Shown one piece after another: positions 1 through 64,000 of a DNA stretch of 64,000 nucleotides. Below the pieces are notes generated by a model that worked only from the letters and a program-made list of their open reading frames with translations, was not told where the DNA came from and did not search any database. The stretch is from Erysipelothrix urinaevulpis (GTDB lineage Bacteria; Bacillota_I; Bacilli_A; Erysipelotrichales; Erysipelotrichaceae), in assembly GCF_009828835.1 (NCBI RefSeq), contig NZ_WTTB01000002.1, forward strand, positions 62,001 to 126,000. Direction: 5' to 3'. The stretch's first letter is position 1. Each line of letters opens with the position of its first letter. The translations under genes were made by a program, and so were the position numbers.

Positions 1-3000
1 TGTTGATATCTGCAACAATTGCGATGGCATCAGTTGCTTTCTTTATAGTCAAAGGATTCATATATCGTCGATTAGGTTTTTCAGGCAATAAAGGCGAAAC
101 CGTTAATCTTGAAACTGAATATGATATTGTTTTTTATTCTGAAGGAAAACAGTATTGGAATGTGTTTAAAGACTTAGTGATTGGCTCAGTAGAAGCTGGA
201 TTACCTGTTGTATATTTTACAAGTGACAAAGAGGATCCAGGGCTTCTACTTGAATTAGATGGTTTTCAAAGCTATTATATTGGTTCTGGCAGAGAGGCGT
301 TCTATATTCTAAACAGGTTACGCTGTAACATCTTGATAATGACAACACCAGGTCTTGATGTTTTAGAAATTAAGCGAAGTCCTCATGTTAAACACTATTG
401 TCATCTTAGTCATGCAACAAGTAGTGTTGCGGGTTATAAAGCATATGGGGTTGATTATTTCGATAGCGTTTTAATTGGGGGGATAGGAGATGTTGATGTC
501 ATCAGAGAGTTGGAATCTGTTCGTGGTCTTCCTGCTAAAGATATTAGGGTGATTGGACAGCCATATCTAGATGTTTTGAGAGAAAAATTGGATACTTTGA
601 AAGAAGATACACATTACTTTAATAATTCTAAACCAACGGTATTAATTTCTCCAACATGGGGAAATCATGGACTATTAACAAAAGTAGGTGATAGTCTCCT
701 CAATGAGTTTGATGAATCCGATGAATTTAATGTGATCATTCGTCCTCACCCTCAATCTTTTATTTCTGATAAGGAATTGATGACTAACTTAATGAATAAG
801 TATCCTAACAATAAACAAAGAATTTGGGATAGAGATAGAGAAAATCTAAAATCAATGGCGCAAGCCGATCTCATGATTAGCGATTTTTCAGGGATTATTT
901 TTGACTTTTTTGTTCTATTTAAAAAACCAATATTAACGATGCATGAACAGTATGAAAAACGAGGAAGAGATGCAAGTGACCTATTAGACGATCCATGGGA
1001 CATTAAAATTTTAGAGAGCATTGGGCAAACTTTTAATGAGAGTGATATTGATAAGATAATTGAAATTACTCATAGCAATCTGGATTATATGTCTGTTGAA
1101 AGTTCGATTGATTCTTCCGTTTTAGACATTATTGATAAGTTTCCTCAAGAATCAAAAGAAAGAGGAATGGCTTTTATTCATGAAAAACATAAAGAAATAA
1201 GTCAAGAAGCAGTTTCAGTCAATGAACGTAACGACGTTGTTTTCGAAAACACGTTGAACTTCGATCTATTGAAAGATAGAAATATAAAAACTTTCATTCA
1301 GTCTTTTTTTAATTCTTCGTCGTTATTGCAGTATACAATGACCTCAATTTTATTACTGTTCATGATGTTATTAGGGTTGAAAGTATTGCCTTCCAATGGG
1401 CTCAACGAATCTTATATTAGATTTTTGCTTCCTTTTTTAATAATAATGTCGTCAGTGATAGCTGTCCTTACCTTATTAAGAATTAAAATCAATAAGAGTA
1501 AAGTATTTACTTATCAAAAGAAGAGCGAATCACCTGATGCTATTGCTGTTTTATTTATTACGTTACCCATGACACCTATTGTTCAATATATTATTTCAAA
1601 TCAGGATATTTTAGGTTTTAGTGATAGTTTAAAAGTCATTGGGTTCTTTCTTCTATTTTGTTTATTATTTGTGAATGTTATTCCACATTTCTTGAGTTCA
1701 GTTCTTTCAAAATCATTAAGCCAAGCGTTGATGACATCAAGTTTATTCATTCTATTTAATATGGCAAGTTTTGGAAGATCGACTAGTTATCCTAAAATCA
1801 ATATCATTTTCTTCGTATGCTTTATAATAATATTCCTGATTTCATACTTTAATCGAAAGAGAGTGTTATCGTTTATCTTTACATTAGTCTTAATTGTTAA
1901 TTCGCTTTCTTCTTTAATCAACAAGCCAAATGAAGAAATAGTGATTGATGAAAATAGTGTTTCCGAAAGTGAATTGTTGGCAATGGTGAAGGATAAAAAA
2001 GTAATTAATAAACCGAGTGTCTATCTTTTGGTTTATGACTCTTATGAAAATCAGGAAACTTTGGAAAAATATGGCTTTAATAATAGTGAGCAAATGGATT
2101 ATTTATTAAATGATGGCTTTGCAATCTATGATGGTACTTATAGCTTGGGGGCTAATTCACTTAATTCGATGTCGACTGTACTTCACGCAGGGGAAGTATT
2201 AGAAACCCCGGAAGAGACAAGAAGAATACTAGCAAAAGATGCTTCTTCTACTATTCTATTTTCGTCTTTAGATTATACTTCTCAATTTATTTTTGATTCT
2301 GATTACTTTGTAAAAGGCTATGAAACAATTCAAGATTTTATATATCCCGATGCAAAACTTTCTATTGAATCAAGTAAAATAATTATTTCAGCAATTCTAG
2401 AGGGTGAATTTAGGTTTGATGCAGATTTTTCTGCGGTCACTTATGAAGATTTTTTAAGAGTAAGAGCAACAAAGTTAAATGAAAAAAAATCTAATCCAGT
2501 TTATTTTTATGCACACGATAATTACCCAGGACATAGTCAAAACTCAGGGGTTCTCTTACCTAATGAAACTGAACTTCACCTAGAAAAATTGAAGTTTGCT
2601 AATCATCAAATGAAAGAGAATATTGAATCAATCCGTAAGAATGATGAAAATGCAGTCATTGTTGTATTCGGAGATCATGGTCCTTATCTCACTAAGAATG
2701 GGATTGGACTCCATGCTTATGATTCTAGCGAGATAAATCAACTTGATATTCAAGATAGATACGGAACATTTTTAGCTATTTCTTGGCCAGATAAATCTTA
2801 CGTTTACAAGTATGACATTAAGACTATCCAAGACATAATACCAGCGATTGCCTCCTATATGTATGAGGATGATGCCATCTTTGATGCTACAAAGATGACT
2901 CCTTCAATTAATAAATCTAAAATAATAGGAGGACTTTCAATTGTAGATGGATTAATTGTCGGTGGACCAGATGATGGTAAACCTTTATTCGACAGAAGTG

Positions 3001-3020
3001 GTGTAAGATTTAGAGAGTAA
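1..3020 (+). CDS. CDP-glycerol transferase / membrane / sulfatase-like fusion protein (5' end probably outside window)
   Basis: The frame is open to the window edge, so the true start may lie upstream; the first usable codon is a TTG at base 3 (1005 residues). Residues about 40-370 resemble TagB/TagF CDP-glycerol glycerophosphotransferases, with RPHPQ at 247-251 and SDFSG at 293-297. Residues about 440-650 contain six or seven hydrophobic segments. Residues about 665-960 look like an alkaline-phosphatase/sulfatase superfamily domain: VYLLVYDSYE near its start and GDHGP at 890-894, which resembles the DHG metal-site motif of LTA synthase-type phosphoglycerol transferases. By family knowledge the first domain uses CDP-glycerol in the cytosol and the last acts outside. 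The likely role is building or decorating a phosphate-containing surface polymer. Substrate and donor are not shown. A strong terminator follows. Confidence 0.75.
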   Translation, partial: LISATIAMASVAFFIVKGFIYRRLGFSGNKGETVNLETEYDIVFYSEGKQYWNVFKDLVIGSVEAGLPVVYFTSDKEDPGLLLELDGFQSYYIGSGREAFYILNRLRCNILIMTTPGLDVLEIKRSPHVKHYCHLSHATSSVAGYKAYGVDYFDSVLIGGIGDVDVIRELESVRGLPAKDIRVIGQPYLDVLREKLDTLKEDTHYFNNSKPTVLISPTWGNHGLLTKVGDSLLNEFDESDEFNVIIRPHPQSFISDKELMTNLMNKYPNNKQRIWDRDRENLKSMAQADLMISDFSGIIFDFFVLFKKPILTMHEQYEKRGRDASDLLDDPWDIKILESIGQTFNESDIDKIIEITHSNLDYMSVESSIDSSVLDIIDKFPQESKERGMAFIHEKHKEISQEAVSVNERNDVVFENTLNFDLLKDRNIKTFIQSFFNSSSLLQYTMTSILLLFMMLLGLKVLPSNGLNESYIRFLLPFLIIMSSVIAVLTLLRIKINKSKVFTYQKKSESPDAIAVLFITLPMTPIVQYIISNQDILGFSDSLKVIGFFLLFCLLFVNVIPHFLSSVLSKSLSQALMTSSLFILFNMASFGRSTSYPKINIIFFVCFIIIFLISYFNRKRVLSFIFTLVLIVNSLSSLINKPNEEIVIDENSVSESELLAMVKDKKVINKPSVYLLVYDSYENQETLEKYGFNNSEQMDYLLNDGFAIYDGTYSLGANSLNSMSTVLHAGEVLETPEETRRILAKDASSTILFSSLDYTSQFIFDSDYFVKGYETIQDFIYPDAKLSIESSKIIISAILEGEFRFDADFSAVTYEDFLRVRATKLNEKKSNPVYFYAHDNYPGHSQNSGVLLPNETELHLEKLKFANHQMKENIESIRKNDENAVIVVFGDHGPYLTKNGIGLHAYDSSEINQLDIQDRYGTFLAISWPDKSYVYKYDIKTIQDIIPAIASYMYEDDAIFDATKMTPSINKSKIIGGLSIVDGLIVGGPDDGKPLFDRSGVRFRE

Positions 3021-3049
3021 CTGAAAACATTAGCAATTAGTTGTTAAAG

Positions 3050-3080
3050 AAGGGGGTATTATTTCTATCCCCTTTTTTTT
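3050..3080 (+). terminator. Intrinsic terminator after the transferase-sulfatase gene
   Basis: AAGGGGGT pairs with ATCCCCTT around an 8-9 base loop, followed by a run of eight T. It lies 30 bases after the stop. Confidence 0.85.
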
Positions 3081-3151
3081 ATTCTGTTTGCTTGATATCA
3101 AAAAAACATAAACAGGAGTTGATTTTCAATTTATGGTTTTCAATCACACTA

Positions 3152-3180
3152 TTGTTATTAAATTGCAAATGTATTATAAT
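3152..3180 (+). promoter_or_regulatory. Sigma-A-type promoter for the ABC transporter / cytidylyltransferase operon
   Basis: TTGTTA (3152-3157), 17-base spacer, TATAAT (3175-3180). It sits about 55 bases before the chosen start of the binding protein, just after the upstream terminator. Confidence 0.75.
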
Positions 3181-3236
3181 AAATAAAGTGAAGTTTGAAA
3201 CAAATAAGTACAAATTGAATGTTTTGGGGGATGAAA

Positions 3237-4217
3237 ATGAAAAAAGAATTAATAATCTTAACAACTGTCATGTTAGTGTTGATTAGTTTGGTAGGTTTTA
3301 AGCAAAAAGATACAATAATTATCTATTCTAGCTTAGAACAATTTCGTGGTGAAGAGCTTCAAAAACAATTGGATGAAGAGTTTCCGGAGATAAAAACAAA
3401 ACTGATGTATGTTCCAACTGGGAAAGTCGCTGCAAAAGTAGTTCTTGAAGGTGCTAGAACGGAAGCGGATATTATCGTTGGCTTGGAAACAAGCTACATG
3501 ATTAAAATACAGGAACATCTTGCTGATATTGAGGGTTTATCACGAATTCCATATGAGGACCATTTTATGCCTGAGTTAAACGATAACAAATATGTTATTT
3601 GGGAGCGTCAAGCGGGTTCGTTTATTGTTAATAAAGATGTTTTAAAAAAATACAATATAAAAACGCCGAAGAACTATTCTGATTTACTGAAACCTGAATT
3701 AAAAAATCTTATTGCAATGTCTGATCCCAAATCGAGTGGAACAGGTTATTTCTTTATGAAAAATAGAATGAATGTACTGGGTGAACAAAACGGTTTTTCA
3801 TATTTTGATAATCTATCTGAGAATGTAAAACAATTTACTGAATCAGGTTCTGGTCCGATTAAGTTATTGAATCAAGGAGAGGTTGCGGTTGGTTTGGGCT
3901 TAACATTTCAAGCAATGAATGAAATTAACAAAGGAAAACCATTTGAAATTATCTTTCCACCTGAAGGTTCACCGTATTCTTTAACAGGGACTGCCATGAT
4001 AAAGGGGAGAGAGAATAATCAAAATGTTCAAAAGATTTTTGACTTTATCATCAATGACTTTATTATTTATGACAAAGAATATTTTTCTCCGGAAATGATT
4101 TTTGATGGGCAAGTTAATAGGATTAAAAATTATCCTGAAAATATTAATTATGCCGATATGGAAGGTATTCAAAGTATAGAAGACAAAGAGAGGTTATTGA
4201 AATTATGGAAGTATTAA
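3237..4217 (+). CDS. ABC transporter substrate-binding protein (family 1; ferric iron / phosphonate type)
   Basis: Binding component of an import system with the next two genes. After a hydrophobic N-terminus the mature part begins TIIIYSSLEQFRGEEL, like periplasmic-binding proteins for iron(III), thiamine or 2-aminoethylphosphonate. The start at 3237 is chosen because GGGGG at 3226-3230 lies six bases upstream; an in-frame ATG at 3219 has no such site. The N-terminus reads like a lipoprotein signal, but the lipobox cysteine is replaced by phenylalanine (L-V-G-F, codon TTT against TGT). The protein may therefore stay anchored by an uncleaved signal, or this may be a point change. Transported compound unknown; the cytidylyltransferase at the end of the operon suggests choline, phosphocholine or an aminophosphonate. 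Confidence 0.8.
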   Translation: MKKELIILTTVMLVLISLVGFKQKDTIIIYSSLEQFRGEELQKQLDEEFPEIKTKLMYVPTGKVAAKVVLEGARTEADIIVGLETSYMIKIQEHLADIEGLSRIPYEDHFMPELNDNKYVIWERQAGSFIVNKDVLKKYNIKTPKNYSDLLKPELKNLIAMSDPKSSGTGYFFMKNRMNVLGEQNGFSYFDNLSENVKQFTESGSGPIKLLNQGEVAVGLGLTFQAMNEINKGKPFEIIFPPEGSPYSLTGTAMIKGRENNQNVQKIFDFIINDFIIYDKEYFSPEMIFDGQVNRIKNYPENINYADMEGIQSIEDKERLLKLWKY

Positions 4218-4987
4218 AACCGAAATTAATGATTGAAAATTTAACAAAGGTTTATGATGGCAAAACAGTTTTAAATAATCTATCTTTTGATGTGAAGAAG
4301 GGTGAGTTTTTGAGTGTTTTGGGTCCGTCAGGTTGTGGTAAAACAACTCTTTTGAGGATTATAATTGGTTTAGAAGAACAGGATAGCGGGATGATTTATA
4401 ACGAAACACACGAAATATCTAATCTTAAACCGGTTGAGCGAGGAATGGGCATTGTATTTCAAAGTTATGCATTATTTCCTAATATGACTGTCTTAGAAAA
4501 TGTTTCATATGCTTTAAAATTTAAAATGGATGCTGCTGAAGCTAATCGTATTGCTAAAGAAACCTTAGTGATGATTGGTATGGAAGCGCATTTGCCAAAA
4601 AAACCAGGACAATTATCGGGGGGTCAACAACAAAGGGTTGCCATTGCTCGGACATTAGCAACTCAACCAGATGTCATCTTGCTAGATGAACCTATTTCAG
4701 CTCTTGATGTTGAAAATCGTGAAATCATGAAAACAGAATTAAAGGAAATTCAGAAAAACTTTAATGCTACAATGATTTTCATAACGCATGATCAAGAGGA
4801 AGCGTTTTATTTATCTGATCGGATTATGGTTATGAATAACGGGGTTATTGAGCAAATAGGCACTCCGCAAGAAATCTATAGTAAACCTAAGAATGATTAT
4901 GTAAAACGGTTTGTTGTTAATCACATAGATCATAAATTAAGATCTATGCGTCGTTATGTGGGGGAAATTGATGAAGAAGAAAAATAA
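4205..4987 (+). CDS. ABC transporter ATP-binding protein (PotA/PhnT-like)
   Basis: Cytoplasmic ATPase that powers the importer. Walker A is GPSGCGKTT at residues 40-48, the signature is LSGGQQQRVAIAR near 137-149, and Walker B is VILLDEP near 158-164, followed by an H-loop histidine in IFITHDQEEA. At 260 residues it is the usual length for the core domain, without the C-terminal TOBE extension of longer PotA/MalK proteins. It overlaps the end of the binding-protein gene by 13 bases and the permease start by 17, so the three are co-translated. The PhnT or iron-type assignment rests on overall resemblance. Confidence 0.88.
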   Translation: MEVLKPKLMIENLTKVYDGKTVLNNLSFDVKKGEFLSVLGPSGCGKTTLLRIIIGLEEQDSGMIYNETHEISNLKPVERGMGIVFQSYALFPNMTVLENVSYALKFKMDAAEANRIAKETLVMIGMEAHLPKKPGQLSGGQQQRVAIARTLATQPDVILLDEPISALDVENREIMKTELKEIQKNFNATMIFITHDQEEAFYLSDRIMVMNNGVIEQIGTPQEIYSKPKNDYVKRFVVNHIDHKLRSMRRYVGEIDEEEK

Positions 4988-6554
4988 AAGCCGATTAATC
5001 TTAATTATATTTTTTTTGTTTGCTGTAATCTTACCACTTTTTAATTTATTTACATATGTAAGACGTGATGATATTAAGATTTTAATTTTCACAGATGGGT
5101 TTTCTGAATTGATGTTTAATAGTTTATCGACAACAATTTTGGCTACCTTTATATCTGTTAGCCTGGCTTTGTTTGTGTCAGGAGTTTTGAGGCGTTCCCA
5201 AATTAAATTTAAAAATATGTTTAATGTTGTTCTTACAGTACCGATGCTAATCCCATCAATATCTCATGCTATAGGACTAATTATACTTTTTGGACATAAT
5301 GGAATTATCACACAATTTCTTGATTTACATTTTAATTTGTTTGGTTTTGTTGGAATTGTGATGGGGTCCATTTTATATTCTTTTCCAGTCGCTTTTTTAT
5401 TAATTAGTGATGCTCTATCATATGAGGATTATACAAGTTATGAGGCATGTGAGATTTTAGGAATTCCTAAAGTAAAACAGTTTTTAAATATAACGCTTCC
5501 GAATATTGGTAAACCATTATTAGCTGCTTGTTTTGCTGTGTTTACAATGATTTTCACTGATTATGGTGTACCGCTCATGATTGGTGGTAAATTTCAAACA
5601 TTATCCGCTTATATGTACAGAGAAATTATAGGACTGCTGAATTTTTCAAATGGAGCAATTATCGGTGTTGTTTTATTGATTCCAGCGTTCATAGCGTTTA
5701 TAGTTGATCTAAAAATAGAGAAAGAACGCCATGATTCTACACTTGTCCGAAAGTTTGTAGTCAAAGAAAATAAAAAGAGAGACTTACTCGCAAATATAAT
5801 TCTGATTTTGATTTCGGTTATATTTTTATTGCCTATTTTTGCATTTGTTCTCTTAAGTGTGGTTGAACAATTTCCTAAAAACATGTCTCTGAGTTTAAGA
5901 CACTTTAAAGACGCATTACAATTAGACATTGTGGATTATTTGATTAATTCATTGACGATTGCATTATCGACGGCTCTTTTAGGAACCGTTGTTTCTTACT
6001 TAACCGCATATATAACAGCACGAAGTAATAAAACCCCAACTGTCTTGTTTCTTCATCTATTATCGATGTTTTCGCTTGCAATTCCAGGGGTAGTATTAGG
6101 TCTAAGTTATGTTTTGTTTTTTAACTCAACTTTTATTTACAATACAATATTTATTCTGATTTTAGTTAATATCGTACACTTCTTTTCTTCTCCTTATTTG
6201 ATGGCGTATAATTCCTTGAGTGGTTATGGAAGTTCGTTTAATGATCTTGCAGAAGTGCATGGAATTTCTAAGTGGCGAATGTTAGTGGATGTTTTTATTC
6301 CCAATACTCAATTAACAATTTTTGAAATGTTCTCATTCTTTTTTACCAATTCAATGATAACAATATCGGCTGTATCATTTTTATCAAATGTTCGAAATCA
6401 ACCGCTAGCACTCTTGATCCCTCAACTTGATGCGCAGTCACTGATAGAAGCGACTGCTTTGGTATCGTTGCTGATATTAATATGCAATATTATATTTAAG
6501 TCAGGAATGTATTTCTTTAAACAACATAAATTAAAAGGAGAAAATAATGAATAG
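4971..6554 (+). CDS. ABC transporter permease, two fused transmembrane domains
   Basis: Membrane channel of the same importer. Two BPD-type permease halves are fused in one chain of 527 residues. Each has about six hydrophobic segments and an EAA-like coupling loop: YEACEILGIPKVKQF in the first half and LAEVHGISKWRMLVD in the second. This two-in-one layout is typical of iron(III), thiamine and 2-aminoethylphosphonate transporters. The start at 4971 is chosen because GGGGG at 4960-4964 lies six bases before it; the ATG at 4956 has no binding site. The stop overlaps the start of the cytidylyltransferase gene by eight bases. Confidence 0.85.
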   Translation: MKKKNKSRLILIIFFLFAVILPLFNLFTYVRRDDIKILIFTDGFSELMFNSLSTTILATFISVSLALFVSGVLRRSQIKFKNMFNVVLTVPMLIPSISHAIGLIILFGHNGIITQFLDLHFNLFGFVGIVMGSILYSFPVAFLLISDALSYEDYTSYEACEILGIPKVKQFLNITLPNIGKPLLAACFAVFTMIFTDYGVPLMIGGKFQTLSAYMYREIIGLLNFSNGAIIGVVLLIPAFIAFIVDLKIEKERHDSTLVRKFVVKENKKRDLLANIILILISVIFLLPIFAFVLLSVVEQFPKNMSLSLRHFKDALQLDIVDYLINSLTIALSTALLGTVVSYLTAYITARSNKTPTVLFLHLLSMFSLAIPGVVLGLSYVLFFNSTFIYNTIFILILVNIVHFFSSPYLMAYNSLSGYGSSFNDLAEVHGISKWRMLVDVFIPNTQLTIFEMFSFFFTNSMITISAVSFLSNVRNQPLALLIPQLDAQSLIEATALVSLLILICNIIFKSGMYFFKQHKLKGENNE

Positions 6555-7452
6555 AAGTCAATTTAGTGTTTTGGTTTATATTGAACGTATGGCTGGAAAG
6601 AGTTTTACACAAAAGGAAGTAGCACAAGTTTGTGGTATTTCTGTTGGTACTGTAAATTCTGCTGTTTCCTACCTTCAGGAGCAAAAATTTATTGAACTCA
6701 ATGAAAATGGAGATTATGGAGTTAGTGAATTGGGTTATCAAAATTTAGAGCCTTACAAAGTTAAAAGGGCGCTATTTTTTGCGGCTGGATTTGGTTCTCG
6801 TCTTGTTCCTGTGTCCTATAATACACCTAAGCCTTTGATTCGTGTTAAGGGAGTTCGAATGATTGATACACTTTTAGATGCTGTTATTGAGGCTGGGATT
6901 GAAGATATCACAATTGTTCGAGGCTTTTTAAAAGAACAATTTGATACATTGTTAATCAAGTATCCTATGATTAAGTTTATTGACAATGATTACTACAATG
7001 AAGCAAATAATATTTCCAGTGCCTACATGGCTCGTCATTTATTTGAAAATACATTAGTATTAGAATCGGATTTGCTCTTATCAGATCCATTAATCATCAA
7101 TAAATATGAGTATTCAAGCAGCTATAAAACTAAAAAAGTTGATGTGACGGATGATTGGTGTTTTGATACACGTGGCAGCCTTATCACAAAAGTTAAAATA
7201 GGTGGTGTGGATACCCATCAAATGGTTGGCATATCCTATTGGACTAAAGAAGATGGAATTAAGTTAGCTGAAGATATTGCAGCAGTTTATAAATCACCTG
7301 GTGGTAAAGAAAAGTATTGGGATGAAGTCGCTTTGAAAGATATGAAGGAAAAATATGCAGTGAATGTAGTTCCTGTTGGTCAAGATGCGATTATTGAAAT
7401 TGATACGTTCGCTGAACTATGTGAAGTAGATCCTATCTATAAAGTTAAATAA
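6547..7452 (+). CDS. LicC/PntC-like cytidylyltransferase with N-terminal winged-helix domain
   Basis: 301 residues. Residues 1-68 look like a small winged helix-turn-helix (TQKEVAQVCGISVGTVNSAV at 21-40). Residues 72-301 are a sugar-phosphate-type nucleotidyltransferase with GFGSR at 81-85 and PK at 94-95. The later stretch NNISSAYMA and the acidic ESDLLL are as in LicC, which makes CDP-choline from CTP and phosphocholine. Relatives of the PntC type activate 2-aminoethylphosphonate instead, and the sequence alone does not decide between them. AAGGAG precedes the start, and the gene overlaps the permease gene. The context suggests import and activation of a small zwitterionic head group for decorating a surface polymer. 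The helix-turn-helix part could bind DNA or be structural. Confidence 0.78.
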   Translation: MNRSQFSVLVYIERMAGKSFTQKEVAQVCGISVGTVNSAVSYLQEQKFIELNENGDYGVSELGYQNLEPYKVKRALFFAAGFGSRLVPVSYNTPKPLIRVKGVRMIDTLLDAVIEAGIEDITIVRGFLKEQFDTLLIKYPMIKFIDNDYYNEANNISSAYMARHLFENTLVLESDLLLSDPLIINKYEYSSSYKTKKVDVTDDWCFDTRGSLITKVKIGGVDTHQMVGISYWTKEDGIKLAEDIAAVYKSPGGKEKYWDEVALKDMKEKYAVNVVPVGQDAIIEIDTFAELCEVDPIYKVK

Positions 7453-7495
7453 GCTAGTTCAATCGTATTTTGTAATAGAAATTGCTTTGATTATG

Positions 7496-7524
7496 AAGAG
7501 TCTTGTCTATCAAGGCTCTTTTTT
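7496..7524 (+). terminator. Intrinsic terminator after the cytidylyltransferase gene
   Basis: A ten-pair stem (AAGAGTCTTG with CAAGGCTCTT, one G-T pair), five-base loop, then TTTT. The rest of the gap to 7728 holds only a candidate promoter. Confidence 0.85.
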
Positions 7525-7593
7525 AACGGTTTAGAATTAATGTTTTGTCATTGTATTAAATTGCTTACAGTAAGAGGTTGGACTGAATTAAAA

Positions 7594-7623
7594 TTGTTTA
7601 GAGATATGAAAATAAGATAAAAT
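7594..7623 (+). promoter_or_regulatory. Candidate promoter for the ACT/UPF0210 operon
   Basis: TTGTTT (7594-7599), 18-base spacer, TAAAAT (7618-7623), about 105 bases before the ACT-domain gene. The elements are imperfect and the leader would be fairly long. Confidence 0.4.
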
Positions 7624-7728
7624 GAGCAGTTAAATAATAAAATAAATATTATACCCATAGAGGCATTTTATCCCCCTAATAAATAGAAAACATGTTAATA
7701 TAAAAGAGGTGAAAAGGGGTTATTTAAA

Positions 7729-8013
7729 ATGAAAACGATTGTAACAGTTGTAGGAAAAGATCAAGTTGGAATCATTGCAAGTGTGAGTCAAATGCTTGCC
7801 AATGAAAATATAAATATTCTAGATATCGATCAAAGTATTTTAGACGGTTATTTTAATATGTTTATGATTGTGGATATGACAAATTCCAAGCATGAATTTC
7901 AAAAAGTTGTTGGACTCTTTGATGATTTAGCGAAACAAATTGGTGTGTCAATACAATTACAACGTGCAGATTTATTTGAAGAAATGTATCGTATAACAGG
8001 AGGAAACCAATGA
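7729..8013 (+). CDS. ACT domain protein (UPF0237 family)
   Basis: A 94-residue stand-alone ACT domain: [20 protein letters not shown] is the typical first strand and helix, and the rest fits one beta-alpha-beta-beta-alpha-beta unit. ACT domains bind amino acids or other small ligands as regulatory modules. It overlaps the next gene by four bases (ATGA), and the same pairing of UPF0237 with UPF0210 is seen in many Firmicutes including streptococci. It is probably the small partner or sensor of the larger protein. No direct biochemical role is established from the sequence. Confidence 0.9.
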
Positions 8014-9368
8014 TTCGTTTAAAAGAAGCCTTTGAAACAAAGCGAATGGTTGATGATTTTAATCTTGATGTGCGTACCTTAACCATGGGCATAAGTCTTT
8101 TAGATTGTGCAGATAAAGATGTCAATAAATTCAATGAAAATATTTACAATAAAATAACATATTATGCCAAGGATTTGGTTAAAGTTGCTGATGATCTAGA
8201 AAAAGAATATGGTATTCCAATTATCAATAAAAGAATTTCAATCACTCCGATTGCGATTGCGGCAGCAGCTTGCGAAACGGATTCGTATGTTTCAATTGCG
8301 AAGACCTTAGATGCGGTAGCAAAAGAAGTGAATGTTGATTTTATTGGTGGTTTTTCTGCATTGGTACAAAAAGGAACCTCTTCATCAGACCAAATATTAT
8401 TTAATAGTTTACCCGAAAGCTTAGCGGTTACTGATCGTGTTTGTGCGAGTGTTAATTTAGGGTCAAGTCGTAATGGCTTGAATATGGATGCTGTAGCTGC
8501 AATGGGCCCCATGATTTTAGACATGGCTCATCGAACCAAAGACAAAGAAAGCATTGCATGTGCTAAATTTGTCGCCTTTTGTAATGCCGTTGATGATAAT
8601 CCGTTTATGGCGGGTGCATATCATGGAGTCGGTGAAAAAGATGTTGTTTTAAGTGTTGGAGTGAGTGGGCCCGGTGTTGTGAAAGCGGCACTTGTTGCAT
8701 CAAAGAAACAAAGTTTCAATGATCTATGCTCAACCATTCAAGAAACAGCTTTTAAAATAACTCGTGCTGGTCAATTAATTGGTCAAGAAGCAGCAAAGCG
8801 TTTAAATGTTCCGTTTGGTATTATCGATTTATCCTTAGCACCTACGCCAGCTGTTGGAGACAGTATCGGTGAAATATTTGAAGTAATGGGTCTAGAAGTT
8901 GCGGGTGCACCAGGCACAACATTAGCCCTAGCTTTGTTAAATGATTCCATAAAAAAAGGTGGCTTGATGGCTTCAACTCATGTCGGAGGATTAAGCGGTG
9001 CTTTTATACCAGTGAGTGAAGATAGAGCCATGATAAAAGCGGTTAAACAAGGGGCTTTGTCATTAGAAAAACTAGAAGCAATGACAGCCGTTTGCTCGGT
9101 TGGCCTTGATATGGTTGCAGTCCCTGGCGATACGCCTTGGCAAACATTATCGGGAATCATTGCAGATGAAGCAGCGATAGGCCTGATTAATAATAAAACA
9201 ACCGCGGTTAGAATTATTCCGGTATATGGTAAAACTATTGGAGAAATGGTTGAATTTGGTGGTTTACTAGGCTATGCTCCAATTATGAAAGTGAACCAGT
9301 TTTGCAATAACGATTTTATTACACGAGGAGGCTTTGTTCCTGCTCCAATCCACAGTTTTAAGAATTGA
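8010..9368 (+). CDS. UPF0210 / PFL family protein (DUF711)
   Basis: A 452-residue soluble protein of the conserved UPF0210 (DUF711) family, related in fold to the pyruvate-formate-lyase-like superfamily, with many glycine-rich turns ([22 protein letters not shown]). It shows no glycyl-radical motif, so radical chemistry is not supported. Full length for the family. It follows the ACT-domain gene with a four-base overlap and is followed almost at once by a thioesterase gene. The function of the family is unknown; the ACT partner suggests control by an amino acid or similar ligand. Confidence 0.9.
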
Positions 9369-9382
9369 AAGGTGATGTTAAA

Positions 9383-9733
9383 ATGGATTATATGAAGCAT
9401 TTAGGAATGAGTGTTGTTGAAGCAAAGGAAGGGTATGCTCATTTAGAAATGGAGATTACTCCAACTAGTCTAAATTACTTTGGTTATGTTCATGGTGGTG
9501 TATATTTTAGTCTATCTGATACAACAGCAGGTTATGCAACTCACGCATATGAAGGATCATACATTACTTTAAATTCTTCGATTAATTATTTAAAAGGTAT
9601 TCAAGAAGGTGTTTTATCTGCAAAAGCGACTGTGTTAAATAAGACAAGAAAAACAGTTGTGATTGACGTGAAAACTTATTCAAATGAGATTCTATGCACC
9701 CAAGCAACTATTACGATGTACCGTGTGGCATAG
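9383..9733 (+). CDS. Hotdog-fold thioesterase (PaaI family)
   Basis: A 116-residue hotdog thioesterase of the PaaI/YbgC type, expected to hydrolyse acyl-CoA. The stretch NYFGYVHGGVYFSLSDTTAG carries the usual histidine-glycine-glycine loop and a following aspartate. The ATG at 9383 is preferred because AAAGGTG lies eight bases before it; the upstream in-frame TTG at 9365 overlaps the previous gene and lacks a site. It lies 14 bases after the UPF0210 gene and is probably co-transcribed. The acyl substrate cannot be told. Confidence 0.82.
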   Translation: MDYMKHLGMSVVEAKEGYAHLEMEITPTSLNYFGYVHGGVYFSLSDTTAGYATHAYEGSYITLNSSINYLKGIQEGVLSAKATVLNKTRKTVVIDVKTYSNEILCTQATITMYRVA

Positions 9734-9798
9734 GTGTATATGAGTTTTATTTTATTTAAATACTTGGTATGATAAAAAAAAGAGAAAGAGGTGGTAAA

Positions 9799-10119
9799 AT
9801 GAATGTAATATTCCATTTAAATGAATTAAGACGATTTGATCATTGTTATGCAAATGTGAAGAATTTACTCAAAGAAGATGAAGTCAATGAAATCCATATC
9901 TTAATGAATGGGGAACCGGTTACACTTGCAATTGTAGATCAAGAACCAAGAATTGTTGAACTAATTGAATTAGGAATAGTTGTATCTGTTTGCCAAAACG
10001 CTCTTAATGCCAATGATATTTTAACCAGTGAGTTAGAGGACACTGTAAATGTTGTTCCAACTGGTGTTTTCGAATTGATGAAACGCCAGGAACAAGGGTA
10101 TTCGTATATAAAGCCATAA
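9799..10119 (+). CDS. DsrE-like small protein
   Basis: A 106-residue protein resembling DsrE/DsrF-type sulfur-relay proteins: an N-terminal strand (MNVIFHLNEL), a central VNEIHILMNGEPVTLAI and a late VCQNAL containing a single cysteine in the position often used by the family. The start at 9799 is preferred over 9769 because AGAGGTGG lies just upstream. A sulfur-transfer role is possible but not shown; many members of this fold lack known function. It stands between the thioesterase and the CAP-domain gene. Confidence 0.6.
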   Translation: MNVIFHLNELRRFDHCYANVKNLLKEDEVNEIHILMNGEPVTLAIVDQEPRIVELIELGIVVSVCQNALNANDILTSELEDTVNVVPTGVFELMKRQEQGYSYIKP

Positions 10120-10152
10120 AACCGCTTTATAAATCAACCTAGGAGGGCTAAT

Positions 10153-11010
10153 ATGAAAATTGTAATTCGAAGTATTGTCACGATTATGATGATGATTTCG
10201 CTCATATCGCCTGTTAATGCTAATAGTTCAATTAATGAACAAGTATTACAACATGTCAACCAAGAACGAGCGAATCTTGGAAGAAAAGCCCTTAGGATCG
10301 ACGCGAAATTAAGTACAGCTGCTGCTAAGCGATCGCAAGAAATTGTACAAACATTTTCTCATACGCGACCCAACGGGAAAGAGTGGAGCACAATCTATGA
10401 TGACTTTAATATTTTTCCATTGTATATCGGTGAAAACGTAGCGAAAAAAAGTTATAATAAAGTGCCAGATAATGCGGAACTCGCACAAGACTTTTATACT
10501 TTATGGAAAAACAGTCCAGGTCATTATCAAAACATGGTTAAACCTGAATACGATATGATTGGCTTATCGATTCATAAGGTAGGGAATGTATACTATATGA
10601 CTCAACTTTTTAATTCAGATGGTGCTGAGAAACCTCAAACATCAAAACCACAACCCAAGCCTGAAAAGAAAAAAGAGCTTGTAATTAAAGAAGAAATTAA
10701 ACCGACGCATATTCCGACCAAGGATAAGCGTGATGTACCCCTAGCTAAAGAAATACCTAAAAAAGATGTGAAAGAAGCAAAAGTTGATCAACAAGAAGAA
10801 GAATTAGCCAATAAGCAAAGAGACGAAATTAAAGCATTAAAATTAACGGAAAATCAACTGAAATTTGAACAAGAACAAGTAAAACTTCAACAGGAAGTTT
10901 TGTTTCAACAAGAAAAAACAATTAAAAAACAGAAAATCATTCTGATAGGTTTAATTGCTTCGATCGTTTCGTTGGTGATGATTATTATATATGTTTATAT
11001 TAAAAAATAA
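10153..11010 (+). CDS. CAP-domain (YkwD-like) exported protein with coiled coil and C-terminal membrane segment
   Basis: 285 residues. Residues 1-24 are a signal peptide. Residues about 28-158 are a CAP/SCP domain (VNQERANLGRKAL, SHTRPNGKEWS, IGENVAKKS, WKNSPGHYQNM). Residues about 165-185 are proline and lysine rich. About 195-260 is a highly charged coiled coil rich in K, E and Q, and about 261-283 is a membrane helix ending KK. The CAP domain should face outwards, displayed on a stalk anchored at its C-terminus. Bacterial CAP proteins have varied, mostly unknown extracellular roles. AGGAGGG precedes the start, and a bidirectional terminator follows directly. Confidence 0.85.
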   Translation: MKIVIRSIVTIMMMISLISPVNANSSINEQVLQHVNQERANLGRKALRIDAKLSTAAAKRSQEIVQTFSHTRPNGKEWSTIYDDFNIFPLYIGENVAKKSYNKVPDNAELAQDFYTLWKNSPGHYQNMVKPEYDMIGLSIHKVGNVYYMTQLFNSDGAEKPQTSKPQPKPEKKKELVIKEEIKPTHIPTKDKRDVPLAKEIPKKDVKEAKVDQQEEELANKQRDEIKALKLTENQLKFEQEQVKLQQEVLFQQEKTIKKQKIILIGLIASIVSLVMIIIYVYIKK

Positions 11011-11041
11011 AAATGCCTTACTCAAATTGAGTAAGGCATTT
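11011..11041. terminator. Bidirectional terminator between the CAP and NADH oxidase genes
   Basis: A near-perfect inverted repeat AAATGCCTTACTC / GAGTAAGGCATTT with A runs on one side and T on the other. It serves the two convergent genes. Confidence 0.9.
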
Positions 11042-11051
11042 TGTTATTGGT

Positions 11052-12398
11052 TTAAAGACCTTCTTTTTCACAAGCTGCTTGAGCAAGAATGTTTAAATAG
11101 TTTAAAGGTCTATCGAAATGAGGTTGGAAGAAGAAGTCAACATAAGCTAAATCTTCAATCGTCATTTTATTTTGGACTGCAAGTGATAATGTGTTCGCTG
11201 ATTGTGTGATGTCATATTTTGACATAACCTGTCCACCAACGATGACTTTCGTCTTCTTATCGTAAACAAGTTTCATGAGTACTTCTTCAGTTGTAGGCAT
11301 GAACTCTGGGCGATACATATCTTTGACAACCACTGAATCAACCTCTAAACCAAAATGAGGTGCAGAGTTGACGTTGACGCCTGTTGAACCGATGTTGTAA
11401 CCAAATAAGTAAAGTCCGGATGTTCCTTGTGTTCCGCGATATTTTACACGATGACCACCGATGTTTTTACCGATGAGTGTACCCATACGTACAGCATTCG
11501 TTGCAAGAGGGATATAAGCGTGATCACCTGTTGGATTATAGTGAACCGCAACATTGTCGCCACCTGCATAGATATCTGGATTGCTTGTTTGCATGTATTC
11601 ATTGACTTTAACAGCACCATTTGGCAAGGTGTCAATTTTACCCATGACAAGTTCTGCATTCGGACGGAATCCAACACACATAATGACTAAGTCTGCTTCA
11701 AAATCTCCGTTTGGTGTGTGAACTGATTTAACATTTCCGTTTTCGTCTGATTCAAAACGTTCGACAGTTTGGTTCAAGGCTAATTTTACGCCGCGATTTC
11801 TTAGATCGTCTTCGAGAACATCTGTGAATTCAGGGTCAAGATATTTATTTAAGATACGATCTAAACCATCGATTAAGGTAACATCTTTTCCAGTTTCAGC
11901 AAATGCTTCGACTAATTCGATACCGATGTAGCCACCACCCACAATAACAACTTTTTCTGCGTCTTGTTTTCTTGCGAAAATTTCTTTGGCTTGATTATAG
12001 TTTTTACATAATAAGATATTCTCTGCATCAACACCAGGAATTGGCGGCTCAATTGGCCATGAACCTGTCGTTAAAACGAGTTTATCGTAAGATTCTGTGA
12101 ATGTTTCATCGGTTAACATGTTTTGAACTTTGACTTGCTTTGCATCAACATCAATATCTAAAACATTATGTTCCATATGAACATCGGCGCCTAAATCACT
12201 AAGCTCTTGAGGGTTGGAGTAGAATAATTCTTCTGCCTTGTTAACGACTTCCCCAATATATAGAGCGATTCCGCACGATAGAAATGATACGTTATCATTT
12301 CTTTCAAATACCTGAACTTCTGCACCAGGATTTTCTTTTAAAATTGTTTTAACTGCTGCTGTTCCAGCGTGTGTACAACCTACAACTACTACTTTCAT
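11052..12398 (-). CDS. FAD-dependent NADH oxidase / CoA-disulfide reductase family protein
   Basis: A 448-residue pyridine nucleotide-disulfide oxidoreductase. It has an N-terminal FAD site (VVVGCTHAGTAA), a redox cysteine in SFLSCGIALYIG near residue 43, an NADH site VVIVGGGYIGIELVEAFA near 150-167, the second FAD motif IYAGGDNVAV, and a C-terminal dimerisation domain. This is the layout of water-forming NADH oxidase, NADH peroxidase and CoA-disulfide reductase, which share a single active-site cysteine. Water-forming NADH oxidase (nox) is the likeliest in a fermentative Firmicute, reoxidising NADH and removing oxygen, but the three are hard to separate by eye. GGAGG lies just before the start. 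Confidence 0.88.
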   Translation of the reverse strand: MKVVVVGCTHAGTAAVKTILKENPGAEVQVFERNDNVSFLSCGIALYIGEVVNKAEELFYSNPQELSDLGADVHMEHNVLDIDVDAKQVKVQNMLTDETFTESYDKLVLTTGSWPIEPPIPGVDAENILLCKNYNQAKEIFARKQDAEKVVIVGGGYIGIELVEAFAETGKDVTLIDGLDRILNKYLDPEFTDVLEDDLRNRGVKLALNQTVERFESDENGNVKSVHTPNGDFEADLVIMCVGFRPNAELVMGKIDTLPNGAVKVNEYMQTSNPDIYAGGDNVAVHYNPTGDHAYIPLATNAVRMGTLIGKNIGGHRVKYRGTQGTSGLYLFGYNIGSTGVNVNSAPHFGLEVDSVVVKDMYRPEFMPTTEEVLMKLVYDKKTKVIVGGQVMSKYDITQSANTLSLAVQNKMTIEDLAYVDFFFQPHFDRPLNYLNILAQAACEKEGL

Positions 12399-12442
12399 TT
12401 CATCATCCTCCTATGACTAAATTTAGTTTAGCAATCATTAAT

Positions 12443-12471
12443 CCTATAATCTACTGATGTACACTGTTGAA
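12443..12471 (-). promoter_or_regulatory. Candidate promoter of the NADH oxidase gene
   Basis: Read on the minus strand: TTCAAC, 17-base spacer, TATAGG, about 45 bases before the start codon. It overlaps a possible + strand promoter at 12422-12450. Confidence 0.5.
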
Positions 12472-12533
12472 GCGATATTCGTTGGGACAACTTTGTGCAA
12501 AACCCTATTTTTCTAACAAGCAGGGTTTTATTT
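12457..12533 (+). ncRNA. Possible short transcript between the divergent nox and zinc-transporter genes
   Basis: On the + strand TTTAGT (12422-12427), a 17-base spacer and TATAAT (12445-12450) could start transcription near 12457. A stem AAAACCCT / AGGGTTTT at 12499-12529 followed by T-rich sequence could end it after about 75 bases. No annotated gene on this strand explains a terminator here. Evidence is limited to these two signals, and the -10 region is shared with the opposite promoter. Confidence 0.25.
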
Positions 12534-12534
12534 C

Positions 12535-12564
12535 TTGACAATTCTGAATGCTTAACGTTATAAT
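12535..12564 (+). promoter_or_regulatory. Consensus promoter of the zinc ABC transporter operon
   Basis: TTGACA (12535-12540), 18-base spacer, TATAAT (12559-12564): both hexamers are perfect. Transcription would start near 12571, inside the palindrome described next. Confidence 0.88.
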
Positions 12565-12569
12565 TGTAT

Positions 12570-12586
12570 TTGCAAATGATTCGCAA
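12570..12586 (+). promoter_or_regulatory. Fur-family (Zur-type) operator candidate
   Basis: TTGCAAAT-G-ATTCGCAA is a 17-base palindrome with one mismatched pair, containing a 7-1-7 core as in Fur-family boxes. It covers the predicted transcription start, so a bound repressor would block the promoter. Position and the zinc-transporter target argue for Zur; an AdcR-type site would look different. Confidence 0.65.
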
Positions 12587-12599
12587 GTGGAGGTTAAGT

Positions 12600-13457
12600 A
12601 TGAAGAAAAGATTGTTAATAATTTTAGTTTTACTCTTATTTTTAAGTGCTTGTTCAAAAAAAGAAAATCATGATGTTGTGACAAGTTTCTTTCCAATTCA
12701 AAGTATGGTAGAGATGATAACGGGTGAACCTGTTAATGTTATATTAGATGGAACAGGCGATGCGCACGATTTTGAACCAACCGCAAAACAAAGAGCAATG
12801 ATTTTAGAATCAAAGTTATTTATTTATAATGGTGGAGGTTTTGAATTTTGGTTTGAAGACGATATGGTCAGCAATGGGAAAGCACTCGCATTGAGTGAAT
12901 CCTTAGAGTTGTTGGAGAGTAATCATGATCACGAGCATGACCACGACCATGGCGATCATGATCCTCATGTATGGCTTGATCCTCATCATGGAAAATCGAT
13001 GTTTAACCAAATCTATGAAGCATTGATCGTCCTTCATCCAGATCAAAAAGAAGTGTATACAAAAAATTATGAAATGCATCGTCAACGTTTGGAAGAGATC
13101 ATCGTAAATTATGAGGCATTATATGATGTTGAACACAAAGAATTTGTTGTTGATCATCATGCTTATGAGTATTTAGCCCATCGATATGGTTTACAGCAAG
13201 AAGCAATTATTGAAGGAATCAGTGATGGAGATGCCAGTTTCAAACAAACGGAACGAGCTATTAAAATGATCAACGAAAAAAATGTCAATGCAATTTTTGT
13301 CGATCCTTCCCATAAAAATGATGTCATTAAACTGGTTGAAAAAGAAACAGGTGCTCAAATTTTAGATTTGTATACCATTGAAAAAGCAGTAGAGGATAAA
13401 ACATATTTTGATCTGTTAGAATACAATTTAGAGCAATTACTTGAAGGGTTGATGTAA
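12600..13457 (+). CDS. znuA: Zinc ABC transporter substrate-binding lipoprotein (ZnuA/AdcA family)
   Basis: 285 residues, cluster A-I metal-binding protein. The lipobox is LSAC, with Cys18 as the likely lipidated residue. Metal ligands of the family are present: a histidine in GDAHDFEP, a histidine-rich loop (HDHEHDHDHGDHD), then DPHVWLDP, VVDHHAYEYL and VDPSHKND. The histidine loop is typical of zinc rather than manganese binding proteins. The start is placed at 12600 after TGGAGG; the frame extends upstream across the promoter, which is not coding. It is first in an operon with ATPase and permease, preceded by a strong promoter and Zur-type box, so induction by zinc shortage is likely. Confidence 0.92.
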   Translation: MKKRLLIILVLLLFLSACSKKENHDVVTSFFPIQSMVEMITGEPVNVILDGTGDAHDFEPTAKQRAMILESKLFIYNGGGFEFWFEDDMVSNGKALALSESLELLESNHDHEHDHDHGDHDPHVWLDPHHGKSMFNQIYEALIVLHPDQKEVYTKNYEMHRQRLEEIIVNYEALYDVEHKEFVVDHHAYEYLAHRYGLQQEAIIEGISDGDASFKQTERAIKMINEKNVNAIFVDPSHKNDVIKLVEKETGAQILDLYTIEKAVEDKTYFDLLEYNLEQLLEGLM

Positions 13458-13458
13458 G

Positions 13459-14091
13459 ATGATTGAAATAAAAAATATGAGCTTTTCTTATCCAGATATG
13501 ACTATTTTTTCTTCGGTTAATTTAAAAATTGAAGCGGGTGACTTTGTCGCGATTGTTGGTGCTAATGGTAGTGGCAAGTCGACCTTATTAAATTTAATGT
13601 TAGGATTTTTAAAAGCACAAGAAGGAACCATTAAACTTCTAGGACAACCAATCGAAGATTTTAATCAATATGCCAAGATTGGTACCGTATTTCAAGGTGG
13701 ACTGACTAAAAGTCAAGGGTTTCCAGCAACAGCTCTAGAAGTGGTCATGTTAAAGGCTAAGTCCATGAACAAACAAGCGCGAAAGGATGCTTTAGCGTCT
13801 TTAGATCATGTCGGTTTGAAAGATATTGCGCATAAAAAAATTTCTAATTTATCAGGCGGGCAATTGCAACGGGTCTATATTGCTCGCGAACTTATGTATG
13901 AACCTGAAGTCTTATTTTTAGATGAACCAACAACAGGTTTAGATAAAACTTCGACTCAAGAACTCATGGAACTTTTAGCACATCTCAATGAAGTGCATAA
14001 AATGACCATCGTTATGGTAACTCATCAATCTTATGATGAATCATTAAAAGTGTTAGAAGTTGTTGATGCAGGAATTATAGAAAAAGGGTGA
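13459..14091 (+). CDS. znuC: Zinc ABC transporter ATP-binding protein
   Basis: A 210-residue ATPase with Walker A GANGSGKST near residues 34-42, signature LSGGQLQRVYIAREL near 131-145, Walker B VLFLDEPTTGLD, and an H-loop in VMVTHQS. It starts one base after the binding-protein stop and is followed directly by the permease gene. It is on the short side but complete for ZnuC/AdcC-type ATPases. Confidence 0.9.
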   Translation: MIEIKNMSFSYPDMTIFSSVNLKIEAGDFVAIVGANGSGKSTLLNLMLGFLKAQEGTIKLLGQPIEDFNQYAKIGTVFQGGLTKSQGFPATALEVVMLKAKSMNKQARKDALASLDHVGLKDIAHKKISNLSGGQLQRVYIARELMYEPEVLFLDEPTTGLDKTSTQELMELLAHLNEVHKMTIVMVTHQSYDESLKVLEVVDAGIIEKG

Positions 14092-14097
14092 GTGTTA

Positions 14098-14886
14098 ATG
14101 TTTCAATATGATTTTGTAAGAACGGCATTTATTGTGGGTGGGTTTTTGGCTCTAATTTTGCCTTTATTAGGTGTCACAGTGGTCTTAAAGCGTTTATCAA
14201 TGATTGGGGACGCTTTATCACATGTTGCTCTGAGTGGTGTTTCACTGGGGTTGATTTTAGGGTTTAATCCTTTGGTAGGCGCCATCGTAATTTCCTTAGT
14301 CGCTGCCTTAAGTATCAACACGATTCAAAAACATCTCGGGTCTTATCAAGAACTCGCGATCGCCATTATTATGTCATTTGGCATTGGGTTGTCAGGGGTT
14401 TTATTAGGATTTGTTAATAATCCTAATAATTTTAATGCTTATTTATTTGGTTCAATTGTAAGCATCAACCAAAGTGATAACCTTGTCTCTATTGCTTTGT
14501 CCATTTTAGTTATTGGTATCGCAATTCGCTATTATCGAGAATTCTTTTTTATAGCGTTTGATGAGAAATCAGCGAAATTATCAGGAATATCAATTAATAA
14601 AATGAATTTCATCTTTCTTTTCTTAACGGCAATTACTGTTGCAATTGGATCTCGTGTAGTGGGTGCACTTGTGGTGTCCTCCTTGATGGTTTTACCCGTT
14701 GCTTTAGCGATGAGAGTGTCAAAAAGCTATAAAACAACCGTTCTTTATTCGATGATATTTTCCCTTATCTTTATGTGGTTAGGTTTAACGTTATCATATT
14801 ATTTTGATTTAAGACCAGGCGGAACCATTGTGTTAACGGCAGTTGCAGGGTATCTGATCTCGTTTTTATTTGTTCGTAACAAATAA
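14098..14886 (+). CDS. znuB: Zinc ABC transporter permease (ABC-3 family)
   Basis: 262 residues with eight or so membrane helices and the ABC-3 family hallmarks: LLGVTVVLKRLSMIGDALSHVALSGVSLG near the N-terminus (first part given) and VGALVVSSLMVLPVALAM in the second half. The ATG at 14098 is preferred because AAAAAGGG lies about nine bases before it; a GTG at 14092 would be too close. Last gene of the zinc operon; no clear hairpin terminator follows within the 55-base gap. Confidence 0.88.
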   Translation: MFQYDFVRTAFIVGGFLALILPLLGVTVVLKRLSMIGDALSHVALSGVSLGLILGFNPLVGAIVISLVAALSINTIQKHLGSYQELAIAIIMSFGIGLSGVLLGFVNNPNNFNAYLFGSIVSINQSDNLVSIALSILVIGIAIRYYREFFFIAFDEKSAKLSGISINKMNFIFLFLTAITVAIGSRVVGALVVSSLMVLPVALAMRVSKSYKTTVLYSMIFSLIFMWLGLTLSYYFDLRPGGTIVLTAVAGYLISFLFVRNK

Positions 14887-14941
14887 ATGATAACTCAATC
14901 AATGACTATAATTATGCTATAGTTAAAGATGGTGATAGACA

Positions 14942-16291
14942 ATGAAAAAAACTGGTTTCAAAATAACAGTGATCGCAATTCTCTTAGGGTTTTTACTGAT
15001 GATTACCCCTTACATCCGTCCAAAGTCCTTAACCTTTGAACAAAAAGAAGTCATTGATAAAAAACTAAGTGATTTAGAGTATAAAGGTGAGCAGGTTTAT
15101 TTAGTGAGTGATCCCAATGAAGCCTTTCAGGTTCGTTTAGCGATGATACAAAATGCGAAAGAACGAATTGTTCTATCAAGCTATATTATTCATGAAGGGG
15201 ACACAACAACCGCAATTTACTCTGAATTAATTAAAGCAGCCGATCGTGGCGTCAAGGTGACACTTTTAACGGACTATAAATTAGGAGGAACACGAAACAA
15301 GACAGGTAAAGCACTTGCAAGTCATCCTAACATCAATAGTTACACCTACAACCCACTTTCTTTATTTAAGATAAGGTCTTGGCAATCAGTTCATCATGAG
15401 AAATACCTTGTGGTTGATGGGGACTACGCTTTAGTGGGGGGACGAAATATTGGTGATAAATACTTTACAAAGACAAAGGACCTTAAAACTGTTTCGGATT
15501 TGGATGTCTTAGTGATCTCTGAACATGGTTTTGCAAACGCACTTCATGACTATGCGAATAACTTCATCGGAAATTCTGAAATTAAACAGATCAATACGAA
15601 GCAAAAGCGCGCCTATGAAAAACAGAAAAATATTTGGCGCAAACAATTAAATTCAAGCTACAGTTTAGATAATTATATTTTAAAGGCAGGCACTGCGGAC
15701 TTAACATTCCTTACAAATCCAATGATCCCCACGGAAACCCAAGGGTATATTGGCTATGCACTGACTCAGCTCGCAGCGAATACAAATGATAAAGTAGTTG
15801 TACAAACACCCTATGCAACAGCGCATAAAGATAGTCTAAGGATCCTTAAAGATTTAACAGATCAAGGTGTCAGTGTTCAATTTTTAACGAATTCAATCGC
15901 TTCGTCTGCTAATTATCCTGCTTTTTCAAATTATTATAAAAACAAAGAAAAGTTCTTAAAGACTAAGATTGATATTTATGAATACCAAAGCGATGGTGGG
16001 CATTCAATCCACACCAAAGCCTATCAATTCGATGATATTTTAGTTATTGGTTCATTTAATTTAGATGATCGTAGTTTTTTTGTTAACACTGAAATGGTGC
16101 TGATTGTTCGATCAGACGCACTCAATAAACAATATAATGATGTCATCCATGAGCAACTCGAACAATCCTTTGCTCTAAGTGGTGATAAAAGTATTGCGGG
16201 TAAGGACCAGGAAGTCCATGTATCGTGGTTCAAGCGATTTATGATGACGGTGAGTTCGGTCTTTTCTAGAATTTTCTCATTTTTAATTTAA
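14942..16291 (+). CDS. Phospholipase D family protein (cardiolipin synthase-like)
   Basis: 449 residues, one N-terminal membrane helix (about 5-23), then two PLD half-sites: HHEKYLVVDGDYALVGGRN near 151-169 and IHTKAYQFDDILVIGSFN near 354-371, both with the H-x-K-x4-D pattern and trailing G-x-N. Proteins of this layout make cardiolipin or related phospholipids at the membrane, or act as phospholipases. There is only one membrane helix, while the usual Cls of Bacillus has two, so the exact reaction is open. It has its own gap of 55 bases upstream with an AT-rich inverted repeat but no certain promoter. Confidence 0.8.
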   Translation: MKKTGFKITVIAILLGFLLMITPYIRPKSLTFEQKEVIDKKLSDLEYKGEQVYLVSDPNEAFQVRLAMIQNAKERIVLSSYIIHEGDTTTAIYSELIKAADRGVKVTLLTDYKLGGTRNKTGKALASHPNINSYTYNPLSLFKIRSWQSVHHEKYLVVDGDYALVGGRNIGDKYFTKTKDLKTVSDLDVLVISEHGFANALHDYANNFIGNSEIKQINTKQKRAYEKQKNIWRKQLNSSYSLDNYILKAGTADLTFLTNPMIPTETQGYIGYALTQLAANTNDKVVVQTPYATAHKDSLRILKDLTDQGVSVQFLTNSIASSANYPAFSNYYKNKEKFLKTKIDIYEYQSDGGHSIHTKAYQFDDILVIGSFNLDDRSFFVNTEMVLIVRSDALNKQYNDVIHEQLEQSFALSGDKSIAGKDQEVHVSWFKRFMMTVSSVFSRIFSFLI

Positions 16292-16307
16292 AATTAAAAC
16301 ACTTTTC

Positions 16308-16336
16308 TTGACAACAGCGAGAAGGTTGATTATTAT
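16308..16336 (+). promoter_or_regulatory. Promoter of the leader peptide / cystine symporter transcript
   Basis: TTGACA (16308-16313), 17-base spacer, TATTAT (16331-16336). Start of transcription near 16343, about 37 bases before the leader-peptide ATG. Confidence 0.85.
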
Positions 16337-16379
16337 GAACGATGTAACATATATGTTAAATTTATTTGGAGGACCCATT

Positions 16380-16442
16380 ATGAAAAAATCATGTTGTTGT
16401 AAAATCATAAACAATAAATATAACCTTACAGGTGATTTTTAG
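16380..16442 (+). CDS. 20-residue leader peptide with three consecutive cysteine codons
   Basis: A 20-codon open frame begins MKKSCCCK and ends at TAG. It has an ideal ribosome binding site, GGAGG at 16368-16372, seven bases before the ATG. The three TGT codons are at 16392-16400. It lies between a strong promoter and an intrinsic terminator (16478-16500), and the next gene is a cystine-type symporter. This is the layout of amino-acid attenuators in which a ribosome stalled at scarce-aminoacyl-tRNA codons prevents terminator formation. Cysteine would be the sensed amino acid. The peptide itself probably has no other role. Confidence 0.75.
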   Translation: MKKSCCCKIINNKYNLTGDF

Positions 16443-16452
16443 CCTGCAACTT

Positions 16453-16500
16453 TCGAATGTCAAAATTTAAACAATTGAGTGTCGAGAGACACTTTTTTTT
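16453..16500 (+). promoter_or_regulatory. Attenuator: terminator with candidate competing antiterminator
   Basis: Terminator: AGTGTC (16478-16483), loop GAGA, GACACT (16488-16493), then seven T. Competing pairing: TCGA-ATG-TCAA (16453-16463) with TTGA-GTG-TCGA (16475-16485), eight pairs around a 3 by 3 internal loop. This would take up the 5' arm of the terminator. A ribosome at the leader stop codon would cover the left arm and let the terminator form; a ribosome stalled at the cysteine codons would leave it free. The terminator is firm; the antiterminator is weaker. Confidence 0.7.
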
Positions 16501-16522
16501 ATGCTCAAAATAGGAGGAAAGC

Positions 16523-17800
16523 ATGAATTATTTACCCATTATCGCTTTATTATCGACTGTCTTAGTGTTTTATGGTTTGTATGGATTAAAAAAGAAATAT
16601 CACTTGTCATTTGCGAAACGCACCTTTATCGCAATGGCGTTTGGATTACTAATTGGTATAATTTTTAAAGGGAATGTTGAGTATGTCAGTGTATTTGGAC
16701 GGATTTATTCCCGATTAATTTCATCCGTTGTTGTTCCGTTATTGTTTTTCAGTATTATTGCAAGCATTGCATCAGTTAATAACCTCAATCGCCTCAAGTC
16801 TTTAGGTGTACGATCAGTTTTTTGGTTGCTTCTCAATGCCTTGTTAGCAGGAATTCTTACTGTTCTTGTCACCACACAAATAAAGTTTGGTTCAAGTTTT
16901 AACTTAGACTTACCCAGTGATTATGTGGCTCGTGAGGTTCCCACATTTATCGATACAATCATAAGTTTCTTTCCAAGTAATATCGTCTTGCATGCCGCAG
17001 AGAATCAAATCATCCCAATGATACTCTTTTCGGTGCTCATGGGTATTGCGTTGGTAAAGCTCAATACAGCGAATCAAGATAAAGCGATGCCTGTTTTACA
17101 GTTTTTTGAGTCAATGAACCATTTAATCAATGAGTTCGTCAAAATTATTATTAAATTGACCCCCTATGCAGTGGTTGCTTACATTGCATCAGTGCCAAGC
17201 CGATTTTCAGGAAATGAAATCAGTTCTTTATTTTTAGTCATCCTGGTTGGTTATGGTCTTAGCTTCTTTCAAGCATTTATCATACATGGTGTCTTAGTGA
17301 AATTGTTTGCTAAAATGAGTCCAGTGAAATTTTTTAAGGGGATTTATCCTGCACAACTTGTTGCTTTCACATCTCAAAGTAGTGTTGGTACAGTACCGGT
17401 TGTGATTGACCAGTTAAGCCAAGACCTTGAGGTTGATGGTGATATTGCCTCATTTGTTGCTGGTCTTGGAGCAAATGTTGGCATGCCAGCATGTACAGCA
17501 ATTTGGCCCATTATGTTAGCGGTGTTTACAGTGTATTCGTTCAATATCCCATTTACAAGTTTACAATTTGCTATGTTAATTGTTTATGCTGTCATCGTCT
17601 CGTTTGGTACGGCCGGTGTACCAGGAACTGCTACAATTGCAGCCACTGCCGTTTTAACAGCAGCTGGATTACCATTAGAAATAATTTTCATTTTTGCTCC
17701 GATTTCAAGTTTGGTCGATATGGCCCGTACAATGGCTAATGTCACCGGATCAGCAACTGCAGCAGTGATTGTTAATTATAAAGAAACTAAATTTGATTAA
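16523..17800 (+). CDS. Sodium:dicarboxylate/amino acid symporter family, probable cystine symporter (TcyP-like)
   Basis: 425 residues, about eight to ten membrane segments, DAACS (SLC1-like) family. It shows the serine-rich hairpin region (AFTSQSSVGTVPVV near 290-303) and the GLGANVGMPACTAIW stretch that follows, matching family positions for substrate and sodium binding. Within the family it resembles TcyP-type cystine importers more than glutamate carriers, judging from the N-terminal half and the upstream cysteine-codon leader. AGGAGG precedes the start. It stands alone after the attenuator and before the methionine T-box, in a sulfur amino acid uptake region. Confidence 0.8.
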   Translation: MNYLPIIALLSTVLVFYGLYGLKKKYHLSFAKRTFIAMAFGLLIGIIFKGNVEYVSVFGRIYSRLISSVVVPLLFFSIIASIASVNNLNRLKSLGVRSVFWLLLNALLAGILTVLVTTQIKFGSSFNLDLPSDYVAREVPTFIDTIISFFPSNIVLHAAENQIIPMILFSVLMGIALVKLNTANQDKAMPVLQFFESMNHLINEFVKIIIKLTPYAVVAYIASVPSRFSGNEISSLFLVILVGYGLSFFQAFIIHGVLVKLFAKMSPVKFFKGIYPAQLVAFTSQSSVGTVPVVIDQLSQDLEVDGDIASFVAGLGANVGMPACTAIWPIMLAVFTVYSFNIPFTSLQFAMLIVYAVIVSFGTAGVPGTATIAATAVLTAAGLPLEIIFIFAPISSLVDMARTMANVTGSATAAVIVNYKETKFD

Positions 17801-17807
17801 CTTAGTG

Positions 17808-17836
17808 TTGACAAATGAAAAGATATGCGTAATAAT
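17808..17836 (+). promoter_or_regulatory. Promoter of the metQ T-box transcript
   Basis: TTGACA (17808-17813), 17-base spacer, AATAAT (17831-17836; TAATAAT in context). It stands right after the symporter stop codon. Confidence 0.75.
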
Positions 17837-17842
17837 GTAAAA

Positions 17843-18094
17843 AAGCGATGAAAAGAAAAGTAAATCTATGAAAATTTTACAGAGAGTTCTGATTGGGTGA
17901 GACAGAATGAATGGAAGTAGATTGAAAATGGTCTTGGAGCTGTATAAGTGAGACAAGTGTTTAGCTTATATCGGGTACACCCGTTACAGTGTTAGAGTAT
18001 GATTGTACTCGATAAGGTTATTTGTCGTGAGGCAGATAATAAATTAAGGTGGTAACATGAGCACGCTCATCCTTAGGGATAGCGTGCTTTTTAT
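17843..18094 (+). promoter_or_regulatory. T-box leader, methionine specifier (fills the 321-base gap)
   Basis: Stem I begins at AGAGAG (17881). The specifier ATG (17928-17930) stands six bases before TTGGAGC, exactly where ACC stands in the thrS T-box of this window. The T-box motif AAGGTGGTAACATG is at 18046-18059, with TGGT to pair with a tRNA ending in ACCA. The terminator is AGCACGCT / AGCGTGCT (18060-18067 with 18081-18088), followed by five T. Uncharged tRNA-Met would turn on the downstream lipoprotein gene. Confidence 0.9.
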
Positions 18095-18121
18095 ATTTCA
18101 TGAAAGAAGGAGGAAAATGAA

Positions 18122-18913
18122 ATGAAAAAAATACTATCGGTTTTCTTGGTTTTATTGATTGTAAGTGGATGTGGTGCAAAAAAAGGTGATGACGATAAAA
18201 TTATTAAGGTCACCGCAACGGCATTACCCCATGCAGAAATTTTGAAACAGGTTGTTGAGCCTTTAAAAAATGAAGGTTACACACTCGAAATTAATGTGGT
18301 GGATGATTACAAAATTCCCAATACATTATTAGATGATGGAACAATTGATGCGAACTACTTCCAACATATTCCATACTTAAGTGATTTCAACAAACAGGCA
18401 AACAGTGATTTACAATGGGCTTTAAAAGTTCATTATGAACCCATCGCAATTTATGCAGGTAAAAAAGATACTTTGGATGCTGTGAAAGAAGGGGATACCG
18501 TCTTGGTTCCAGATGATCCAACAAACTTACCACGTGCACTAAGCTTACTTGAAGAACTGGGATGGATTGAATTAACAGGCGAAAAATTACGCTTAAAAGA
18601 CATTGCTGTCAATCACTATAATTTAGATATTAAAGAAATTCAAGCAGACAATATTACACCTCTAATCGATGATGCAGACTATGCAATCATTAATGGAAAC
18701 TATGCTTTAGCTGCAGATATTACTCAAAGAGGGTTGCAAGCAGAAAGTATTTCGCAAGAGAAAGTTGACGAAATCGTGAATGTGATTGCGGTGCGGAAAG
18801 ATGATTTAGAATCCGATAAGACCAAGGCGTTAATCAAAGCGTTTAGCGATCCGAAAGTCAAAACATTTATTGAAGAAAAGTATGCACCATCTGTCATTAG
18901 TACTCTAGATTAG
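18122..18913 (+). CDS. metQ: Methionine-binding lipoprotein (NlpA/MetQ family)
   Basis: 263 residues with a lipobox VSGC (Cys about residue 17) and an NlpA-type binding domain: IIKVTATALPHAEIL, NTLLDDGTIDANYFQHIPYL, YAGKKDTLDAVKEGDTVLVPDDPTN and AIINGNYALAADI. It binds methionine for a MetNIQ importer. The methionine T-box directly upstream supports the substrate. The ATPase (MetN) and permease (MetI) are not next to it and must be elsewhere if the system works. GGAGG lies before the start. The next reading frame is a 40-residue peptide 45 bases on. Confidence 0.92.
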   Translation: MKKILSVFLVLLIVSGCGAKKGDDDKIIKVTATALPHAEILKQVVEPLKNEGYTLEINVVDDYKIPNTLLDDGTIDANYFQHIPYLSDFNKQANSDLQWALKVHYEPIAIYAGKKDTLDAVKEGDTVLVPDDPTNLPRALSLLEELGWIELTGEKLRLKDIAVNHYNLDIKEIQADNITPLIDDADYAIINGNYALAADITQRGLQAESISQEKVDEIVNVIAVRKDDLESDKTKALIKAFSDPKVKTFIEEKYAPSVISTLD

Positions 18914-18958
18914 GATAATGTTTAAATCTCTTTAACTTAATGAGGAAGGAGGGATTTA

Positions 18959-19081
18959 ATGAGTTCATCAGTTATTGGATATCTCGTTTTAGCCGCTGGT
19001 GTTGTAACCGTGTATCGCTTATTAACATCACGATCTGGACGAATTCAAGTCCGCGGCTTTAGAGCTTCTTGGTCACGTTAA
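18959..19081 (+). CDS. Small membrane peptide of 40 residues, translationally coupled to radC
   Basis: Too short for most gene callers. AAGGAGG at 18946-18952 lies six bases before the ATG, an excellent site. Residues about 4-22 are hydrophobic (VIGYLVLAAGVVTVYRLL) and the tail is basic (SRSGRIQVRGFRASWSR). The TAA stop shares its last base with the radC ATG (TAATG), and radC has no ribosome binding site of its own, which argues that this frame is translated. I do not recognise a family. It could be a membrane micropeptide or mainly a device for starting radC translation. Confidence 0.65.
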   Translation: MSSSVIGYLVLAAGVVTVYRLLTSRSGRIQVRGFRASWSR

Positions 19082-19770
19082 TGAAAATTCGTGAAATACC
19101 CAAAGCACTTCGACCCCGTGAAAAAGCATTGGCTTATGGCTTAACGTGCTTAAGTGACCATGAATTACTTGCGCTTTTAATTCGCACTGGTACCAAACGA
19201 AAGTCAGCCATTGATGTGGCGGCCGAAGTTTTGCTTAAAAGCAATGGACTGGGTGGTCTTCCGCAAATGAGTGCATTTGATTTGATGGGAATTGACGGAA
19301 TAAAAGAGGCGAAGTCATTAGAGATTTGTGCGATTATGGAGATGAGTCGACGGATATTTCGCTACAAACATAAAGAAAACATTAGCTTGGAAAATCCTAA
19401 GTCATTGGTCAAGTGGTTAAATTCTGAAATCGGATTTGAAAACCAGGAACATTTTATCGCTGTATTTCTCAATCATCAACTTAAAATTTTGGGTCATAAA
19501 CTTCTCTTTAAAGGAACGGTGGATAAAAGCCTTGTCCACCCTCGTGATTTATTTCGAGAGGCAGTCCGATTCAATGCGAGTTGCATGATTCTTGTGCATA
19601 ATCATCCGGGTAAAACGATGCGAGCAAGTTCAGCAGATTTAGAAACCACTAAAGCTTTAGTTAGTGCAGCACAACTCTTAGATTTGCATATATTAGATCA
19701 TATTATTGTTAGTTTTGGTGATTTTATTTCACTACGACAAATGCATCCTGAGATATTTAAAGAATCATAA
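19081..19770 (+). CDS. radC: RadC/JAB domain protein (UPF0758)
   Basis: 229 residues. The N-terminal helix-hairpin-helix-like part (LSDHELLALLIRTGTK, LMGIDGIKEAKSLEI) is followed by a JAB/MPN domain with the metal motif HNHPG at 173-177 and an aspartate at 186 (H-x-H-x10-D). The family is often called a DNA repair protein, but its biochemical role is unproven. The start at 19081 overlaps the stop of the 40-residue peptide and lacks a binding site, so initiation probably depends on coupling. A terminator follows directly. Confidence 0.9.
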   Translation: MKIREIPKALRPREKALAYGLTCLSDHELLALLIRTGTKRKSAIDVAAEVLLKSNGLGGLPQMSAFDLMGIDGIKEAKSLEICAIMEMSRRIFRYKHKENISLENPKSLVKWLNSEIGFENQEHFIAVFLNHQLKILGHKLLFKGTVDKSLVHPRDLFREAVRFNASCMILVHNHPGKTMRASSADLETTKALVSAAQLLDLHILDHIIVSFGDFISLRQMHPEIFKES

Positions 19771-19800
19771 ACCACGATTGAGTGATTAATCGTGGTTTTT
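19769..19800 (+). terminator. Intrinsic terminator after radC
   Basis: AAACCACGATT pairs perfectly with AATCGTGGTTT around an eight-base loop, then T residues. It overlaps the radC stop codon. Confidence 0.9.
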
Positions 19801-19875
19801 AAATGCCTAATATTCAAGCAATGTGAAAATTACGTTAAAGAGACCCAACAAACACGCCAAAGTCACTTGTTTTAT

Positions 19876-19904
19876 TTGTATCTTAGAGCAATAATTCGTA
19901 TAAT
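19876..19904 (+). promoter_or_regulatory. Promoter of mreCD
   Basis: TTGTAT (19876-19881), 17-base spacer, TATAAT (19899-19904), sixteen bases before the mreC ATG, with AAGGTG between. Confidence 0.75.
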
Positions 19905-19919
19905 ATAGAAGGTGATTAA

Positions 19920-20759
19920 ATGAAGCAAAAAAGTAGATTGCAAAAATTTCTAGCAACGGTCTTAATTGTACTAATTATTTCTGTTTTAGGTATGGGTGTT
20001 ATTAAAAGGACGAGTTATTATGAAAGTGCTGACCGGAACTTTTTTAGTTTCATTTCAATGCTTCGTTATGGACTGGTTGATTATCCTGTTGAGACTCTTG
20101 GCAGTATTGCAAGTGACAGTGCAACGATGTGGGATGTTCGTTATGAAAATGATATGCTGCGTCGTGAACTTGAAGGTATTCATCATTGGAAAGCTCGAGT
20201 TCAAGAACTTGAAAATGAATTAGAAGAACTCAAAGAAATGAACGAACTTCAGTCCCTTTATTCAGATTATACCTTGATTAACGGACAAATTAGAGCTCGA
20301 AGCCTTGAACAATGGGATCAAGTCGTGAGCATTGATTTAGGCAGTAAACAAGGGGTTGAAGTTGGCGATGGTGTGGTCAGTAATCAAGGGTTAGTTGGAC
20401 GAGTTATCAAAGTTCAACAAGACTCTTCATTAGTATCTTTGTTGACAGCCAATAATGAATACAGTGAAGTATCCGTTAAAATTCAAATTAATGATAAACA
20501 AACTGTACCTGGAATTTTGACGAGTTATGATACAAGTGAAAACTTATTCTCCATTAAACTCTTGGAATCAAGAAGTACGATAACTGAAGATATGGTCGTG
20601 ACGACCTCGGGTCAAGGTGGGGTTTATCCAAGTGGCTTGTATGTTGGTAAAGTTAAGTCAATCAAAAAAGTTCCAGACAGTGTCGGTGTCATTGTTTATA
20701 TGGAATCAGAGCAAAGTTTTCATAACTTAAGATACATATCGGTGGTGAAAAAACCATGA
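19920..20759 (+). CDS. mreC: Rod shape-determining protein MreC
   Basis: 279 residues with an N-terminal membrane helix (about 9-27), a coiled coil (about 75-112, including LRRELEGIHHWKARVQELEN) and a beta-rich extracytoplasmic domain containing VVSIDLGSKQGVEVGDGVVS and LVGRVIKVQQDSSLVSLLT, as in MreC. It organises the lateral wall synthesis complex. It overlaps mreD by four bases (ATGA). MreB is not encoded nearby. Confidence 0.92.
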   Translation: MKQKSRLQKFLATVLIVLIISVLGMGVIKRTSYYESADRNFFSFISMLRYGLVDYPVETLGSIASDSATMWDVRYENDMLRRELEGIHHWKARVQELENELEELKEMNELQSLYSDYTLINGQIRARSLEQWDQVVSIDLGSKQGVEVGDGVVSNQGLVGRVIKVQQDSSLVSLLTANNEYSEVSVKIQINDKQTVPGILTSYDTSENLFSIKLLESRSTITEDMVVTTSGQGGVYPSGLYVGKVKSIKKVPDSVGVIVYMESEQSFHNLRYISVVKKP

Positions 20760-21286
20760 GATATATACGTTTTATGCACTTTGCCTTTATTGTTTGTCTA
20801 TTAATGGTTGATACGGTCATTGCAGGTGTTGTGAATAGTTTAAATATTGGTAATATTACCTTTGTGAGTAACTTGGCTTTTTTAGGGTTAATCTTGTTAA
20901 TTCAAACCGATACTTCCAAAGAGAGTGTGATAAAAGCTTCGCTTTTATCAATGTGGATGGATTTGAATCATATTAATTCATTTCCAATCTTTTTTGTTTC
21001 CTATGTGTTGACTGTTCTACTGATGAGAATATGGCAACGACAAATTGGTGGAAATATTGTTGAATTTGCAATTATCGCAATCGTAGCACTCTTTATAAAG
21101 GAATCATTAACCTTTATTCTCATTACGAATCTTAATAATATTCATATGACCTATCTTGATTTTATAGGACAAAGGATGTTTTGGGTCATTATTATTAATG
21201 CCTTGTTTGTTTACCCACTGCTTGAATTTTATAAAAAAATTCACAGTATTATTTTAAACAAGACACAGGATTTACGAACCTATTAA
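20756..21286 (+). CDS. mreD: Rod shape-determining protein MreD
   Basis: A 176-residue membrane protein of about five or six helices, starting inside the mreC stop codon. Sequence conservation in MreD is low; the assignment rests on size, hydrophobicity, the LTFILI/FIGQRMFWVI region and the position after mreC. It partners MreC in cell-wall elongation. Confidence 0.85.
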   Translation: MRYIRFMHFAFIVCLLMVDTVIAGVVNSLNIGNITFVSNLAFLGLILLIQTDTSKESVIKASLLSMWMDLNHINSFPIFFVSYVLTVLLMRIWQRQIGGNIVEFAIIAIVALFIKESLTFILITNLNNIHMTYLDFIGQRMFWVIIINALFVYPLLEFYKKIHSIILNKTQDLRTY

Positions 21287-21322
21287 TATGATATAATGAA
21301 AAGAAAGTAAAGAGGTGAATTG

Positions 21323-22429
21323 ATGACGCCAGTTCAAAAACTTATTAAAAGATTTAAAGAAACATTCAGTTTAGATAATATTTTGCCTGTCATACTATTT
21401 ATGGTCTTAATCGTACTATTGTCGATTACGTGGCCAATCTGGTCTGATTTATTTTCTAAAATAAAAATTATTCTTTTACCATTTGTTATCGGATTTATCC
21501 TTGCTTATATATTGCGTCCGATTGCAGTATTTTTCGAAAAGTATAAAATCCCACGAGCACTTTCTGTGTTTGTAACAATAATTGGTTTTTTAGCCTTAAT
21601 TGTTCTTTTATTTTCCCTCATCTTACCCTCGATGTATGATGATATGATGCAGTTTGCTACAACCATTATCGATGGAATTCAAAAACTTTATGATTATTAT
21701 AAAGGTGGGAATGCGGCCAGTACACCGTTGATGGATTCACTCTTTAAACAAGCACTTGATAGCATGGATAAAATCGTTGGATCAGTGTCTAATTTACCGG
21801 CCATGGCTTCAGTATTTATTGGGAAAATATTCTCAGCTTTAACCCTAGCGATGTTCTCGTTTGTCATTGGAATTTATTTTATTTTTGATTATGAAAAAAT
21901 AAGTTCGTCTGTGATGAAAAAAGCACATTGGGTTTCTCCGAAGCTGTCTGCAAGCATTCGGGTGGTTGATCAATCAGTGAGTTCATATTTGCGAAGTTTC
22001 GCAATCATTATGCCAATTATTGCTATTGAATATTCATTGATGTATTTCTTGTTAGGTCATAATTATGCTCTGATTTTGGGTGTTCTTACAGCACTTTCGC
22101 TTTTGATACCTTATATTGGACCAATGATCGTTCATGCAATTGGTGTTTTAACGGCACTGAGTATGCCGACAAGTAAAATCGTCATCTTGATTGTGATGTT
22201 AATGGTCCTATCAAATATTGATGGCTATGTGACATCGCCCCTTATTTATTCAAAACGAAATAAAGTTGAACCATTATGGTCCTTGTTTGCTTTCTTTGCT
22301 GCAAGTACAATGTTTGGGTTTGTCGGTGTTTTAATCTCAATGCCTCTGTATTTATCAATTCGATCATTACTTGAACTAAAATCGATGAATTGGGATCTTG
22401 AAAAATATGAAGAAAGTAGGCTATCATGA
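21323..22429 (+). CDS. AI-2E family transporter (YtvI/PerM-like permease)
   Basis: 368 residues, about seven to eight membrane helices, with the family features: an N-terminal pair of helices, a long extracytoplasmic region (about 95-160) and the conserved LLIPYIGPMIVHAIGVLTA and NIDGYVTSPLIYSKRN stretches near the C-terminus. Members include autoinducer-2 exporter TqsA and sodium/proton antiporters; the substrate cannot be told here. The ATG at 21323 is used, five bases after AGAGGTG; the adjacent TTG at 21320 is less likely. It overlaps the following lipoprotein gene by four bases. Confidence 0.85.
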   Translation: MTPVQKLIKRFKETFSLDNILPVILFMVLIVLLSITWPIWSDLFSKIKIILLPFVIGFILAYILRPIAVFFEKYKIPRALSVFVTIIGFLALIVLLFSLILPSMYDDMMQFATTIIDGIQKLYDYYKGGNAASTPLMDSLFKQALDSMDKIVGSVSNLPAMASVFIGKIFSALTLAMFSFVIGIYFIFDYEKISSSVMKKAHWVSPKLSASIRVVDQSVSSYLRSFAIIMPIIAIEYSLMYFLLGHNYALILGVLTALSLLIPYIGPMIVHAIGVLTALSMPTSKIVILIVMLMVLSNIDGYVTSPLIYSKRNKVEPLWSLFAFFAASTMFGFVGVLISMPLYLSIRSLLELKSMNWDLEKYEESRLS

Positions 22430-23394
22430 AAAAGAAATTATTAAGCATTATGACGTTATTTGTATTACTAGGCTCCTTGAGTGCTTGTGTTCCAAAACCA
22501 CTCAATATTGTTGTCAGTAACTATCCTTTAGAATTCTTATTTGAACGCATTGCCGGTGATACCGTTAATGTCACCAATATTTCTGAGGGTGGTATTGTAC
22601 AAACTTCGCAAATCAGTAAAGACTATGAGAAGATATTTAAAGAAGCAAATGTCATGTTCTACATTAATGAACTTGACCCATATTTTCCATTATATCTAAA
22701 GGACTTTGATGAAAGTAAAATAAAGAAAATTGATTTATCTGAACGTTCATCATTGTATCCATTTAAACGATTTACCACGGTGGTTTCAGGTGATCAAGAA
22801 GCCTTAATTGAATCGGAGTATTATGATGGTGAAGAATTTAAATCTGTAGATAAATATGAGCAAGATCCAATCTTATGGATGGATCCGATTGCGATGACAT
22901 CTATGGCACGAACGATCAAAGACTATTTAGTTAAAGAAAGACCCGATCACGCTAAATTATACAAGTCCAACTTTGAAGCTCTTGAAGTGGAATTAACGCG
23001 ACTACAAGCAGATTTTCAAAAACTAAGAGATGAAGATTATGGCATCGCATTTGCGACAATGACCCCAAGTTTTGGAAACTGGCAACGAAGCTTCAATGTG
23101 GGTGTGTATCCTATAACATTGTCGAAGTATGGTGTTTTACCCAGTGATGAACAACTTGAGATTATTCGTAATCGAATCATGATGGATGATGTTAAGTACA
23201 TTGCTTATGAAGACAATCTACCAGACGATTACATCAAGTTGTTTAATCAATTAAAAACTGAATTAGAATTGAAGCAAATTAATTTGAGTAATTTATTTAA
23301 ATTAACTGAAGAAGACAAAAAAGATAAGTATGATTACATCGATAAAATGTATCAAAATTTAGAAACCCTTGAGGCTATGACAAAAGAGCAATAA
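22426..23394 (+). CDS. TroA/ZnuA-like lipoprotein lacking the usual metal ligands
   Basis: 322 residues; lipobox LSAC near residue 20, then a cluster A-I binding-protein fold (NIVVSNYPLEFLFERIAGDTVNV). Where zinc-binding relatives have histidines, this protein does not. The GxxDAHxFEP region reads GGIVQTSQISKDYEKI, DPHVWLDP is DPILWMDP, the VVDHHAF region is IAFATMTPSF, and DPSH is YEDNLPDD. It probably binds something other than a transition metal, or has a structural role. It overlaps the AI-2E-type permease gene by ATGA, and no ATPase is nearby. It is followed by polA. Confidence 0.75.
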   Translation: MKKKLLSIMTLFVLLGSLSACVPKPLNIVVSNYPLEFLFERIAGDTVNVTNISEGGIVQTSQISKDYEKIFKEANVMFYINELDPYFPLYLKDFDESKIKKIDLSERSSLYPFKRFTTVVSGDQEALIESEYYDGEEFKSVDKYEQDPILWMDPIAMTSMARTIKDYLVKERPDHAKLYKSNFEALEVELTRLQADFQKLRDEDYGIAFATMTPSFGNWQRSFNVGVYPITLSKYGVLPSDEQLEIIRNRIMMDDVKYIAYEDNLPDDYIKLFNQLKTELELKQINLSNLFKLTEEDKKDKYDYIDKMYQNLETLEAMTKEQ

Positions 23395-23430
23395 GGGTTT
23401 TTGTCACGAGAAATAAGAAAGAAGGAAACT

Positions 23431-25944
23431 ATGAAGAAAATATTATTGTTGGATGGTAATTCAATGTTGTTTAGAGCTTATTATGGAACGTTGTCACGCG
23501 GACACATGCGTTCTAAAGAGGGTCATGTAACCAATGCAGTCTATGGTTTTTCAACCATGCTCAATAAAGCCATTGAAATTATGGAACCCAGTCACATTGT
23601 TGTTGCATTTGATACGAAAGATAAGACATTTAGACATGATTTATTCGAAGACTACAAAGGAACCAGAAAAGAAGTTGATCCTGAACTTGTCTCCCAATTT
23701 GAATTAGTCCGAGAGTTTTTAGATGAGTACCCAGTTAAACGTATTGAGTTATCAGGCTATGAAGCGGATGATTTAATTGGGACCATTTCAAAAATGTTTC
23801 CAAACGATAAAATTGAAATTTTAACATCTGATCAAGATATGTTACAACTCATCGATGAACATGTTGATGTTGTTTTGATGAAAAAAGGATTAACAAATCT
23901 ACAGGTTATGAATCCAACAACCATGCTAGAGGAAAAAGGTTATCGTCCTGATCAAGTGGTTGATATTAAAGCGTTGATGGGGGATGCGAGTGATAATATA
24001 CCTGGAGTCCCTTCTATCGGTGAAAAAACAGCGTTGAAATTAATCAATCAATACGAAAGTTTTGAAGGTGTTTACAATCATGCAGACGAAGTTAAAGGAA
24101 AAATGGGGGAGAAACTTCGTGAATTTGAAGATCAAGCAAGACTTTCTTATCAACTAGCAAAAATAAATTGCGAGGTCCCCATTGAATTTGACATTGATGA
24201 TTACCTCTATGAAAAACCATCTGAAACCTTGAATGCGTTTTATCGACGTTACGACATGAACTCATTGATTGTTGAAGATACAATCGTTGATAAAGATGAA
24301 AAAATTGAATTAATGGAGTCAACACTTGACAAAACATGGTTAAATCATCCGACATCCCTCATTATGGATGTCGATAAAAAAGGTGAATTGAACGGTGCTT
24401 ATCTTGCAGCAAACAATAAAAGCTGTTATTTAAATTATCTAGAAATGACGTCGTCATCACTTTTCCATGAGATATTAGCAACAAATCCACTGATTACATT
24501 GCACTCCAAACATTTATATCGATTTGCTTTAGAATACCAGCTAAGCCTTAACTCAAGCATCGAAGATGTATTGCTTTTAGCGTTTATTATTGATCCATCC
24601 ATCACAACCTTGGCTCGTCTTCAAGATGAGTACGAATTTTGGTTTCATGAATTTGAGGGTGATCAAAAAGGATTGGCGATGGTTACCCAACTTCAAGGTC
24701 TTTATGAAACGATGTCAATGAAAGCTAAAGAGGATGATTTAACATCTCTTTATGACGATATAGAAAAACCATTAACAAGTGTTTTGGCGTTATCTGAGCA
24801 TTATGGAATTCATGTTGATTTAAATGTTCTTGATGAAATTGCAGATAAAACAGCGGCAAAAATTGCTGATTTAACCGATGAAATCTATCGATTAGCCGGC
24901 ACAGAATTTAATGTAAATTCACCGAAGCAATTAGCAGAAATCCTCTTCGATACGCTTGAACTTCCAATGGTAAAAAAACGATCAACTGCCGTTGCTGTTT
25001 TAGAAGAATTAGAAGACAAGCATCCAATTATTACACCCATACTGGACTACCGTAAATATCAAAAGCTGTATTCAACTTATGCCCATGGCTTAAAGAAATA
25101 TGTTCAAAGTGATGGTAAAATACATACAACCTTCAATCAACACGCGACCCAAACTGGTCGTTTATCGTCCTCGGATCCAAATTTACAAAATATTTCCGTT
25201 CGAGATGAAGAAACACGCCAAATTCGACGTGCTTTTGTTGCATCGGATGATTCTTATCTTGTTTCAATCGATTACTCTCAAATTGAGTTACGTGTTTTAG
25301 CGTTTCTGGCCCGTGAAGAAAAAATGATTGAAGCCTTTAATGCTGATCTTGACATCCATACAAAAACAGCGCAGGAAATTTTTATGGCTGAGTCTGTTGA
25401 TTCAGAAATGCGACGTCAAGCAAAAAGTATTAATTTTGGGATTGTTTATGGCATGAGTCCTTATGGTTTGAGTAAACAGTTAGATATTCCAATCAAACAA
25501 GCATCAGAATTTATCAAAGCGTATAACGATGTTTATCCTGGAATTCAAGGCTATATGGATACGTTAGTTGAATCATGTAAAAAAGAAGGCTATGTCACAA
25601 CTCATTTTGGACGTCGTCGTTATATCCCAGAAATATATAGCAGTAATCGTGCCAATGCTCAATTTGGAGAACGGGCAGCGATGAATGCACCCATCCAAGG
25701 AACCGCTGCCGATATTATTAAAATGGCAATGATTAAAACAGCTAAAATTATCGAAGATAAAGGCTTTAAATCACGAATGATTCTTCAGGTTCATGATGAG
25801 CTTGTCTTTGATGTTTTAGAATCAGAAAAAGATGAATTTATTGAATTAATGGTTGACGCGATGGAAACGATCGTTGATTGGGATGTTAAAATGAAAGTCT
25901 CAGTCAGTGTTGGTAAAAATTGGATGGAAGATCTTAATGCCTGA
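23431..25944 (+). CDS. polA: DNA polymerase I
   Basis: 837 residues. The N-terminal 5' nuclease runs about 1-290 (LLDGNSMLFRAYYG, YEADDLIGT, LMGDASDNIPGVPSIGEKTA). A middle domain follows at about 295-455, where the exonuclease motifs look degenerate. The polymerase is about 465-837, with motif A IDYSQIELR, motif B RRQAKSINFGIVYG and motif C LQVHDELVFD. It removes primers and fills gaps. The start at 23431 follows AAGGAA; an upstream in-frame TTG at 23401 has no site. It overlaps mutM by eight bases. Confidence 0.96.
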   Translation: MKKILLLDGNSMLFRAYYGTLSRGHMRSKEGHVTNAVYGFSTMLNKAIEIMEPSHIVVAFDTKDKTFRHDLFEDYKGTRKEVDPELVSQFELVREFLDEYPVKRIELSGYEADDLIGTISKMFPNDKIEILTSDQDMLQLIDEHVDVVLMKKGLTNLQVMNPTTMLEEKGYRPDQVVDIKALMGDASDNIPGVPSIGEKTALKLINQYESFEGVYNHADEVKGKMGEKLREFEDQARLSYQLAKINCEVPIEFDIDDYLYEKPSETLNAFYRRYDMNSLIVEDTIVDKDEKIELMESTLDKTWLNHPTSLIMDVDKKGELNGAYLAANNKSCYLNYLEMTSSSLFHEILATNPLITLHSKHLYRFALEYQLSLNSSIEDVLLLAFIIDPSITTLARLQDEYEFWFHEFEGDQKGLAMVTQLQGLYETMSMKAKEDDLTSLYDDIEKPLTSVLALSEHYGIHVDLNVLDEIADKTAAKIADLTDEIYRLAGTEFNVNSPKQLAEILFDTLELPMVKKRSTAVAVLEELEDKHPIITPILDYRKYQKLYSTYAHGLKKYVQSDGKIHTTFNQHATQTGRLSSSDPNLQNISVRDEETRQIRRAFVASDDSYLVSIDYSQIELRVLAFLAREEKMIEAFNADLDIHTKTAQEIFMAESVDSEMRRQAKSINFGIVYGMSPYGLSKQLDIPIKQASEFIKAYNDVYPGIQGYMDTLVESCKKEGYVTTHFGRRRYIPEIYSSNRANAQFGERAAMNAPIQGTAADIIKMAMIKTAKIIEDKGFKSRMILQVHDELVFDVLESEKDEFIELMVDAMETIVDWDVKMKVSVSVGKNWMEDLNA

Positions 25945-26749
25945 ATTACCAGAAGTTGAAACCATTGTACGAACACTTGAACGATCTTTATTAAATGAAA
26001 CAATTTTAGGTATTGAATTTTTATACCCTGATTTATTGGAACAAAATTCAAGCTATGATTTAAAGGTTTTACAAGGAAAAACCTTCACTAAATTTGACCG
26101 TCGTGGTAAATACTTGATTTTTGAATTCGATCATTCTCTTTACTGGGTTCTTCATTTAAGAATGGAAGGGAAATTTCACTTATATCAAGAAAATATTAAA
26201 CCGACCAAACACACCCATCTCATCATCCAAACAACCCGTCATTGGATTCATTATTTAGATGTTAGAAAGTTTTCAAGAATGGCGGTTGTGGATGATTTAG
26301 ATTCGTATATGAAGACAAAAAACTTAGGGTTAGAACCTTTTGATTCAAACTTAACACCAGACTACCTCAAAGAAAAAATGGGGAAGAGTGGACGCAGTCT
26401 CAAAACAATGCTGTTGGATCAAAGTATTGTGAGTGGCATTGGAAACATCTATGCTGATGAAATATTATTTGCTACAAAACTTCATCCTTTAAGAAAAGGC
26501 CCATCACTCAAAATGCGTGATTATCGTGCTCTCTGTGAAGAAATCCCCAAAATACTTGAAGCAGCAATTTTGCAAGGTGGAACAACGATTCGTTCGTACA
26601 CCTCTGCATTAAATGTGAATGGACTCTTCCAAGTCTCTTTGAAAGCATATGGTCAAAAGGGTGAACCTTGTGTTGAATGTCAAACAACGATGGAAGCCAT
26701 TAAAGTGAGCGGTAGAACGACTGTATTTTGTAAGAGGTGTCAGAAATGA
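25937..26749 (+). CDS. mutM: Formamidopyrimidine-DNA glycosylase
   Basis: 270 residues. After the start methionine come the catalytic proline and glutamate (MPELPEVET), which fixes the start at 25937 inside the end of polA. A helix-two-turn-helix (MLLDQSIVSGIGNIYADEILF) and a C-terminal zinc finger follow, with cysteines in CVECQ and CKRCQK. It excises oxidised purines such as 8-oxoguanine. The stop overlaps the coaE start (ATGA). Confidence 0.96.
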   Translation: MPELPEVETIVRTLERSLLNETILGIEFLYPDLLEQNSSYDLKVLQGKTFTKFDRRGKYLIFEFDHSLYWVLHLRMEGKFHLYQENIKPTKHTHLIIQTTRHWIHYLDVRKFSRMAVVDDLDSYMKTKNLGLEPFDSNLTPDYLKEKMGKSGRSLKTMLLDQSIVSGIGNIYADEILFATKLHPLRKGPSLKMRDYRALCEEIPKILEAAILQGGTTIRSYTSALNVNGLFQVSLKAYGQKGEPCVECQTTMEAIKVSGRTTVFCKRCQK

Positions 26750-27348
26750 TTATAGGAATAACAGGAACAATGGCGGCAGGAAAAAGTTCTGTCAGTCAAA
26801 TAATTAAAGATGCTGGGTTTACATTTTATGATACGGATAAAATGGTTCATGATTACTATAATCAAACAGGAAGTTTGTATCACGAAATCATCGATTTGCT
26901 AGGAAATGACATCGTCAATGAAAATGGTGATTTAAATCGAAAGAAAATCGCTGAAATTGTCTTCTCCAATCAAGACAAACTCAAACAATTAGAAGCTTTG
27001 GTTTTCCCACAAGTTATGCAGGATATTCAACGTCTATCAAAGAATCAATCCCTCATATTTTTTGAGGTTCCACTCTTATATGAAGCAGGATATTCCGATT
27101 TTTTCGATAAGGTGATTGTTGTCGATGCTGATGAATCACTCAGAATCAAACGTGCTGTTGCAAAAGGGATACCTGAAGATGAAGTCATAGCCAGAATGGC
27201 ACGTCAAATGAGTGCTCAAGAAAAAAGGGAGCGTGGTGACTACTTGATTGAAAATAATCATAGTCTCACCGAACTAGAAGAAGAAGTTAGAGATGTCTTG
27301 GAGATTATTAAATTAGAAAGGAGCAAAGAATGGATTCAAATTTCATAA
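26746..27348 (+). CDS. coaE: Dephospho-CoA kinase
   Basis: 200 residues. A P-loop GITGTMAAGKSS lies at the N-terminus, followed by DTDKMVH, the substrate region FEVPLLYEAGYSDFFDKVIVV (middle part) and an RMARQMS lid motif. It catalyses the last step of coenzyme A synthesis. The start at 26746 overlaps the mutM stop. It overlaps dnaB by 19 bases. Confidence 0.95.
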   Translation: MIIGITGTMAAGKSSVSQIIKDAGFTFYDTDKMVHDYYNQTGSLYHEIIDLLGNDIVNENGDLNRKKIAEIVFSNQDKLKQLEALVFPQVMQDIQRLSKNQSLIFFEVPLLYEAGYSDFFDKVIVVDADESLRIKRAVAKGIPEDEVIARMARQMSAQEKRERGDYLIENNHSLTELEEEVRDVLEIIKLERSKEWIQIS

Positions 27349-28472
27349 AAGTTCAATCTGGCTTTGATTTATCGTCAGAAGAATACGAGAGTTTGATTGT
27401 TTTATATCAACCCTTATTCGCTTACCCGGCCATGCCACTTTATCTGACACTTTTTCAGTTTTCGAAAATTTCTGATAAAGTTTGTGTTGATGAACTGAAA
27501 CGTACTTTACAAATTTCTTTAGAGGAAAGTGTTCAATGGCGAAAAGAATTGGAACGCTTTGGTTTAATTCGAACATTCAAAGGCGATGTTGAAGAAATTA
27601 TGCTTGTGAAGCCGCTTGCTCCGTTTGATTTCTTTCAACACTCAACCTATGCACGTTTATTCTCTATTGTCATGGGGTCCAAGAAATTTATTGATTTATC
27701 CCATCGTTACCGTAAAGAACCTTTGAAAAATAGAGAAGAAATTAGCGAGAGTTTTGATTTAAATCGATTAGCAATTTGGGATGAAACGTTGGAACAAAGC
27801 TTTAATAAACATGATACTGGTCAAACAACTGTGTCATATGATGTGGATGGATTTTTTAAGCGAATTTCCATACGCTTATTCCCAATGGAATTACGAACCG
27901 AAGCAACACGCGGTCTTATCAGTGAAATGGCAACCATGTATCAATTAAATTTTTCAGATTTACGTGCTGCACTTTTTTCTGCGACAAACTTTGAAACAAA
28001 AGTATTCAATGAGAAAAAGTTCCGCTATTCCATTGAGCGTCAATTTGGAACGATGAAACCTGATGATGTCGAAGATATTTATCAACTCGATCCAATCAGT
28101 TTCTTAAAACATATTCAAGGCTATGACTATGTCGGGACAGCAGACAAGAATTTAATTCAATCTCTTATCAAAAATTTTGGGTTTAAATCTGAAGTTATCA
28201 ACGTCTTAATTGAGTATGTCCTTAAGAGCAATGATAATAACTTAGTAAGAGCTTATGTTGAAAAAATCGCTTCAGTTTGGAAACGAGACAAGATTAGCAC
28301 GAAAGAAGAAGCTCTTGCACTGATAGAAAAACCTGTGTTTGAGAAGTCATCAGGAAAAAATAAAACGATAAAGCATCATACAGCCATGCCAAGCTATTCG
28401 GAGTATATTGAAATTGATGAAGATGTTGATGGACTCCAAAGTGAGTTTGAAGCATTTATTAAGAAAGGATAA
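27330..28472 (+). CDS. dnaB: Replication initiation and membrane attachment protein DnaB (DnaD-fold)
   Basis: 380 residues, related to the Gram-positive DnaB/DnaD family rather than the helicase DnaC. The N-terminal winged-helix part (SSEEYESLIVLYQPLFAYPA) and the C-terminal region (LQSLIKNFGFKSEVINVLIEYVL-type helices, here about 270-320) fit this family. It helps load the replicative helicase at the origin and during restart. AAGGAG precedes the start inside the coaE end. It lies directly before dnaI, the usual pairing. Confidence 0.88.
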   Translation: MDSNFIKVQSGFDLSSEEYESLIVLYQPLFAYPAMPLYLTLFQFSKISDKVCVDELKRTLQISLEESVQWRKELERFGLIRTFKGDVEEIMLVKPLAPFDFFQHSTYARLFSIVMGSKKFIDLSHRYRKEPLKNREEISESFDLNRLAIWDETLEQSFNKHDTGQTTVSYDVDGFFKRISIRLFPMELRTEATRGLISEMATMYQLNFSDLRAALFSATNFETKVFNEKKFRYSIERQFGTMKPDDVEDIYQLDPISFLKHIQGYDYVGTADKNLIQSLIKNFGFKSEVINVLIEYVLKSNDNNLVRAYVEKIASVWKRDKISTKEEALALIEKPVFEKSSGKNKTIKHHTAMPSYSEYIEIDEDVDGLQSEFEAFIKKG

Positions 28473-28477
28473 ATTCT

Positions 28478-29404
28478 ATGAGCCTAAAACATATTAAATT
28501 TGAATTAAGTGAAGAACAACTAAAACGTCGCGATGAAGAAGCGGTGTTTTATGCAAAAGAACCAGAAATTAAACAATTTTTAATTGATACTGGTTGTCCT
28601 TATGAAACCTATGTTAATCATTTACCAAAATTCAAGCGGTGGTTAAAAGCAAAACGTGAAGCCTATGGATTAAGCAAAGAAGAGTTGGAAAAAGATGTTC
28701 GTAAAGGTGAGTACTTAGGGCTTGAGTATGATGAGAATTTAGATATGATCTTTGAGGTTGTGATGCGTGTTGAATTAGCCAAGGACATTGAAGAAGAACA
28801 ATTGTTTTTAAAACGTTATCAAGTGTTTCCATTACCTGAATCCTTACGCAAAGCGACATTTCAATCCATTGACTTACAAAAAGAAAAACAAAATCCAGCA
28901 TATATTAAAGTGTTGGTTGAATTAGCGAAGTTTGTTGAGGATGATGAATTAGGTTACTTTTTATATGGGAATTTAGGTGTTGGAAAAAGTTATTTGGCAG
29001 CGTGTGTCAGTAACCAGATGGCCAAAGAAGGAAAACGTGTTGCTTATGTCCATGTTCCAAGTTTATTTAATCACTTAAAGCAACAATTTGGAAATAATAA
29101 GCAGCAAGAACAAACCCTTGATACCTTAAGAAAAGCAAGTTTGTTAGTGCTTGATGATTTAGGGGCTGAGCCGATAACACCATGGGGTCGTGATGAGGTG
29201 CTTCTGTCGATTTTGAATGATCGTTTGGAGAATAAACGAAAGACAATTATTACATCAAACTATAAACCTGAAATGTTAAAGGACCTCTATCGAGTTGATA
29301 CAAGAGGGGTTTCTGATGAAATTAGAGCGTCACGATTAGTGGATAGAATCCTCTCGCTCACAAAGTCTTATGAAATCGCAGGAAAGAACCGTCGACATCA
29401 ATAA
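28478..29404 (+). CDS. dnaI: Primosomal protein DnaI (helicase loader)
   Basis: 308 residues. The N-terminal part (about 1-140) is helicase-interacting. The AAA+ part has Walker A GNLGVGKSYLA near 165-175, Walker B LLVLDDLGAEP and an arginine-rich sensor region (RASRLVDRILSL). It loads the replicative helicase with DnaB. It starts five bases after dnaB. Confidence 0.92.
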   Translation: MSLKHIKFELSEEQLKRRDEEAVFYAKEPEIKQFLIDTGCPYETYVNHLPKFKRWLKAKREAYGLSKEELEKDVRKGEYLGLEYDENLDMIFEVVMRVELAKDIEEEQLFLKRYQVFPLPESLRKATFQSIDLQKEKQNPAYIKVLVELAKFVEDDELGYFLYGNLGVGKSYLAACVSNQMAKEGKRVAYVHVPSLFNHLKQQFGNNKQQEQTLDTLRKASLLVLDDLGAEPITPWGRDEVLLSILNDRLENKRKTIITSNYKPEMLKDLYRVDTRGVSDEIRASRLVDRILSLTKSYEIAGKNRRHQ

Positions 29405-29420
29405 AAACAAGTAAAAATAT

Positions 29421-29449
29421 AAGACAAAATAGCAATATAATGGTATGAT
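29421..29449 (+). promoter_or_regulatory. Candidate promoter of pfkA-pyk
   Basis: AAGACA (29421-29426), 17-base spacer, TATGAT (29444-29449), with a further TATAAT at 29436-29441 that could serve as an alternative -10. AGAGGTG follows before the pfkA start. Confidence 0.5.
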
Positions 29450-29467
29450 AGTTCGTAGAGGTGAATT

Positions 29468-30427
29468 ATGAAGAGAATTGGTATATTGACATCAGGTGGT
29501 GATGCACCTGGGATGAATGCCGCGATCCGTTCTGTGGTTCGTTCTGGTTTGTCTCAGGGGATTGAGGTTTTTGGTATTTATGATGGATACCAAGGATTAG
29601 TCGAGGATAAAATAAGACAGTTAGATCGTGGTGATGTGAGCGACATTATCATACAAGGGGGAACTGTTTTAGGAAGTGCTCGTTTGGAAGAATTTAAGTT
29701 GTTAGAAATTCGCCAAAAAGCAATTGAAAATCTGAAGAAACATGAGATTGAAGGCTTAGTCGTAATCGGTGGGGATGGAAGCTACCGTGGCGCCTTAGCG
29801 CTTCATGAAATGGGCGTGCCATGTATCGGTGTTCCAGCAACAATCGATAATGATATTGCATCAACAGAATATTCAATTGGGTTTGATACTGCTTTAAATA
29901 CAGTGATTGACAATGTTGACAAATTAAGGGATACGTCAAGTTCTCATCATCGTTGTTCAGTCATTGAAGTAATGGGTAATCGTTGTGGTGATTTAGCGAT
30001 TTATGCTGGGATTACAACGGGTGCTGAATTGATTATAACCAAGGAAACGGGTTATGATGAAATGGAAGTACTTGAACGTCTTCAACATATTGAAGAGTCA
30101 AAGAAAAAACGTCATGCAATGGTTATTATCAGTGAAAAGATAACAGACGTTGAATTGCTTGCAGAGAAAATTTCAAGACATACAAATTTCTCGGGTCGTT
30201 CAACTGTGCTTGGTCATATCCAACGAGGTGGATCACCGACAGCAAGAGATCGAATTCTTGCTACGCAGTTTGGAGATCGAGCTGTCCAGTTACTTTTAAA
30301 TGATGTGAGTGGTCAATGTGTTGCTGTAAATCATGGTGAAATTGTTTCGATTGATTTACCAGAAGCCTTGAAGATACCGCGTCGTTCTAGAAAAGATTTA
30401 TTTGAGTTACACGAACGTTTAGTTTAA
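29468..30427 (+). CDS. pfkA: ATP-dependent 6-phosphofructokinase
   Basis: 319 residues, the usual length of bacterial PfkA. Nucleotide-binding GGDAPGMNAAIRSVVR, GGDGSYRGA, the catalytic TIDNDI and substrate-site MGNRCGDLA are present. It phosphorylates fructose 6-phosphate in glycolysis. Followed 17 bases later by pyk, the classical Firmicute operon. Confidence 0.97.
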   Translation: MKRIGILTSGGDAPGMNAAIRSVVRSGLSQGIEVFGIYDGYQGLVEDKIRQLDRGDVSDIIIQGGTVLGSARLEEFKLLEIRQKAIENLKKHEIEGLVVIGGDGSYRGALALHEMGVPCIGVPATIDNDIASTEYSIGFDTALNTVIDNVDKLRDTSSSHHRCSVIEVMGNRCGDLAIYAGITTGAELIITKETGYDEMEVLERLQHIEESKKKRHAMVIISEKITDVELLAEKISRHTNFSGRSTVLGHIQRGGSPTARDRILATQFGDRAVQLLLNDVSGQCVAVNHGEIVSIDLPEALKIPRRSRKDLFELHERLV

Positions 30428-30444
30428 TTAGGAGGAAATCATTA

Positions 30445-31872
30445 ATGCATGATATTAAAAAAACAAAAATAGTTTGTACAATAGGACCTGCTTCTGAAAG
30501 TCCAGAAATGATTGAAGCATTGGCTAAAGAAGGAATGAATATTGTCCGCTTTAACTTCTCACATGATGTTCAAGAAAATCATTTGAGAAGAATGAATACA
30601 GTTCGCGAAGTCAGTGATCGTATTGGCATCAACTTAGGAATCTTACTTGATACCAAAGGACCAGAAATTCGTACAGGATTAATTGAAAACAGTGGTGTTG
30701 AATTTGAAACAGGCGATATCGTTCGTATTGGATTTGATATGGACTTAGTTGGTAACAAGGAACGTTTCGCTATTTCTGTGCCAGAAGTTTATGATGATGT
30801 TGATGTCAATGACCATATCTTGGTTGATGATGGTTTAGTGACCTTAACAGTTATTGAAAAAGAAGAAAAAGAATTAGTGTGTCGTGTTGAAAACCCAGGA
30901 CCAGTTAAAGACCGTAAAGGAATTAACATTCCAGGGGTTGTCTTATCGATGCCATTTATGTCAGAGAAAGATGCAAACGATATTCGTTTTGGCGCACAAA
31001 ACGGAGCCGATTTCATTGCTGCATCATTTGTTCGTCGTGGAAGCGATATTGAAGAAATTCGTGCAATCTTAAAAGAAGAAGGCGCTGAAGAAACTCAAAT
31101 TATTGCGAAAATTGAAAACCAAGAAGGATTCAATAATGTTGAAGAAATCTTGATGGTTGCGGATGGAATTATGGTTGCTCGTGGAGACTTAGGGGTTGAA
31201 GTTGCAACTCACTTAGTTCCAATTTACCAAAAGAAAATGATCGAAACAGCGAACCGTTTAGGAAAACCTGTTATCACAGCAACACATATGTTAGAATCAA
31301 TGCAAAAAAATCCACGTCCTACACGTGCTGAAGCCAGTGATGTTGCGAACGCAATCTTAGATGGAACTGATGCAATTATGTTGTCAGGTGAATCAGCAGT
31401 TGGAGATTATCCAATTGAAGCAGTTCGTGTTATGAATGAAATTTCACGTGCAATGGAAGGAATTATTCCTTACCGTGAGCGTTTAGAACATTCAATTTCA
31501 AGTTCAAAACGTACAATCCAAGATTCAATTGGAATGTCAATTGCTGAAACAGCTCTAAACTTAGATGATGTTGAAGCCGTTGTTGCCTTTACACAAAGTG
31601 GTTCAACTGCACGTCGTATTTCAAAATACCGTCCAAATGTTCCAGTTATCGCTGTCACATTTGATCGCGCTGTTCAACGTCGTCTTGAAGCACATTGGGG
31701 CGTTATTCCTGTGTATTCAGACATTGTCAACGAAATGACAAACGATGATGATATCGCATCAACATTTGCGAAAACATTTGGAATTGAAAAAGGTAAAAAG
31801 ATCATTATTGCAGCTGGTTACCCAAGTGGTATGGGTGCGACAAACTTAATGAAAATTATTGAAGTAAAATAA
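30445..31872 (+). CDS. pyk: Pyruvate kinase
   Basis: 475 residues. N-terminal KIVCTIGPASES, active-site MVARGDLGVE and KPVITATHMLESM, and a C-terminal allosteric domain with FTQSGSTARRISKYRP. It lacks the extra PEP-utiliser-like C-terminal domain of Bacillus pyruvate kinase, which is normal outside Bacillaceae. TAGGAGGAA precedes the start. Confidence 0.97.
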   Translation: MHDIKKTKIVCTIGPASESPEMIEALAKEGMNIVRFNFSHDVQENHLRRMNTVREVSDRIGINLGILLDTKGPEIRTGLIENSGVEFETGDIVRIGFDMDLVGNKERFAISVPEVYDDVDVNDHILVDDGLVTLTVIEKEEKELVCRVENPGPVKDRKGINIPGVVLSMPFMSEKDANDIRFGAQNGADFIAASFVRRGSDIEEIRAILKEEGAEETQIIAKIENQEGFNNVEEILMVADGIMVARGDLGVEVATHLVPIYQKKMIETANRLGKPVITATHMLESMQKNPRPTRAEASDVANAILDGTDAIMLSGESAVGDYPIEAVRVMNEISRAMEGIIPYRERLEHSISSSKRTIQDSIGMSIAETALNLDDVEAVVAFTQSGSTARRISKYRPNVPVIAVTFDRAVQRRLEAHWGVIPVYSDIVNEMTNDDDIASTFAKTFGIEKGKKIIIAAGYPSGMGATNLMKIIEVK

Positions 31873-31891
31873 ACAAATAAGGAGACATATC

Positions 31892-32806
31892 ATGAAGTAT
31901 TACTTAGCAATCGATTTGGGTGGGACAAATGTAAGGGTTGCAGTTGTCTCGCCTCAAGGTGATGTCGTTGAGGAAATTAAGCGTCCTTCACGTGCATCCG
32001 AAGGACCGACTATTGTTTTGGACAATATAATTGATATGGCACAATCGCTCAAGTTATTGAGCGATTGTCTTGCAATTGGGATGGGATTACCCGGACCAGT
32101 TGACACGAAAAAGGGCTGTATCACTCTCTCAACCAATCTTAACGGATTCACTGGTTTTCCAGTTGCCGCTTACTTAAAAGAACGTTTGAATTTACCGGTT
32201 TATATGGATAATGATGCGAATGTAGCGGGTCTTGCTGAAGCTGTCTTTGGTGCAGGAAAAGGTAATGATGTTGTTTATTACTTAACGCACTCAACAGGAA
32301 TAGGTGGAGCGCTTGTTGTTAATGGTAAAGTTGTATCTGGACGTAAAGGGTATGCAGGAGAGATTGGGAATATTATTATTGATCGTGATCGCGCATCCTA
32401 TGCTCACATCAACAATCTAAAAGTAGGGGCAGTTGAGAATGAAGCGAGTGGATCAGCAATGGTTCGAAAAGCAAAACAAGAACTGGATGATTCCATTGTT
32501 TCGGCTGGAGAAATTTTTAAACTTGCTGAAGAAGGCAATGACAAAGCTCAACATTTACTTGATGAGATGACCCTTGATATGGGAATGCTTCTTCAAGCAA
32601 TTGCTCATGTATGTGATCCAGATATTTTTGTAATGGGTGGTGGGGTGACCAAATCAAAAGATAAGTATTGGCCACAAATGATTGCTCATTATAGCGATTT
32701 AGTCCATGACGATATGCGAGATACACCGTTTGTTCAAGCAGAACTTGCAGAGCCTGGAATTATTGGAGCTGCAGCACTATGCATGGCAATGGAAAAGGGG
32801 AATTAA
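31892..32806 (+). CDS. ROK family glucokinase
   Basis: 304 residues. The N-terminal phosphate loop DLGGTNVRVAV, GLPGPVD, the catalytic DNDAN at about 106-110 and ATP-site STGIGGALV are ROK hallmarks. The zinc-binding C-x-C-x-G-C-x-x-C motif of many ROK kinases is absent; the stretch after YAGEIGN reads IIIDRDRASYAH. It probably phosphorylates glucose or another hexose. AAGGAG precedes the start. It follows pyk and may feed the same pathway. Confidence 0.85.
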   Translation: MKYYLAIDLGGTNVRVAVVSPQGDVVEEIKRPSRASEGPTIVLDNIIDMAQSLKLLSDCLAIGMGLPGPVDTKKGCITLSTNLNGFTGFPVAAYLKERLNLPVYMDNDANVAGLAEAVFGAGKGNDVVYYLTHSTGIGGALVVNGKVVSGRKGYAGEIGNIIIDRDRASYAHINNLKVGAVENEASGSAMVRKAKQELDDSIVSAGEIFKLAEEGNDKAQHLLDEMTLDMGMLLQAIAHVCDPDIFVMGGGVTKSKDKYWPQMIAHYSDLVHDDMRDTPFVQAELAEPGIIGAAALCMAMEKGN

Positions 32807-32807
32807 G

Positions 32808-34034
32808 ATGACAAAATTAGAAAAATATGCACAATTAGCTGTTCGTAAAGGCGTTAATGTGCAAAAAGGGCAAACACTTTTAATTAATGTTAAAGCTGAA
32901 CATTACGAATTTGCTAGAATGTTAGCAAAAGAAGCGTATGAAGCGGGTGCTAAAAAAGTCGTTATCAAATTTAATGATGATATTATTGGCAAAATGCATG
33001 TTGATTATCAAGATATTGATACTTTAACAACCATGCCTCAATGGCTCATTGATGAATATGATGATTATCTTGAAGATGATTTATGTCGTTTATCAGTTTA
33101 TGCTCCTTCACCTGGCTTAATGGCTGATACAGATGAAAACAAGTTGGCTGCACTCAATAAAGCTCAAGGTGAAGCACTTAAGCGTGTTCGTGAATATACA
33201 ATGGCTAACCGTGGTCAATGGTCTCTTGTATCGTTACCAACAAAAGAATGGGCGGCCGTTGTATTCCCAGAAATGGCGATTGATTTAGCGTATGACAAAT
33301 TATTGGATTCAATTCTCTATTCAGTTCGTATTGATGATGACAATGATCCAATTGAAGAATGGGATAAGCATAACAAACGCCTTGCTTACCAAAATAATCT
33401 TCTCAATGACTTAAATTTCAAATCACTTCATTTTAAAAACGATTTAGGTACTGATATTGTTGTTGGTTTAGTTAAAGATCATATTTGGGCAGGTGGAGAA
33501 GAAACATCGGAAAAAGGCTATACGTTTAATCCGAATATGCCAACCGAAGAATCATTCACAATGCCAGACAGAATGAATGTGAATGGCGTTGTATACAGTA
33601 CAAAACCGCTTAATTATAATGGTAAACTTATTGATGAGTTCTGGTTAAAATTTGAAAATGGTCGTGTTGTTGATTTTGATGCTAAACAATCAAAAGAAAC
33701 GTTACAATCACTTTTAGATACAGATGAAGGAAGTCGTCATATCGGAGAAATTGCTTTAATTTCTCATGATTCACCAATTTCAAACCTGAATATTTTATTC
33801 TTTAACACACTATTTGATGAGAATGCCTCATGCCACATGGCTTTGGGACGTGCTTATCCGATGAATATCAAAGGTGGGTTAGAGATGACTCAAGAAGAGT
33901 TGCTTGCTCATAATTCCAATGATTCAATCAATCATGAGGACTTTATGTTTGGTTCAAGTGATATGAAAATTGTTGGACTTAAACAAGATGGTGATGAAGT
34001 TATTGTCTTTGAAAACGGTAATTTTGTTATTTAA
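32808..34034 (+). CDS. Aminopeptidase, M29 family (AmpS/PepS)
   Basis: 408 residues, the usual size. It contains the M29 metal-site pieces MNVNGVVYSTKPL, HIGEIALISHDSPIS, NTLFDENASCHMALG and HEDFMFGSSDMKIVG. It removes N-terminal residues from peptides in the cytoplasm. The start at 32808 follows AAAGGGG directly after the glucokinase stop; a longer upstream frame would overlap that gene by 100 bases and lacks a site. Confidence 0.92.
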   Translation: MTKLEKYAQLAVRKGVNVQKGQTLLINVKAEHYEFARMLAKEAYEAGAKKVVIKFNDDIIGKMHVDYQDIDTLTTMPQWLIDEYDDYLEDDLCRLSVYAPSPGLMADTDENKLAALNKAQGEALKRVREYTMANRGQWSLVSLPTKEWAAVVFPEMAIDLAYDKLLDSILYSVRIDDDNDPIEEWDKHNKRLAYQNNLLNDLNFKSLHFKNDLGTDIVVGLVKDHIWAGGEETSEKGYTFNPNMPTEESFTMPDRMNVNGVVYSTKPLNYNGKLIDEFWLKFENGRVVDFDAKQSKETLQSLLDTDEGSRHIGEIALISHDSPISNLNILFFNTLFDENASCHMALGRAYPMNIKGGLEMTQEELLAHNSNDSINHEDFMFGSSDMKIVGLKQDGDEVIVFENGNFVI

Positions 34035-34035
34035 C

Positions 34036-34064
34036 TTGTATTATTGTTTAAAATATTGTATAAA
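34036..34064 (+). promoter_or_regulatory. Promoter of the thrS T-box transcript
   Basis: TTGTAT (34036-34041), 17-base spacer, TATAAA (34059-34064), immediately after the aminopeptidase stop. Confidence 0.72.
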
Positions 34065-34070
34065 GTAATA

Positions 34071-34288
34071 GAAGAAGCGTTGAAAAGGATATGAAATCTA
34101 AAGTTTGAAAAGAGAGGGTAACGGCTGGTGAAAGTTACTTGTAAAACTTTTTATTTTACCACCTTGGAGCTTGGTCTAATCAACCACGTATGCTGGCGAT
34201 AACAGCAATGAAGCGCATGATTTTTAATCATGAACTAAGGTGGTACCGCGTATAAACGTCCTTATTGTGATGTTTATGCGCTTTTTTT
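34071..34288 (+). promoter_or_regulatory. T-box leader, threonine specifier
   Basis: Stem I starts at AGAGAGGG (near 34111). The specifier ACC is at 34158-34160, six bases before TTGGAGC. The T-box motif AAGGTGGTACCGCG is at 34237-34250. The terminator stem GCGTATAAAC / GTTTATGCGC follows, with T7 at 34282-34288. The TGGT bulge predicts a tRNA-Thr with discriminator A. It should induce thrS when tRNA-Thr is uncharged. It accounts for the whole 274-base gap. Confidence 0.93.
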
Positions 34289-34308
34289 ATAGATAAAGGA
34301 GAGATAGA

Positions 34309-36069
34309 ATGGAAAATTCAAGTATAAATATTAAAGAGAACGAAGCTTTGAATGTTCTCAATCACTCAACAGCACACTTGCTTGCTCATGCAGTAAGTCG
34401 CTTATACCCTGATGCTAAATTTTGGGTTGGACCTGTGATTGAAGATGGTTTTTATTATGATATTGATTTAGGTGACAAAGTTTTAAAAGAGGAAGACTTG
34501 GAAAAAATCGAGTCGATGATGCGTAAAATATCTAAAGAAAACAAACGAATTAGTCGTGAGGAATTAACAAAAGAAGAAGCCTTAGACATGTTTTCAGATG
34601 ATCCCTATAAGTTGGATATCATCAACCGCTTAGCAGATGATGAGACAATATCTGCTTACCGTCAAGCAGAGTGGGTTGATTTATGTCGTGGACCTCATGT
34701 TGCATCAACAAAAGTCATGAAGAACTTCAAACTTACAAAAGTTTCAGGTGCATATTGGAAAGGTGATGCAAACAATAAAATGTTGCAACGCGTTTATGGA
34801 ATATCCTTTGAAAACAAAGAAGATCTTCAAAATTATTTAGATTGGTTAGAAGCAGCGAAACAACGAGATCACAAAAAGTTAGGTCGTGAACTTGAATTAT
34901 TTATGATGAGTGAATATGGTCCAGGAATGCCTTTCTGGATGCCTAACGGTATGAAATTACGTCATGCACTGGATACCTATTATCATGCTGCTCATATCCG
35001 CCGTGGGTATGAATTTATTGAAACGCCAACCATGTTAAGTAAAGAGTTATGGGAAGTTTCAGGTCATTGGGATAACTATCGTGAAAACATGTATATTTCA
35101 AAGGTTGATGATCGTGAATTTGCGATTAAACCGATGAACTGTCCAGGTGGAATGCTTGTTTACAAAAATGGGCTTCATTCATACCGTGATTTACCAATGC
35201 GTCTTGCTGAGATGGGACATGTACACCGTCATGAAGCCAGTGGTGCCTTAAACGGTTTATTCAGAGTTCGCTCGTTCACACAAGATGATGCTCACTTATT
35301 TATGCGTGAAGATCAATTACAAGATGAAATTGTAGAAATATTAGATTTTATTGACGAAGTTTACTCAGTTTTTGGCTTATCATACACCATCGAATTGTCA
35401 ACTCGACCTGAAGAAAAATACATCGGCGATATTGATGTATGGGATCGATCAGAAGAAGCCTTGCGTCAAGGATGTATTGCTGCAGGGAAAGAATTTAAGA
35501 TTAATGAAGGTGATGGCGCATTCTATGGTCCAAAACTTGACTTTAAAGTTAGAGACTCCTTAAATCGAATCTGGCAATGTGGTACTGTCCAATTAGATAT
35601 GAACTTACCTGAACGTTTTGACTTAAACTATGTTGATGCAAAGGGTGAAAAACAACGTCCAATTATGCTTCATCGAGCAATCTTTGGATCAATTGAGCGA
35701 TTCATTGGTATTTTGATTGAACACTTTGGAGGGGCATTCCCATTATGGCTTGCACCAAAACAAGTTGAAATCATTCCTGTGAATGCTGAATATCATTTAG
35801 ATTATGCTCATGAAATCTTGAATGAATTGAAAGCGATGGGAATTCGGGCAAGTGTTGATGGTCGTAATGAAAAATTAGGCTATCGCTTACGTGAAGCCCA
35901 AAAGAATAAAACACCAATGCAAGTAATTATTGGTGATCAAGAACTTGAAAATCGTTCAATTAACTTACGACGTTATGGTGAACGTAAACAAGTTTCAAGT
36001 TCACTTGAAGATTTCAAAGACTTGTTGAATCAAGAAATAAAAGATAAAACGATTCACACCATTGAATAA
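34309..36069 (+). CDS. thrS: Threonine--tRNA ligase lacking the N-terminal TGS domain
   Basis: 586 residues against about 640 in Escherichia coli or Bacillus. The editing domain is present (HSTAHLLAHA, with H19 and H23, and CRGPHVAST), as is the catalytic core (MNCPGGMLVYK, FRVRSFTQDDAHLF, IMLHRAIFGSIERFIG) and the C-terminal anticodon domain (KQVEIIPVNAEYH). Only 18 residues precede the HSTAH motif, so the usual TGS domain of about 60 residues is missing. GGAGAG lies before the ATG, and the upstream T-box terminator leaves no room for more coding sequence. Confidence 0.95.
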   Translation: MENSSINIKENEALNVLNHSTAHLLAHAVSRLYPDAKFWVGPVIEDGFYYDIDLGDKVLKEEDLEKIESMMRKISKENKRISREELTKEEALDMFSDDPYKLDIINRLADDETISAYRQAEWVDLCRGPHVASTKVMKNFKLTKVSGAYWKGDANNKMLQRVYGISFENKEDLQNYLDWLEAAKQRDHKKLGRELELFMMSEYGPGMPFWMPNGMKLRHALDTYYHAAHIRRGYEFIETPTMLSKELWEVSGHWDNYRENMYISKVDDREFAIKPMNCPGGMLVYKNGLHSYRDLPMRLAEMGHVHRHEASGALNGLFRVRSFTQDDAHLFMREDQLQDEIVEILDFIDEVYSVFGLSYTIELSTRPEEKYIGDIDVWDRSEEALRQGCIAAGKEFKINEGDGAFYGPKLDFKVRDSLNRIWQCGTVQLDMNLPERFDLNYVDAKGEKQRPIMLHRAIFGSIERFIGILIEHFGGAFPLWLAPKQVEIIPVNAEYHLDYAHEILNELKAMGIRASVDGRNEKLGYRLREAQKNKTPMQVIIGDQELENRSINLRRYGERKQVSSSLEDFKDLLNQEIKDKTIHTIE

Positions 36070-36094
36070 ATAATTTTAATAACAATTGACAAGT

Positions 36095-36127
36095 AAAAGA
36101 CAACAACGAAAAGATTGTTGTCTTTTT
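36095..36127 (+). terminator. Intrinsic terminator after thrS
   Basis: A twelve-pair stem AAAAGACAACAA / TTGTTGTCTTTT with an eight-base loop. The T run is in the right arm. Confidence 0.9.
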
Positions 36128-36210
36128 AAATCATTAGAGGGTGATTTAATGTCAATGTGACTGTGATTTATTGATATATATTGTATAATTTAAAATGAAA
36201 GGATGATTTT

Positions 36211-36759
36211 ATGAAAAAATTTAAACAAGGAATCATACTTGTACTCATGATTAGTTTATTGAGTGCTTGTTCAAAAATACCACAACAAAAGAAAGAAGAA
36301 AATATCTCTACCGATAATAATGCGGTTTTAGAACGTGATAAGGATGTTTTAACACCAAAAGAAATTGCTGATGCATTCAAAAAAGAGACCAATAACGCAT
36401 ATAAAATCAAAAGCATTGAGTTTATCAATGCCTCAAAAACATATAAAATTGATGGCTATGGTAAAAACGATGAAATAGAAATGAAACTGGATGGAAAAAC
36501 AGGGGGCGTCATTGTTCAAAACTTGGATGACCTTGACAAAAACAATCATGAAATTACTGATAAGCATTTGGAATCCATTGATAAAATAGTTGATCTTTCT
36601 TTAGCGGATGCGAAAGGAAGCTATAAACTTAAAGACTGGGAACTAGAATACGATGTCAAACGATTTGAGTTGTCTGTTGAACTTGTTGATAACAATCAAA
36701 ATGACATCGATTACACCTATGACATTGAAACAGAAAAATTAATTGAAAAAGATATCTAA
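36211..36759 (+). CDS. PepSY-like lipoprotein
   Basis: 182 residues. Lipobox LSAC at about 17-20, then a low-complexity linker, then a domain with the PepSY-like pattern LSLADAKGSYKLKDWELEYDVKR (central part) and YDIETEKLI near the end. PepSY domains are small extracytoplasmic modules, some inhibiting peptidases. TATAAT at 36184-36189 is a likely -10 element with a poor -35. Single gene between two terminators. Confidence 0.7.
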   Translation: MKKFKQGIILVLMISLLSACSKIPQQKKEENISTDNNAVLERDKDVLTPKEIADAFKKETNNAYKIKSIEFINASKTYKIDGYGKNDEIEMKLDGKTGGVIVQNLDDLDKNNHEITDKHLESIDKIVDLSLADAKGSYKLKDWELEYDVKRFELSVELVDNNQNDIDYTYDIETEKLIEKDI

Positions 36760-36765
36760 TAAATA

Positions 36766-36807
36766 AAAAAAGTTTAGGGTTCCCTTGTCGGAATCCTAAA
36801 CTTTTTT
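36766..36807 (+). terminator. Intrinsic terminator after the PepSY-like lipoprotein gene
   Basis: GTTTAGGGTTCC pairs with GGAATCCTAAAC (one G-T pair), flanked by A and T runs. It also marks the left edge of the carbohydrate locus. Confidence 0.93.
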
Positions 36808-36909
36808 ATGATTTTAATAAGAAAACAAAGACTATCTTATCTTAAACTGACTCAGCTCTTAACTATCAGAATTAAAGGGATTAAAATAGATTCAAGAGGT
36901 GAGCTTATT

Positions 36910-37596
36910 GTGGAACATGAATTAGGATTAAAGTTTTATAGTTTTAGTGTTGCACTATGGGATATCTTATTAAGCAATGCCATGTTTTTATTATTTAATA
37001 TATTTATTCCATTTGCATTTATTAGCTTGAAAACGAAGAATATTCTGGTACTAATCATCCTGATGATAATTTTTAGTTTAAATCTTATTCCTTCATTTAT
37101 TGCTATGCAATATGCCTTAAATAAAAAAATAAATCAAGATCAGTCAATCATAAAGTTATTTCTTGTAGGTTATAAAAATAGTTATAGAAATTGTTTGAAG
37201 GCTAATTTATTTTTTGTGATTTCGTTTTACTTGTTTTACTTAGATTATTTGTATTTTTCAAGCAGAAATTTGCAATCTGTTGCTCTTTTATTTGTAATCT
37301 TAATGATTGTGGAAGCGTATTTTGTCATGGCTTTTTGCACGATTCAGTCAAAATTTAATTTCTCATTTAAAGATACAATTCAACTAAGTATTATGTATAT
37401 CATGAAATTAACTAAACCAATGATGTTGAGTTTAGGTTTTTTATTAGGGTTTTTACTGTTAGTGAAGAATGGGGCTTGGATGACACTCTTTTTTATGTTT
37501 GCACTTGTTGCAAGGATAAACAATAAACAAAGTGAACAAGTGTGTGATGAAATTTATAGATTTCATACCAAGGAGGGTCTATTAGTCAATGAGTAG
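36910..37596 (+). CDS. DUF624 (YesL)-like membrane protein
   Basis: 228 residues with five or six membrane helices. It resembles DUF624/YesL proteins, which accompany CUT1 sugar transporters and YesMN-type regulators. The GTG at 36910 is chosen because AGAGGTGAG lies seven bases before it; a longer frame from 36808 would start inside the upstream terminator. Function of the family is unknown. It overlaps the SGNH hydrolase gene by eight bases, so it is the first gene of the carbohydrate locus. TTAACT-17-TAAAAT at 36859-36887 is a weak possible promoter. Confidence 0.62.
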   Translation: MEHELGLKFYSFSVALWDILLSNAMFLLFNIFIPFAFISLKTKNILVLIILMIIFSLNLIPSFIAMQYALNKKINQDQSIIKLFLVGYKNSYRNCLKANLFFVISFYLFYLDYLYFSSRNLQSVALLFVILMIVEAYFVMAFCTIQSKFNFSFKDTIQLSIMYIMKLTKPMMLSLGFLLGFLLLVKNGAWMTLFFMFALVARINNKQSEQVCDEIYRFHTKEGLLVNE

Positions 37597-38194
37597 AAAA
37601 AAGGTGTTGGCGATTGGTGATTCTTTAGTCTATGGTTATGGGTTAAAAGAAGAGAATCGATGGGTTAATGGTGTTAGTTCGCAATTAGATCTAGATTTGG
37701 TGAATTTATCTGTGAGTGGGAGTACTGTTCAAGATGTCATAAAACAGTATGAACGTATCAAACACGATCAGTTTGACTTCGTCTTAATGGGGTTTGGAAT
37801 GAACGATGTTGCTCAAATGATGGATAAGCGTGGGGCCTTAGATTTTAATGTCCTTGAAGAAAGGTCAAACAATTTATTGATGTTACTTGATAATTTAGAT
37901 ATTCCGATTCTTTATGTATCGGTTCACCACGTTGTTGAAAAAACGTATTATCAAAGACATCCTCAAAAAATGTATAAAAAAATCAGTATCAATGAAAGTT
38001 TAGGCTTATTCAATGACTGGATACGCAAACGATTAGAATTGAATGATATATGGGTTGTTGATTTATTCAATGATGATACATTTAAAAAAAGACGAGAGAC
38101 CTTACTAAGGCTCGATGATGGGTTACACTACTCTAAAGAAGGTTCAACGTTTGTTGCAAATAAAGTATTAGAAAAATTGGAGGAACAGTTATGA
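37589..38194 (+). CDS. SGNH/GDSL-type hydrolase
   Basis: 201 residues. Block I IGDSLVYGYG near 7-16 has the nucleophile serine, block III is GFGMND near 67-72, and block V is DGLHYSKEG near 176-184 with Asp and His. No signal peptide, so cytoplasmic. Likely an esterase removing acetyl or other ester groups from an imported glycan, judging from the flanking glycosidases. AAGGAGGG precedes the start, and it overlaps the next gene by four bases. Confidence 0.85.
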   Translation: MSRKKVLAIGDSLVYGYGLKEENRWVNGVSSQLDLDLVNLSVSGSTVQDVIKQYERIKHDQFDFVLMGFGMNDVAQMMDKRGALDFNVLEERSNNLLMLLDNLDIPILYVSVHHVVEKTYYQRHPQKMYKKISINESLGLFNDWIRKRLELNDIWVVDLFNDDTFKKRRETLLRLDDGLHYSKEGSTFVANKVLEKLEEQL

Positions 38195-40062
38195 TTGGTG
38201 TTATTTCACGAAATGAATCAGATATCACAAAAGTCTTAAAAAGTAATCATGTACCGTTTGAAATACTAGATGTTGATTTTAATAGTCTTGCTCAGTATGA
38301 ACAATTGATGATTTTAGGGGGAACTGATGATCAACCTTTAACATTTAATCTAAGACAGTATAGAATAATCGAAGATTTTATAAAAACGGGTAAAAAAGTA
38401 TTCGTCGAATACGTTGCTTCATTTGGCGCTTTTTTAACAGATGGTACGAAGCGAACGAGTTTTGAGAGAATTGCATTTGTTGAACAAGGTTGTGATACTT
38501 TATCCCACTTTGATTTAGTTGATACACAACAAGCACTACGGACGATTCCCTTTGATGAAGTCGAACTGGAGGCAAAGGTTAAAGCAGTCTTTACCCAAGA
38601 ACATGCTCACTCAAGATTAAAAAAAGACCAGCTTAAATATTGTATTAAGGATTATGCCTTATTTGAGCTGAATGACAATGTCTTGATTTCTACAGTCCAA
38701 TTAGCGAATTATCATCAGGGAGCCTATGCACCAATCCAAAAGGCAAACGGATTGATTGATTATGTTTTTGAGTGGTTGAATATAGGGACAGCCATTCAGC
38801 ATTTTGAACCGCTTGTTAAGTTTTTTAACGAATCCGATAAAAATAAAGTTATTGATCATATTCTTACATGGTTCAAAGAGAATGACTTATTGATTAATAA
38901 AGGTCGTGATGGTGTATATGAGGGATTTGGTTCAGAAATTTATCCAAATGGTGAGAGACGGTTTGCCGATGTTATTCGAGGAGATTGTAGTGGTGAAGTC
39001 TCTTTGTTTTATTGTCTGGCGGGACTATATTTTGATGATTCATCTTACATAGAAACAGCAGAAAATCTTGTGGATGCGTGTTTAAATGACTTCACCATCC
39101 ATGATGGAAAATGTCAAGGTTTTGTTCGTTGGTCTTCTGTTGCACTGGAAAGCACATACGGAGATGATGTTGCTCGGATGATTATACCCATTCTATTAAA
39201 GAATCTTTTGTATCAAGAAAATTTAGATGAATTGAAAACACTCGAAATGATTTGTGATTTTCATGTTAAGACGACTGGTTATGATGGTCAACGTCAAGCA
39301 AGATTTGAGCTAAGTAAATTAAATGAAACTGACTTTAAAGACTTGCAAGAAAAAGAGTGTCAATGTCCAAGTGCTCATTATAATGCCTATCTTAGTGCTT
39401 CGTTTCTTTTGGCTTACCTTCTGTTTGATAAAGAATCGTATTATCACTTAGGTTTACAAGGCCTTGATTCTTTAATGAAAATTTATCCAAACACTCGTCG
39501 TGAACAATCTCAAACTCAAGAACTCGCTCGTTTATTGATGCCATTAAGTATTGCATATTTAGTCAGTCAAGATCAACTCTACCTAAATTATATGAATCAA
39601 GTCTATCAAGACTTATTGAAGTACAAACATGAATCAGGGTGTTTCTTAGAATGGGATGAAGGGTATAAAGCAGTGATGCGCCATACAAAAGGGGACGGTG
39701 AATGTTCTCTTTTAGCAGAAAATGGCGATAGTGTGGTGGACCTTCTTTACACTAATAATTGGCTGCCGATGGCTTTCTCACTTGCGTATATTGCGAGTGA
39801 TGATGAACGATACTTCAATGAAGCAAAGAGTATTGTCCATTTTCTAGAATCAATTCAAATGAAATCAGATGATCAACGATTGAATGGTGTATGGTGTCGT
39901 GCATTTGATCCAGAAATATTTGAGTATTATGGATCACCTGCTGATAAAGGGTGGGGACCGTATAGTATTGAAACAGGTTGGACTGTTGCTGAGATTGGAG
40001 CAGGTATTTTGTTCTTAGAAAATATAGATGAGTTCAAGAAAAAATTATGGAGGGCTAAATGA
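38191..40062 (+). CDS. Predicted alpha/alpha-toroid carbohydrate-active protein with N-terminal GATase-like domain
   Basis: 623 residues, no signal peptide. Residues about 1-200 resemble a class-I glutamine-amidotransferase-like or ThuA-like domain (QLMILGGTDD, KKVFVEYVASFG). Residues about 205-615 are helix-rich with repeated hairpins (GEVSLFYCLAGLYF, YLSASFLLAYLLF, LLMPLSIAYLV, WLPMAFSLAYIAS), like six-hairpin glycosidase folds. A histidine/aspartate/glutamate-rich stretch near CFLEWDEGYKAVMRH could hold catalytic acids. I do not recognise a named family. It is coupled by overlaps to the esterase and the FAD oxidoreductase, so it probably acts on the same sugar. Confidence 0.55.
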   Translation: MIGVISRNESDITKVLKSNHVPFEILDVDFNSLAQYEQLMILGGTDDQPLTFNLRQYRIIEDFIKTGKKVFVEYVASFGAFLTDGTKRTSFERIAFVEQGCDTLSHFDLVDTQQALRTIPFDEVELEAKVKAVFTQEHAHSRLKKDQLKYCIKDYALFELNDNVLISTVQLANYHQGAYAPIQKANGLIDYVFEWLNIGTAIQHFEPLVKFFNESDKNKVIDHILTWFKENDLLINKGRDGVYEGFGSEIYPNGERRFADVIRGDCSGEVSLFYCLAGLYFDDSSYIETAENLVDACLNDFTIHDGKCQGFVRWSSVALESTYGDDVARMIIPILLKNLLYQENLDELKTLEMICDFHVKTTGYDGQRQARFELSKLNETDFKDLQEKECQCPSAHYNAYLSASFLLAYLLFDKESYYHLGLQGLDSLMKIYPNTRREQSQTQELARLLMPLSIAYLVSQDQLYLNYMNQVYQDLLKYKHESGCFLEWDEGYKAVMRHTKGDGECSLLAENGDSVVDLLYTNNWLPMAFSLAYIASDDERYFNEAKSIVHFLESIQMKSDDQRLNGVWCRAFDPEIFEYYGSPADKGWGPYSIETGWTVAEIGAGILFLENIDEFKKKLWRAK

Positions 40063-41624
40063 TGGTTGATGTAGCAATTATTGGTGGTGGTTTGGGTGGT
40101 GTTGCCGCAGCACTCGCTGCTTTAAGAAATGGCAAGAAAGTGTTTATGAGCGAAGAGTCATCTTGCTTAGGAGGCCAAGTTACAAGTCAAGGCGTCCCAC
40201 CTGATGAGCATGATTATATCGAAAAATATGGACGAACAGCAAGTTATCAAACATATCGTGAAAACATTCGTGACTATTACAAACGATTCTATCCCTTAAC
40301 ACAAAATGCGCAAGCGGATCTTACCTTAAATCCAGGAAATGGCTGGGTAAGTGCGCTGTGTCATGAGCCAGTTGTAAGTATGAAAGTATTGCACTCAATG
40401 CTTAATCCATATATTTTAAGTGGTCAATTAGACTTAAGATTTAATACAAACTGTATTTGGGCTAAAATGAATGACAATACCATCGAATCGGTCGGATTTA
40501 AACAAGGTCATCAAGAATTTAGCATCAGTGCTCAATTCTACCTTGATGCAAGTGAGATTGGTGATCTTTTACCACTGAGTCAAACTGACTATGTCACAGG
40601 AAGTGAATCTAAAGCAAAGACAGGGGAATATCATGCTAGCGATCATGAAGATCCTCTTGATATGCAGGCAATTACTTGGTGCTTCGCAGTTTCTTTAGAA
40701 GATGAGGGAGATTATACCATCGAAAAACCTGAACTTTATGATTTTTTCAAACAGCACCGATCTGATTTTTGGACCGGGAGTCAACTGAGTTGGACGTATG
40801 TTGAACCACACACACTTAAGCCTGTAGAAGGTTCAATGACCAAGGAAAAAGGTAAAGTTGATTTATTTGGCTATCGAAAAATTCTTGATCGTCATAATTT
40901 TAAAGATGGATTTCTAAGTGGTGATGTTACACTTGTGAACTGGCCACAAAATGATTACTGGTTAGGCCCCATCTATGAGATCGATGACCAATTAGCAACA
41001 ATGCATTACCATCAAGCCAAAGAGTTATCACGTTCGTTTTTATACTGGTTACAAACAGAAGCGGATGGTCATGGCTACCCAAATCTTAAACCACGGGGGG
41101 ATGTGATGGGGACTGATGATGGTTTTGCAATGCGTCCATATATTCGAGAATCACGGCGAATTGTGGGAGAGTTTACCGTCTTAGAATCCCATATTGGAGC
41201 TGAAATGCGAACAGATACTAGAGCTGAATTATTCGAAGACAGTGTTGGTGTAGGTCATTATCATTTAGATTTACATCCAAGCACTGGTGGGCGAACTTAT
41301 ATTGATATGGAAAGTTATCCATTTCAGATACCTATGGGCGCCTTGATACCCCAAAAAACAAGCAATCTTTTAGCCGCTGGAAAAACAATATCAACAACCC
41401 ATATAACTAACGGAACTTATCGTCTTCATCCTGTTGAATGGAATATTGGCGAGTCAGCAGCTTTAATGGCTACGTATTGTCTCGATCATGAGATATCAAT
41501 CAATACGTTATATCACCATCACATCAAAGAATTTCAAGAGTTTATTGTTAAACAAGGCGTTCAAATTGAATGGCCTGAAGAAGTTTTAAAAATTAGAGAA
41601 AACTATTTTTCAAAGGAGAACTAA
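40059..41624 (+). CDS. FAD-dependent oxidoreductase (PF12831 type)
   Basis: 521 residues. The N-terminal dinucleotide motif GGGLGGVAAALAAL is at about 9-22, followed by LGGQVTSQGVPP. The C-terminal FAD part has IPMGALIPQKTSNLLAAGKT, then THITNGTYRLHPVEWNIGESAALMA, as in PF12831 proteins. It is cytoplasmic, with no signal peptide. Substrate unknown; its place among glycosidases suggests oxidation or reduction of a sugar or glycoside, with FAD mediating a redox step before or after cleavage. It overlaps the preceding gene by ATGA and abuts the hexosaminidase gene with no gap. Confidence 0.82.
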   Translation: MMVDVAIIGGGLGGVAAALAALRNGKKVFMSEESSCLGGQVTSQGVPPDEHDYIEKYGRTASYQTYRENIRDYYKRFYPLTQNAQADLTLNPGNGWVSALCHEPVVSMKVLHSMLNPYILSGQLDLRFNTNCIWAKMNDNTIESVGFKQGHQEFSISAQFYLDASEIGDLLPLSQTDYVTGSESKAKTGEYHASDHEDPLDMQAITWCFAVSLEDEGDYTIEKPELYDFFKQHRSDFWTGSQLSWTYVEPHTLKPVEGSMTKEKGKVDLFGYRKILDRHNFKDGFLSGDVTLVNWPQNDYWLGPIYEIDDQLATMHYHQAKELSRSFLYWLQTEADGHGYPNLKPRGDVMGTDDGFAMRPYIRESRRIVGEFTVLESHIGAEMRTDTRAELFEDSVGVGHYHLDLHPSTGGRTYIDMESYPFQIPMGALIPQKTSNLLAAGKTISTTHITNGTYRLHPVEWNIGESAALMATYCLDHEISINTLYHHHIKEFQEFIVKQGVQIEWPEEVLKIRENYFSKEN

Positions 41625-43487
41625 ATGAAATTAGAAATTTTACCCTTACCCAAATTTTATGAGTTTGCTGATGGGGTTTATGGTTTAAATCATAAAAGTA
41701 AGCTCATTGTTGATCCAAAGATTGACCATAAACTTATCGATACACTCGAATTTTTTCAAAAACGATACAATGAAACAACACATTTAACCATGGATACATA
41801 TCGTGGAAAGAAGGGGCGTTTTGGTGGTGTATCTTTGACAAAGGAGTATCATCTTGAAGGCTATAAACTGATTGTAGATGAAAATGGCGTTGAGATTAAA
41901 GCAGGGTCTAATGTAGCGTTTCATTATGGTCTCATGACCTTGCTGCAACTTATAAAATCATACGGTCTTACTTTACCCTTTATCACGATTTCTGATGATG
42001 CTTATTTTAAACATCGTGGTGTGTATCATGACGTAACACGCGGTAAAGTCCCCAAATTAGAAACGCTTTATGATTTAATTGATCTTTTATCAGAATATAA
42101 AATTAACGAATTGCAACTTTATATTGAACATACGTATTTATGGGAAGGATTAAGTGAAGTTTTTCGTGACAAAGATGCCTACAGTGCTCAAGATATTCTT
42201 AAGCTTGATGCCTATGCCCAGAAAAGACATATTGAACTGATACCATCCATTGCAACTTTTGGTCATATGTATGAAATTTTAGAAAGTCATTCCTTTCGTC
42301 ACTTGTCAGAAAAAGAAATTAAGGATGAAATCCCCTTTTCCTTTGTGAATCGCATGGCTCATCACACACTGGATGTGACCCAGAAAGAAAGTCTTGAATT
42401 AGTTCGGAGCTTGATTGAACAATTTATTCCTTTGTTTTCTTCAAAAAAGTTTAACATCTGTGGTGATGAGACCTTTGATTTAGGACGTTATAAGAATCAA
42501 GACTTAGCAAAAAGGCAGGGTGTCGGTCGTCTTTATGTTGACTTCTTAAAGAAAATCATCGAAATTGTTCAAGAAAACGATCGAGAAGTCTTGTTTTGGG
42601 GTGATATAATTCTTAATCATCCTGAATATCTAAACGAAATACCCAAGAATGTTATCTGTCTTAATTGGGGATACATGGCAAAGCAAAGTGACGAAGCAAC
42701 CAAGCTAATTTCCGCATCGTCGATCCCCCAATATGTTTGTCCTTCAACAACGGGCTGGAATCGGATGATTAATTGGTTTGATAATAGTTCTGAAAATATC
42801 AGAACAATGGTTAAACATGCCGTTAAATATGATGCCTATGGAATTTTGAATACTGATTGGGGTGATCATGGGCATGTCAATCTCTTGTCGTCCTCATTGC
42901 CGATGTTGGTGTATGGAGCGGCTCTATCTTGGAATCCTCAATCCATGCGTGATGATACTCATGATGATCAGTTGATTTCAAAGTCGCTTTATGGTCCAAA
43001 TAATTCAGGGCTGGTTGATTTATTGCGAAGAATTTCTAGAGAGCAAAATGCGAATTGGTCTTTTATTAATTTTCATTTAGAGAAAGACTATGCAAACAAA
43101 GAAGTTATTGATCCTTATAAAGAAATTATGAAACAGCTTGACAGCAAAAAAATATACCAGTCGAAAGAAAAACTAGAGATTTTACAAAATGAATTGTTAA
43201 CATATTCAATGACACTAGGAACGAAGCACAGCCAAGATTTTAACGAATTTTTAGTGATGATTGATTTGATGTCGTTAACCCAAGAAGCATTTCTTTATTT
43301 AATGAAATATGAAATGTGTGTTGAAAACATTGAATTAACGCGTCCTGCCCTAGAAATTGCAGTGGATCTAGAATACACATGTCTTGATTATCAACGTGTT
43401 TGGAGGGAAAGAAACAGAGAAAGCGAACTAAGACGAGTTCTTGATACATTTTACAAGCTTGCTGATCGTCTTCGTTCATTTGCCTAA
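41625..43487 (+). CDS. GH20-type beta-N-acetylhexosaminidase family protein
   Basis: 620 residues, no signal peptide, therefore cytoplasmic. Residues about 10-125 resemble the GH20b domain. The (beta/alpha)8 barrel begins near KHRGVYHDVTRGKVP. The catalytic Asp-Glu pair typical of GH20 is D281-E282 in NICGDETFDLG. The sequence is divergent from classical hexosaminidases, and the C-terminal 150 residues are an extra helical region. It probably removes N-acetylglucosamine or N-acetylgalactosamine from an imported oligosaccharide. It directly follows the FAD oxidoreductase gene and is followed by a terminator and then the transporter genes. Confidence 0.82.
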   Translation: MKLEILPLPKFYEFADGVYGLNHKSKLIVDPKIDHKLIDTLEFFQKRYNETTHLTMDTYRGKKGRFGGVSLTKEYHLEGYKLIVDENGVEIKAGSNVAFHYGLMTLLQLIKSYGLTLPFITISDDAYFKHRGVYHDVTRGKVPKLETLYDLIDLLSEYKINELQLYIEHTYLWEGLSEVFRDKDAYSAQDILKLDAYAQKRHIELIPSIATFGHMYEILESHSFRHLSEKEIKDEIPFSFVNRMAHHTLDVTQKESLELVRSLIEQFIPLFSSKKFNICGDETFDLGRYKNQDLAKRQGVGRLYVDFLKKIIEIVQENDREVLFWGDIILNHPEYLNEIPKNVICLNWGYMAKQSDEATKLISASSIPQYVCPSTTGWNRMINWFDNSSENIRTMVKHAVKYDAYGILNTDWGDHGHVNLLSSSLPMLVYGAALSWNPQSMRDDTHDDQLISKSLYGPNNSGLVDLLRRISREQNANWSFINFHLEKDYANKEVIDPYKEIMKQLDSKKIYQSKEKLEILQNELLTYSMTLGTKHSQDFNEFLVMIDLMSLTQEAFLYLMKYEMCVENIELTRPALEIAVDLEYTCLDYQRVWRERNRESELRRVLDTFYKLADRLRSFA

Positions 43488-43490
43488 AAT

Positions 43491-43512
43491 AAGAGCCAAG
43501 CGCTCTTTTTTT
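43491..43512 (+). terminator. Intrinsic terminator after the GH20 gene
   Basis: AAGAGC / GCTCTT with a five-base loop and a run of T. A short stem but a good T tract. It divides the catabolic genes from the transporter-regulator genes. Confidence 0.75.
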
Positions 43513-43571
43513 AATCTATAGGAACGCCATCTTAATTTTGTCCTTGTTATATGAAGTTTCCCATATTGAAC

Positions 43572-43599
43572 TTGTCTTAATGTAAGCGTATTCTATAGT
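43572..43599 (+). promoter_or_regulatory. Candidate promoter of the CUT1 transporter operon
   Basis: TTGTCT (43572-43577), 16-base spacer, TATAGT (43594-43599), about 50 bases before the permease start. Confidence 0.5.
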
Positions 43600-43650
43600 T
43601 AGAAGTCAAGAGTAACTTGTTTTTCACAGTTATTGGATAGGAGAATGTTT

Positions 43651-44553
43651 ATGTCAAAACGACGAAAAAAGAGGCCAATGTCAACGGGGACCAAAATATT
43701 TACTGTATTAAATTATACTTTTTTTACTCTGTTGGGGATCACAACGCTCTTCCCATTTGTCAATCTATTGGCTAAATCTCTTTCAAGTGAAAGTGCATTG
43801 ATTTCAGGAAAGGTTCATTTGTTTCCTGTAGAATTTCAAACAGGGACATACCAGTTTGTTTTAGGTAATCCGCAATTTATTAATGCGTTTAAGGTTTCTT
43901 TGTTTATCACGATTGTGGGGACGTTATTTGGATTGATCATGACAATTCTTATTTCATACCCACTATCAAAACAACGCTTAAGAGGTCGTGGAGGATTTCT
44001 ATTGTATTTTGTCTTTGCCATGATCTTTAATGGGGGACTAATACCTACTTATTTGGTAATGCAGAAACTTGGATTAATTAACAATATATGGGTTTTGATC
44101 TTGCCTACGTTGGTCAATGTCTATAATATGTTAATCATGAAGAATTACTTTGAATCATTGCCAGACAGCATTGAAGAATCGGCTAAGGTTGATGGTGCAT
44201 CAAACTTTAGAATCCTTTTTCAAATTATGTTACCCTTAGCCAAACCTGTTCTAGCGACCATTGCCTTGTTCTTTGCGGTTGCTCATTGGAATAGTTATTA
44301 CAATGCGATGATCTACATAACTAAAGTTGATATGAAACCCTTACAGCTTTACCTAAAAGAATTGGTAAGTTCTACAAAGAATACCTTAGATCAAGCAGGA
44401 TATGAACCTGATATCGATGGGATGTATAATTCATCACCAGAGGCAGTGCAAGCAGCATCGATTATTGCTGCGACAGTCCCAATATTAATTGTTTATCCCT
44501 TTTTACAAAAATACTTTGTAAAAGGGGTGCTTGTCGGATCTGTTAAAGGATAA
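43651..44553 (+). CDS. ABC sugar transporter permease (CUT1, YtcP/LplC-like)
   Basis: 300 residues, six membrane helices. The EAA loop ESAKVDGASNFRILFQIMLP near 172-191 is the classic CUT1 coupling motif. The start at 43651 follows AGGAG by seven bases; other in-frame starts at 43633 and 43645 are too near or lack a site. It works with the binding protein and the second permease that follow. The extra segment near 245-265 (STKNTLDQAGYEPD) is typical of the LplC group. Confidence 0.88.
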   Translation: MSKRRKKRPMSTGTKIFTVLNYTFFTLLGITTLFPFVNLLAKSLSSESALISGKVHLFPVEFQTGTYQFVLGNPQFINAFKVSLFITIVGTLFGLIMTILISYPLSKQRLRGRGGFLLYFVFAMIFNGGLIPTYLVMQKLGLINNIWVLILPTLVNVYNMLIMKNYFESLPDSIEESAKVDGASNFRILFQIMLPLAKPVLATIALFFAVAHWNSYYNAMIYITKVDMKPLQLYLKELVSSTKNTLDQAGYEPDIDGMYNSSPEAVQAASIIAATVPILIVYPFLQKYFVKGVLVGSVKG

Positions 44554-44564
44554 AAGGAGGAAGT

Positions 44565-46028
44565 ATGAAGAAAATTAGTAAATTTACAGGGGTTGTGATG
44601 TTGAGTCTAATGTTATTACTTGTTAGTGCTTGTCAAAAGAAAGAAGCAGTTGACAATGGTGACAAACCTGAATTAAGACAGCTTGGATTCCAGAGAAATT
44701 TTGATCCAAACGAAGACCCAGTTTCAAAAATGTTGGAAGAAGAAACGGGATATAAAGTTCAATATGAAATTTTACCGATGGAAAATTATGATGATAAATT
44801 AAATCTTATGATGGGGAACAAAGAAGAAATTGATATCGTTAAGATGTCAGCGCCACAATATCATAAGTTAGCTGCAGAGGGTGCTCTAGAACCACTTGGC
44901 GATCTGTTGAAAGAGTACGGGACGACATTGATGGATGTGAATGATGAAGAAAGTTGGGAAGCATCTAAAATTGATGGAGAAATTTATGGGATACCAGAAC
45001 GTGCACCCCGACCATTTGTTGGTGATGCATTAGGAATACGTAAAGATATTCTCGATGAAGTTGGGAAAGAAGTTCCTAAAACACTCGATGAATTTTATGA
45101 ATTACTGATTGCAATTCGTGATAAAACTGACTATATTCCAATGACTGGATTTCAGCCAATTGTCCAGCAGATCTCAGGAGCTTTTGGATTTAACGCTCAA
45201 TGGGCAGATGTTAAAGGTGATATTGTGCCACGAATTGAACGTGAAGGAATGAAAGAATACATCGAGTTTATGCAAAAATTGTATGCAGAAGGACTCATTG
45301 ATTCTGAATGGCCTGTGAATGATTATGAAAGTGCACGTGATAAATTTGCCAGTGGAAAAGCAGCGATTATGTCATCCTATGGATGGGGTGCATCAGGTAT
45401 CTTAGTGCCAACGATTAAAGATGAATTCGATACAGAAATCGAATTAATTATGGGCATCACAGGACCCAATGGAGATCGTGGAGCGTGGGTTGAAGCGACG
45501 GGTGTTTCTTGGTATATCGGTATCCCTAAAGCATCTAAACATAAAGAACATGCAATGCAATATCTGAATATGAAAGTTCAACCGGAACTCTTTAAAAAGA
45601 TGACCATTGGTGAAGAGGGGGTTCACTGGGAAAAAGAAGGTGACCGTATGGTTCCGATTTTACCAATCTTTAATGATGAACGCGGAAACTCTGATTGGTT
45701 TATGACATCAACAGACCAAAAAGTTTATGGTGATTACTGGATTTTAAGAACACGTAAAGACGAAAATATGGGAAACACATTTGAAAAAATGTTAGAACAA
45801 GTCGACTATGGTGAAACAGAAGCCATTCGCTTTGCTCCGCCTTTAGAAAGCAATGCTAAATACGGACAACGTCTCAATGAGATGGAATCGAATTATATTA
45901 TTAATGCCATTGCTGATCCCAAATCTGCTGAAAACTATGAAGATTTCCTAACTAAATGGCGAAGTGAGGGTGGCGAACAAACAACAAACGATTTTAATGA
46001 TTGGTATAAGACATACACAAAACAATAA
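44565..46028 (+). CDS. ABC sugar transporter substrate-binding lipoprotein (LplA-like)
   Basis: 487 residues; lipobox VSAC with Cys about 23, then a family 1 binding protein (SKMLEEETGYKVQYEILPM, GWGASGILVP, WYIGIPKASKHKEHAMQYLN). It captures oligosaccharides for the flanking permeases. It starts 12 bases after the first permease and is followed by a stable hairpin, which may give it higher expression than the second permease. Sugar unknown, but the locus suggests an amino-sugar-containing or decorated oligosaccharide. Confidence 0.88.
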   Translation: MKKISKFTGVVMLSLMLLLVSACQKKEAVDNGDKPELRQLGFQRNFDPNEDPVSKMLEEETGYKVQYEILPMENYDDKLNLMMGNKEEIDIVKMSAPQYHKLAAEGALEPLGDLLKEYGTTLMDVNDEESWEASKIDGEIYGIPERAPRPFVGDALGIRKDILDEVGKEVPKTLDEFYELLIAIRDKTDYIPMTGFQPIVQQISGAFGFNAQWADVKGDIVPRIEREGMKEYIEFMQKLYAEGLIDSEWPVNDYESARDKFASGKAAIMSSYGWGASGILVPTIKDEFDTEIELIMGITGPNGDRGAWVEATGVSWYIGIPKASKHKEHAMQYLNMKVQPELFKKMTIGEEGVHWEKEGDRMVPILPIFNDERGNSDWFMTSTDQKVYGDYWILRTRKDENMGNTFEKMLEQVDYGETEAIRFAPPLESNAKYGQRLNEMESNYIINAIADPKSAENYEDFLTKWRSEGGEQTTNDFNDWYKTYTKQ

Positions 46029-46031
46029 AAC

Positions 46032-46052
46032 AAGCAGGCAAAACGCCTGCTT
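46032..46052 (+). terminator. Intercistronic hairpin after the binding-protein gene
   Basis: AAGCAGGC pairs with GCCTGCTT around a five-base loop, but only a short TTT follows. It is more likely an mRNA-stabilising or partly terminating hairpin than a full stop, because the next permease belongs to the same transporter. Confidence 0.65.
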
Positions 46053-46076
46053 TACAATCAATAAGGAGATGATAGG

Positions 46077-47021
46077 ATGGAAGCAATACGTGACATTAAA
46101 ATAAAAAAAGGAAAGTTTGCTCAGTTAAAAACGGATGTGATGAAAGATTGGGAACTTTACGTCATGTTAGTTCCAGGGATTTTATTCTTATTTATCTTTA
46201 ATTATCTACCCATTAGTGGTATTGTTATTGCTTTTCAAGATTTTAATATCTTTAAAGGGATTTTAGGAAGTGAATGGGTGGGATTTAATAATTTTATTAG
46301 ATTGTTTTCTTCAGCTGACTTTGCCTTAATTTTTAAGAATACAATCATAATTTCAATTCTCAAAATTCTGATTCTCTTTCCTCTTCCTATAATCCTTGCT
46401 ATTTTGCTCAATGAAATTAAAAATCTACGATTCAAAAAGACGGTTCAGACAGTGGTGTACCTTCCTCATTTTATTTCATGGGTTATTGTGAGTGGCTTAT
46501 TCATTAATTTACTATCAGTTCATGGTGGTTTTGTTAATGAACTGATTAAATCTTTTGGTGGAACTCCAATTCCGTTTTTCCTTTCAAAGCAACATTTCCG
46601 TGGCGTTTTAATTTTCACTGAAGGATGGAAAGAAGTTGGTTGGGGAACCATTGTCTATCTTGCAGCAATTACAGGCATTGATCAAGAACAGTTTGAAGTT
46701 GCTCGAATTGATGGTGCCAACAAACTACAAGAAATTATTCACATTACGATTCCAAGTATTGCTCCCACGATTATTCTTATGTTCATTTTACGTTTGGGTG
46801 GACTGTTAGAAGCGGGAACAGAACAGATATTGGTCATGTACAATCCTGTTGTGTATGAAGTTGCGGATGTGATTGGAACCTATGTCGTGCGTGTCGGACT
46901 GGGCACTTCAGATTATAGTTTCGCAACAGCTGTTGGTTTGTTTAATTCAGTCATCAGTTTTGTTTTAGTCATTGCGGGTAATAAACTTGCAAAACGCTGG
47001 TTTGATTCAAGTATTTGGTAG
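46077..47021 (+). CDS. ABC sugar transporter permease (CUT1, LplB-like)
   Basis: 314 residues, six membrane helices, EAA loop FEVARIDGANKLQEIIHITIP near 205-225 (central part). AAGGAG lies eight bases before the start. Partner of the other permease and the binding protein. No ATPase gene is in this locus, so the transporter probably uses a shared MsmK/MalK-type ATPase from elsewhere. A terminator follows. Confidence 0.88.
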   Translation: MEAIRDIKIKKGKFAQLKTDVMKDWELYVMLVPGILFLFIFNYLPISGIVIAFQDFNIFKGILGSEWVGFNNFIRLFSSADFALIFKNTIIISILKILILFPLPIILAILLNEIKNLRFKKTVQTVVYLPHFISWVIVSGLFINLLSVHGGFVNELIKSFGGTPIPFFLSKQHFRGVLIFTEGWKEVGWGTIVYLAAITGIDQEQFEVARIDGANKLQEIIHITIPSIAPTIILMFILRLGGLLEAGTEQILVMYNPVVYEVADVIGTYVVRVGLGTSDYSFATAVGLFNSVISFVLVIAGNKLAKRWFDSSIW

Positions 47022-47043
47022 AAAAGAGAGCGATCTCTTTTTT
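47022..47043 (+). terminator. Intrinsic terminator after the CUT1 transporter genes
   Basis: AAAAGAGA / TCTCTTTT with loop GCGA, followed by T. It starts right after the permease stop. Confidence 0.75.
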
Positions 47044-47069
47044 AACTTGTAAGCGATATCATGTATAAT
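47041..47069 (+). promoter_or_regulatory. Candidate promoter of the two-component system
   Basis: TTTAAC (47041-47046), 17-base spacer, TATAAT (47064-47069), or TTAACT with a 16-base spacer. It overlaps the tail of the upstream terminator. Confidence 0.5.
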
Positions 47070-47084
47070 GAAAGGGGTGATACT

Positions 47085-48296
47085 ATGTTAAAGGTAATCG
47101 TCATTGATGATGAGAGTATAACACGAGAAGGGTTAGTGAATTTTGTTGATTGGGAAAAGTATGGGTTCAGAGTGTTTGGTGAAGCAAACGATGGACTACA
47201 AGGTTTAGAACTTGCTGAAAGAATTCAACCAGATCTCGCAATATGTGACATTAAAATGCCCCACATGAATGGCATTGAGATGGCAAGTAAAATGAAAGAA
47301 ATTGCCCCTAATTGTAAACTTGTTTTTTTAAGTGGTTATAGCGATAAAGAATACTTAAAATCTGCTATTAAACTAAATGTTGTCGACTATTTAGAAAAAC
47401 CAATTAATATGAAAGAGATGGAAGATCTTCTACGTCGTGTTCGAAACCATTACGATGAAGAGTCAAATCGTGTCAATCGAAACATTAAACTCAAAGCAAA
47501 AATGGATAAAAGTCATCAGTATTTATTAAATTCAATCATTGAGCGAATCTTAAATGGTCAAGATTACGAACAATCTACACTGGAAATTTTGATGGGCCAC
47601 ATGGGACTTCAATTTCCACTCCATGGAATTTATAAAGTGGTTGTTATTAAAGCACCCAACATTCACATTGAGTCATTAACGTCGCTTCTCAAGAAAAAGA
47701 AAACTGAAGAAGGCTTAACAATGTTAATTGCAGATAAAAATGAGATGTTGATTAGTGTTCATGCTTATGAGATAAAAATGCAAACACTAAGTGGTTTTTA
47801 TCAAGATATTTTTAATATGCCTGAATTTAAAGATAGTCTTGAAGCTGGATTAGGAAAAAAAGTCTTGGCATTTGAAGATCTTAAAGAATCTTATCAAGAT
47901 GCTTTAGATGCTATTACTTGGCAAGGGTATAAGAACAAAAACACGTTGATTTATTCAGATGGTTTCGATAATAACATTAGTGTTGTTAGAGAAGCAGAGC
48001 GATACATTAGTAAAAACTTCGATCAAAATCTAAGCATTCAGGATATTGCGGACGAGGTCTATTTGACGCCACAGTACTTATGCAAAGTATTTAAAACGGC
48101 AACAGGCACAACAATTAATGCTCATATTACAGAAATGAGAATGGAAAGGGCTTGCGACTTATTACTTGACAGAAATTTAAAACTATATGAAGTGGCAGCG
48201 CAAGTTGGGTATCGGGATGCGAACTATTTTGCCAGAGTTTTTAAACGATTCTATGGTTATAACCCTTCAGAATATCGTGAAAATCATAAGGTATAA
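47085..48296 (+). CDS. Response regulator with AraC-type output domain (YesN-like)
   Basis: 403 residues. Receiver domain about 1-120, with the phosphate acceptor D55 in AICDIKMPHMNG and acidic residues DDE near 8-10. A middle region of unknown fold runs about 125-300. Two AraC helix-turn-helix motifs lie near 305-400 (LSIQDIADEVYLTPQYLCKVFK and YEVAAQVGYRDANYFARVFKRF, parts). The start at 47085 follows AAAGGGGTG. It is expected to turn on the neighbouring carbohydrate genes when phosphorylated by the following kinase. Confidence 0.9.
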   Translation: MLKVIVIDDESITREGLVNFVDWEKYGFRVFGEANDGLQGLELAERIQPDLAICDIKMPHMNGIEMASKMKEIAPNCKLVFLSGYSDKEYLKSAIKLNVVDYLEKPINMKEMEDLLRRVRNHYDEESNRVNRNIKLKAKMDKSHQYLLNSIIERILNGQDYEQSTLEILMGHMGLQFPLHGIYKVVVIKAPNIHIESLTSLLKKKKTEEGLTMLIADKNEMLISVHAYEIKMQTLSGFYQDIFNMPEFKDSLEAGLGKKVLAFEDLKESYQDALDAITWQGYKNKNTLIYSDGFDNNISVVREAERYISKNFDQNLSIQDIADEVYLTPQYLCKVFKTATGTTINAHITEMRMERACDLLLDRNLKLYEVAAQVGYRDANYFARVFKRFYGYNPSEYRENHKV

Positions 48297-48298
48297 CG

Positions 48299-50092
48299 AT
48301 GATTAAATTTTTAAAAACTAAAAACAAACAAATTAAACTTCGAGAACGGTTATTTTTGTCTTTAACATTGATAACTGTTTTTTCAGTGTTACTGATTTCG
48401 ATTCTTTTTTATATTCGCTCATCAGCTATTTTGACACATAATACCAAAAGAATGACAGAACAAACGATGATGCAAACTAGTGATTATATTTCATTTCGTC
48501 TCACAACATCAAAAGATATTTCCAGTACGGCATATTTAGATGCGGAACTCAAAACCATGATTAATGCCTTTAAAAATGAAACGAATCAACAAGCAAAATT
48601 TGATCGGTATCGCCGTTTAACAGATATGGTGACAAATTTAGGTGTGGGTCGAGATGTTCATCATATTAGTCTATATGTTGATGATCCATCCATTGAAACA
48701 TTAAGTCGTTCAACCATTAAAGCTGAAGCGTTAATAAAAAACGAATCATGGTATCAAGATGTTATTGATGAAAAAGGCGGGATTGTTTGGCTTCCAGAAG
48801 AAAAACAACAACCTTTTTATCCATACAAAAAAAGAAATGTGATCTCGATTGTTAGAACAATCCCTAATCAAAATGTCAATGATCCACATATTGCTGTACT
48901 TGTGGTCGATATTGCCATAACGACATTCAATGATATCATCAATCAAACACCCATCACAAAAGATGGAACTGTCTACTTAGTTGATCAAGATGGTTATGTC
49001 GTCACATCAACTGAACAAGAAGCAATTGCAACAAATTTAAACTTAGATGAATACATCAATATCGATCATAATTCTTATATCAAAGGAAATAGTGAACGTC
49101 ATATTAACAATCAAAAATCCATTGTTTTTCATCAAAGAATAACGGACATGGATTGGCGTTTAATATCAATTGTTCCTCACAAAGAAATTAATGAAAGTGC
49201 AACGGATGTCCTACGCTTTATGGCAGGTGTTTTAGCCATTGTGTTGCTTATGATTTCTTATATTTCACATCGATTATCAAAAAATATAACCTATCGATTA
49301 GAAGATTTATCAAGTAAAATGGATATGGTAAAAGAAGGAGAATGGGATTTAAGCTTTGATAATATATATCAAGACGAGATCGGTGAACTTCAAGATAATT
49401 TTCTCTATATGACCTTACAAATTAATCAATTGATGGAAGATAAATACCAAGCAGCAATTAATCTACGTAAAGCGGAGCTTAGAACTTTACAAGCACAAAT
49501 TAATCCTCATTTCCTCTACAATATACTGGACCTCATTAATTGGTTAGCAATCAAACATGGCGCGAGTGATATACAAGAGATTGTTGAAAAATTGGCTAAA
49601 TTTTTCAGGCTCTCACTTAGCTCGGGGAAAGAGTTTGTTAAAATAAAAGATGAAATCGAGCATATAAAGTTGTATACAGAAATACAAAATAAACGATTCG
49701 ACGATAACATTGCACTCATTTTAGATGTTGAAGAAGAAATATTAGATTATTATACAATTAATTTGATTTTACAGCCCTTGATTGAAAACTCAATCTTGCA
49801 TGGTATTAATGAAAAAACAGACAAAAAAGGGACCATTAAGATTACAGCATATCAGGATATCGAATCCATTGTAATTGAAATAGAAGATGATGGGATAGGG
49901 ATGAGTGAAGCAAAACTCAACTCGATTTTGAATAAAGAGAAGGTTGATGGATTTGGAGTTCACAATGTTAATGAACGCTTAACAATCCGTTTTGGTGAGA
50001 CCTACGGTTTATTCTACGATTCAATTCATAGTGGTGGTACACGCGTAACCATGCGTATTCCCATCATTTCGACCCTTGATGAATTAGACTAG
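48299..50092 (+). CDS. Sensor histidine kinase (YesM-like, HPK7 type)
   Basis: 597 residues. One membrane helix near 17-37, an extracytoplasmic Cache-like sensor region of about 240 residues, a second helix near 303-325, a HAMP-like stretch, then the kinase with phospho-histidine near 404 in LQAQINPHFLYN. The ATPase motifs are LQPLIENSILHG, EDDGIGM and GFGVHNVNERL. It senses a ligand outside, possibly with the lipoprotein. It begins two bases after the regulator gene. Confidence 0.9.
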   Translation: MIKFLKTKNKQIKLRERLFLSLTLITVFSVLLISILFYIRSSAILTHNTKRMTEQTMMQTSDYISFRLTTSKDISSTAYLDAELKTMINAFKNETNQQAKFDRYRRLTDMVTNLGVGRDVHHISLYVDDPSIETLSRSTIKAEALIKNESWYQDVIDEKGGIVWLPEEKQQPFYPYKKRNVISIVRTIPNQNVNDPHIAVLVVDIAITTFNDIINQTPITKDGTVYLVDQDGYVVTSTEQEAIATNLNLDEYINIDHNSYIKGNSERHINNQKSIVFHQRITDMDWRLISIVPHKEINESATDVLRFMAGVLAIVLLMISYISHRLSKNITYRLEDLSSKMDMVKEGEWDLSFDNIYQDEIGELQDNFLYMTLQINQLMEDKYQAAINLRKAELRTLQAQINPHFLYNILDLINWLAIKHGASDIQEIVEKLAKFFRLSLSSGKEFVKIKDEIEHIKLYTEIQNKRFDDNIALILDVEEEILDYYTINLILQPLIENSILHGINEKTDKKGTIKITAYQDIESIVIEIEDDGIGMSEAKLNSILNKEKVDGFGVHNVNERLTIRFGETYGLFYDSIHSGGTRVTMRIPIISTLDELD

Positions 50093-50110
50093 ATATTAAT
50101 TTTCAAAGAA

Positions 50111-50127
50111 GTGAAACATTATTTCAC
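50111..50127 (+). promoter_or_regulatory. Inverted repeat upstream of the nucleoside transporter promoter
   Basis: GTGAAA-CATTA-TTTCAC, six perfect pairs, ending 12 bases before the -35 box. It could be an operator or part of a weak terminator hairpin of the preceding gene, though no T run follows. Confidence 0.4.
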
Positions 50128-50139
50128 AAAGTGTTCACA

Positions 50140-50168
50140 TTGCTATTTTGTTAAGAATTGGTTAAAAT
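50140..50168 (+). promoter_or_regulatory. Promoter of the nucleoside ABC transporter operon
   Basis: TTGCTA (50140-50145), 17-base spacer, TAAAAT (50163-50168), about 36 bases before the lipoprotein start. Confidence 0.6.
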
Positions 50169-50204
50169 AGAATTACAAGGCAGACTTGTGATGGAGGAAG
50201 AAAA

Positions 50205-51290
50205 ATGAAAAAGAAATTATCGCTTTTATTAGTTGTATTACTTGCATTTTCTTTGGTAGCATGTTCAGCCAACGAAAAAGGTGAAGAAGATAATAAACAT
50301 GAAATTATCTTAATTACCGACGTTGGAACAATTGACGATGGTTCATTTAACCAAGGGTCATATGAAGGTGTTAAAAAATATGGGGATGAACACAAGGTCT
50401 CATATAATTATTATCGTCCTGCAGACAAAGACGATGAAGCGTATTATGAAGAAATTACGCGTGCTATAAACGAAGGTGGTGCTAAAGTAATTGTTACACC
50501 AGGTTTCTTGTTTGAGAAAGCAGTCCATAGAGCACAGAAGGATTACCCAGATGTTAAGTTTATCTTTATTGATGGAGCACCACGAGCAGGTCAAGGTGAA
50601 CCAGACGATATTGCGGAAAATACTTATGCCTTAATTTATGAAGAACAACAAGCAGGTTTTTTAGCTGGGTATGCAGCAGTTAAAGAAGGTTTCACAAAGC
50701 TTGGTTTTATTGGTGGTATGAAAGTTCCTGCCGTTGAAAAATTTGGAATTGGTTATGTCGCAGGTGCGGATCATGCAGCAAAAGAAATGAATGTTGATGT
50801 TGAAATACGTTATAATTATGCAGATACGTTTGAACCTTCAGAAGCAGTTTCTTCATTAGCGGCAGGTTGGTACGCTGATGGTACTGAGGTTATATTCGCT
50901 TCAGCAGGAGGTGCTGGTTATTCAGTGTTCAGTGCTGCAGAACAAAGTGATAAATTTACAATTGGTGTTGACACAGATCAATACGATAAATCGACATCTA
51001 TTATCACATCCGCTAAAAAAGAACTTGAACTATCTGTATATGAGGCGTTAACCGCTCTATATGATGATAAATTTCCAGGTGGAACACAAAAATCTTACGG
51101 AATTCAAGATGATGGAATCGGAATTTCAGATAAATTTGATCGTTTTAAAACATTTACAAAAGAAGAATATGATCAAATCTATAAGAAACTTCAAGATGAT
51201 GTTGATGGATTAAACAGTAGTATCCCTAAAACTCACAAACCTGACTTTAGTGATCATACATTTGATAAAGTAAAAGTTATCGTTGTCTAA
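50205..51290 (+). CDS. BMP/PnrA family nucleoside-binding lipoprotein
   Basis: 361 residues; lipobox LVAC (Cys about 20), then the BMP family domain: LITDVGTIDDGSFNQGSYEG, FIFIDGAPRAG, AGFLAGYAAVKEG, GFIGGMKVPAVEKFGIGYVAG (partly shown) and GVDTDQYD. Members such as PnrA and Med bind purine nucleosides. GGAGGAAG lies before the start. A hairpin terminator separates it from the ATPase gene of the same importer. Confidence 0.92.
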   Translation: MKKKLSLLLVVLLAFSLVACSANEKGEEDNKHEIILITDVGTIDDGSFNQGSYEGVKKYGDEHKVSYNYYRPADKDDEAYYEEITRAINEGGAKVIVTPGFLFEKAVHRAQKDYPDVKFIFIDGAPRAGQGEPDDIAENTYALIYEEQQAGFLAGYAAVKEGFTKLGFIGGMKVPAVEKFGIGYVAGADHAAKEMNVDVEIRYNYADTFEPSEAVSSLAAGWYADGTEVIFASAGGAGYSVFSAAEQSDKFTIGVDTDQYDKSTSIITSAKKELELSVYEALTALYDDKFPGGTQKSYGIQDDGIGISDKFDRFKTFTKEEYDQIYKKLQDDVDGLNSSIPKTHKPDFSDHTFDKVKVIVV

Positions 51291-51311
51291 ACCCATTGAT
51301 ATAAGTGTTTG

Positions 51312-51338
51312 AAGCCCTCTTTATTGAGGGCTTTTTTT
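51312..51338 (+). terminator. Terminator-like hairpin inside the nucleoside transporter operon
   Basis: AAGCCCTC / GAGGGCTT with a six-base loop and a run of seven T. It looks like a strong intrinsic terminator. There is no clear new promoter before the ATPase gene, so partial read-through probably gives more binding protein than ATPase. Confidence 0.8.
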
Positions 51339-51363
51339 AAGAAAGGTATAAGGGAGTGAGAAG

Positions 51364-52893
51364 ATGAAAAACATCGTTGAAATGAATCACATTACGAAGA
51401 CATTTCCTGGCATTATAGCAAATGATGATGTCACGATAAGTTTACGTGAAGGCGAAATTTTAGCTCTTTTAGGGGAAAATGGAGCAGGCAAGTCAACTTT
51501 GATGTCGATGCTATTTGGGATGTATCAACCCGATAGTGGAGAAATAATGCTTCATGGAAATAAAGTTGAAATCAAAGACCCTAAAGATGCTACAGACCAT
51601 CGTATTGGAATGGTTCATCAACATTTCAAATTGGTCCATAACTTTACAGTAACTCAAAATATTGTTTTAGGAGTAGAAACTGTTCAAGGCGTTGTTGTGA
51701 AAATGGATAAGGCGCGCGAAGAAATTATTGCATTAAGTCAAAAATATAATTTAAATGTTGATCCGGATGCAAAGATAGAAGATATTTCTGTAGGAATGCA
51801 ACAACGCGTTGAGATTCTTAAATTACTCTACAGACAAAACGAAGTTTTGATTTTTGATGAACCAACCGCTGTTTTAACGCCGCAAGAAATTGATGAATTA
51901 TTGGAAATTATGATACAACTACAAAATGAAGGAAAATCAATTATCTTTATTACTCATAAATTAAACGAGATTAAAAAGATTGCTGATCGTGTTTCAGTGT
52001 TACGAAAGGGTGTTATGGTTGGAACCCATCATGTCGCGGATTTAACCATTGATGAAATGTCAGAATTAATGGTCGGTCGGAAAATTGATTTAAACATTCA
52101 TAAAAAACCAGCTGAGTTAGGTGAAACTGTTCTTGATGTTGAAGGTTTAACGGTTGCATCAAATCATGGAAATAGCCACGCGGTGAAAGGTATTAATTTC
52201 AAAGTTCAACAAGGGGAAATTGTGAGTATTGCCGGAGTTGAGGGCAATGGACAACGTGAACTTATTCATGCTTTAGCGGGCATGATGCCAACTGTTTCAG
52301 GGACAATCAATCTCCTTGGTAACGATGTCAGTCATAAAAGCATTCGTTATCGAAATACCCATGGAATGTCGCATATCCCAGAAGACAGGCATCGTGATGG
52401 ACTTGTACTAGATTACCGTTTAGATGACAATTTAGTTTTGAAAAAATACTTTGAAAAGGAATTTAACGAAAAAGGATTTATTAAATTCAATAAGGTCAAC
52501 CAATACGGTGATTATTTAATTGAAAAATTTGATATTCGTAGTTCCGAAGGAATTAAAACCAAGGTTAGAAGTATGTCAGGAGGAAACCAGCAAAAGGCAA
52601 TTCTAGCTCGAGAAATTGATTTAGGACAGGATCTACTTATGGCAGTTCAACCAACACGAGGACTCGATGTCGGTGCAATTTCCACAATTCATCATTTAAT
52701 AGTCGAACAAAGAGATCAAGGGAAAGCGGTCCTTTTAGTTTCATATGAATTATCAGAGATTATGAACTTAAGTGATCGTATCTTGGTCATCCATGATGGC
52801 GAACTTGTCGGGGAATTTAAACCAGAAGAGATTACTCAACAAGAATTGGGTCTCTATATGGCAGGTGCGAAAAGAGGTGTTGTAAGTGAGTAA
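51364..52893 (+). CDS. Nucleoside ABC transporter ATP-binding protein (two ATPase domains)
   Basis: 509 residues with two ABC domains. Domain 1 has Walker A GENGAGKST, signature DISVGMQQRVEILKLL and Walker B VLIFDEPTAVL. Domain 2 has GVEGNGQRE in place of a standard P-loop and signature MSGGNQQKAILAREI. This degenerate second site is normal for CUT2/RbsA- and NupO-type ATPases. It pairs with the two permeases downstream. AGGGAGTGAG precedes the start. Confidence 0.92.
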   Translation: MKNIVEMNHITKTFPGIIANDDVTISLREGEILALLGENGAGKSTLMSMLFGMYQPDSGEIMLHGNKVEIKDPKDATDHRIGMVHQHFKLVHNFTVTQNIVLGVETVQGVVVKMDKAREEIIALSQKYNLNVDPDAKIEDISVGMQQRVEILKLLYRQNEVLIFDEPTAVLTPQEIDELLEIMIQLQNEGKSIIFITHKLNEIKKIADRVSVLRKGVMVGTHHVADLTIDEMSELMVGRKIDLNIHKKPAELGETVLDVEGLTVASNHGNSHAVKGINFKVQQGEIVSIAGVEGNGQRELIHALAGMMPTVSGTINLLGNDVSHKSIRYRNTHGMSHIPEDRHRDGLVLDYRLDDNLVLKKYFEKEFNEKGFIKFNKVNQYGDYLIEKFDIRSSEGIKTKVRSMSGGNQQKAILAREIDLGQDLLMAVQPTRGLDVGAISTIHHLIVEQRDQGKAVLLVSYELSEIMNLSDRILVIHDGELVGEFKPEEITQQELGLYMAGAKRGVVSE

Positions 52894-53980
52894 AATTAAA
52901 CAATTAATTAGAAAAGAGTCGAGTCAAAATATTATTGCTTCATTATTGGCGATTGTTGTAGGTTTGCTATTTGGTCTGGTTGTTCTACTTCTAACGAAAC
53001 CTAGTTTTGCGTTTGAAGGCTTTGCAATGATATTGAGTGGCGGTTTGAATCAAGGGCTTCGAGGTTTTGGTAATGTGCTTTTTCGAGCAATTCCGATTCT
53101 TTTTACTGGGTTATCTGTTGGTTTTGCATTCAAGACTGGTCTGTTTAACATTGGAGTAACGGGACAATTTACTGTAGGAGCATTCGCTGCGGTATTTGTT
53201 GGAGTCAATATGAGTCATCTTGGTGCGATGGGATGGGTTGTTGGTCTAATTGCCGCAACAATCGCCGGAATGCTGTGGGGTGGTTTTGTTGGTTTGCTTA
53301 AAGCCTATCGAAATGTTAATGAGGTTATATCATCGATTATGATGAATTATATTGGCATGTTTCTTGTTAACTATTTGATTGTGAATACTGCATATGATGA
53401 GGCAGTAGCACGAACACTGCCACCAAAATATGCCTATATACCAATAGGGGGCATGGATAAATTATTCCCTAGATCATCATTAAATATAGGAATCATAATT
53501 GCGGTGATTGTAGCAATCCTTATTTATATCATTTTAAATAAGACAACCTTTGGGTATGAACTGCGGGCTGTTGGATTGAACAGACATGCAGGTAAATATG
53601 CAGGAATTAATGAGAAAAAAGCAATAATATCCTCCATGTTGATTGCAGGGGCCTTAGCTGGACTTGGTGGCGGTCTTTTGTATTTGTCAGATGTAGGGAA
53701 ATATATGTCAACTCAAAATGTTTTGTTAGGGGAAGGATTTGATGGAATATCCGTTGCTTTACTTGCACAAAGTAATCCTATTGGAATTATATTTTCTTCT
53801 CTATTTATTTCACATATAAGTTATGGTGGAAATAATTTACAGGTTTTTGGAATGGAACCTGAAATTATCCAAGTCATTACGGCAGCAATAATATATATGT
53901 CAGCTTTATCATTGCTATTAAGAAAATTAATAGAATGGATTCTTAAAAAAACGAATAAGAAAGGGGAGAAATCAATATGA
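52886..53980 (+). CDS. Nucleoside ABC transporter permease 1 (NupP-like)
   Basis: 364 residues, about nine membrane helices, BPD_transp_2 family. Typical stretches are FKTGLFNIGVTGQFTVGAF, VNEVISSIMMNYIG, ELRAVGLNRHAGKYAGI and LAGLGGGLLYLSDVGKY. The start is GTG at 52886, overlapping the ATPase stop by eight bases. The stop overlaps the next permease by four bases. Confidence 0.9.
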   Translation: MSKIKQLIRKESSQNIIASLLAIVVGLLFGLVVLLLTKPSFAFEGFAMILSGGLNQGLRGFGNVLFRAIPILFTGLSVGFAFKTGLFNIGVTGQFTVGAFAAVFVGVNMSHLGAMGWVVGLIAATIAGMLWGGFVGLLKAYRNVNEVISSIMMNYIGMFLVNYLIVNTAYDEAVARTLPPKYAYIPIGGMDKLFPRSSLNIGIIIAVIVAILIYIILNKTTFGYELRAVGLNRHAGKYAGINEKKAIISSMLIAGALAGLGGGLLYLSDVGKYMSTQNVLLGEGFDGISVALLAQSNPIGIIFSSLFISHISYGGNNLQVFGMEPEIIQVITAAIIYMSALSLLLRKLIEWILKKTNKKGEKSI

Positions 53981-54936
53981 CTCTAAATATTTTGTTTCAT
54001 ATATTCCAACAAATGCTTTATATAGCAATTCCTCTTTTAATTGTTGCTTTGGGAGGGCTTTTCTCAGAGCGTGGTGGAGTTGTTAATATTGCCCTTGAGG
54101 GAATCATGGTGTTTGGACAATTCTTTGGTGTATTAACAATGTTCTTACTGCAAGATACTCTAAGTGGGCAGCCATTATATTTTGTTGCGATGTTGGTTGC
54201 TTCTTTGGCGGGAATGGTTATTTCGATTGTTCATGCCTATGCATCAATCAATATGAATGCGGACCAAACTATTTCAGGGACTGCGATTAATATGTTTGCA
54301 CCGGCATTTACAGTCTTTGTTGCAAGATTGTTTTATAGTGTCAAAGAAATCCCTTTTAAAAATACTTTTTTGATTCGTAAGATTCCTGTGTTAGGAGATA
54401 TCCCTATTATTGGTCCAATGTTTTTCCAACGAGTTTATCTCTCTACTTTTGTTGGCTTAGGAATTTTGGTAGCTGCAATTTTTGTAATCTATAAAACGCG
54501 TTTTGGACTACGTCTTAGGGCGGCTGGTGAAAATCCACAGGCTCTTGATGCGGCTGGAGTTAATGTTTATAAAATTAGATGGATCGGTGTGTTAATCTCT
54601 GGGGCTTTGGCAGGACTTGGTGGCATTATGATTCTAGTTCCAATTAGCATTGCGTTTTCTGGAACAGCGAACGGATATGGTTTCTTGGCACTTGCTATTT
54701 TGATATTTGGTCAATGGAAGCCGTTGAATCTGTTATTCACATCATTATTCTTTGCGTTTGCATTAACCATCGCGAATACATATTCAGTAATTCCTGTTTT
54801 AGTAAAATTAGGAATTCCTGATCAATTCTTTAAAATGTTGCCTTACATTGCAACTCTTGTTGTTTTAGTCTTTACATCCAAAAAGACGGTTGCACCACGA
54901 GCAGCAGGTAAACCTTATGATAAGGGACAACGATAA
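53977..54936 (+). CDS. Nucleoside ABC transporter permease 2 (NupQ-like)
   Basis: 319 residues, about eight or nine membrane helices, same family as permease 1: GLFSERGGVVNIALEGIMVFGQFFG (first part), NADQTISGTAINMFAP, LRAAGENPQALDAAGVNVYKIR and GALAGLGGIMIL. With the previous gene it forms the channel. The operon ends in a bidirectional terminator. Nucleosides taken up here could feed the Pdp phosphorylase encoded 6 kb downstream. Confidence 0.9.
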   Translation: MTLNILFHIFQQMLYIAIPLLIVALGGLFSERGGVVNIALEGIMVFGQFFGVLTMFLLQDTLSGQPLYFVAMLVASLAGMVISIVHAYASINMNADQTISGTAINMFAPAFTVFVARLFYSVKEIPFKNTFLIRKIPVLGDIPIIGPMFFQRVYLSTFVGLGILVAAIFVIYKTRFGLRLRAAGENPQALDAAGVNVYKIRWIGVLISGALAGLGGIMILVPISIAFSGTANGYGFLALAILIFGQWKPLNLLFTSLFFAFALTIANTYSVIPVLVKLGIPDQFFKMLPYIATLVVLVFTSKKTVAPRAAGKPYDKGQR

Positions 54937-54945
54937 TAAAATAAA

Positions 54946-54979
54946 ACCAACGATCATAAACGATTGTTGGTCTTTTTTT
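54946..54979. terminator. Bidirectional terminator between the nucleoside transporter and pncB
   Basis: A ten-pair stem ACCAACGATC / GATTGTTGGT, six-base loop, T7 on the + strand and A-rich sequence on the other side for the convergent gene. Confidence 0.88.
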
Positions 54980-54982
54980 ATC

Positions 54983-56425
54983 TTAATCTTGGCCCAAGTC
55001 ATGAAGTAAACTTAGTTTTAAATCATAAAGTTCTTGTGATAAATCAACATAGTATTGATGAGGGTAGTGAAGTCGTTTGACTTCTTCCCATATGGAATCC
55101 ATTTCTTTCTTTGAATAATCACTGACTTCGGCGAGGGTAGGTGTTTCATAAACAGCTTCTCCCTTGATGAATATTGGAACTTGTAATTCTCTCACACGAT
55201 AATTTGTGAGAGTTTTTCGTTTCCATGGTGCGTTTGATGAAAAAATTGTAATTTCGTCTTCTGGAATAATTTCATGAGCTAAAGCAATATAATCGGCTAA
55301 GGCTTTGTTTGTGTCCTTGTCATAGAAGCGATAGAGTCGTTTGTAGGATGGGTTGGTGATTTTCTCAATGTTATCACTAACTTTAATTTTTGGTGTAATG
55401 ATACCGTCATGTTCTTGGGCAACAAGTTTGTAAACTCCTCCTAGAACAGGATCTGATTTGGAGGTGATGAGATTTTCACCGACTCCAAATTGATCGATTG
55501 CAGCTCCTTGGTAAATTAAATCATCGATGAGATGTTCATCTAATGAATTAGAAGCCATGATTTTACAATCCTTTAATCCAGCTTCATCAAGCATTTTTCG
55601 TGCTTCTTTGGATAAGTAAGCTAAGTCACCTGAATCTAATCGAATTGCTTTTAAACGGTGTCCGTTGGGAATGAGAAACTCTTTCGCGATTTTAATTGCG
55701 TTTGGAACACCTGACTTTAAGGTATCGTATGTATCGACCAGCAAAACAGAATTATCGGGGTTGTGTTTACAGAATGCTTGGAAGGCTTCGTATTCACTGT
55801 CGTGGAGTTGTATGTAGGAGTGAGCCATTGTACCAGACACTTGAGCCCCATATTTTTCGCCTGTTAGGGTATGAGATGTTCCATAACAACCGGCAATGAT
55901 AGCAGCTCTTGCGCCATCTAAGGAAGCATCGTAGCCATGAGCACGACGTGCACCGAATTCTAAAACAGCACGGCCTCTAGCGGCATTCACGATACGACTT
56001 GCTTTACTTGTAACAAGTGTCGAATAGTTAACCGATAACAAAATAAGTGTTTCGACTAATTGAGCTTCAATTACAGTCCCTTTGACTGTAATAAGGGGTT
56101 CATGAGGAAAGACAACTGTGCCATCGGGAACAGCCCAGACATCTAAGTTTAAGGTCATGTTGAGTAAATAATCTAAAAAATCTTCATCGTCAAACCCTTG
56201 AGTTCTCAAGTAATCGATGTGCTTTTGCTCGAATTTAAAAAGTTTTAAGGATTCAATCATTTTTTCTAAACCGTTGAAAATTAAATACCCCCCTTGATTG
56301 GGTACTTTACGGGTAAACATATCAAAATAGACAATTTCTTCATGTCTATTTTCTTTAAAATAAGTATACGCCATCGTAAATTCATAAAGGTCTGTTAAAA
56401 AAACTAAATCATTTGTTTTTATCAT
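54983..56425 (-). CDS. pncB: Nicotinate phosphoribosyltransferase
   Basis: 480 residues from the ATG at 56425 (MIKTNDLVFLTDLYEFTMAY), which matches the usual N-terminus; the longer upstream frame overlaps the divergent M16 gene and has no resemblance to the family. Key parts are FDMFTRKVPNQGGYLIFNG, EFGARRAHGYDASLDGARAA, MAHSYIQLHDSE and AIRLDSGDLAYLS (the LDSGD motif of the family). It converts niacin to nicotinate mononucleotide for NAD salvage. Weak AGAAAG before the start. Confidence 0.94.
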   Translation of the reverse strand: MIKTNDLVFLTDLYEFTMAYTYFKENRHEEIVYFDMFTRKVPNQGGYLIFNGLEKMIESLKLFKFEQKHIDYLRTQGFDDEDFLDYLLNMTLNLDVWAVPDGTVVFPHEPLITVKGTVIEAQLVETLILLSVNYSTLVTSKASRIVNAARGRAVLEFGARRAHGYDASLDGARAAIIAGCYGTSHTLTGEKYGAQVSGTMAHSYIQLHDSEYEAFQAFCKHNPDNSVLLVDTYDTLKSGVPNAIKIAKEFLIPNGHRLKAIRLDSGDLAYLSKEARKMLDEAGLKDCKIMASNSLDEHLIDDLIYQGAAIDQFGVGENLITSKSDPVLGGVYKLVAQEHDGIITPKIKVSDNIEKITNPSYKRLYRFYDKDTNKALADYIALAHEIIPEDEITIFSSNAPWKRKTLTNYRVRELQVPIFIKGEAVYETPTLAEVSDYSKKEMDSIWEEVKRLHYPHQYYVDLSQELYDLKLSLLHDLGQD

Positions 56426-56473
56426 TTTATCATTCTTTCTATTTTTAATTGTATGATGTACAATAGTATCACT

Positions 56474-56486
56474 TGATATTATATCA
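56474..56486. promoter_or_regulatory. Perfect 13-base palindrome between pncB and the M16 genes
   Basis: TGATAT-T-ATATCA within the 82-base divergent intergenic region. It could be an operator, but AT-rich palindromes also arise by chance. Neither divergent promoter is convincing by eye. Confidence 0.35.
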
Positions 56487-56507
56487 CAATAAAGGTGGAG
56501 GTACATA

Positions 56508-57722
56508 ATGCAACAACATGAATCAATTAACGTACAATGGATTGAGGATGAGAAATTTAATGACACACTCATCAACCTTAGACTCGCCATTCCAATGAAA
56601 GAAAAAGATCGGACAATGGTTAATTTACTCAGTAAAATGATGGGTGATCGTCTTGAAAACACAAAAACGAAAGAAGCAATGACACGTCGTTTAGATTATC
56701 TTTATGGTTTCAAGGTGAGATCAAGTACCTATGTTTTGGGGAAATATCTAATCTTGGATTTGCAAGGCTATGGGATTAGTCAACAATTTGTGGATGAGCC
56801 TTTATTGGAAAAACAAATTAAAATGCTTGTTGATATGCTAACTCAACCTTTATTAACTCATGAGTTACTCAATGAGGCAAAAAAGAAATTAATCATTCAA
56901 CACCAACGACTTAAAGAAAATCATGCACGCCAAGCGGTTCAAAATGCCCTTGCTCATGCTGGAAAAGGTCAAGTTTTTTCTCTTTCAAGTATGGGTGATC
57001 TCAGTGATTTGGATTCGATTGACTTAGAAGAAATTAAAGAATTTCATCAAACAATGCTGAAAAATCATGCGAAAGTATTGACGATTGTTGGGAATGTTGA
57101 GCCGTTTGATTTAAGTGATTTGTTGGCAGGTTTAGGTACCAGTTCATTAGTGCCATCTTATCAACCAACTAAAATAGAACCATTAAAAATTGAAGAAACT
57201 CATAGTGGTTCGCAAACAGAGCTTATTTTACTGTATGAAGTTGATATCATTCCTAATTCAAAAGAATCAGTTGCAATGATGTTATATACCTCACAACTTG
57301 GGCAATTACCCACATCACTTCTCTTTCAAGAGTTGCGTGAAAAACACAGTTTATGCTATTCGATTTATGCCAATCGTTATGTCTTTGATGGTGTCTTAAT
57401 GATTCATACTGGCATTGACCAGAAAAATATCGACCAAGCGCTAACTTTAATTGATGTCCAAATTGAAACGATGAAAAATGGCATTGAGAATCTTGAAGGA
57501 TTGAAACAAACAATTATCACTCAATTGAACGGTAACACTGAAGAATTACAATCCCAAAGTGTGCGTGAATTCACAGGGCTTTTGAAAAATGAAGACCAAA
57601 GCATTGATGAATTGATAACAATTATTGAATCCATTGAAAATGACGATATCATTGCGGTAGCTAACAAAATAAACAATCCATTTATCTATATCTATAAAGG
57701 AGGTCACGATGAAGAAAATTAA
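56508..57722 (+). CDS. M16 peptidase-like protein YmfF (no zinc site)
   Basis: 404 residues of the M16 fold: N-terminal FNDTLINLRLAIPMKEKDRTM, MTRRLDYLYGFKVRSST, and in the second half LLFQELREKHSLCYSIYANRY. The HxxEH zinc motif is absent, so this is the non-catalytic partner. It overlaps the YmfH gene by 14 bases. YmfF/YmfH pairs in Firmicutes are linked to peptide processing and have been annotated as associated with EF-P 5-aminopentanol modification. GGTGGAGG precedes the start. Confidence 0.88.
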   Translation: MQQHESINVQWIEDEKFNDTLINLRLAIPMKEKDRTMVNLLSKMMGDRLENTKTKEAMTRRLDYLYGFKVRSSTYVLGKYLILDLQGYGISQQFVDEPLLEKQIKMLVDMLTQPLLTHELLNEAKKKLIIQHQRLKENHARQAVQNALAHAGKGQVFSLSSMGDLSDLDSIDLEEIKEFHQTMLKNHAKVLTIVGNVEPFDLSDLLAGLGTSSLVPSYQPTKIEPLKIEETHSGSQTELILLYEVDIIPNSKESVAMMLYTSQLGQLPTSLLFQELREKHSLCYSIYANRYVFDGVLMIHTGIDQKNIDQALTLIDVQIETMKNGIENLEGLKQTIITQLNGNTEELQSQSVREFTGLLKNEDQSIDELITIIESIENDDIIAVANKINNPFIYIYKGGHDEEN

Positions 57723-58962
57723 CAATGAATTTAATGAAGATATCTATCGTTTTCAAACTGATTCAGGACTGGATGTCATTTATCTTCACCGAGAAGGGTT
57801 TAAAAAATCAACAGGGGTTTTAGCGGTCCCTTTTGGAGCCATTCACTTGAATCAATCTCTTGATGGAAAACAAGTTAATCATCCTTCAGGGATTGCTCAT
57901 TTTTTAGAGCATAAACTATTTGAAGATGAAGGCATTGATGTGTTTCAAATCTTTACAGACCTAGGAGCAAGCTCAAATGCTTTCACATCCTATGATTACA
58001 CGATGTATTATTTTACACAAAATCACAAGTTACTAGAGAGTCTCGACGTATTATTAAAATTTGTCCGTCAATTTTCTATTTCCAACGCCAGTGTTGAAAA
58101 AGAAAAACCGATTATTGTCGAAGAAATCAAAATGTATGAGCAAATGCCTGATATGAAGTTGTTGATGGAAACGTATCGGAATGTTTTTCATACATATCCT
58201 TTTATTTATGATATTGCCGGAACAAAGGAGTCAGTCAATGCGAGTACATTGGATGATTTAGATACGGCGTTTGCATTGAATTATCATGATTCACGATTAT
58301 TACTGGTGGTCATCGGACCTGAGGATCCGATGTTAATTAAGGAATTAGTCGATAAGCATCCTCAAAACTCGACCTCTGAGTTAGGGGTGGTTGAAAACAT
58401 TGGCGTGAACGAACCTTTAACCGTAGTTCATAAAGAACGACACATTGAAGGGGATATTGCAATGGAAAAGATGTCTTACGCATTTAAATTTGCTTATGAA
58501 GGACAAGACAAGATGAAGGATCAATTTTTAATTCGTCGAATCCTAGACATGAATTTTTCAGAATTGAACCCTGATTATCAAAAATGGCTTGATGATGACA
58601 TCATCACTGATTTTTTCTCATACGATGTTGACTTACGTGAAAATTTCGGAGTGGTTTATTTCTTTAATCAGTCAGATAAACAGGAAGAGTTTAAGTCTTT
58701 AATTTTTAAAATGATGAACAATTTGATTATTGATGCTGATCTTTTCGAACAAATTATGAAACGTAGTTATGGAGAAATTATTTTATCACTGTCTCAGTTT
58801 GATCGTTTAGCGTTCTCAATTGCTCAAGCAGAGTTTAATAACCAAGACTATTTCGAATCTGTGGCAAATCTTAGAAGGCTTACACTCGATGATGTTTTGA
58901 CGATAAAATCAGTCCTTCAAGATTTTGATGATAGTTTCTTATTGATGAAAGGACAAGCCTAA
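57709..58962 (+). CDS. M16 peptidase YmfH (zinc site present)
   Basis: 417 residues. The inverted zinc motif HFLEH is at 64-68 and the distal glutamate lies in KEKPIIVEEIKMYE (E about 137). Catalytic partner of the preceding protein. AAAGGAGG lies before the start. Substrate unknown; cytoplasmic, with no signal peptide. A terminator follows. Confidence 0.9.
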   Translation: MKKINNEFNEDIYRFQTDSGLDVIYLHREGFKKSTGVLAVPFGAIHLNQSLDGKQVNHPSGIAHFLEHKLFEDEGIDVFQIFTDLGASSNAFTSYDYTMYYFTQNHKLLESLDVLLKFVRQFSISNASVEKEKPIIVEEIKMYEQMPDMKLLMETYRNVFHTYPFIYDIAGTKESVNASTLDDLDTAFALNYHDSRLLLVVIGPEDPMLIKELVDKHPQNSTSELGVVENIGVNEPLTVVHKERHIEGDIAMEKMSYAFKFAYEGQDKMKDQFLIRRILDMNFSELNPDYQKWLDDDIITDFFSYDVDLRENFGVVYFFNQSDKQEEFKSLIFKMMNNLIIDADLFEQIMKRSYGEIILSLSQFDRLAFSIAQAEFNNQDYFESVANLRRLTLDDVLTIKSVLQDFDDSFLLMKGQA

Positions 58963-58966
58963 AAAC

Positions 58967-58994
58967 AAGTGTATCTAATAAAGATGCACTTTTT
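58967..58994 (+). terminator. Intrinsic terminator after ymfH
   Basis: AAGTGTATCT / AGATGCACTT, one G-T or mismatch-like pair, five-base loop, then TTT. Confidence 0.7.
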
Positions 58995-59044
58995 CCTTGT
59001 CAAAAAGGAAACTTGGGTTCATGATATTAGTAGGGGGTGTAAGT

Positions 59045-59326
59045 GTGAATCACGTAACTATCTATGGGAAAGTCATGTTGGTTTCCAATGATAATTGTAG
59101 TCAAACAGGTCGATATGATACATATATTACCGTTGAAAGTGATAACAATATTCTTAATCCATTTAGTAAACATGAGACAATTAAACTCAGAGTTTATTTA
59201 TGGAAAGGCTTAAAGTCACTGGTTACAAATGCAAATGTGGTTGGATCATATGCTTTAATTCAAGGCAGAATTGACGTATCGAAGGGTGAAAATATTATCC
59301 TTGCCGAACAATTTAAACTAATCTAG
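59045..59326 (+). CDS. Short SSB-like OB-fold protein
   Basis: 93 residues from the GTG at 59045, which has AGGGGGTG five bases upstream; an earlier ATG at 59021 has no site. The sequence reads as one OB fold of the single-strand-binding type: [42 protein letters not shown] and ILAEQFKLI. Canonical SSB has a glycine-rich tail ending in acidic DDDIPF; this protein stops after the fold. It may be a minor SSB or a relative of PriB-like proteins. It is bounded by terminators on both sides. Confidence 0.65.
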
Positions 59327-59327
59327 A

Positions 59328-59351
59328 AAAGCGCTACTCAAGTAGCGCTTT
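59328..59351. terminator. Intrinsic terminator after the SSB-like gene
   Basis: AAAGCGCTAC / GTAGCGCTTT, perfect ten-pair stem with a four-base loop. It overlaps the likely thyA promoter region (TATAAT at 59358-59363). Confidence 0.88.
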
Positions 59352-59379
59352 CTTTAGTATAATAAACATAGGTGAGAAA

Positions 59380-60249
59380 ATGAAAAACTATTTAGAAATG
59401 TGTCAATATGTCTTAGACCATGGTCAAGATAAAGATGATCGAACTGGAACAGGAACCATTAGTACCTTTGGATATCAACTTCGTTTTAATTTAGAAGAAG
59501 GATTTCCGCTTTTAACAACTAAAAAAGTTTACTTTCCAGCAGTCGCAAAAGAGCTGCTTTGGTTTATAAGCGGAGATACTAACATTCGTCCTTTAGTTCT
59601 TAATAATGTTAGAATATGGAATGAATGGCCTTATCAAACGTATCAGAAAAGCACGGATTATAAAGGCGAAACACTGGACGAATTTGTTGAGAAAATTAAG
59701 AATGATGAAGTGTTTGCTTTGAAACATGGTGATCTTGGTCCGGTTTATGGTAAACAATGGCGTGATTTTAATGGGGTGGATCAATTGCAAGAGGTTATTG
59801 ATCAAATTAAATCCAATCCTTATTCACGTCGTCATATTGTGAGCGCTTGGAATCCTGTTGATGTGCCCAATATGGCATTACCACCATGTCATGCGTTTAT
59901 GCAATTCTATGTTAGTCCTGATAATAAACTGAGTTTGCAGCTCTATCAACGCTCAGCCGATGTGTTTTTAGGCGTTCCGTTTAATATAGCGTCCTATGCT
60001 CTTTTAACTCATTTAGTTGCGGATGTCTGTGGTTTAGGGGTTGGTGAATTTGTGCATAGTTTTGGGGATGTTCATATTTACAAGGACCACCTAGAACAAG
60101 TTCATGAGCAACTTAGCCGAACATGTTTTGAACTGCCTATTATCAATATCAAAAAAACATATGCTAACATCGAAGATTACCGTTATGAAGATATAGAGTT
60201 GATTGATTACAAGTCACACCCGACGATTAAAGCGAAGGTCAGTGTGTAA
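59380..60249 (+). CDS. thyA: Thymidylate synthase
   Basis: 289 residues. [22 protein letters not shown] (start), catalytic cysteine in [13 protein letters not shown], arginine pair in [12 protein letters not shown], and [20 protein letters not shown] (first part) are all present. It makes dTMP with methylene-tetrahydrofolate, giving dihydrofolate that the next enzyme reduces. The folA ATG uses the last base of the thyA stop (TAATG). A TATAAT at 59358 with a poor -35 may be the promoter. Confidence 0.97.
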
Positions 60250-60713
60250 TGTTTAAAATAATTGTGGCTGTCAATAAAAAGAATGTCATTGGGAAAGATG
60301 GCAGTATGCCTTGGCATAATCCTGAAGATTTAAGTCATTTTAGAAAAACGACCTTAAATCAAACATTAATTATGGGAAGAAAAACACTTGAAGGTTTGCC
60401 TAAAAAACTAGATAAGCGTTCAATTTATGCGGTGAGTAGAAATCCACTTATTGAGAATAGAATTGCTGATATTTCAACGTTTTTAAAAGAACATGAAGAT
60501 GACGAGCAAGTTTATTATGTTGCAGGGGGTGCGGAAATCTACCGATTAGCGTTACCCTATGTTCAAACAATTATTTTATCGAGAATCAATGATGAAAGTG
60601 ATGGGGATACATATTTTCCTGCATCGTGGCTTGATGGTTTTAGTTTAGATAAGGTTGTTGAACATGAGACATTTGCGGTTGAATACTATAGTAGAAAGGA
60701 AGAGAAAGAATGA
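60249..60713 (+). CDS. folA: Dihydrofolate reductase
   Basis: 154 residues: IVAVNKKNVIGKDGSMPWHN, LIMGRKTLEGLP, VYYVAGGAEIYRLALPYV, YFPASW. It recycles dihydrofolate made by thymidylate synthase. Translationally coupled to thyA (TAATG) and to pdp (ATGA). Confidence 0.96.
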   Translation: MFKIIVAVNKKNVIGKDGSMPWHNPEDLSHFRKTTLNQTLIMGRKTLEGLPKKLDKRSIYAVSRNPLIENRIADISTFLKEHEDDEQVYYVAGGAEIYRLALPYVQTIILSRINDESDGDTYFPASWLDGFSLDKVVEHETFAVEYYSRKEEKE

Positions 60714-62008
60714 ACATTGTAGAAATTATTGAAAAAAAACGAGACAATCAAAACTTAAGTTCTGATGAAATACAATTTTGGATTGAGGGGGTCACAGACT
60801 CATCAATTCCTGACTATCAAACATCTGCTTTATTAATGGCGATTGTGCTTAATGGTATGACACAAGATGAAACCAATGCCTTAACCAAAAGTATGTTGCA
60901 TAGCGGTGATATCATTAATTTAGATGATATTGTTGGTAAAAAAGTTGATAAACACTCAACAGGTGGTGTCGGTGATAAAACAACGATGATTCTATCGCCT
61001 TTGGTTGCCGCATGTGGTGCAAAGGTTGCTAAGATGAGTGGTCGTGGCCTAGGTCATACAGGTGGGACACTTGATAAACTCGAATCCATTCCAAACTTTA
61101 ACATTAATCTTGAAAGTCAAGCATTTATTGATCAAGTCAATGATATTAATGTTGCTGTGGTTGGACAAACTGGTAATTTAGTGTACGCAGATAAAGTCTT
61201 GTATTCTTTACGAGATGTCACTGGAACGGTTAATGCGATTCCGTTAATCGCATCATCGATTATGTCGAAAAAATTAGCCGGCGGTGCAAACTGTATTTTA
61301 CTTGATGTAAAATATGGTGAAGGAGCTTTCATGAAAACGGTGGACGAAGCCAAAGAACTGGCCCAATCCATGATCTTAATTGGTGAAAGTATGGATCTAG
61401 AAATGAACGCAATGATTAGTAATATGAATCAACCCCTTGGGAAAACAATTGGGAATGCTTTGGAGGTTTACGAAGCTGTCTTAACCTTGAAAAATCAAGG
61501 TCCTAAAGAATTGGAAGAACTGTGTTTAATTGCATCGGGTATTATGCTACGCCAAGCAGGACTTGCGACGTCTGATGAGCAGGGTTATGAAATTGCACTT
61601 GAAAACTTACGAAATGGCAATGCTTATCGAACATTTTTAGAATGGATCGCAGCTCAAGGTGGCGATGTAACTATGTTTGATGATTTAGATCAATTTATTG
61701 AATCCAACCATGCAAAACAAGTGATTGCAAAGCAAGATGGTTTTATTCATGACATCCATGCTCTTGAACTGGGGATGGTATCCATGCATTTAGGTGCTGG
61801 ACGACAAAAAGTTGAAGATACAATTGATTATAAAGCGGGTATAATTATTCAAAAAGAAATTGGCGACTCAGTAAAAAAGGGCGATGTTTTGTGTGAACTA
61901 CTAAGCAGTAATCCTATAAAAATAAAAGAGGTTGACGATGCTGAAGCGTGCTTTATTATAACAAGTGATGAAAGAGAAAAACCACAGCTCATTGCAGATG
62001 TGTTATAA
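60710..62008 (+). CDS. pdp: Pyrimidine-nucleoside phosphorylase
   Basis: 432 residues: DKHSTGGVGDKTTMILSPL and MSGRGLGHTGGTLDKLESI are the signature of this family, with KLAGGANCILLDVKYGEGAFMKT (part) further on. It splits uridine and thymidine with phosphate. Its place after thyA-folA suggests a thymidine/dTMP salvage group, and the nucleoside importer lies 6 kb upstream. AAGGAAGAG precedes the start. Confidence 0.95.
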   Translation: MNIVEIIEKKRDNQNLSSDEIQFWIEGVTDSSIPDYQTSALLMAIVLNGMTQDETNALTKSMLHSGDIINLDDIVGKKVDKHSTGGVGDKTTMILSPLVAACGAKVAKMSGRGLGHTGGTLDKLESIPNFNINLESQAFIDQVNDINVAVVGQTGNLVYADKVLYSLRDVTGTVNAIPLIASSIMSKKLAGGANCILLDVKYGEGAFMKTVDEAKELAQSMILIGESMDLEMNAMISNMNQPLGKTIGNALEVYEAVLTLKNQGPKELEELCLIASGIMLRQAGLATSDEQGYEIALENLRNGNAYRTFLEWIAAQGGDVTMFDDLDQFIESNHAKQVIAKQDGFIHDIHALELGMVSMHLGAGRQKVEDTIDYKAGIIIQKEIGDSVKKGDVLCELLSSNPIKIKEVDDAEACFIITSDEREKPQLIADVL

Positions 62009-62031
62009 TTGTTAATTGGGAGATACAAAAA

Positions 62032-62754
62032 ATGAAATTTCAAGTTAGTATTGAGGAGTTTAATGGTCCATTGGACTTAATGTTATACCTTATCAAGGAT
62101 CAAAAACTTGATCTTTTTGACTTGAATATTGTTGAATTGGCCGATCAATACATTGCCTTTATTAATCAAGCCCAAGATCAAAAATTTGAGGTTGCCACTG
62201 AATATCTAAGTGAGTTAGCTGGATTGATTGAATATAAATCAAAAAAATTACTTCCACGTGATAAAAGTGAATTTGATGCGAATGAGGTTGAAGATGAACA
62301 AGATCTTGTTCAACGACTCATTGAATATCAACGTTATAAAGAAGTGAGTATTGATTTAGCCCATCGTTTTGAAGAACGAATGCAGAGTTTTTCAAAACCG
62401 ATTGAAACATCGTTATTTAAAGAAATACAAAGTGATTTGAAGCAACACGTTGTCTTTGAACACAATCCCTACGATTTAATGAAAGCAATGGATAAAGTGC
62501 TTAATCGCTATCGGTTAGCCAATCCGCAAGATGTTTCTTTTGAAAAAGTTGAATTATCAGTTGATGATATTATCGATGATTTACGAATAAGATTTACCCC
62601 TGATTATACGGTTAGTTTAGACAATCTGTTACTCGACTCGAGAAGTCTTCACCATTTAATTATTACTTTTTTAGCAATCCTTGATTTGTTACGGATGAAT
62701 GAGATTGCAATGAGTGTCCAAGGGGAGATTGTCTACTTGAAAGGGGTTTTTTAA
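62032..62754 (+). CDS. scpA: Segregation and condensation protein A
   Basis: 240 residues: FNGPLDLMLYLIKDQKLDLFDLNIVELADQYI (first part) is the typical kleisin N-terminus, and LRIRF and LLDLLRMNEIAMSVQGEIVYLK (parts) the C-terminus. It bridges SMC heads with ScpB. GGGAG precedes the start; scpB follows after three bases. Confidence 0.94.
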   Translation: MKFQVSIEEFNGPLDLMLYLIKDQKLDLFDLNIVELADQYIAFINQAQDQKFEVATEYLSELAGLIEYKSKKLLPRDKSEFDANEVEDEQDLVQRLIEYQRYKEVSIDLAHRFEERMQSFSKPIETSLFKEIQSDLKQHVVFEHNPYDLMKAMDKVLNRYRLANPQDVSFEKVELSVDDIIDDLRIRFTPDYTVSLDNLLLDSRSLHHLIITFLAILDLLRMNEIAMSVQGEIVYLKGVF

Positions 62755-62757
62755 CAG

Positions 62758-63294
62758 ATGAAAAGTATTGCTAAGCTTGAAGGCCTTTTGTTTGCTTTTG
62801 GAGACGAAGGCTTGGATGCTGAACAAATTACAAAAGCGCTTGATTTGAATAATGAATCATTTGAACAGTTGATTTTGGATTATCAACAGCATTTAAAAGC
62901 AGATGATCGTGGATTAAAACTTGTTGACTATGGTGAAGTTTATAAATTGGTTACGAAACATGAACTTCACGATTTAATTGCAGAGATGATTGAATTTAAT
63001 AAAACAAGAAACCTATCTCAAGCTGCTTTAGAGACGTTGGCGATTATTGCTTACAAACAACCGATCACACGCCTAGAAATTGAGGATATTAGAGGCGTTA
63101 ACTCTGATATGATGTGTCGACGATTAGAAGCGATGGACTTAATTAAAGAAACAGGACGTGCTGAAACAGTGGGTCGTCCTAAATTATACGAGGTGACACC
63201 TTCCTTTATGGATGTGTTTAAACTCACGACATTAAAAGAATTACCAGAAATTAAACTAGAAATGATGGATGAAAAACATGACCTATTCGAATAA
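62758..63294 (+). CDS. scpB: Segregation and condensation protein B
   Basis: 178 residues with two winged-helix domains: KLEGLLFAFGDEGLDAEQIT and LSQAALETLAIIAYKQPITRLEIEDIRG (first part), then GRPKLYEVT. Partner of ScpA in the SMC complex. GAAAGGGG lies upstream; scpA and scpB are three bases apart. Confidence 0.94.
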   Translation: MKSIAKLEGLLFAFGDEGLDAEQITKALDLNNESFEQLILDYQQHLKADDRGLKLVDYGEVYKLVTKHELHDLIAEMIEFNKTRNLSQAALETLAIIAYKQPITRLEIEDIRGVNSDMMCRRLEAMDLIKETGRAETVGRPKLYEVTPSFMDVFKLTTLKELPEIKLEMMDEKHDLFE

Positions 63295-64000
63295 AAATAA
63301 AATGAGATTACAAAAATACATAGCACATGCAGGGTACTGCTCACGACGTAAAGCTGAAGAATTAATTGATCAAGGTAAAGTTAGTGTGAATGGCAACGTT
63401 ATTAAAGAACAAGGAGTTCAAGTGGGTTCACAGGATGAAGTGAGAATTCATGGACAATTAATAGAGTTAAAGACAGAATTTGTTTATTATTTGATCAACA
63501 AACCTAAAGGTGTTTTATCAACCGTAGAAGATGGCTTTGATCGACAAACTGTTGTTGATCATATCAAGACATCCGAACGAGTCTATCCAGTTGGTCGATT
63601 AGATAAAGAAACCACAGGAGCACTCATTGTAACCAATGATGGTGAATTTACACATACCATGACACACCCTTCCTTCGATTTAGAAAAACAATACCGAGTT
63701 AGTTTGGATGGGATTATTTCGTATGATGTCATCAATGAACTCAAAGAAGGAGTAACCATTGATGGCGTTGAATATCAAGGTGTTGATATAAAGAATGTTA
63801 AAAAAGATGAAACTAAAAAACGAACACAGTTAACCATTACGTTATATGAAGGTAAAAACAGACAAATACGAAAAATGTTTGAACATTATAAATTACCAGT
63901 TCTAAAATTACACCGTTTTGCTCTTGGGCCTTTGGTCATGGACGACTTAAAAATTGGTCAATACCGTGAGTTAAAACCGTTTGAAATTAAGAAGTTAACA
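63278..64000 (+). CDS. rluB: Pseudouridine synthase RluB (3' end outside window)
   Basis: The frame is open to the end of the window (241 codons seen). The S4 domain comes first (RLQKYIAHAGYCSRRKAEEL, GKVSVNG), then the catalytic part with the active aspartate in VGRLDKETTGALIVTNDGE and GKNRQIRKMFEHYKLPV. It modifies 23S rRNA; RluB lies after ScpAB in many Firmicutes. The ATG at 63278 follows GGAT by eight bases and overlaps scpB; an alternative ATG at 63302 starts just before the S4 domain and lacks a site. Confidence 0.92.
   Translation, partial: MTYSNKNKMRLQKYIAHAGYCSRRKAEELIDQGKVSVNGNVIKEQGVQVGSQDEVRIHGQLIELKTEFVYYLINKPKGVLSTVEDGFDRQTVVDHIKTSERVYPVGRLDKETTGALIVTNDGEFTHTMTHPSFDLEKQYRVSLDGIISYDVINELKEGVTIDGVEYQGVDIKNVKKDETKKRTQLTITLYEGKNRQIRKMFEHYKLPVLKLHRFALGPLVMDDLKIGQYRELKPFEIKKLT

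Follow-up and report, generated by a model that had tools for sequence, protein, structure and literature searches.

Leader-peptide attenuation is a textbook mechanism of Proteobacteria, and T-boxes are better known in Firmicutes. For cysteine, uORFC-8-2 has been described, which lies ahead of cysS in Rhodobacterales, has two tandem Cys codons and an intrinsic terminator, and is proposed to act by ribosome-mediated attenuation through charged tRNA-Cys (PMC8632094). Leader peptides with Cys codons are also described for the cys operons of Mycobacterium and Propionibacterium and for cbs of Bifidobacterium longum; no conserved terminator hairpin was found for them, and Rho is suggested (PMC1262725). 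Cys attenuation in mycobacteria is further cited (Canestrari 2020, with leaderless in its title, cited in PMC13236596), and Cys codons in Mycobacterium tuberculosis are mentioned (PMC9094748). For other amino acids, three papers report His leader-peptide attenuators in the his operons of six Erysipelotrichales, predicted by comparison (PMC9413887), a leucine-rich attenuator peptide at the BCAA operon of Staphylococcus aureus (PMC5794164), and His leaders in Bacilli, which the authors in 2010 presented as, so far as they knew, without precedent beyond Proteobacteria and Actinobacteria (PMC2965389).

The locus described here lies in a 64,000-nt stretch of the Erysipelothrix urinaevulpis genome (the window). 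Judged from its sequence, it is very probably a transcription attenuator of the ribosome-mediated type, with charged tRNA-Cys as the signal it reads and a cystine importer as its target. The analysis gives the parts of such a device, the recurrence of the Cys run and the terminator, their association with one symporter family, and a switch in the predicted folds that depends on ribosome position.

With uORFC-8-2 the locus shares a Cys-codon leader, an intrinsic terminator and a proposed ribosome-mediated attenuation. However, uORFC-8-2 is confined to Rhodobacterales, stands before cysS and has its Cys codons inside the first stem, whereas the window belongs to Bacillota, its gene encodes a cystine-type symporter (PF00375), its Cys codons lie upstream of the antiterminator, and the 12 Erysipelothrix cysS regions scanned carry no leader. 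The actinobacterial leaders resemble it in having a short ORF with a Cys run ahead of sulfur genes, but they precede biosynthesis genes, and no conserved terminator hairpin was found for them, unlike the symporter gene and the terminator seen here. The His attenuators come from the same order and combine a codon run, a terminator and an antiterminator, yet they read histidine at a biosynthetic operon instead of cysteine at an importer; the S. aureus peptide is likewise a case of leader-peptide attenuation in a Firmicute, but for leucine and a BCAA operon. Our literature search, for which most subscription journals fell outside coverage, gave no Cys leader in Bacillota among the matches listed. 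Attenuation by Cys leaders is thus known, and a Cys leader on a cystine-type symporter of Bacillota is new within the literature searched. If the reading is right, it would show how Erysipelotrichia and Clostridia can sense cysteine at a symporter gene, and it would provide a regulatory argument for cystine as the substrate of this symporter subfamily.

The leader region and its symporter gene

A first-pass annotation of the window had reported a promoter, a ribosome-binding site (RBS), a 20-codon frame with three TGT codons, a terminator and a symporter gene, and the sequence and pattern scans place all of them where it had put them. The features are as follows:

16308–16336, + strand: promoter TTGACA-17-TATTAT, 11 of 12 consensus matches (pattern scan)
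16343–16360, + strand: AT-rich element with the palindrome AACATATATGTT, directly past the -10; possible operator (7-mer enrichment)
16368–16372, + strand: leader RBS GGAGG, 7 nt upstream of the ATG at 16380 (sequence)
16380–16442, + strand: leader ORF of 20 codons, MKKSCCCKIINNKYNLTGDF; Cys run kept in orthologues, peptides otherwise different
16429–16446, + strand: hairpin CAGGU/GCCUG spanning the leader stop codon (minimum-energy fold of the stalled-ribosome RNA)
16450–16488, + strand: predicted antiterminator, 16450–16456 with 16482–16488 and 16460–16463 with 16475–16478 (folding; complementarity alone weak)
16477–16500, + strand: intrinsic terminator with a 7-bp stem, a GAGA loop and 8 T (pattern scan)
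16523–17800, + strand: TcyP-like symporter gene (PF00375), the presumed regulated gene (Pfam E 7.6e-95; motifs common with E. coli TcyP)

The promoter is the best of six promoter-like sites between 16200 and 16600 (shuffle mean 1.9), and TTGACA-17 promoters are also found upstream of the leaders at loci L055–L057, L060, L063 and L064. Within the leader ORF the three TGT codons occupy 16392–16400, and the TAG stop codon is at 16440–16442. The terminator reads GAGTGTC-GAGA-GACACTT, with the stem at 16477–16494 and eight T at 16493–16500; the only two terminator-like sites found by the pattern scan are the two strands of this one hairpin (shuffle mean 0.2). As befits an attenuator, a short ORF with an RBS lies between promoter and gene in the window and in orthologues, and in the window an intrinsic terminator separates leader and gene. 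A DNA search of the whole source genome (1.9 Mb, 92.8% complete) with 16343–16522 matched only the query region itself.

The symporter frame is preceded by AGGAGG and encodes a product of 425 aa, for which no NCBIfam model scored above its cut-off. When one E. coli reference protein was taken per type, identity was 29% to TcyP, 26% to GltP, 22% to DctA and 19% to SstT. The motifs AFTS(Q/R)SS and GA..G...C..(I/L)(W/Y)P.MLAV are common to the symporter and TcyP and are absent from GltP, DctA and SstT; GltP and DctA have NLDG at this place. These shared motifs presumably define the TcyP type. The TcyP-like assignment made in the first pass is therefore borne out by the motifs and seems a fair label, with cystine as the probable substrate. 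A zinc/manganese-type ABC importer operon (binding protein, ATPase and permease) is situated just upstream, at 12600–14886.

The proposed attenuator would work as follows. RNA polymerase would start near 16343, and a ribosome would load on the leader ORF. With ample cysteine the ribosome would pass the three TGT codons and reach the stop codon at 16440, where it would melt the stop-codon hairpin and cover the arm at 16450; with this arm covered the terminator at 16477 would form, and transcription would end near 16500. Under a shortage of cysteinyl-tRNA the ribosome would instead stall at 16392–16400 and leave the arm free to pair with the terminator, at its loop and 5' half, so that polymerase could enter the symporter gene. 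Here we infer translation of the leader, cysteine as the signal and efficient termination.

Recurrence of the Cys leader

A symporter orthologue was found in 6 of 13 genomes of the genus (57–100% identity), and five of the six have a Cys leader with two or three adjacent Cys codons, an RBS and an intrinsic terminator. The leader peptides are MKKSCCCKIINNKYNLTGDF in the window, MNYFVKCCKLESQSVQFLYF in genome G004, MEILCCCTFSNYNGNTKV in G002, MGIQCCCTFSNDNWNTKV in G003 and MNLVICCKTQPTTNTHMCSFTHVK in G007. They agree in how they start, in length class and in having the Cys run, and in little else except for the close pair G002/G003, and the five terminators represent four different sequences. 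The orthologue of G009 (57% identity) has no leader upstream. The first-pass annotation had suggested attenuation, and had proposed to look in relatives for a Cys run, an RBS and both hairpins kept while the peptide drifts. The Cys run, RBS and terminator are indeed kept on drifting peptides in five of the six genus orthologues and in many distant genomes, which supports the attenuation interpretation; of the two hairpins, it is the terminator for which conservation is seen.

Two other explanations of these parts were ruled out. The terminator might have been the end of the upstream PLD-like gene, but in G002, G003, G004 and G007 the neighbor on that side is transcribed divergently, and there the terminator is therefore not its 3' end. 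The leader might also have been common to cys genes throughout the genus; yet Cys-Cys leaders were found upstream of none of 12 cysS and none of 14 cysK-like (PF00291) genes, a set that leaves out the partial cysS L147 and the weak PF00291 matches L163 and L164.

Relatives were collected from GTDB species genomes, using an aligned set of 11 orthologues as the query. The upstream regions of the best 80 of 102 relatives, together with those of the window and of L028, gave 82 regions, 81 of which were long enough. A leader was counted if it had an ATG start, at least four contiguous RBS letters, 8–50 codons, two adjacent Cys codons and an end at least 20 nt before the gene. This rule was fixed after a looser first look, and weaker frames remain uncounted, for example those with a TTG start in L065 and a GTG start in L108. 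By this rule 29 of the 81 regions have a Cys-Cys leader, namely the window, L028 and 27 of the 79 relatives scanned from the best 80 of 102. The count includes near copies and by eye corresponds to about 21 groups. Dinucleotide shuffles gave 0.8 (sd 0.87, maximum 3 in 50 rounds) and the reverse strand gave none. A codon run for the relevant amino acid is thus kept amid drift: it recurs at the corresponding position in related genomes, and 29 of 81 regions have it where shuffling would give 0.8. The Cys run therefore exceeds chance.

Among the bacteria that carry such leaders are Erysipelotrichaceae, Butyrivibrio and further Lachnospiraceae, Sedimentibacter saalensis, Lachnoclostridium phytofermentans and Thomasclavelia. 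In 52 of the 81 regions, L059 and L112 among them, the rule gives no Cys-Cys leader, and it gives none at the Bifidobacterium and Olsenella loci among the best 80 of 102 relatives. By eye, L082, L090 and some others contain short frames in which Cys codons occur singly. The Cys leader was perhaps gained more than once. The first pass had regarded the arrangement as an unusual one; it is not a singular case, but recurs on this symporter family.

Among 26 further PF00375 loci from the bacterial family, a Cys leader occurs only at L028 (genome G021, MRKQHFVQVSCCCSCYRI, terminator present). This set leaves out L022, with 71 nt upstream, and about 100 further matches, and L020 corresponds to the contig of L101. 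The symporter of L028 clusters with E. coli TcyP (99/84, long branches). Because the other PF00375 loci and the cysS and cysK-like genes lack the leader, save for the TcyP-grouping L028, the leader goes with TcyP-type symporters among the loci examined.

A terminator is present in 21 of 30 leaders. This number includes L066 (CCGAG/CTCGG), which was added by hand as the scan had missed it, and excludes the automatic matches in L088 and L089, which were discarded for their poor T-run and a stem that begins at the stop codon.

Predicted antiterminator geometry and folds

In all 16 terminator-bearing leaders from outside Erysipelothrix, the best contiguous partner of the terminator 5' arm starts 10–22 nt past the first base of the last Cys codon of a Cys-Cys run. 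The footprint of a ribosome extends about 12–15 nt past the A site, and by sequence this partner would begin where a ribosome stalled in the Cys run has its front edge. With arms constrained to start at least 13 nt after the first Cys codon, contiguous helices were found such as CCCGGGCAT/ATGTCCGGG in L098, CCGGGCAT/ATGCCCGG in L085, CCCGGTTCT/AGAACCGGG in L119, CGGGAATT/AATTCCCG in L068, TTCGGACA/TGTCCGAG in L066 and TGTTGAA/TTCAACA in L060. The helix sequences differ between loci, so the pairing is kept while the letters change. Pooled over 15 groups (one leader per close group, including the window and three other Erysipelothrix leaders), the helix score was 273 against 208 (sd 9.3), and none of 300 shuffles reached it.

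The Butyrivibrio-type leaders L084, L085, L091, L098 and L103 have a kept peptide stretch, CC.MT..RASYMAG.L. The codons conserved after CC in Butyrivibrio (MCCRMTxxRASYMAGML) may be kept because they encode the antiterminator arm. A second hairpin within the ORF, TGGCATG/CATGCCA, was seen by eye in L085, L091 and L103 and is perhaps a protector hairpin.

The Cys residues of the peptide could instead sense metal or redox state, with the terminator answering to that and not to cysteinyl-tRNA. Copper sensing by a peptide is exemplified by the CruR uORF of Bordetella, and the CCC motif as well as the ABC operon upstream of the symporter would suit such a sensor. We nevertheless regard it as very unlikely: the number of Cys residues varies (CC, CCC, CCCC, CCSCCCCC), their position ranges between codon 2 and the last sense codon, little else of the peptide is kept outside close groups, and the antiterminator arm lies where a ribosome held up in the Cys run would have its edge. 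The constant downstream symporter is no evidence against metal or redox sensing, since the loci were found through the symporter.

For tRNA-Cys sensing in the window itself, complementarity gave a different result. In the contiguous-helix test its best helix was CAAT/ATTG, which all 300 shuffles equaled; this null result is explained by the antiterminator of the window using the terminator loop. With the loop allowed the helix becomes CTTTCGA/TCGAGAG, yet 66 of 300 shuffles were equal. The left arm of the predicted antiterminator starts 10 nt past the first base of the stop codon. A best arm 10–11 nt past this base, behind an ORF-end hairpin, is found only in the window, G002 and G003, and in G004 and G007 the best arm lies elsewhere. 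A predicted hairpin at or near the ORF end also occurs in L055, L056, L057 and L004. Pooled over the five Erysipelothrix leaders, antiterminator complementarity was 68 against 67.8, with 150 of 300 shuffles as good. As this is not above chance, the model for the window rests on the recurrent Cys run and terminator, on folding and on the better-defined relatives.

Folding was compared between two states, one in which a ribosome sits at the first Cys codon and leaves the RNA exposed from 13 nt onward, and one in which it has reached the stop codon. For the first state, the minimum-energy structure of the window contains the antiterminator (z -2.3; 4 of 200 shuffles equal), and the stability of the whole 171-nt leader is unremarkable (z -1.2; 26 of 200 shuffles). 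On average the terminator pairs have a probability of 0.34 in the stalled state and 0.90 with the ribosome at the stop codon, with 6 of 200 spacer shuffles as good. The competing pairing that the first pass had drawn between 16453–16463 and 16475–16485 is therefore present in a slightly larger form and supported by folding in the window, but over the five Erysipelothrix leaders its complementarity does not differ from shuffles.

Similar changes in terminator probability were predicted for G007 (L004), from 0.27 stalled to 0.91 at the stop codon, and for L066, from 0.00 to 0.99. In the other 18 leaders with a terminator, the terminator wins at equilibrium in both states (at least 0.76 when stalled). 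Capture of the terminator 5' arm by upstream sequence is greater in the stalled state in 15 of 18 leaders, the exceptions being L056, L057 and L070. Since the terminator is favored in both states in L055, L056 and L057, and L056, L057 and L070 show no extra arm capture, a switch in these leaders would be kinetic.

Pooled over the 21 leaders, terminator probability changed by 3.08 against 0.26 (sd 0.54) and arm capture by 6.65 against 2.63 (sd 1.11), each reached by none of 200 shuffles; with one leader per close group (n = 15) it was again none of 200 on both measures. The five Erysipelothrix leaders taken by themselves gave 1 of 200 shuffles for terminator probability and 44 of 200, not significant, for arm capture, and eleven Clostridia leaders gave 9 of 200 and 6 of 200, respectively. 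These measures are a revision, in which terminator probability received its own null. The earlier one, sequestration of the terminator 5' arm in the stalled state minus that at the stop codon, was matched by 7 of 300 shuffles for 10 pooled leaders and by 2 of 300 for 7 non-redundant ones. For the window it was 0.00 (192 of 300 shuffles as good), and in the same run the terminator probability of the window was 0.17 stalled and 0.91 at the stop codon. An antiterminator that depends on ribosome position is hence predicted for the wider set, and for the window by folding, not by complementarity.

Leaders without a terminator and other possible regulators

No usable terminator was found in 9 of the 30 leaders (L069, L071, L072, L080, L081, L088, L089, L093 and L097). 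Eight of these were folded, L089 being omitted as a near copy of L088, and the following values were obtained with no null. The accessibility of the symporter RBS rose from 0.34 without a ribosome to 0.91 with a ribosome stalled on the last Cys codon in L080, and from 0.13 to 0.71 in L069; the change in L071 was modest (0.48 to 0.74), and the five others showed little or none. With the ribosome at the stop codon accessibility was also high in L069 (0.60) and L080 (0.91), so the contrast is with the state without a ribosome. In the leaders encoding CCSCC, L069 and L081, the TCC Ser codon creates CTCCT, which is complementary to the symporter RBS AGGAG, and these may be translational attenuators. 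Folding showed the change in L069 and none in L081.

Taken across loci, we lean toward a family of Cys leaders, spread over Erysipelotrichia and Clostridia, that acts on TcyP-like cystine symporters by outputs that can replace one another, the sensor being kept and the output rebuilt. The outputs would be termination in which the arm directly follows the stalled ribosome (as in Butyrivibrio and others), termination with an arm past the stop codon (Erysipelothrix), and masking of the symporter RBS in some leaders that lack a terminator (L080, L069). If this is true, such related switches, with constant sensing codons and a changing RNA output, would make the evolution of attenuators directly testable.

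The AT-rich element past the -10 has counterparts at other loci. The 7-mer AAACATA or its complement occurs in 13 of 25 promoter-bearing symporter upstream regions, where the top 7-mer of shuffles averaged 4.7 with a maximum of 8; when near copies were dropped it occurred in 8 of 20 regions (shuffle maximum 7). The window copy reads AACATAT. From these sequences, a second regulator, perhaps a repressor common to many of these promoters, may act at the symporter promoter. Such a repressor acting past the -10 could even be the whole of the regulation if the short ORF served translation or mRNA stability and the hairpin were a fixed terminator that leaks. The enrichment of the operator-like 7-mer, the similar-looking element seen by eye in leaderless loci such as L059 and L112, and the weak antiterminator of Erysipelothrix are all compatible with this constitutive arrangement, but it leaves the Cys run in 29 of 81 regions unexplained, as well as the arm geometry and fold switch of the wider set, and we consider it unlikely. 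No protein of the 92.8% complete genome matched the CymR family (Rrf2, PF02082) above the cut-off of 30 bits, the best of three matches scoring 28.4 bits.

Besides the tRNA-Cys attenuator favored here, cysteine control could be exerted by a T-box or a known riboswitch within the leader. A T-box (RF00230; 17839–18077, 115.7 bits) does lie 38 bp past the symporter gene, and such elements are therefore in use here. Against this, none of 4227 Rfam 15 families, RF00230 included, matched 16200–16520 even at E 1, and the leader regions of 20 relative loci gave no Rfam 15 match at gathering scores, which leaves this explanation a negligible probability. The genome has 12 T-box matches, 9 of them over the cut-off, and by position none adjoins cysS or cysK. 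tRNA-Cys has a U discriminator, so the bulge of a T-box reading it would need UGGA; this was found in none of the nine T-boxes whose bulge was read automatically.

The T-box at 17839–18077 stands before a gene for a MetQ/NlpA lipoprotein (18122–18913) and has UGGU in its antiterminator bulge; its ligand is perhaps methionine. The window contains a second T-box at 34071–34266 (96.7 bits), and the next gene is by eye that of a threonyl-tRNA synthetase.
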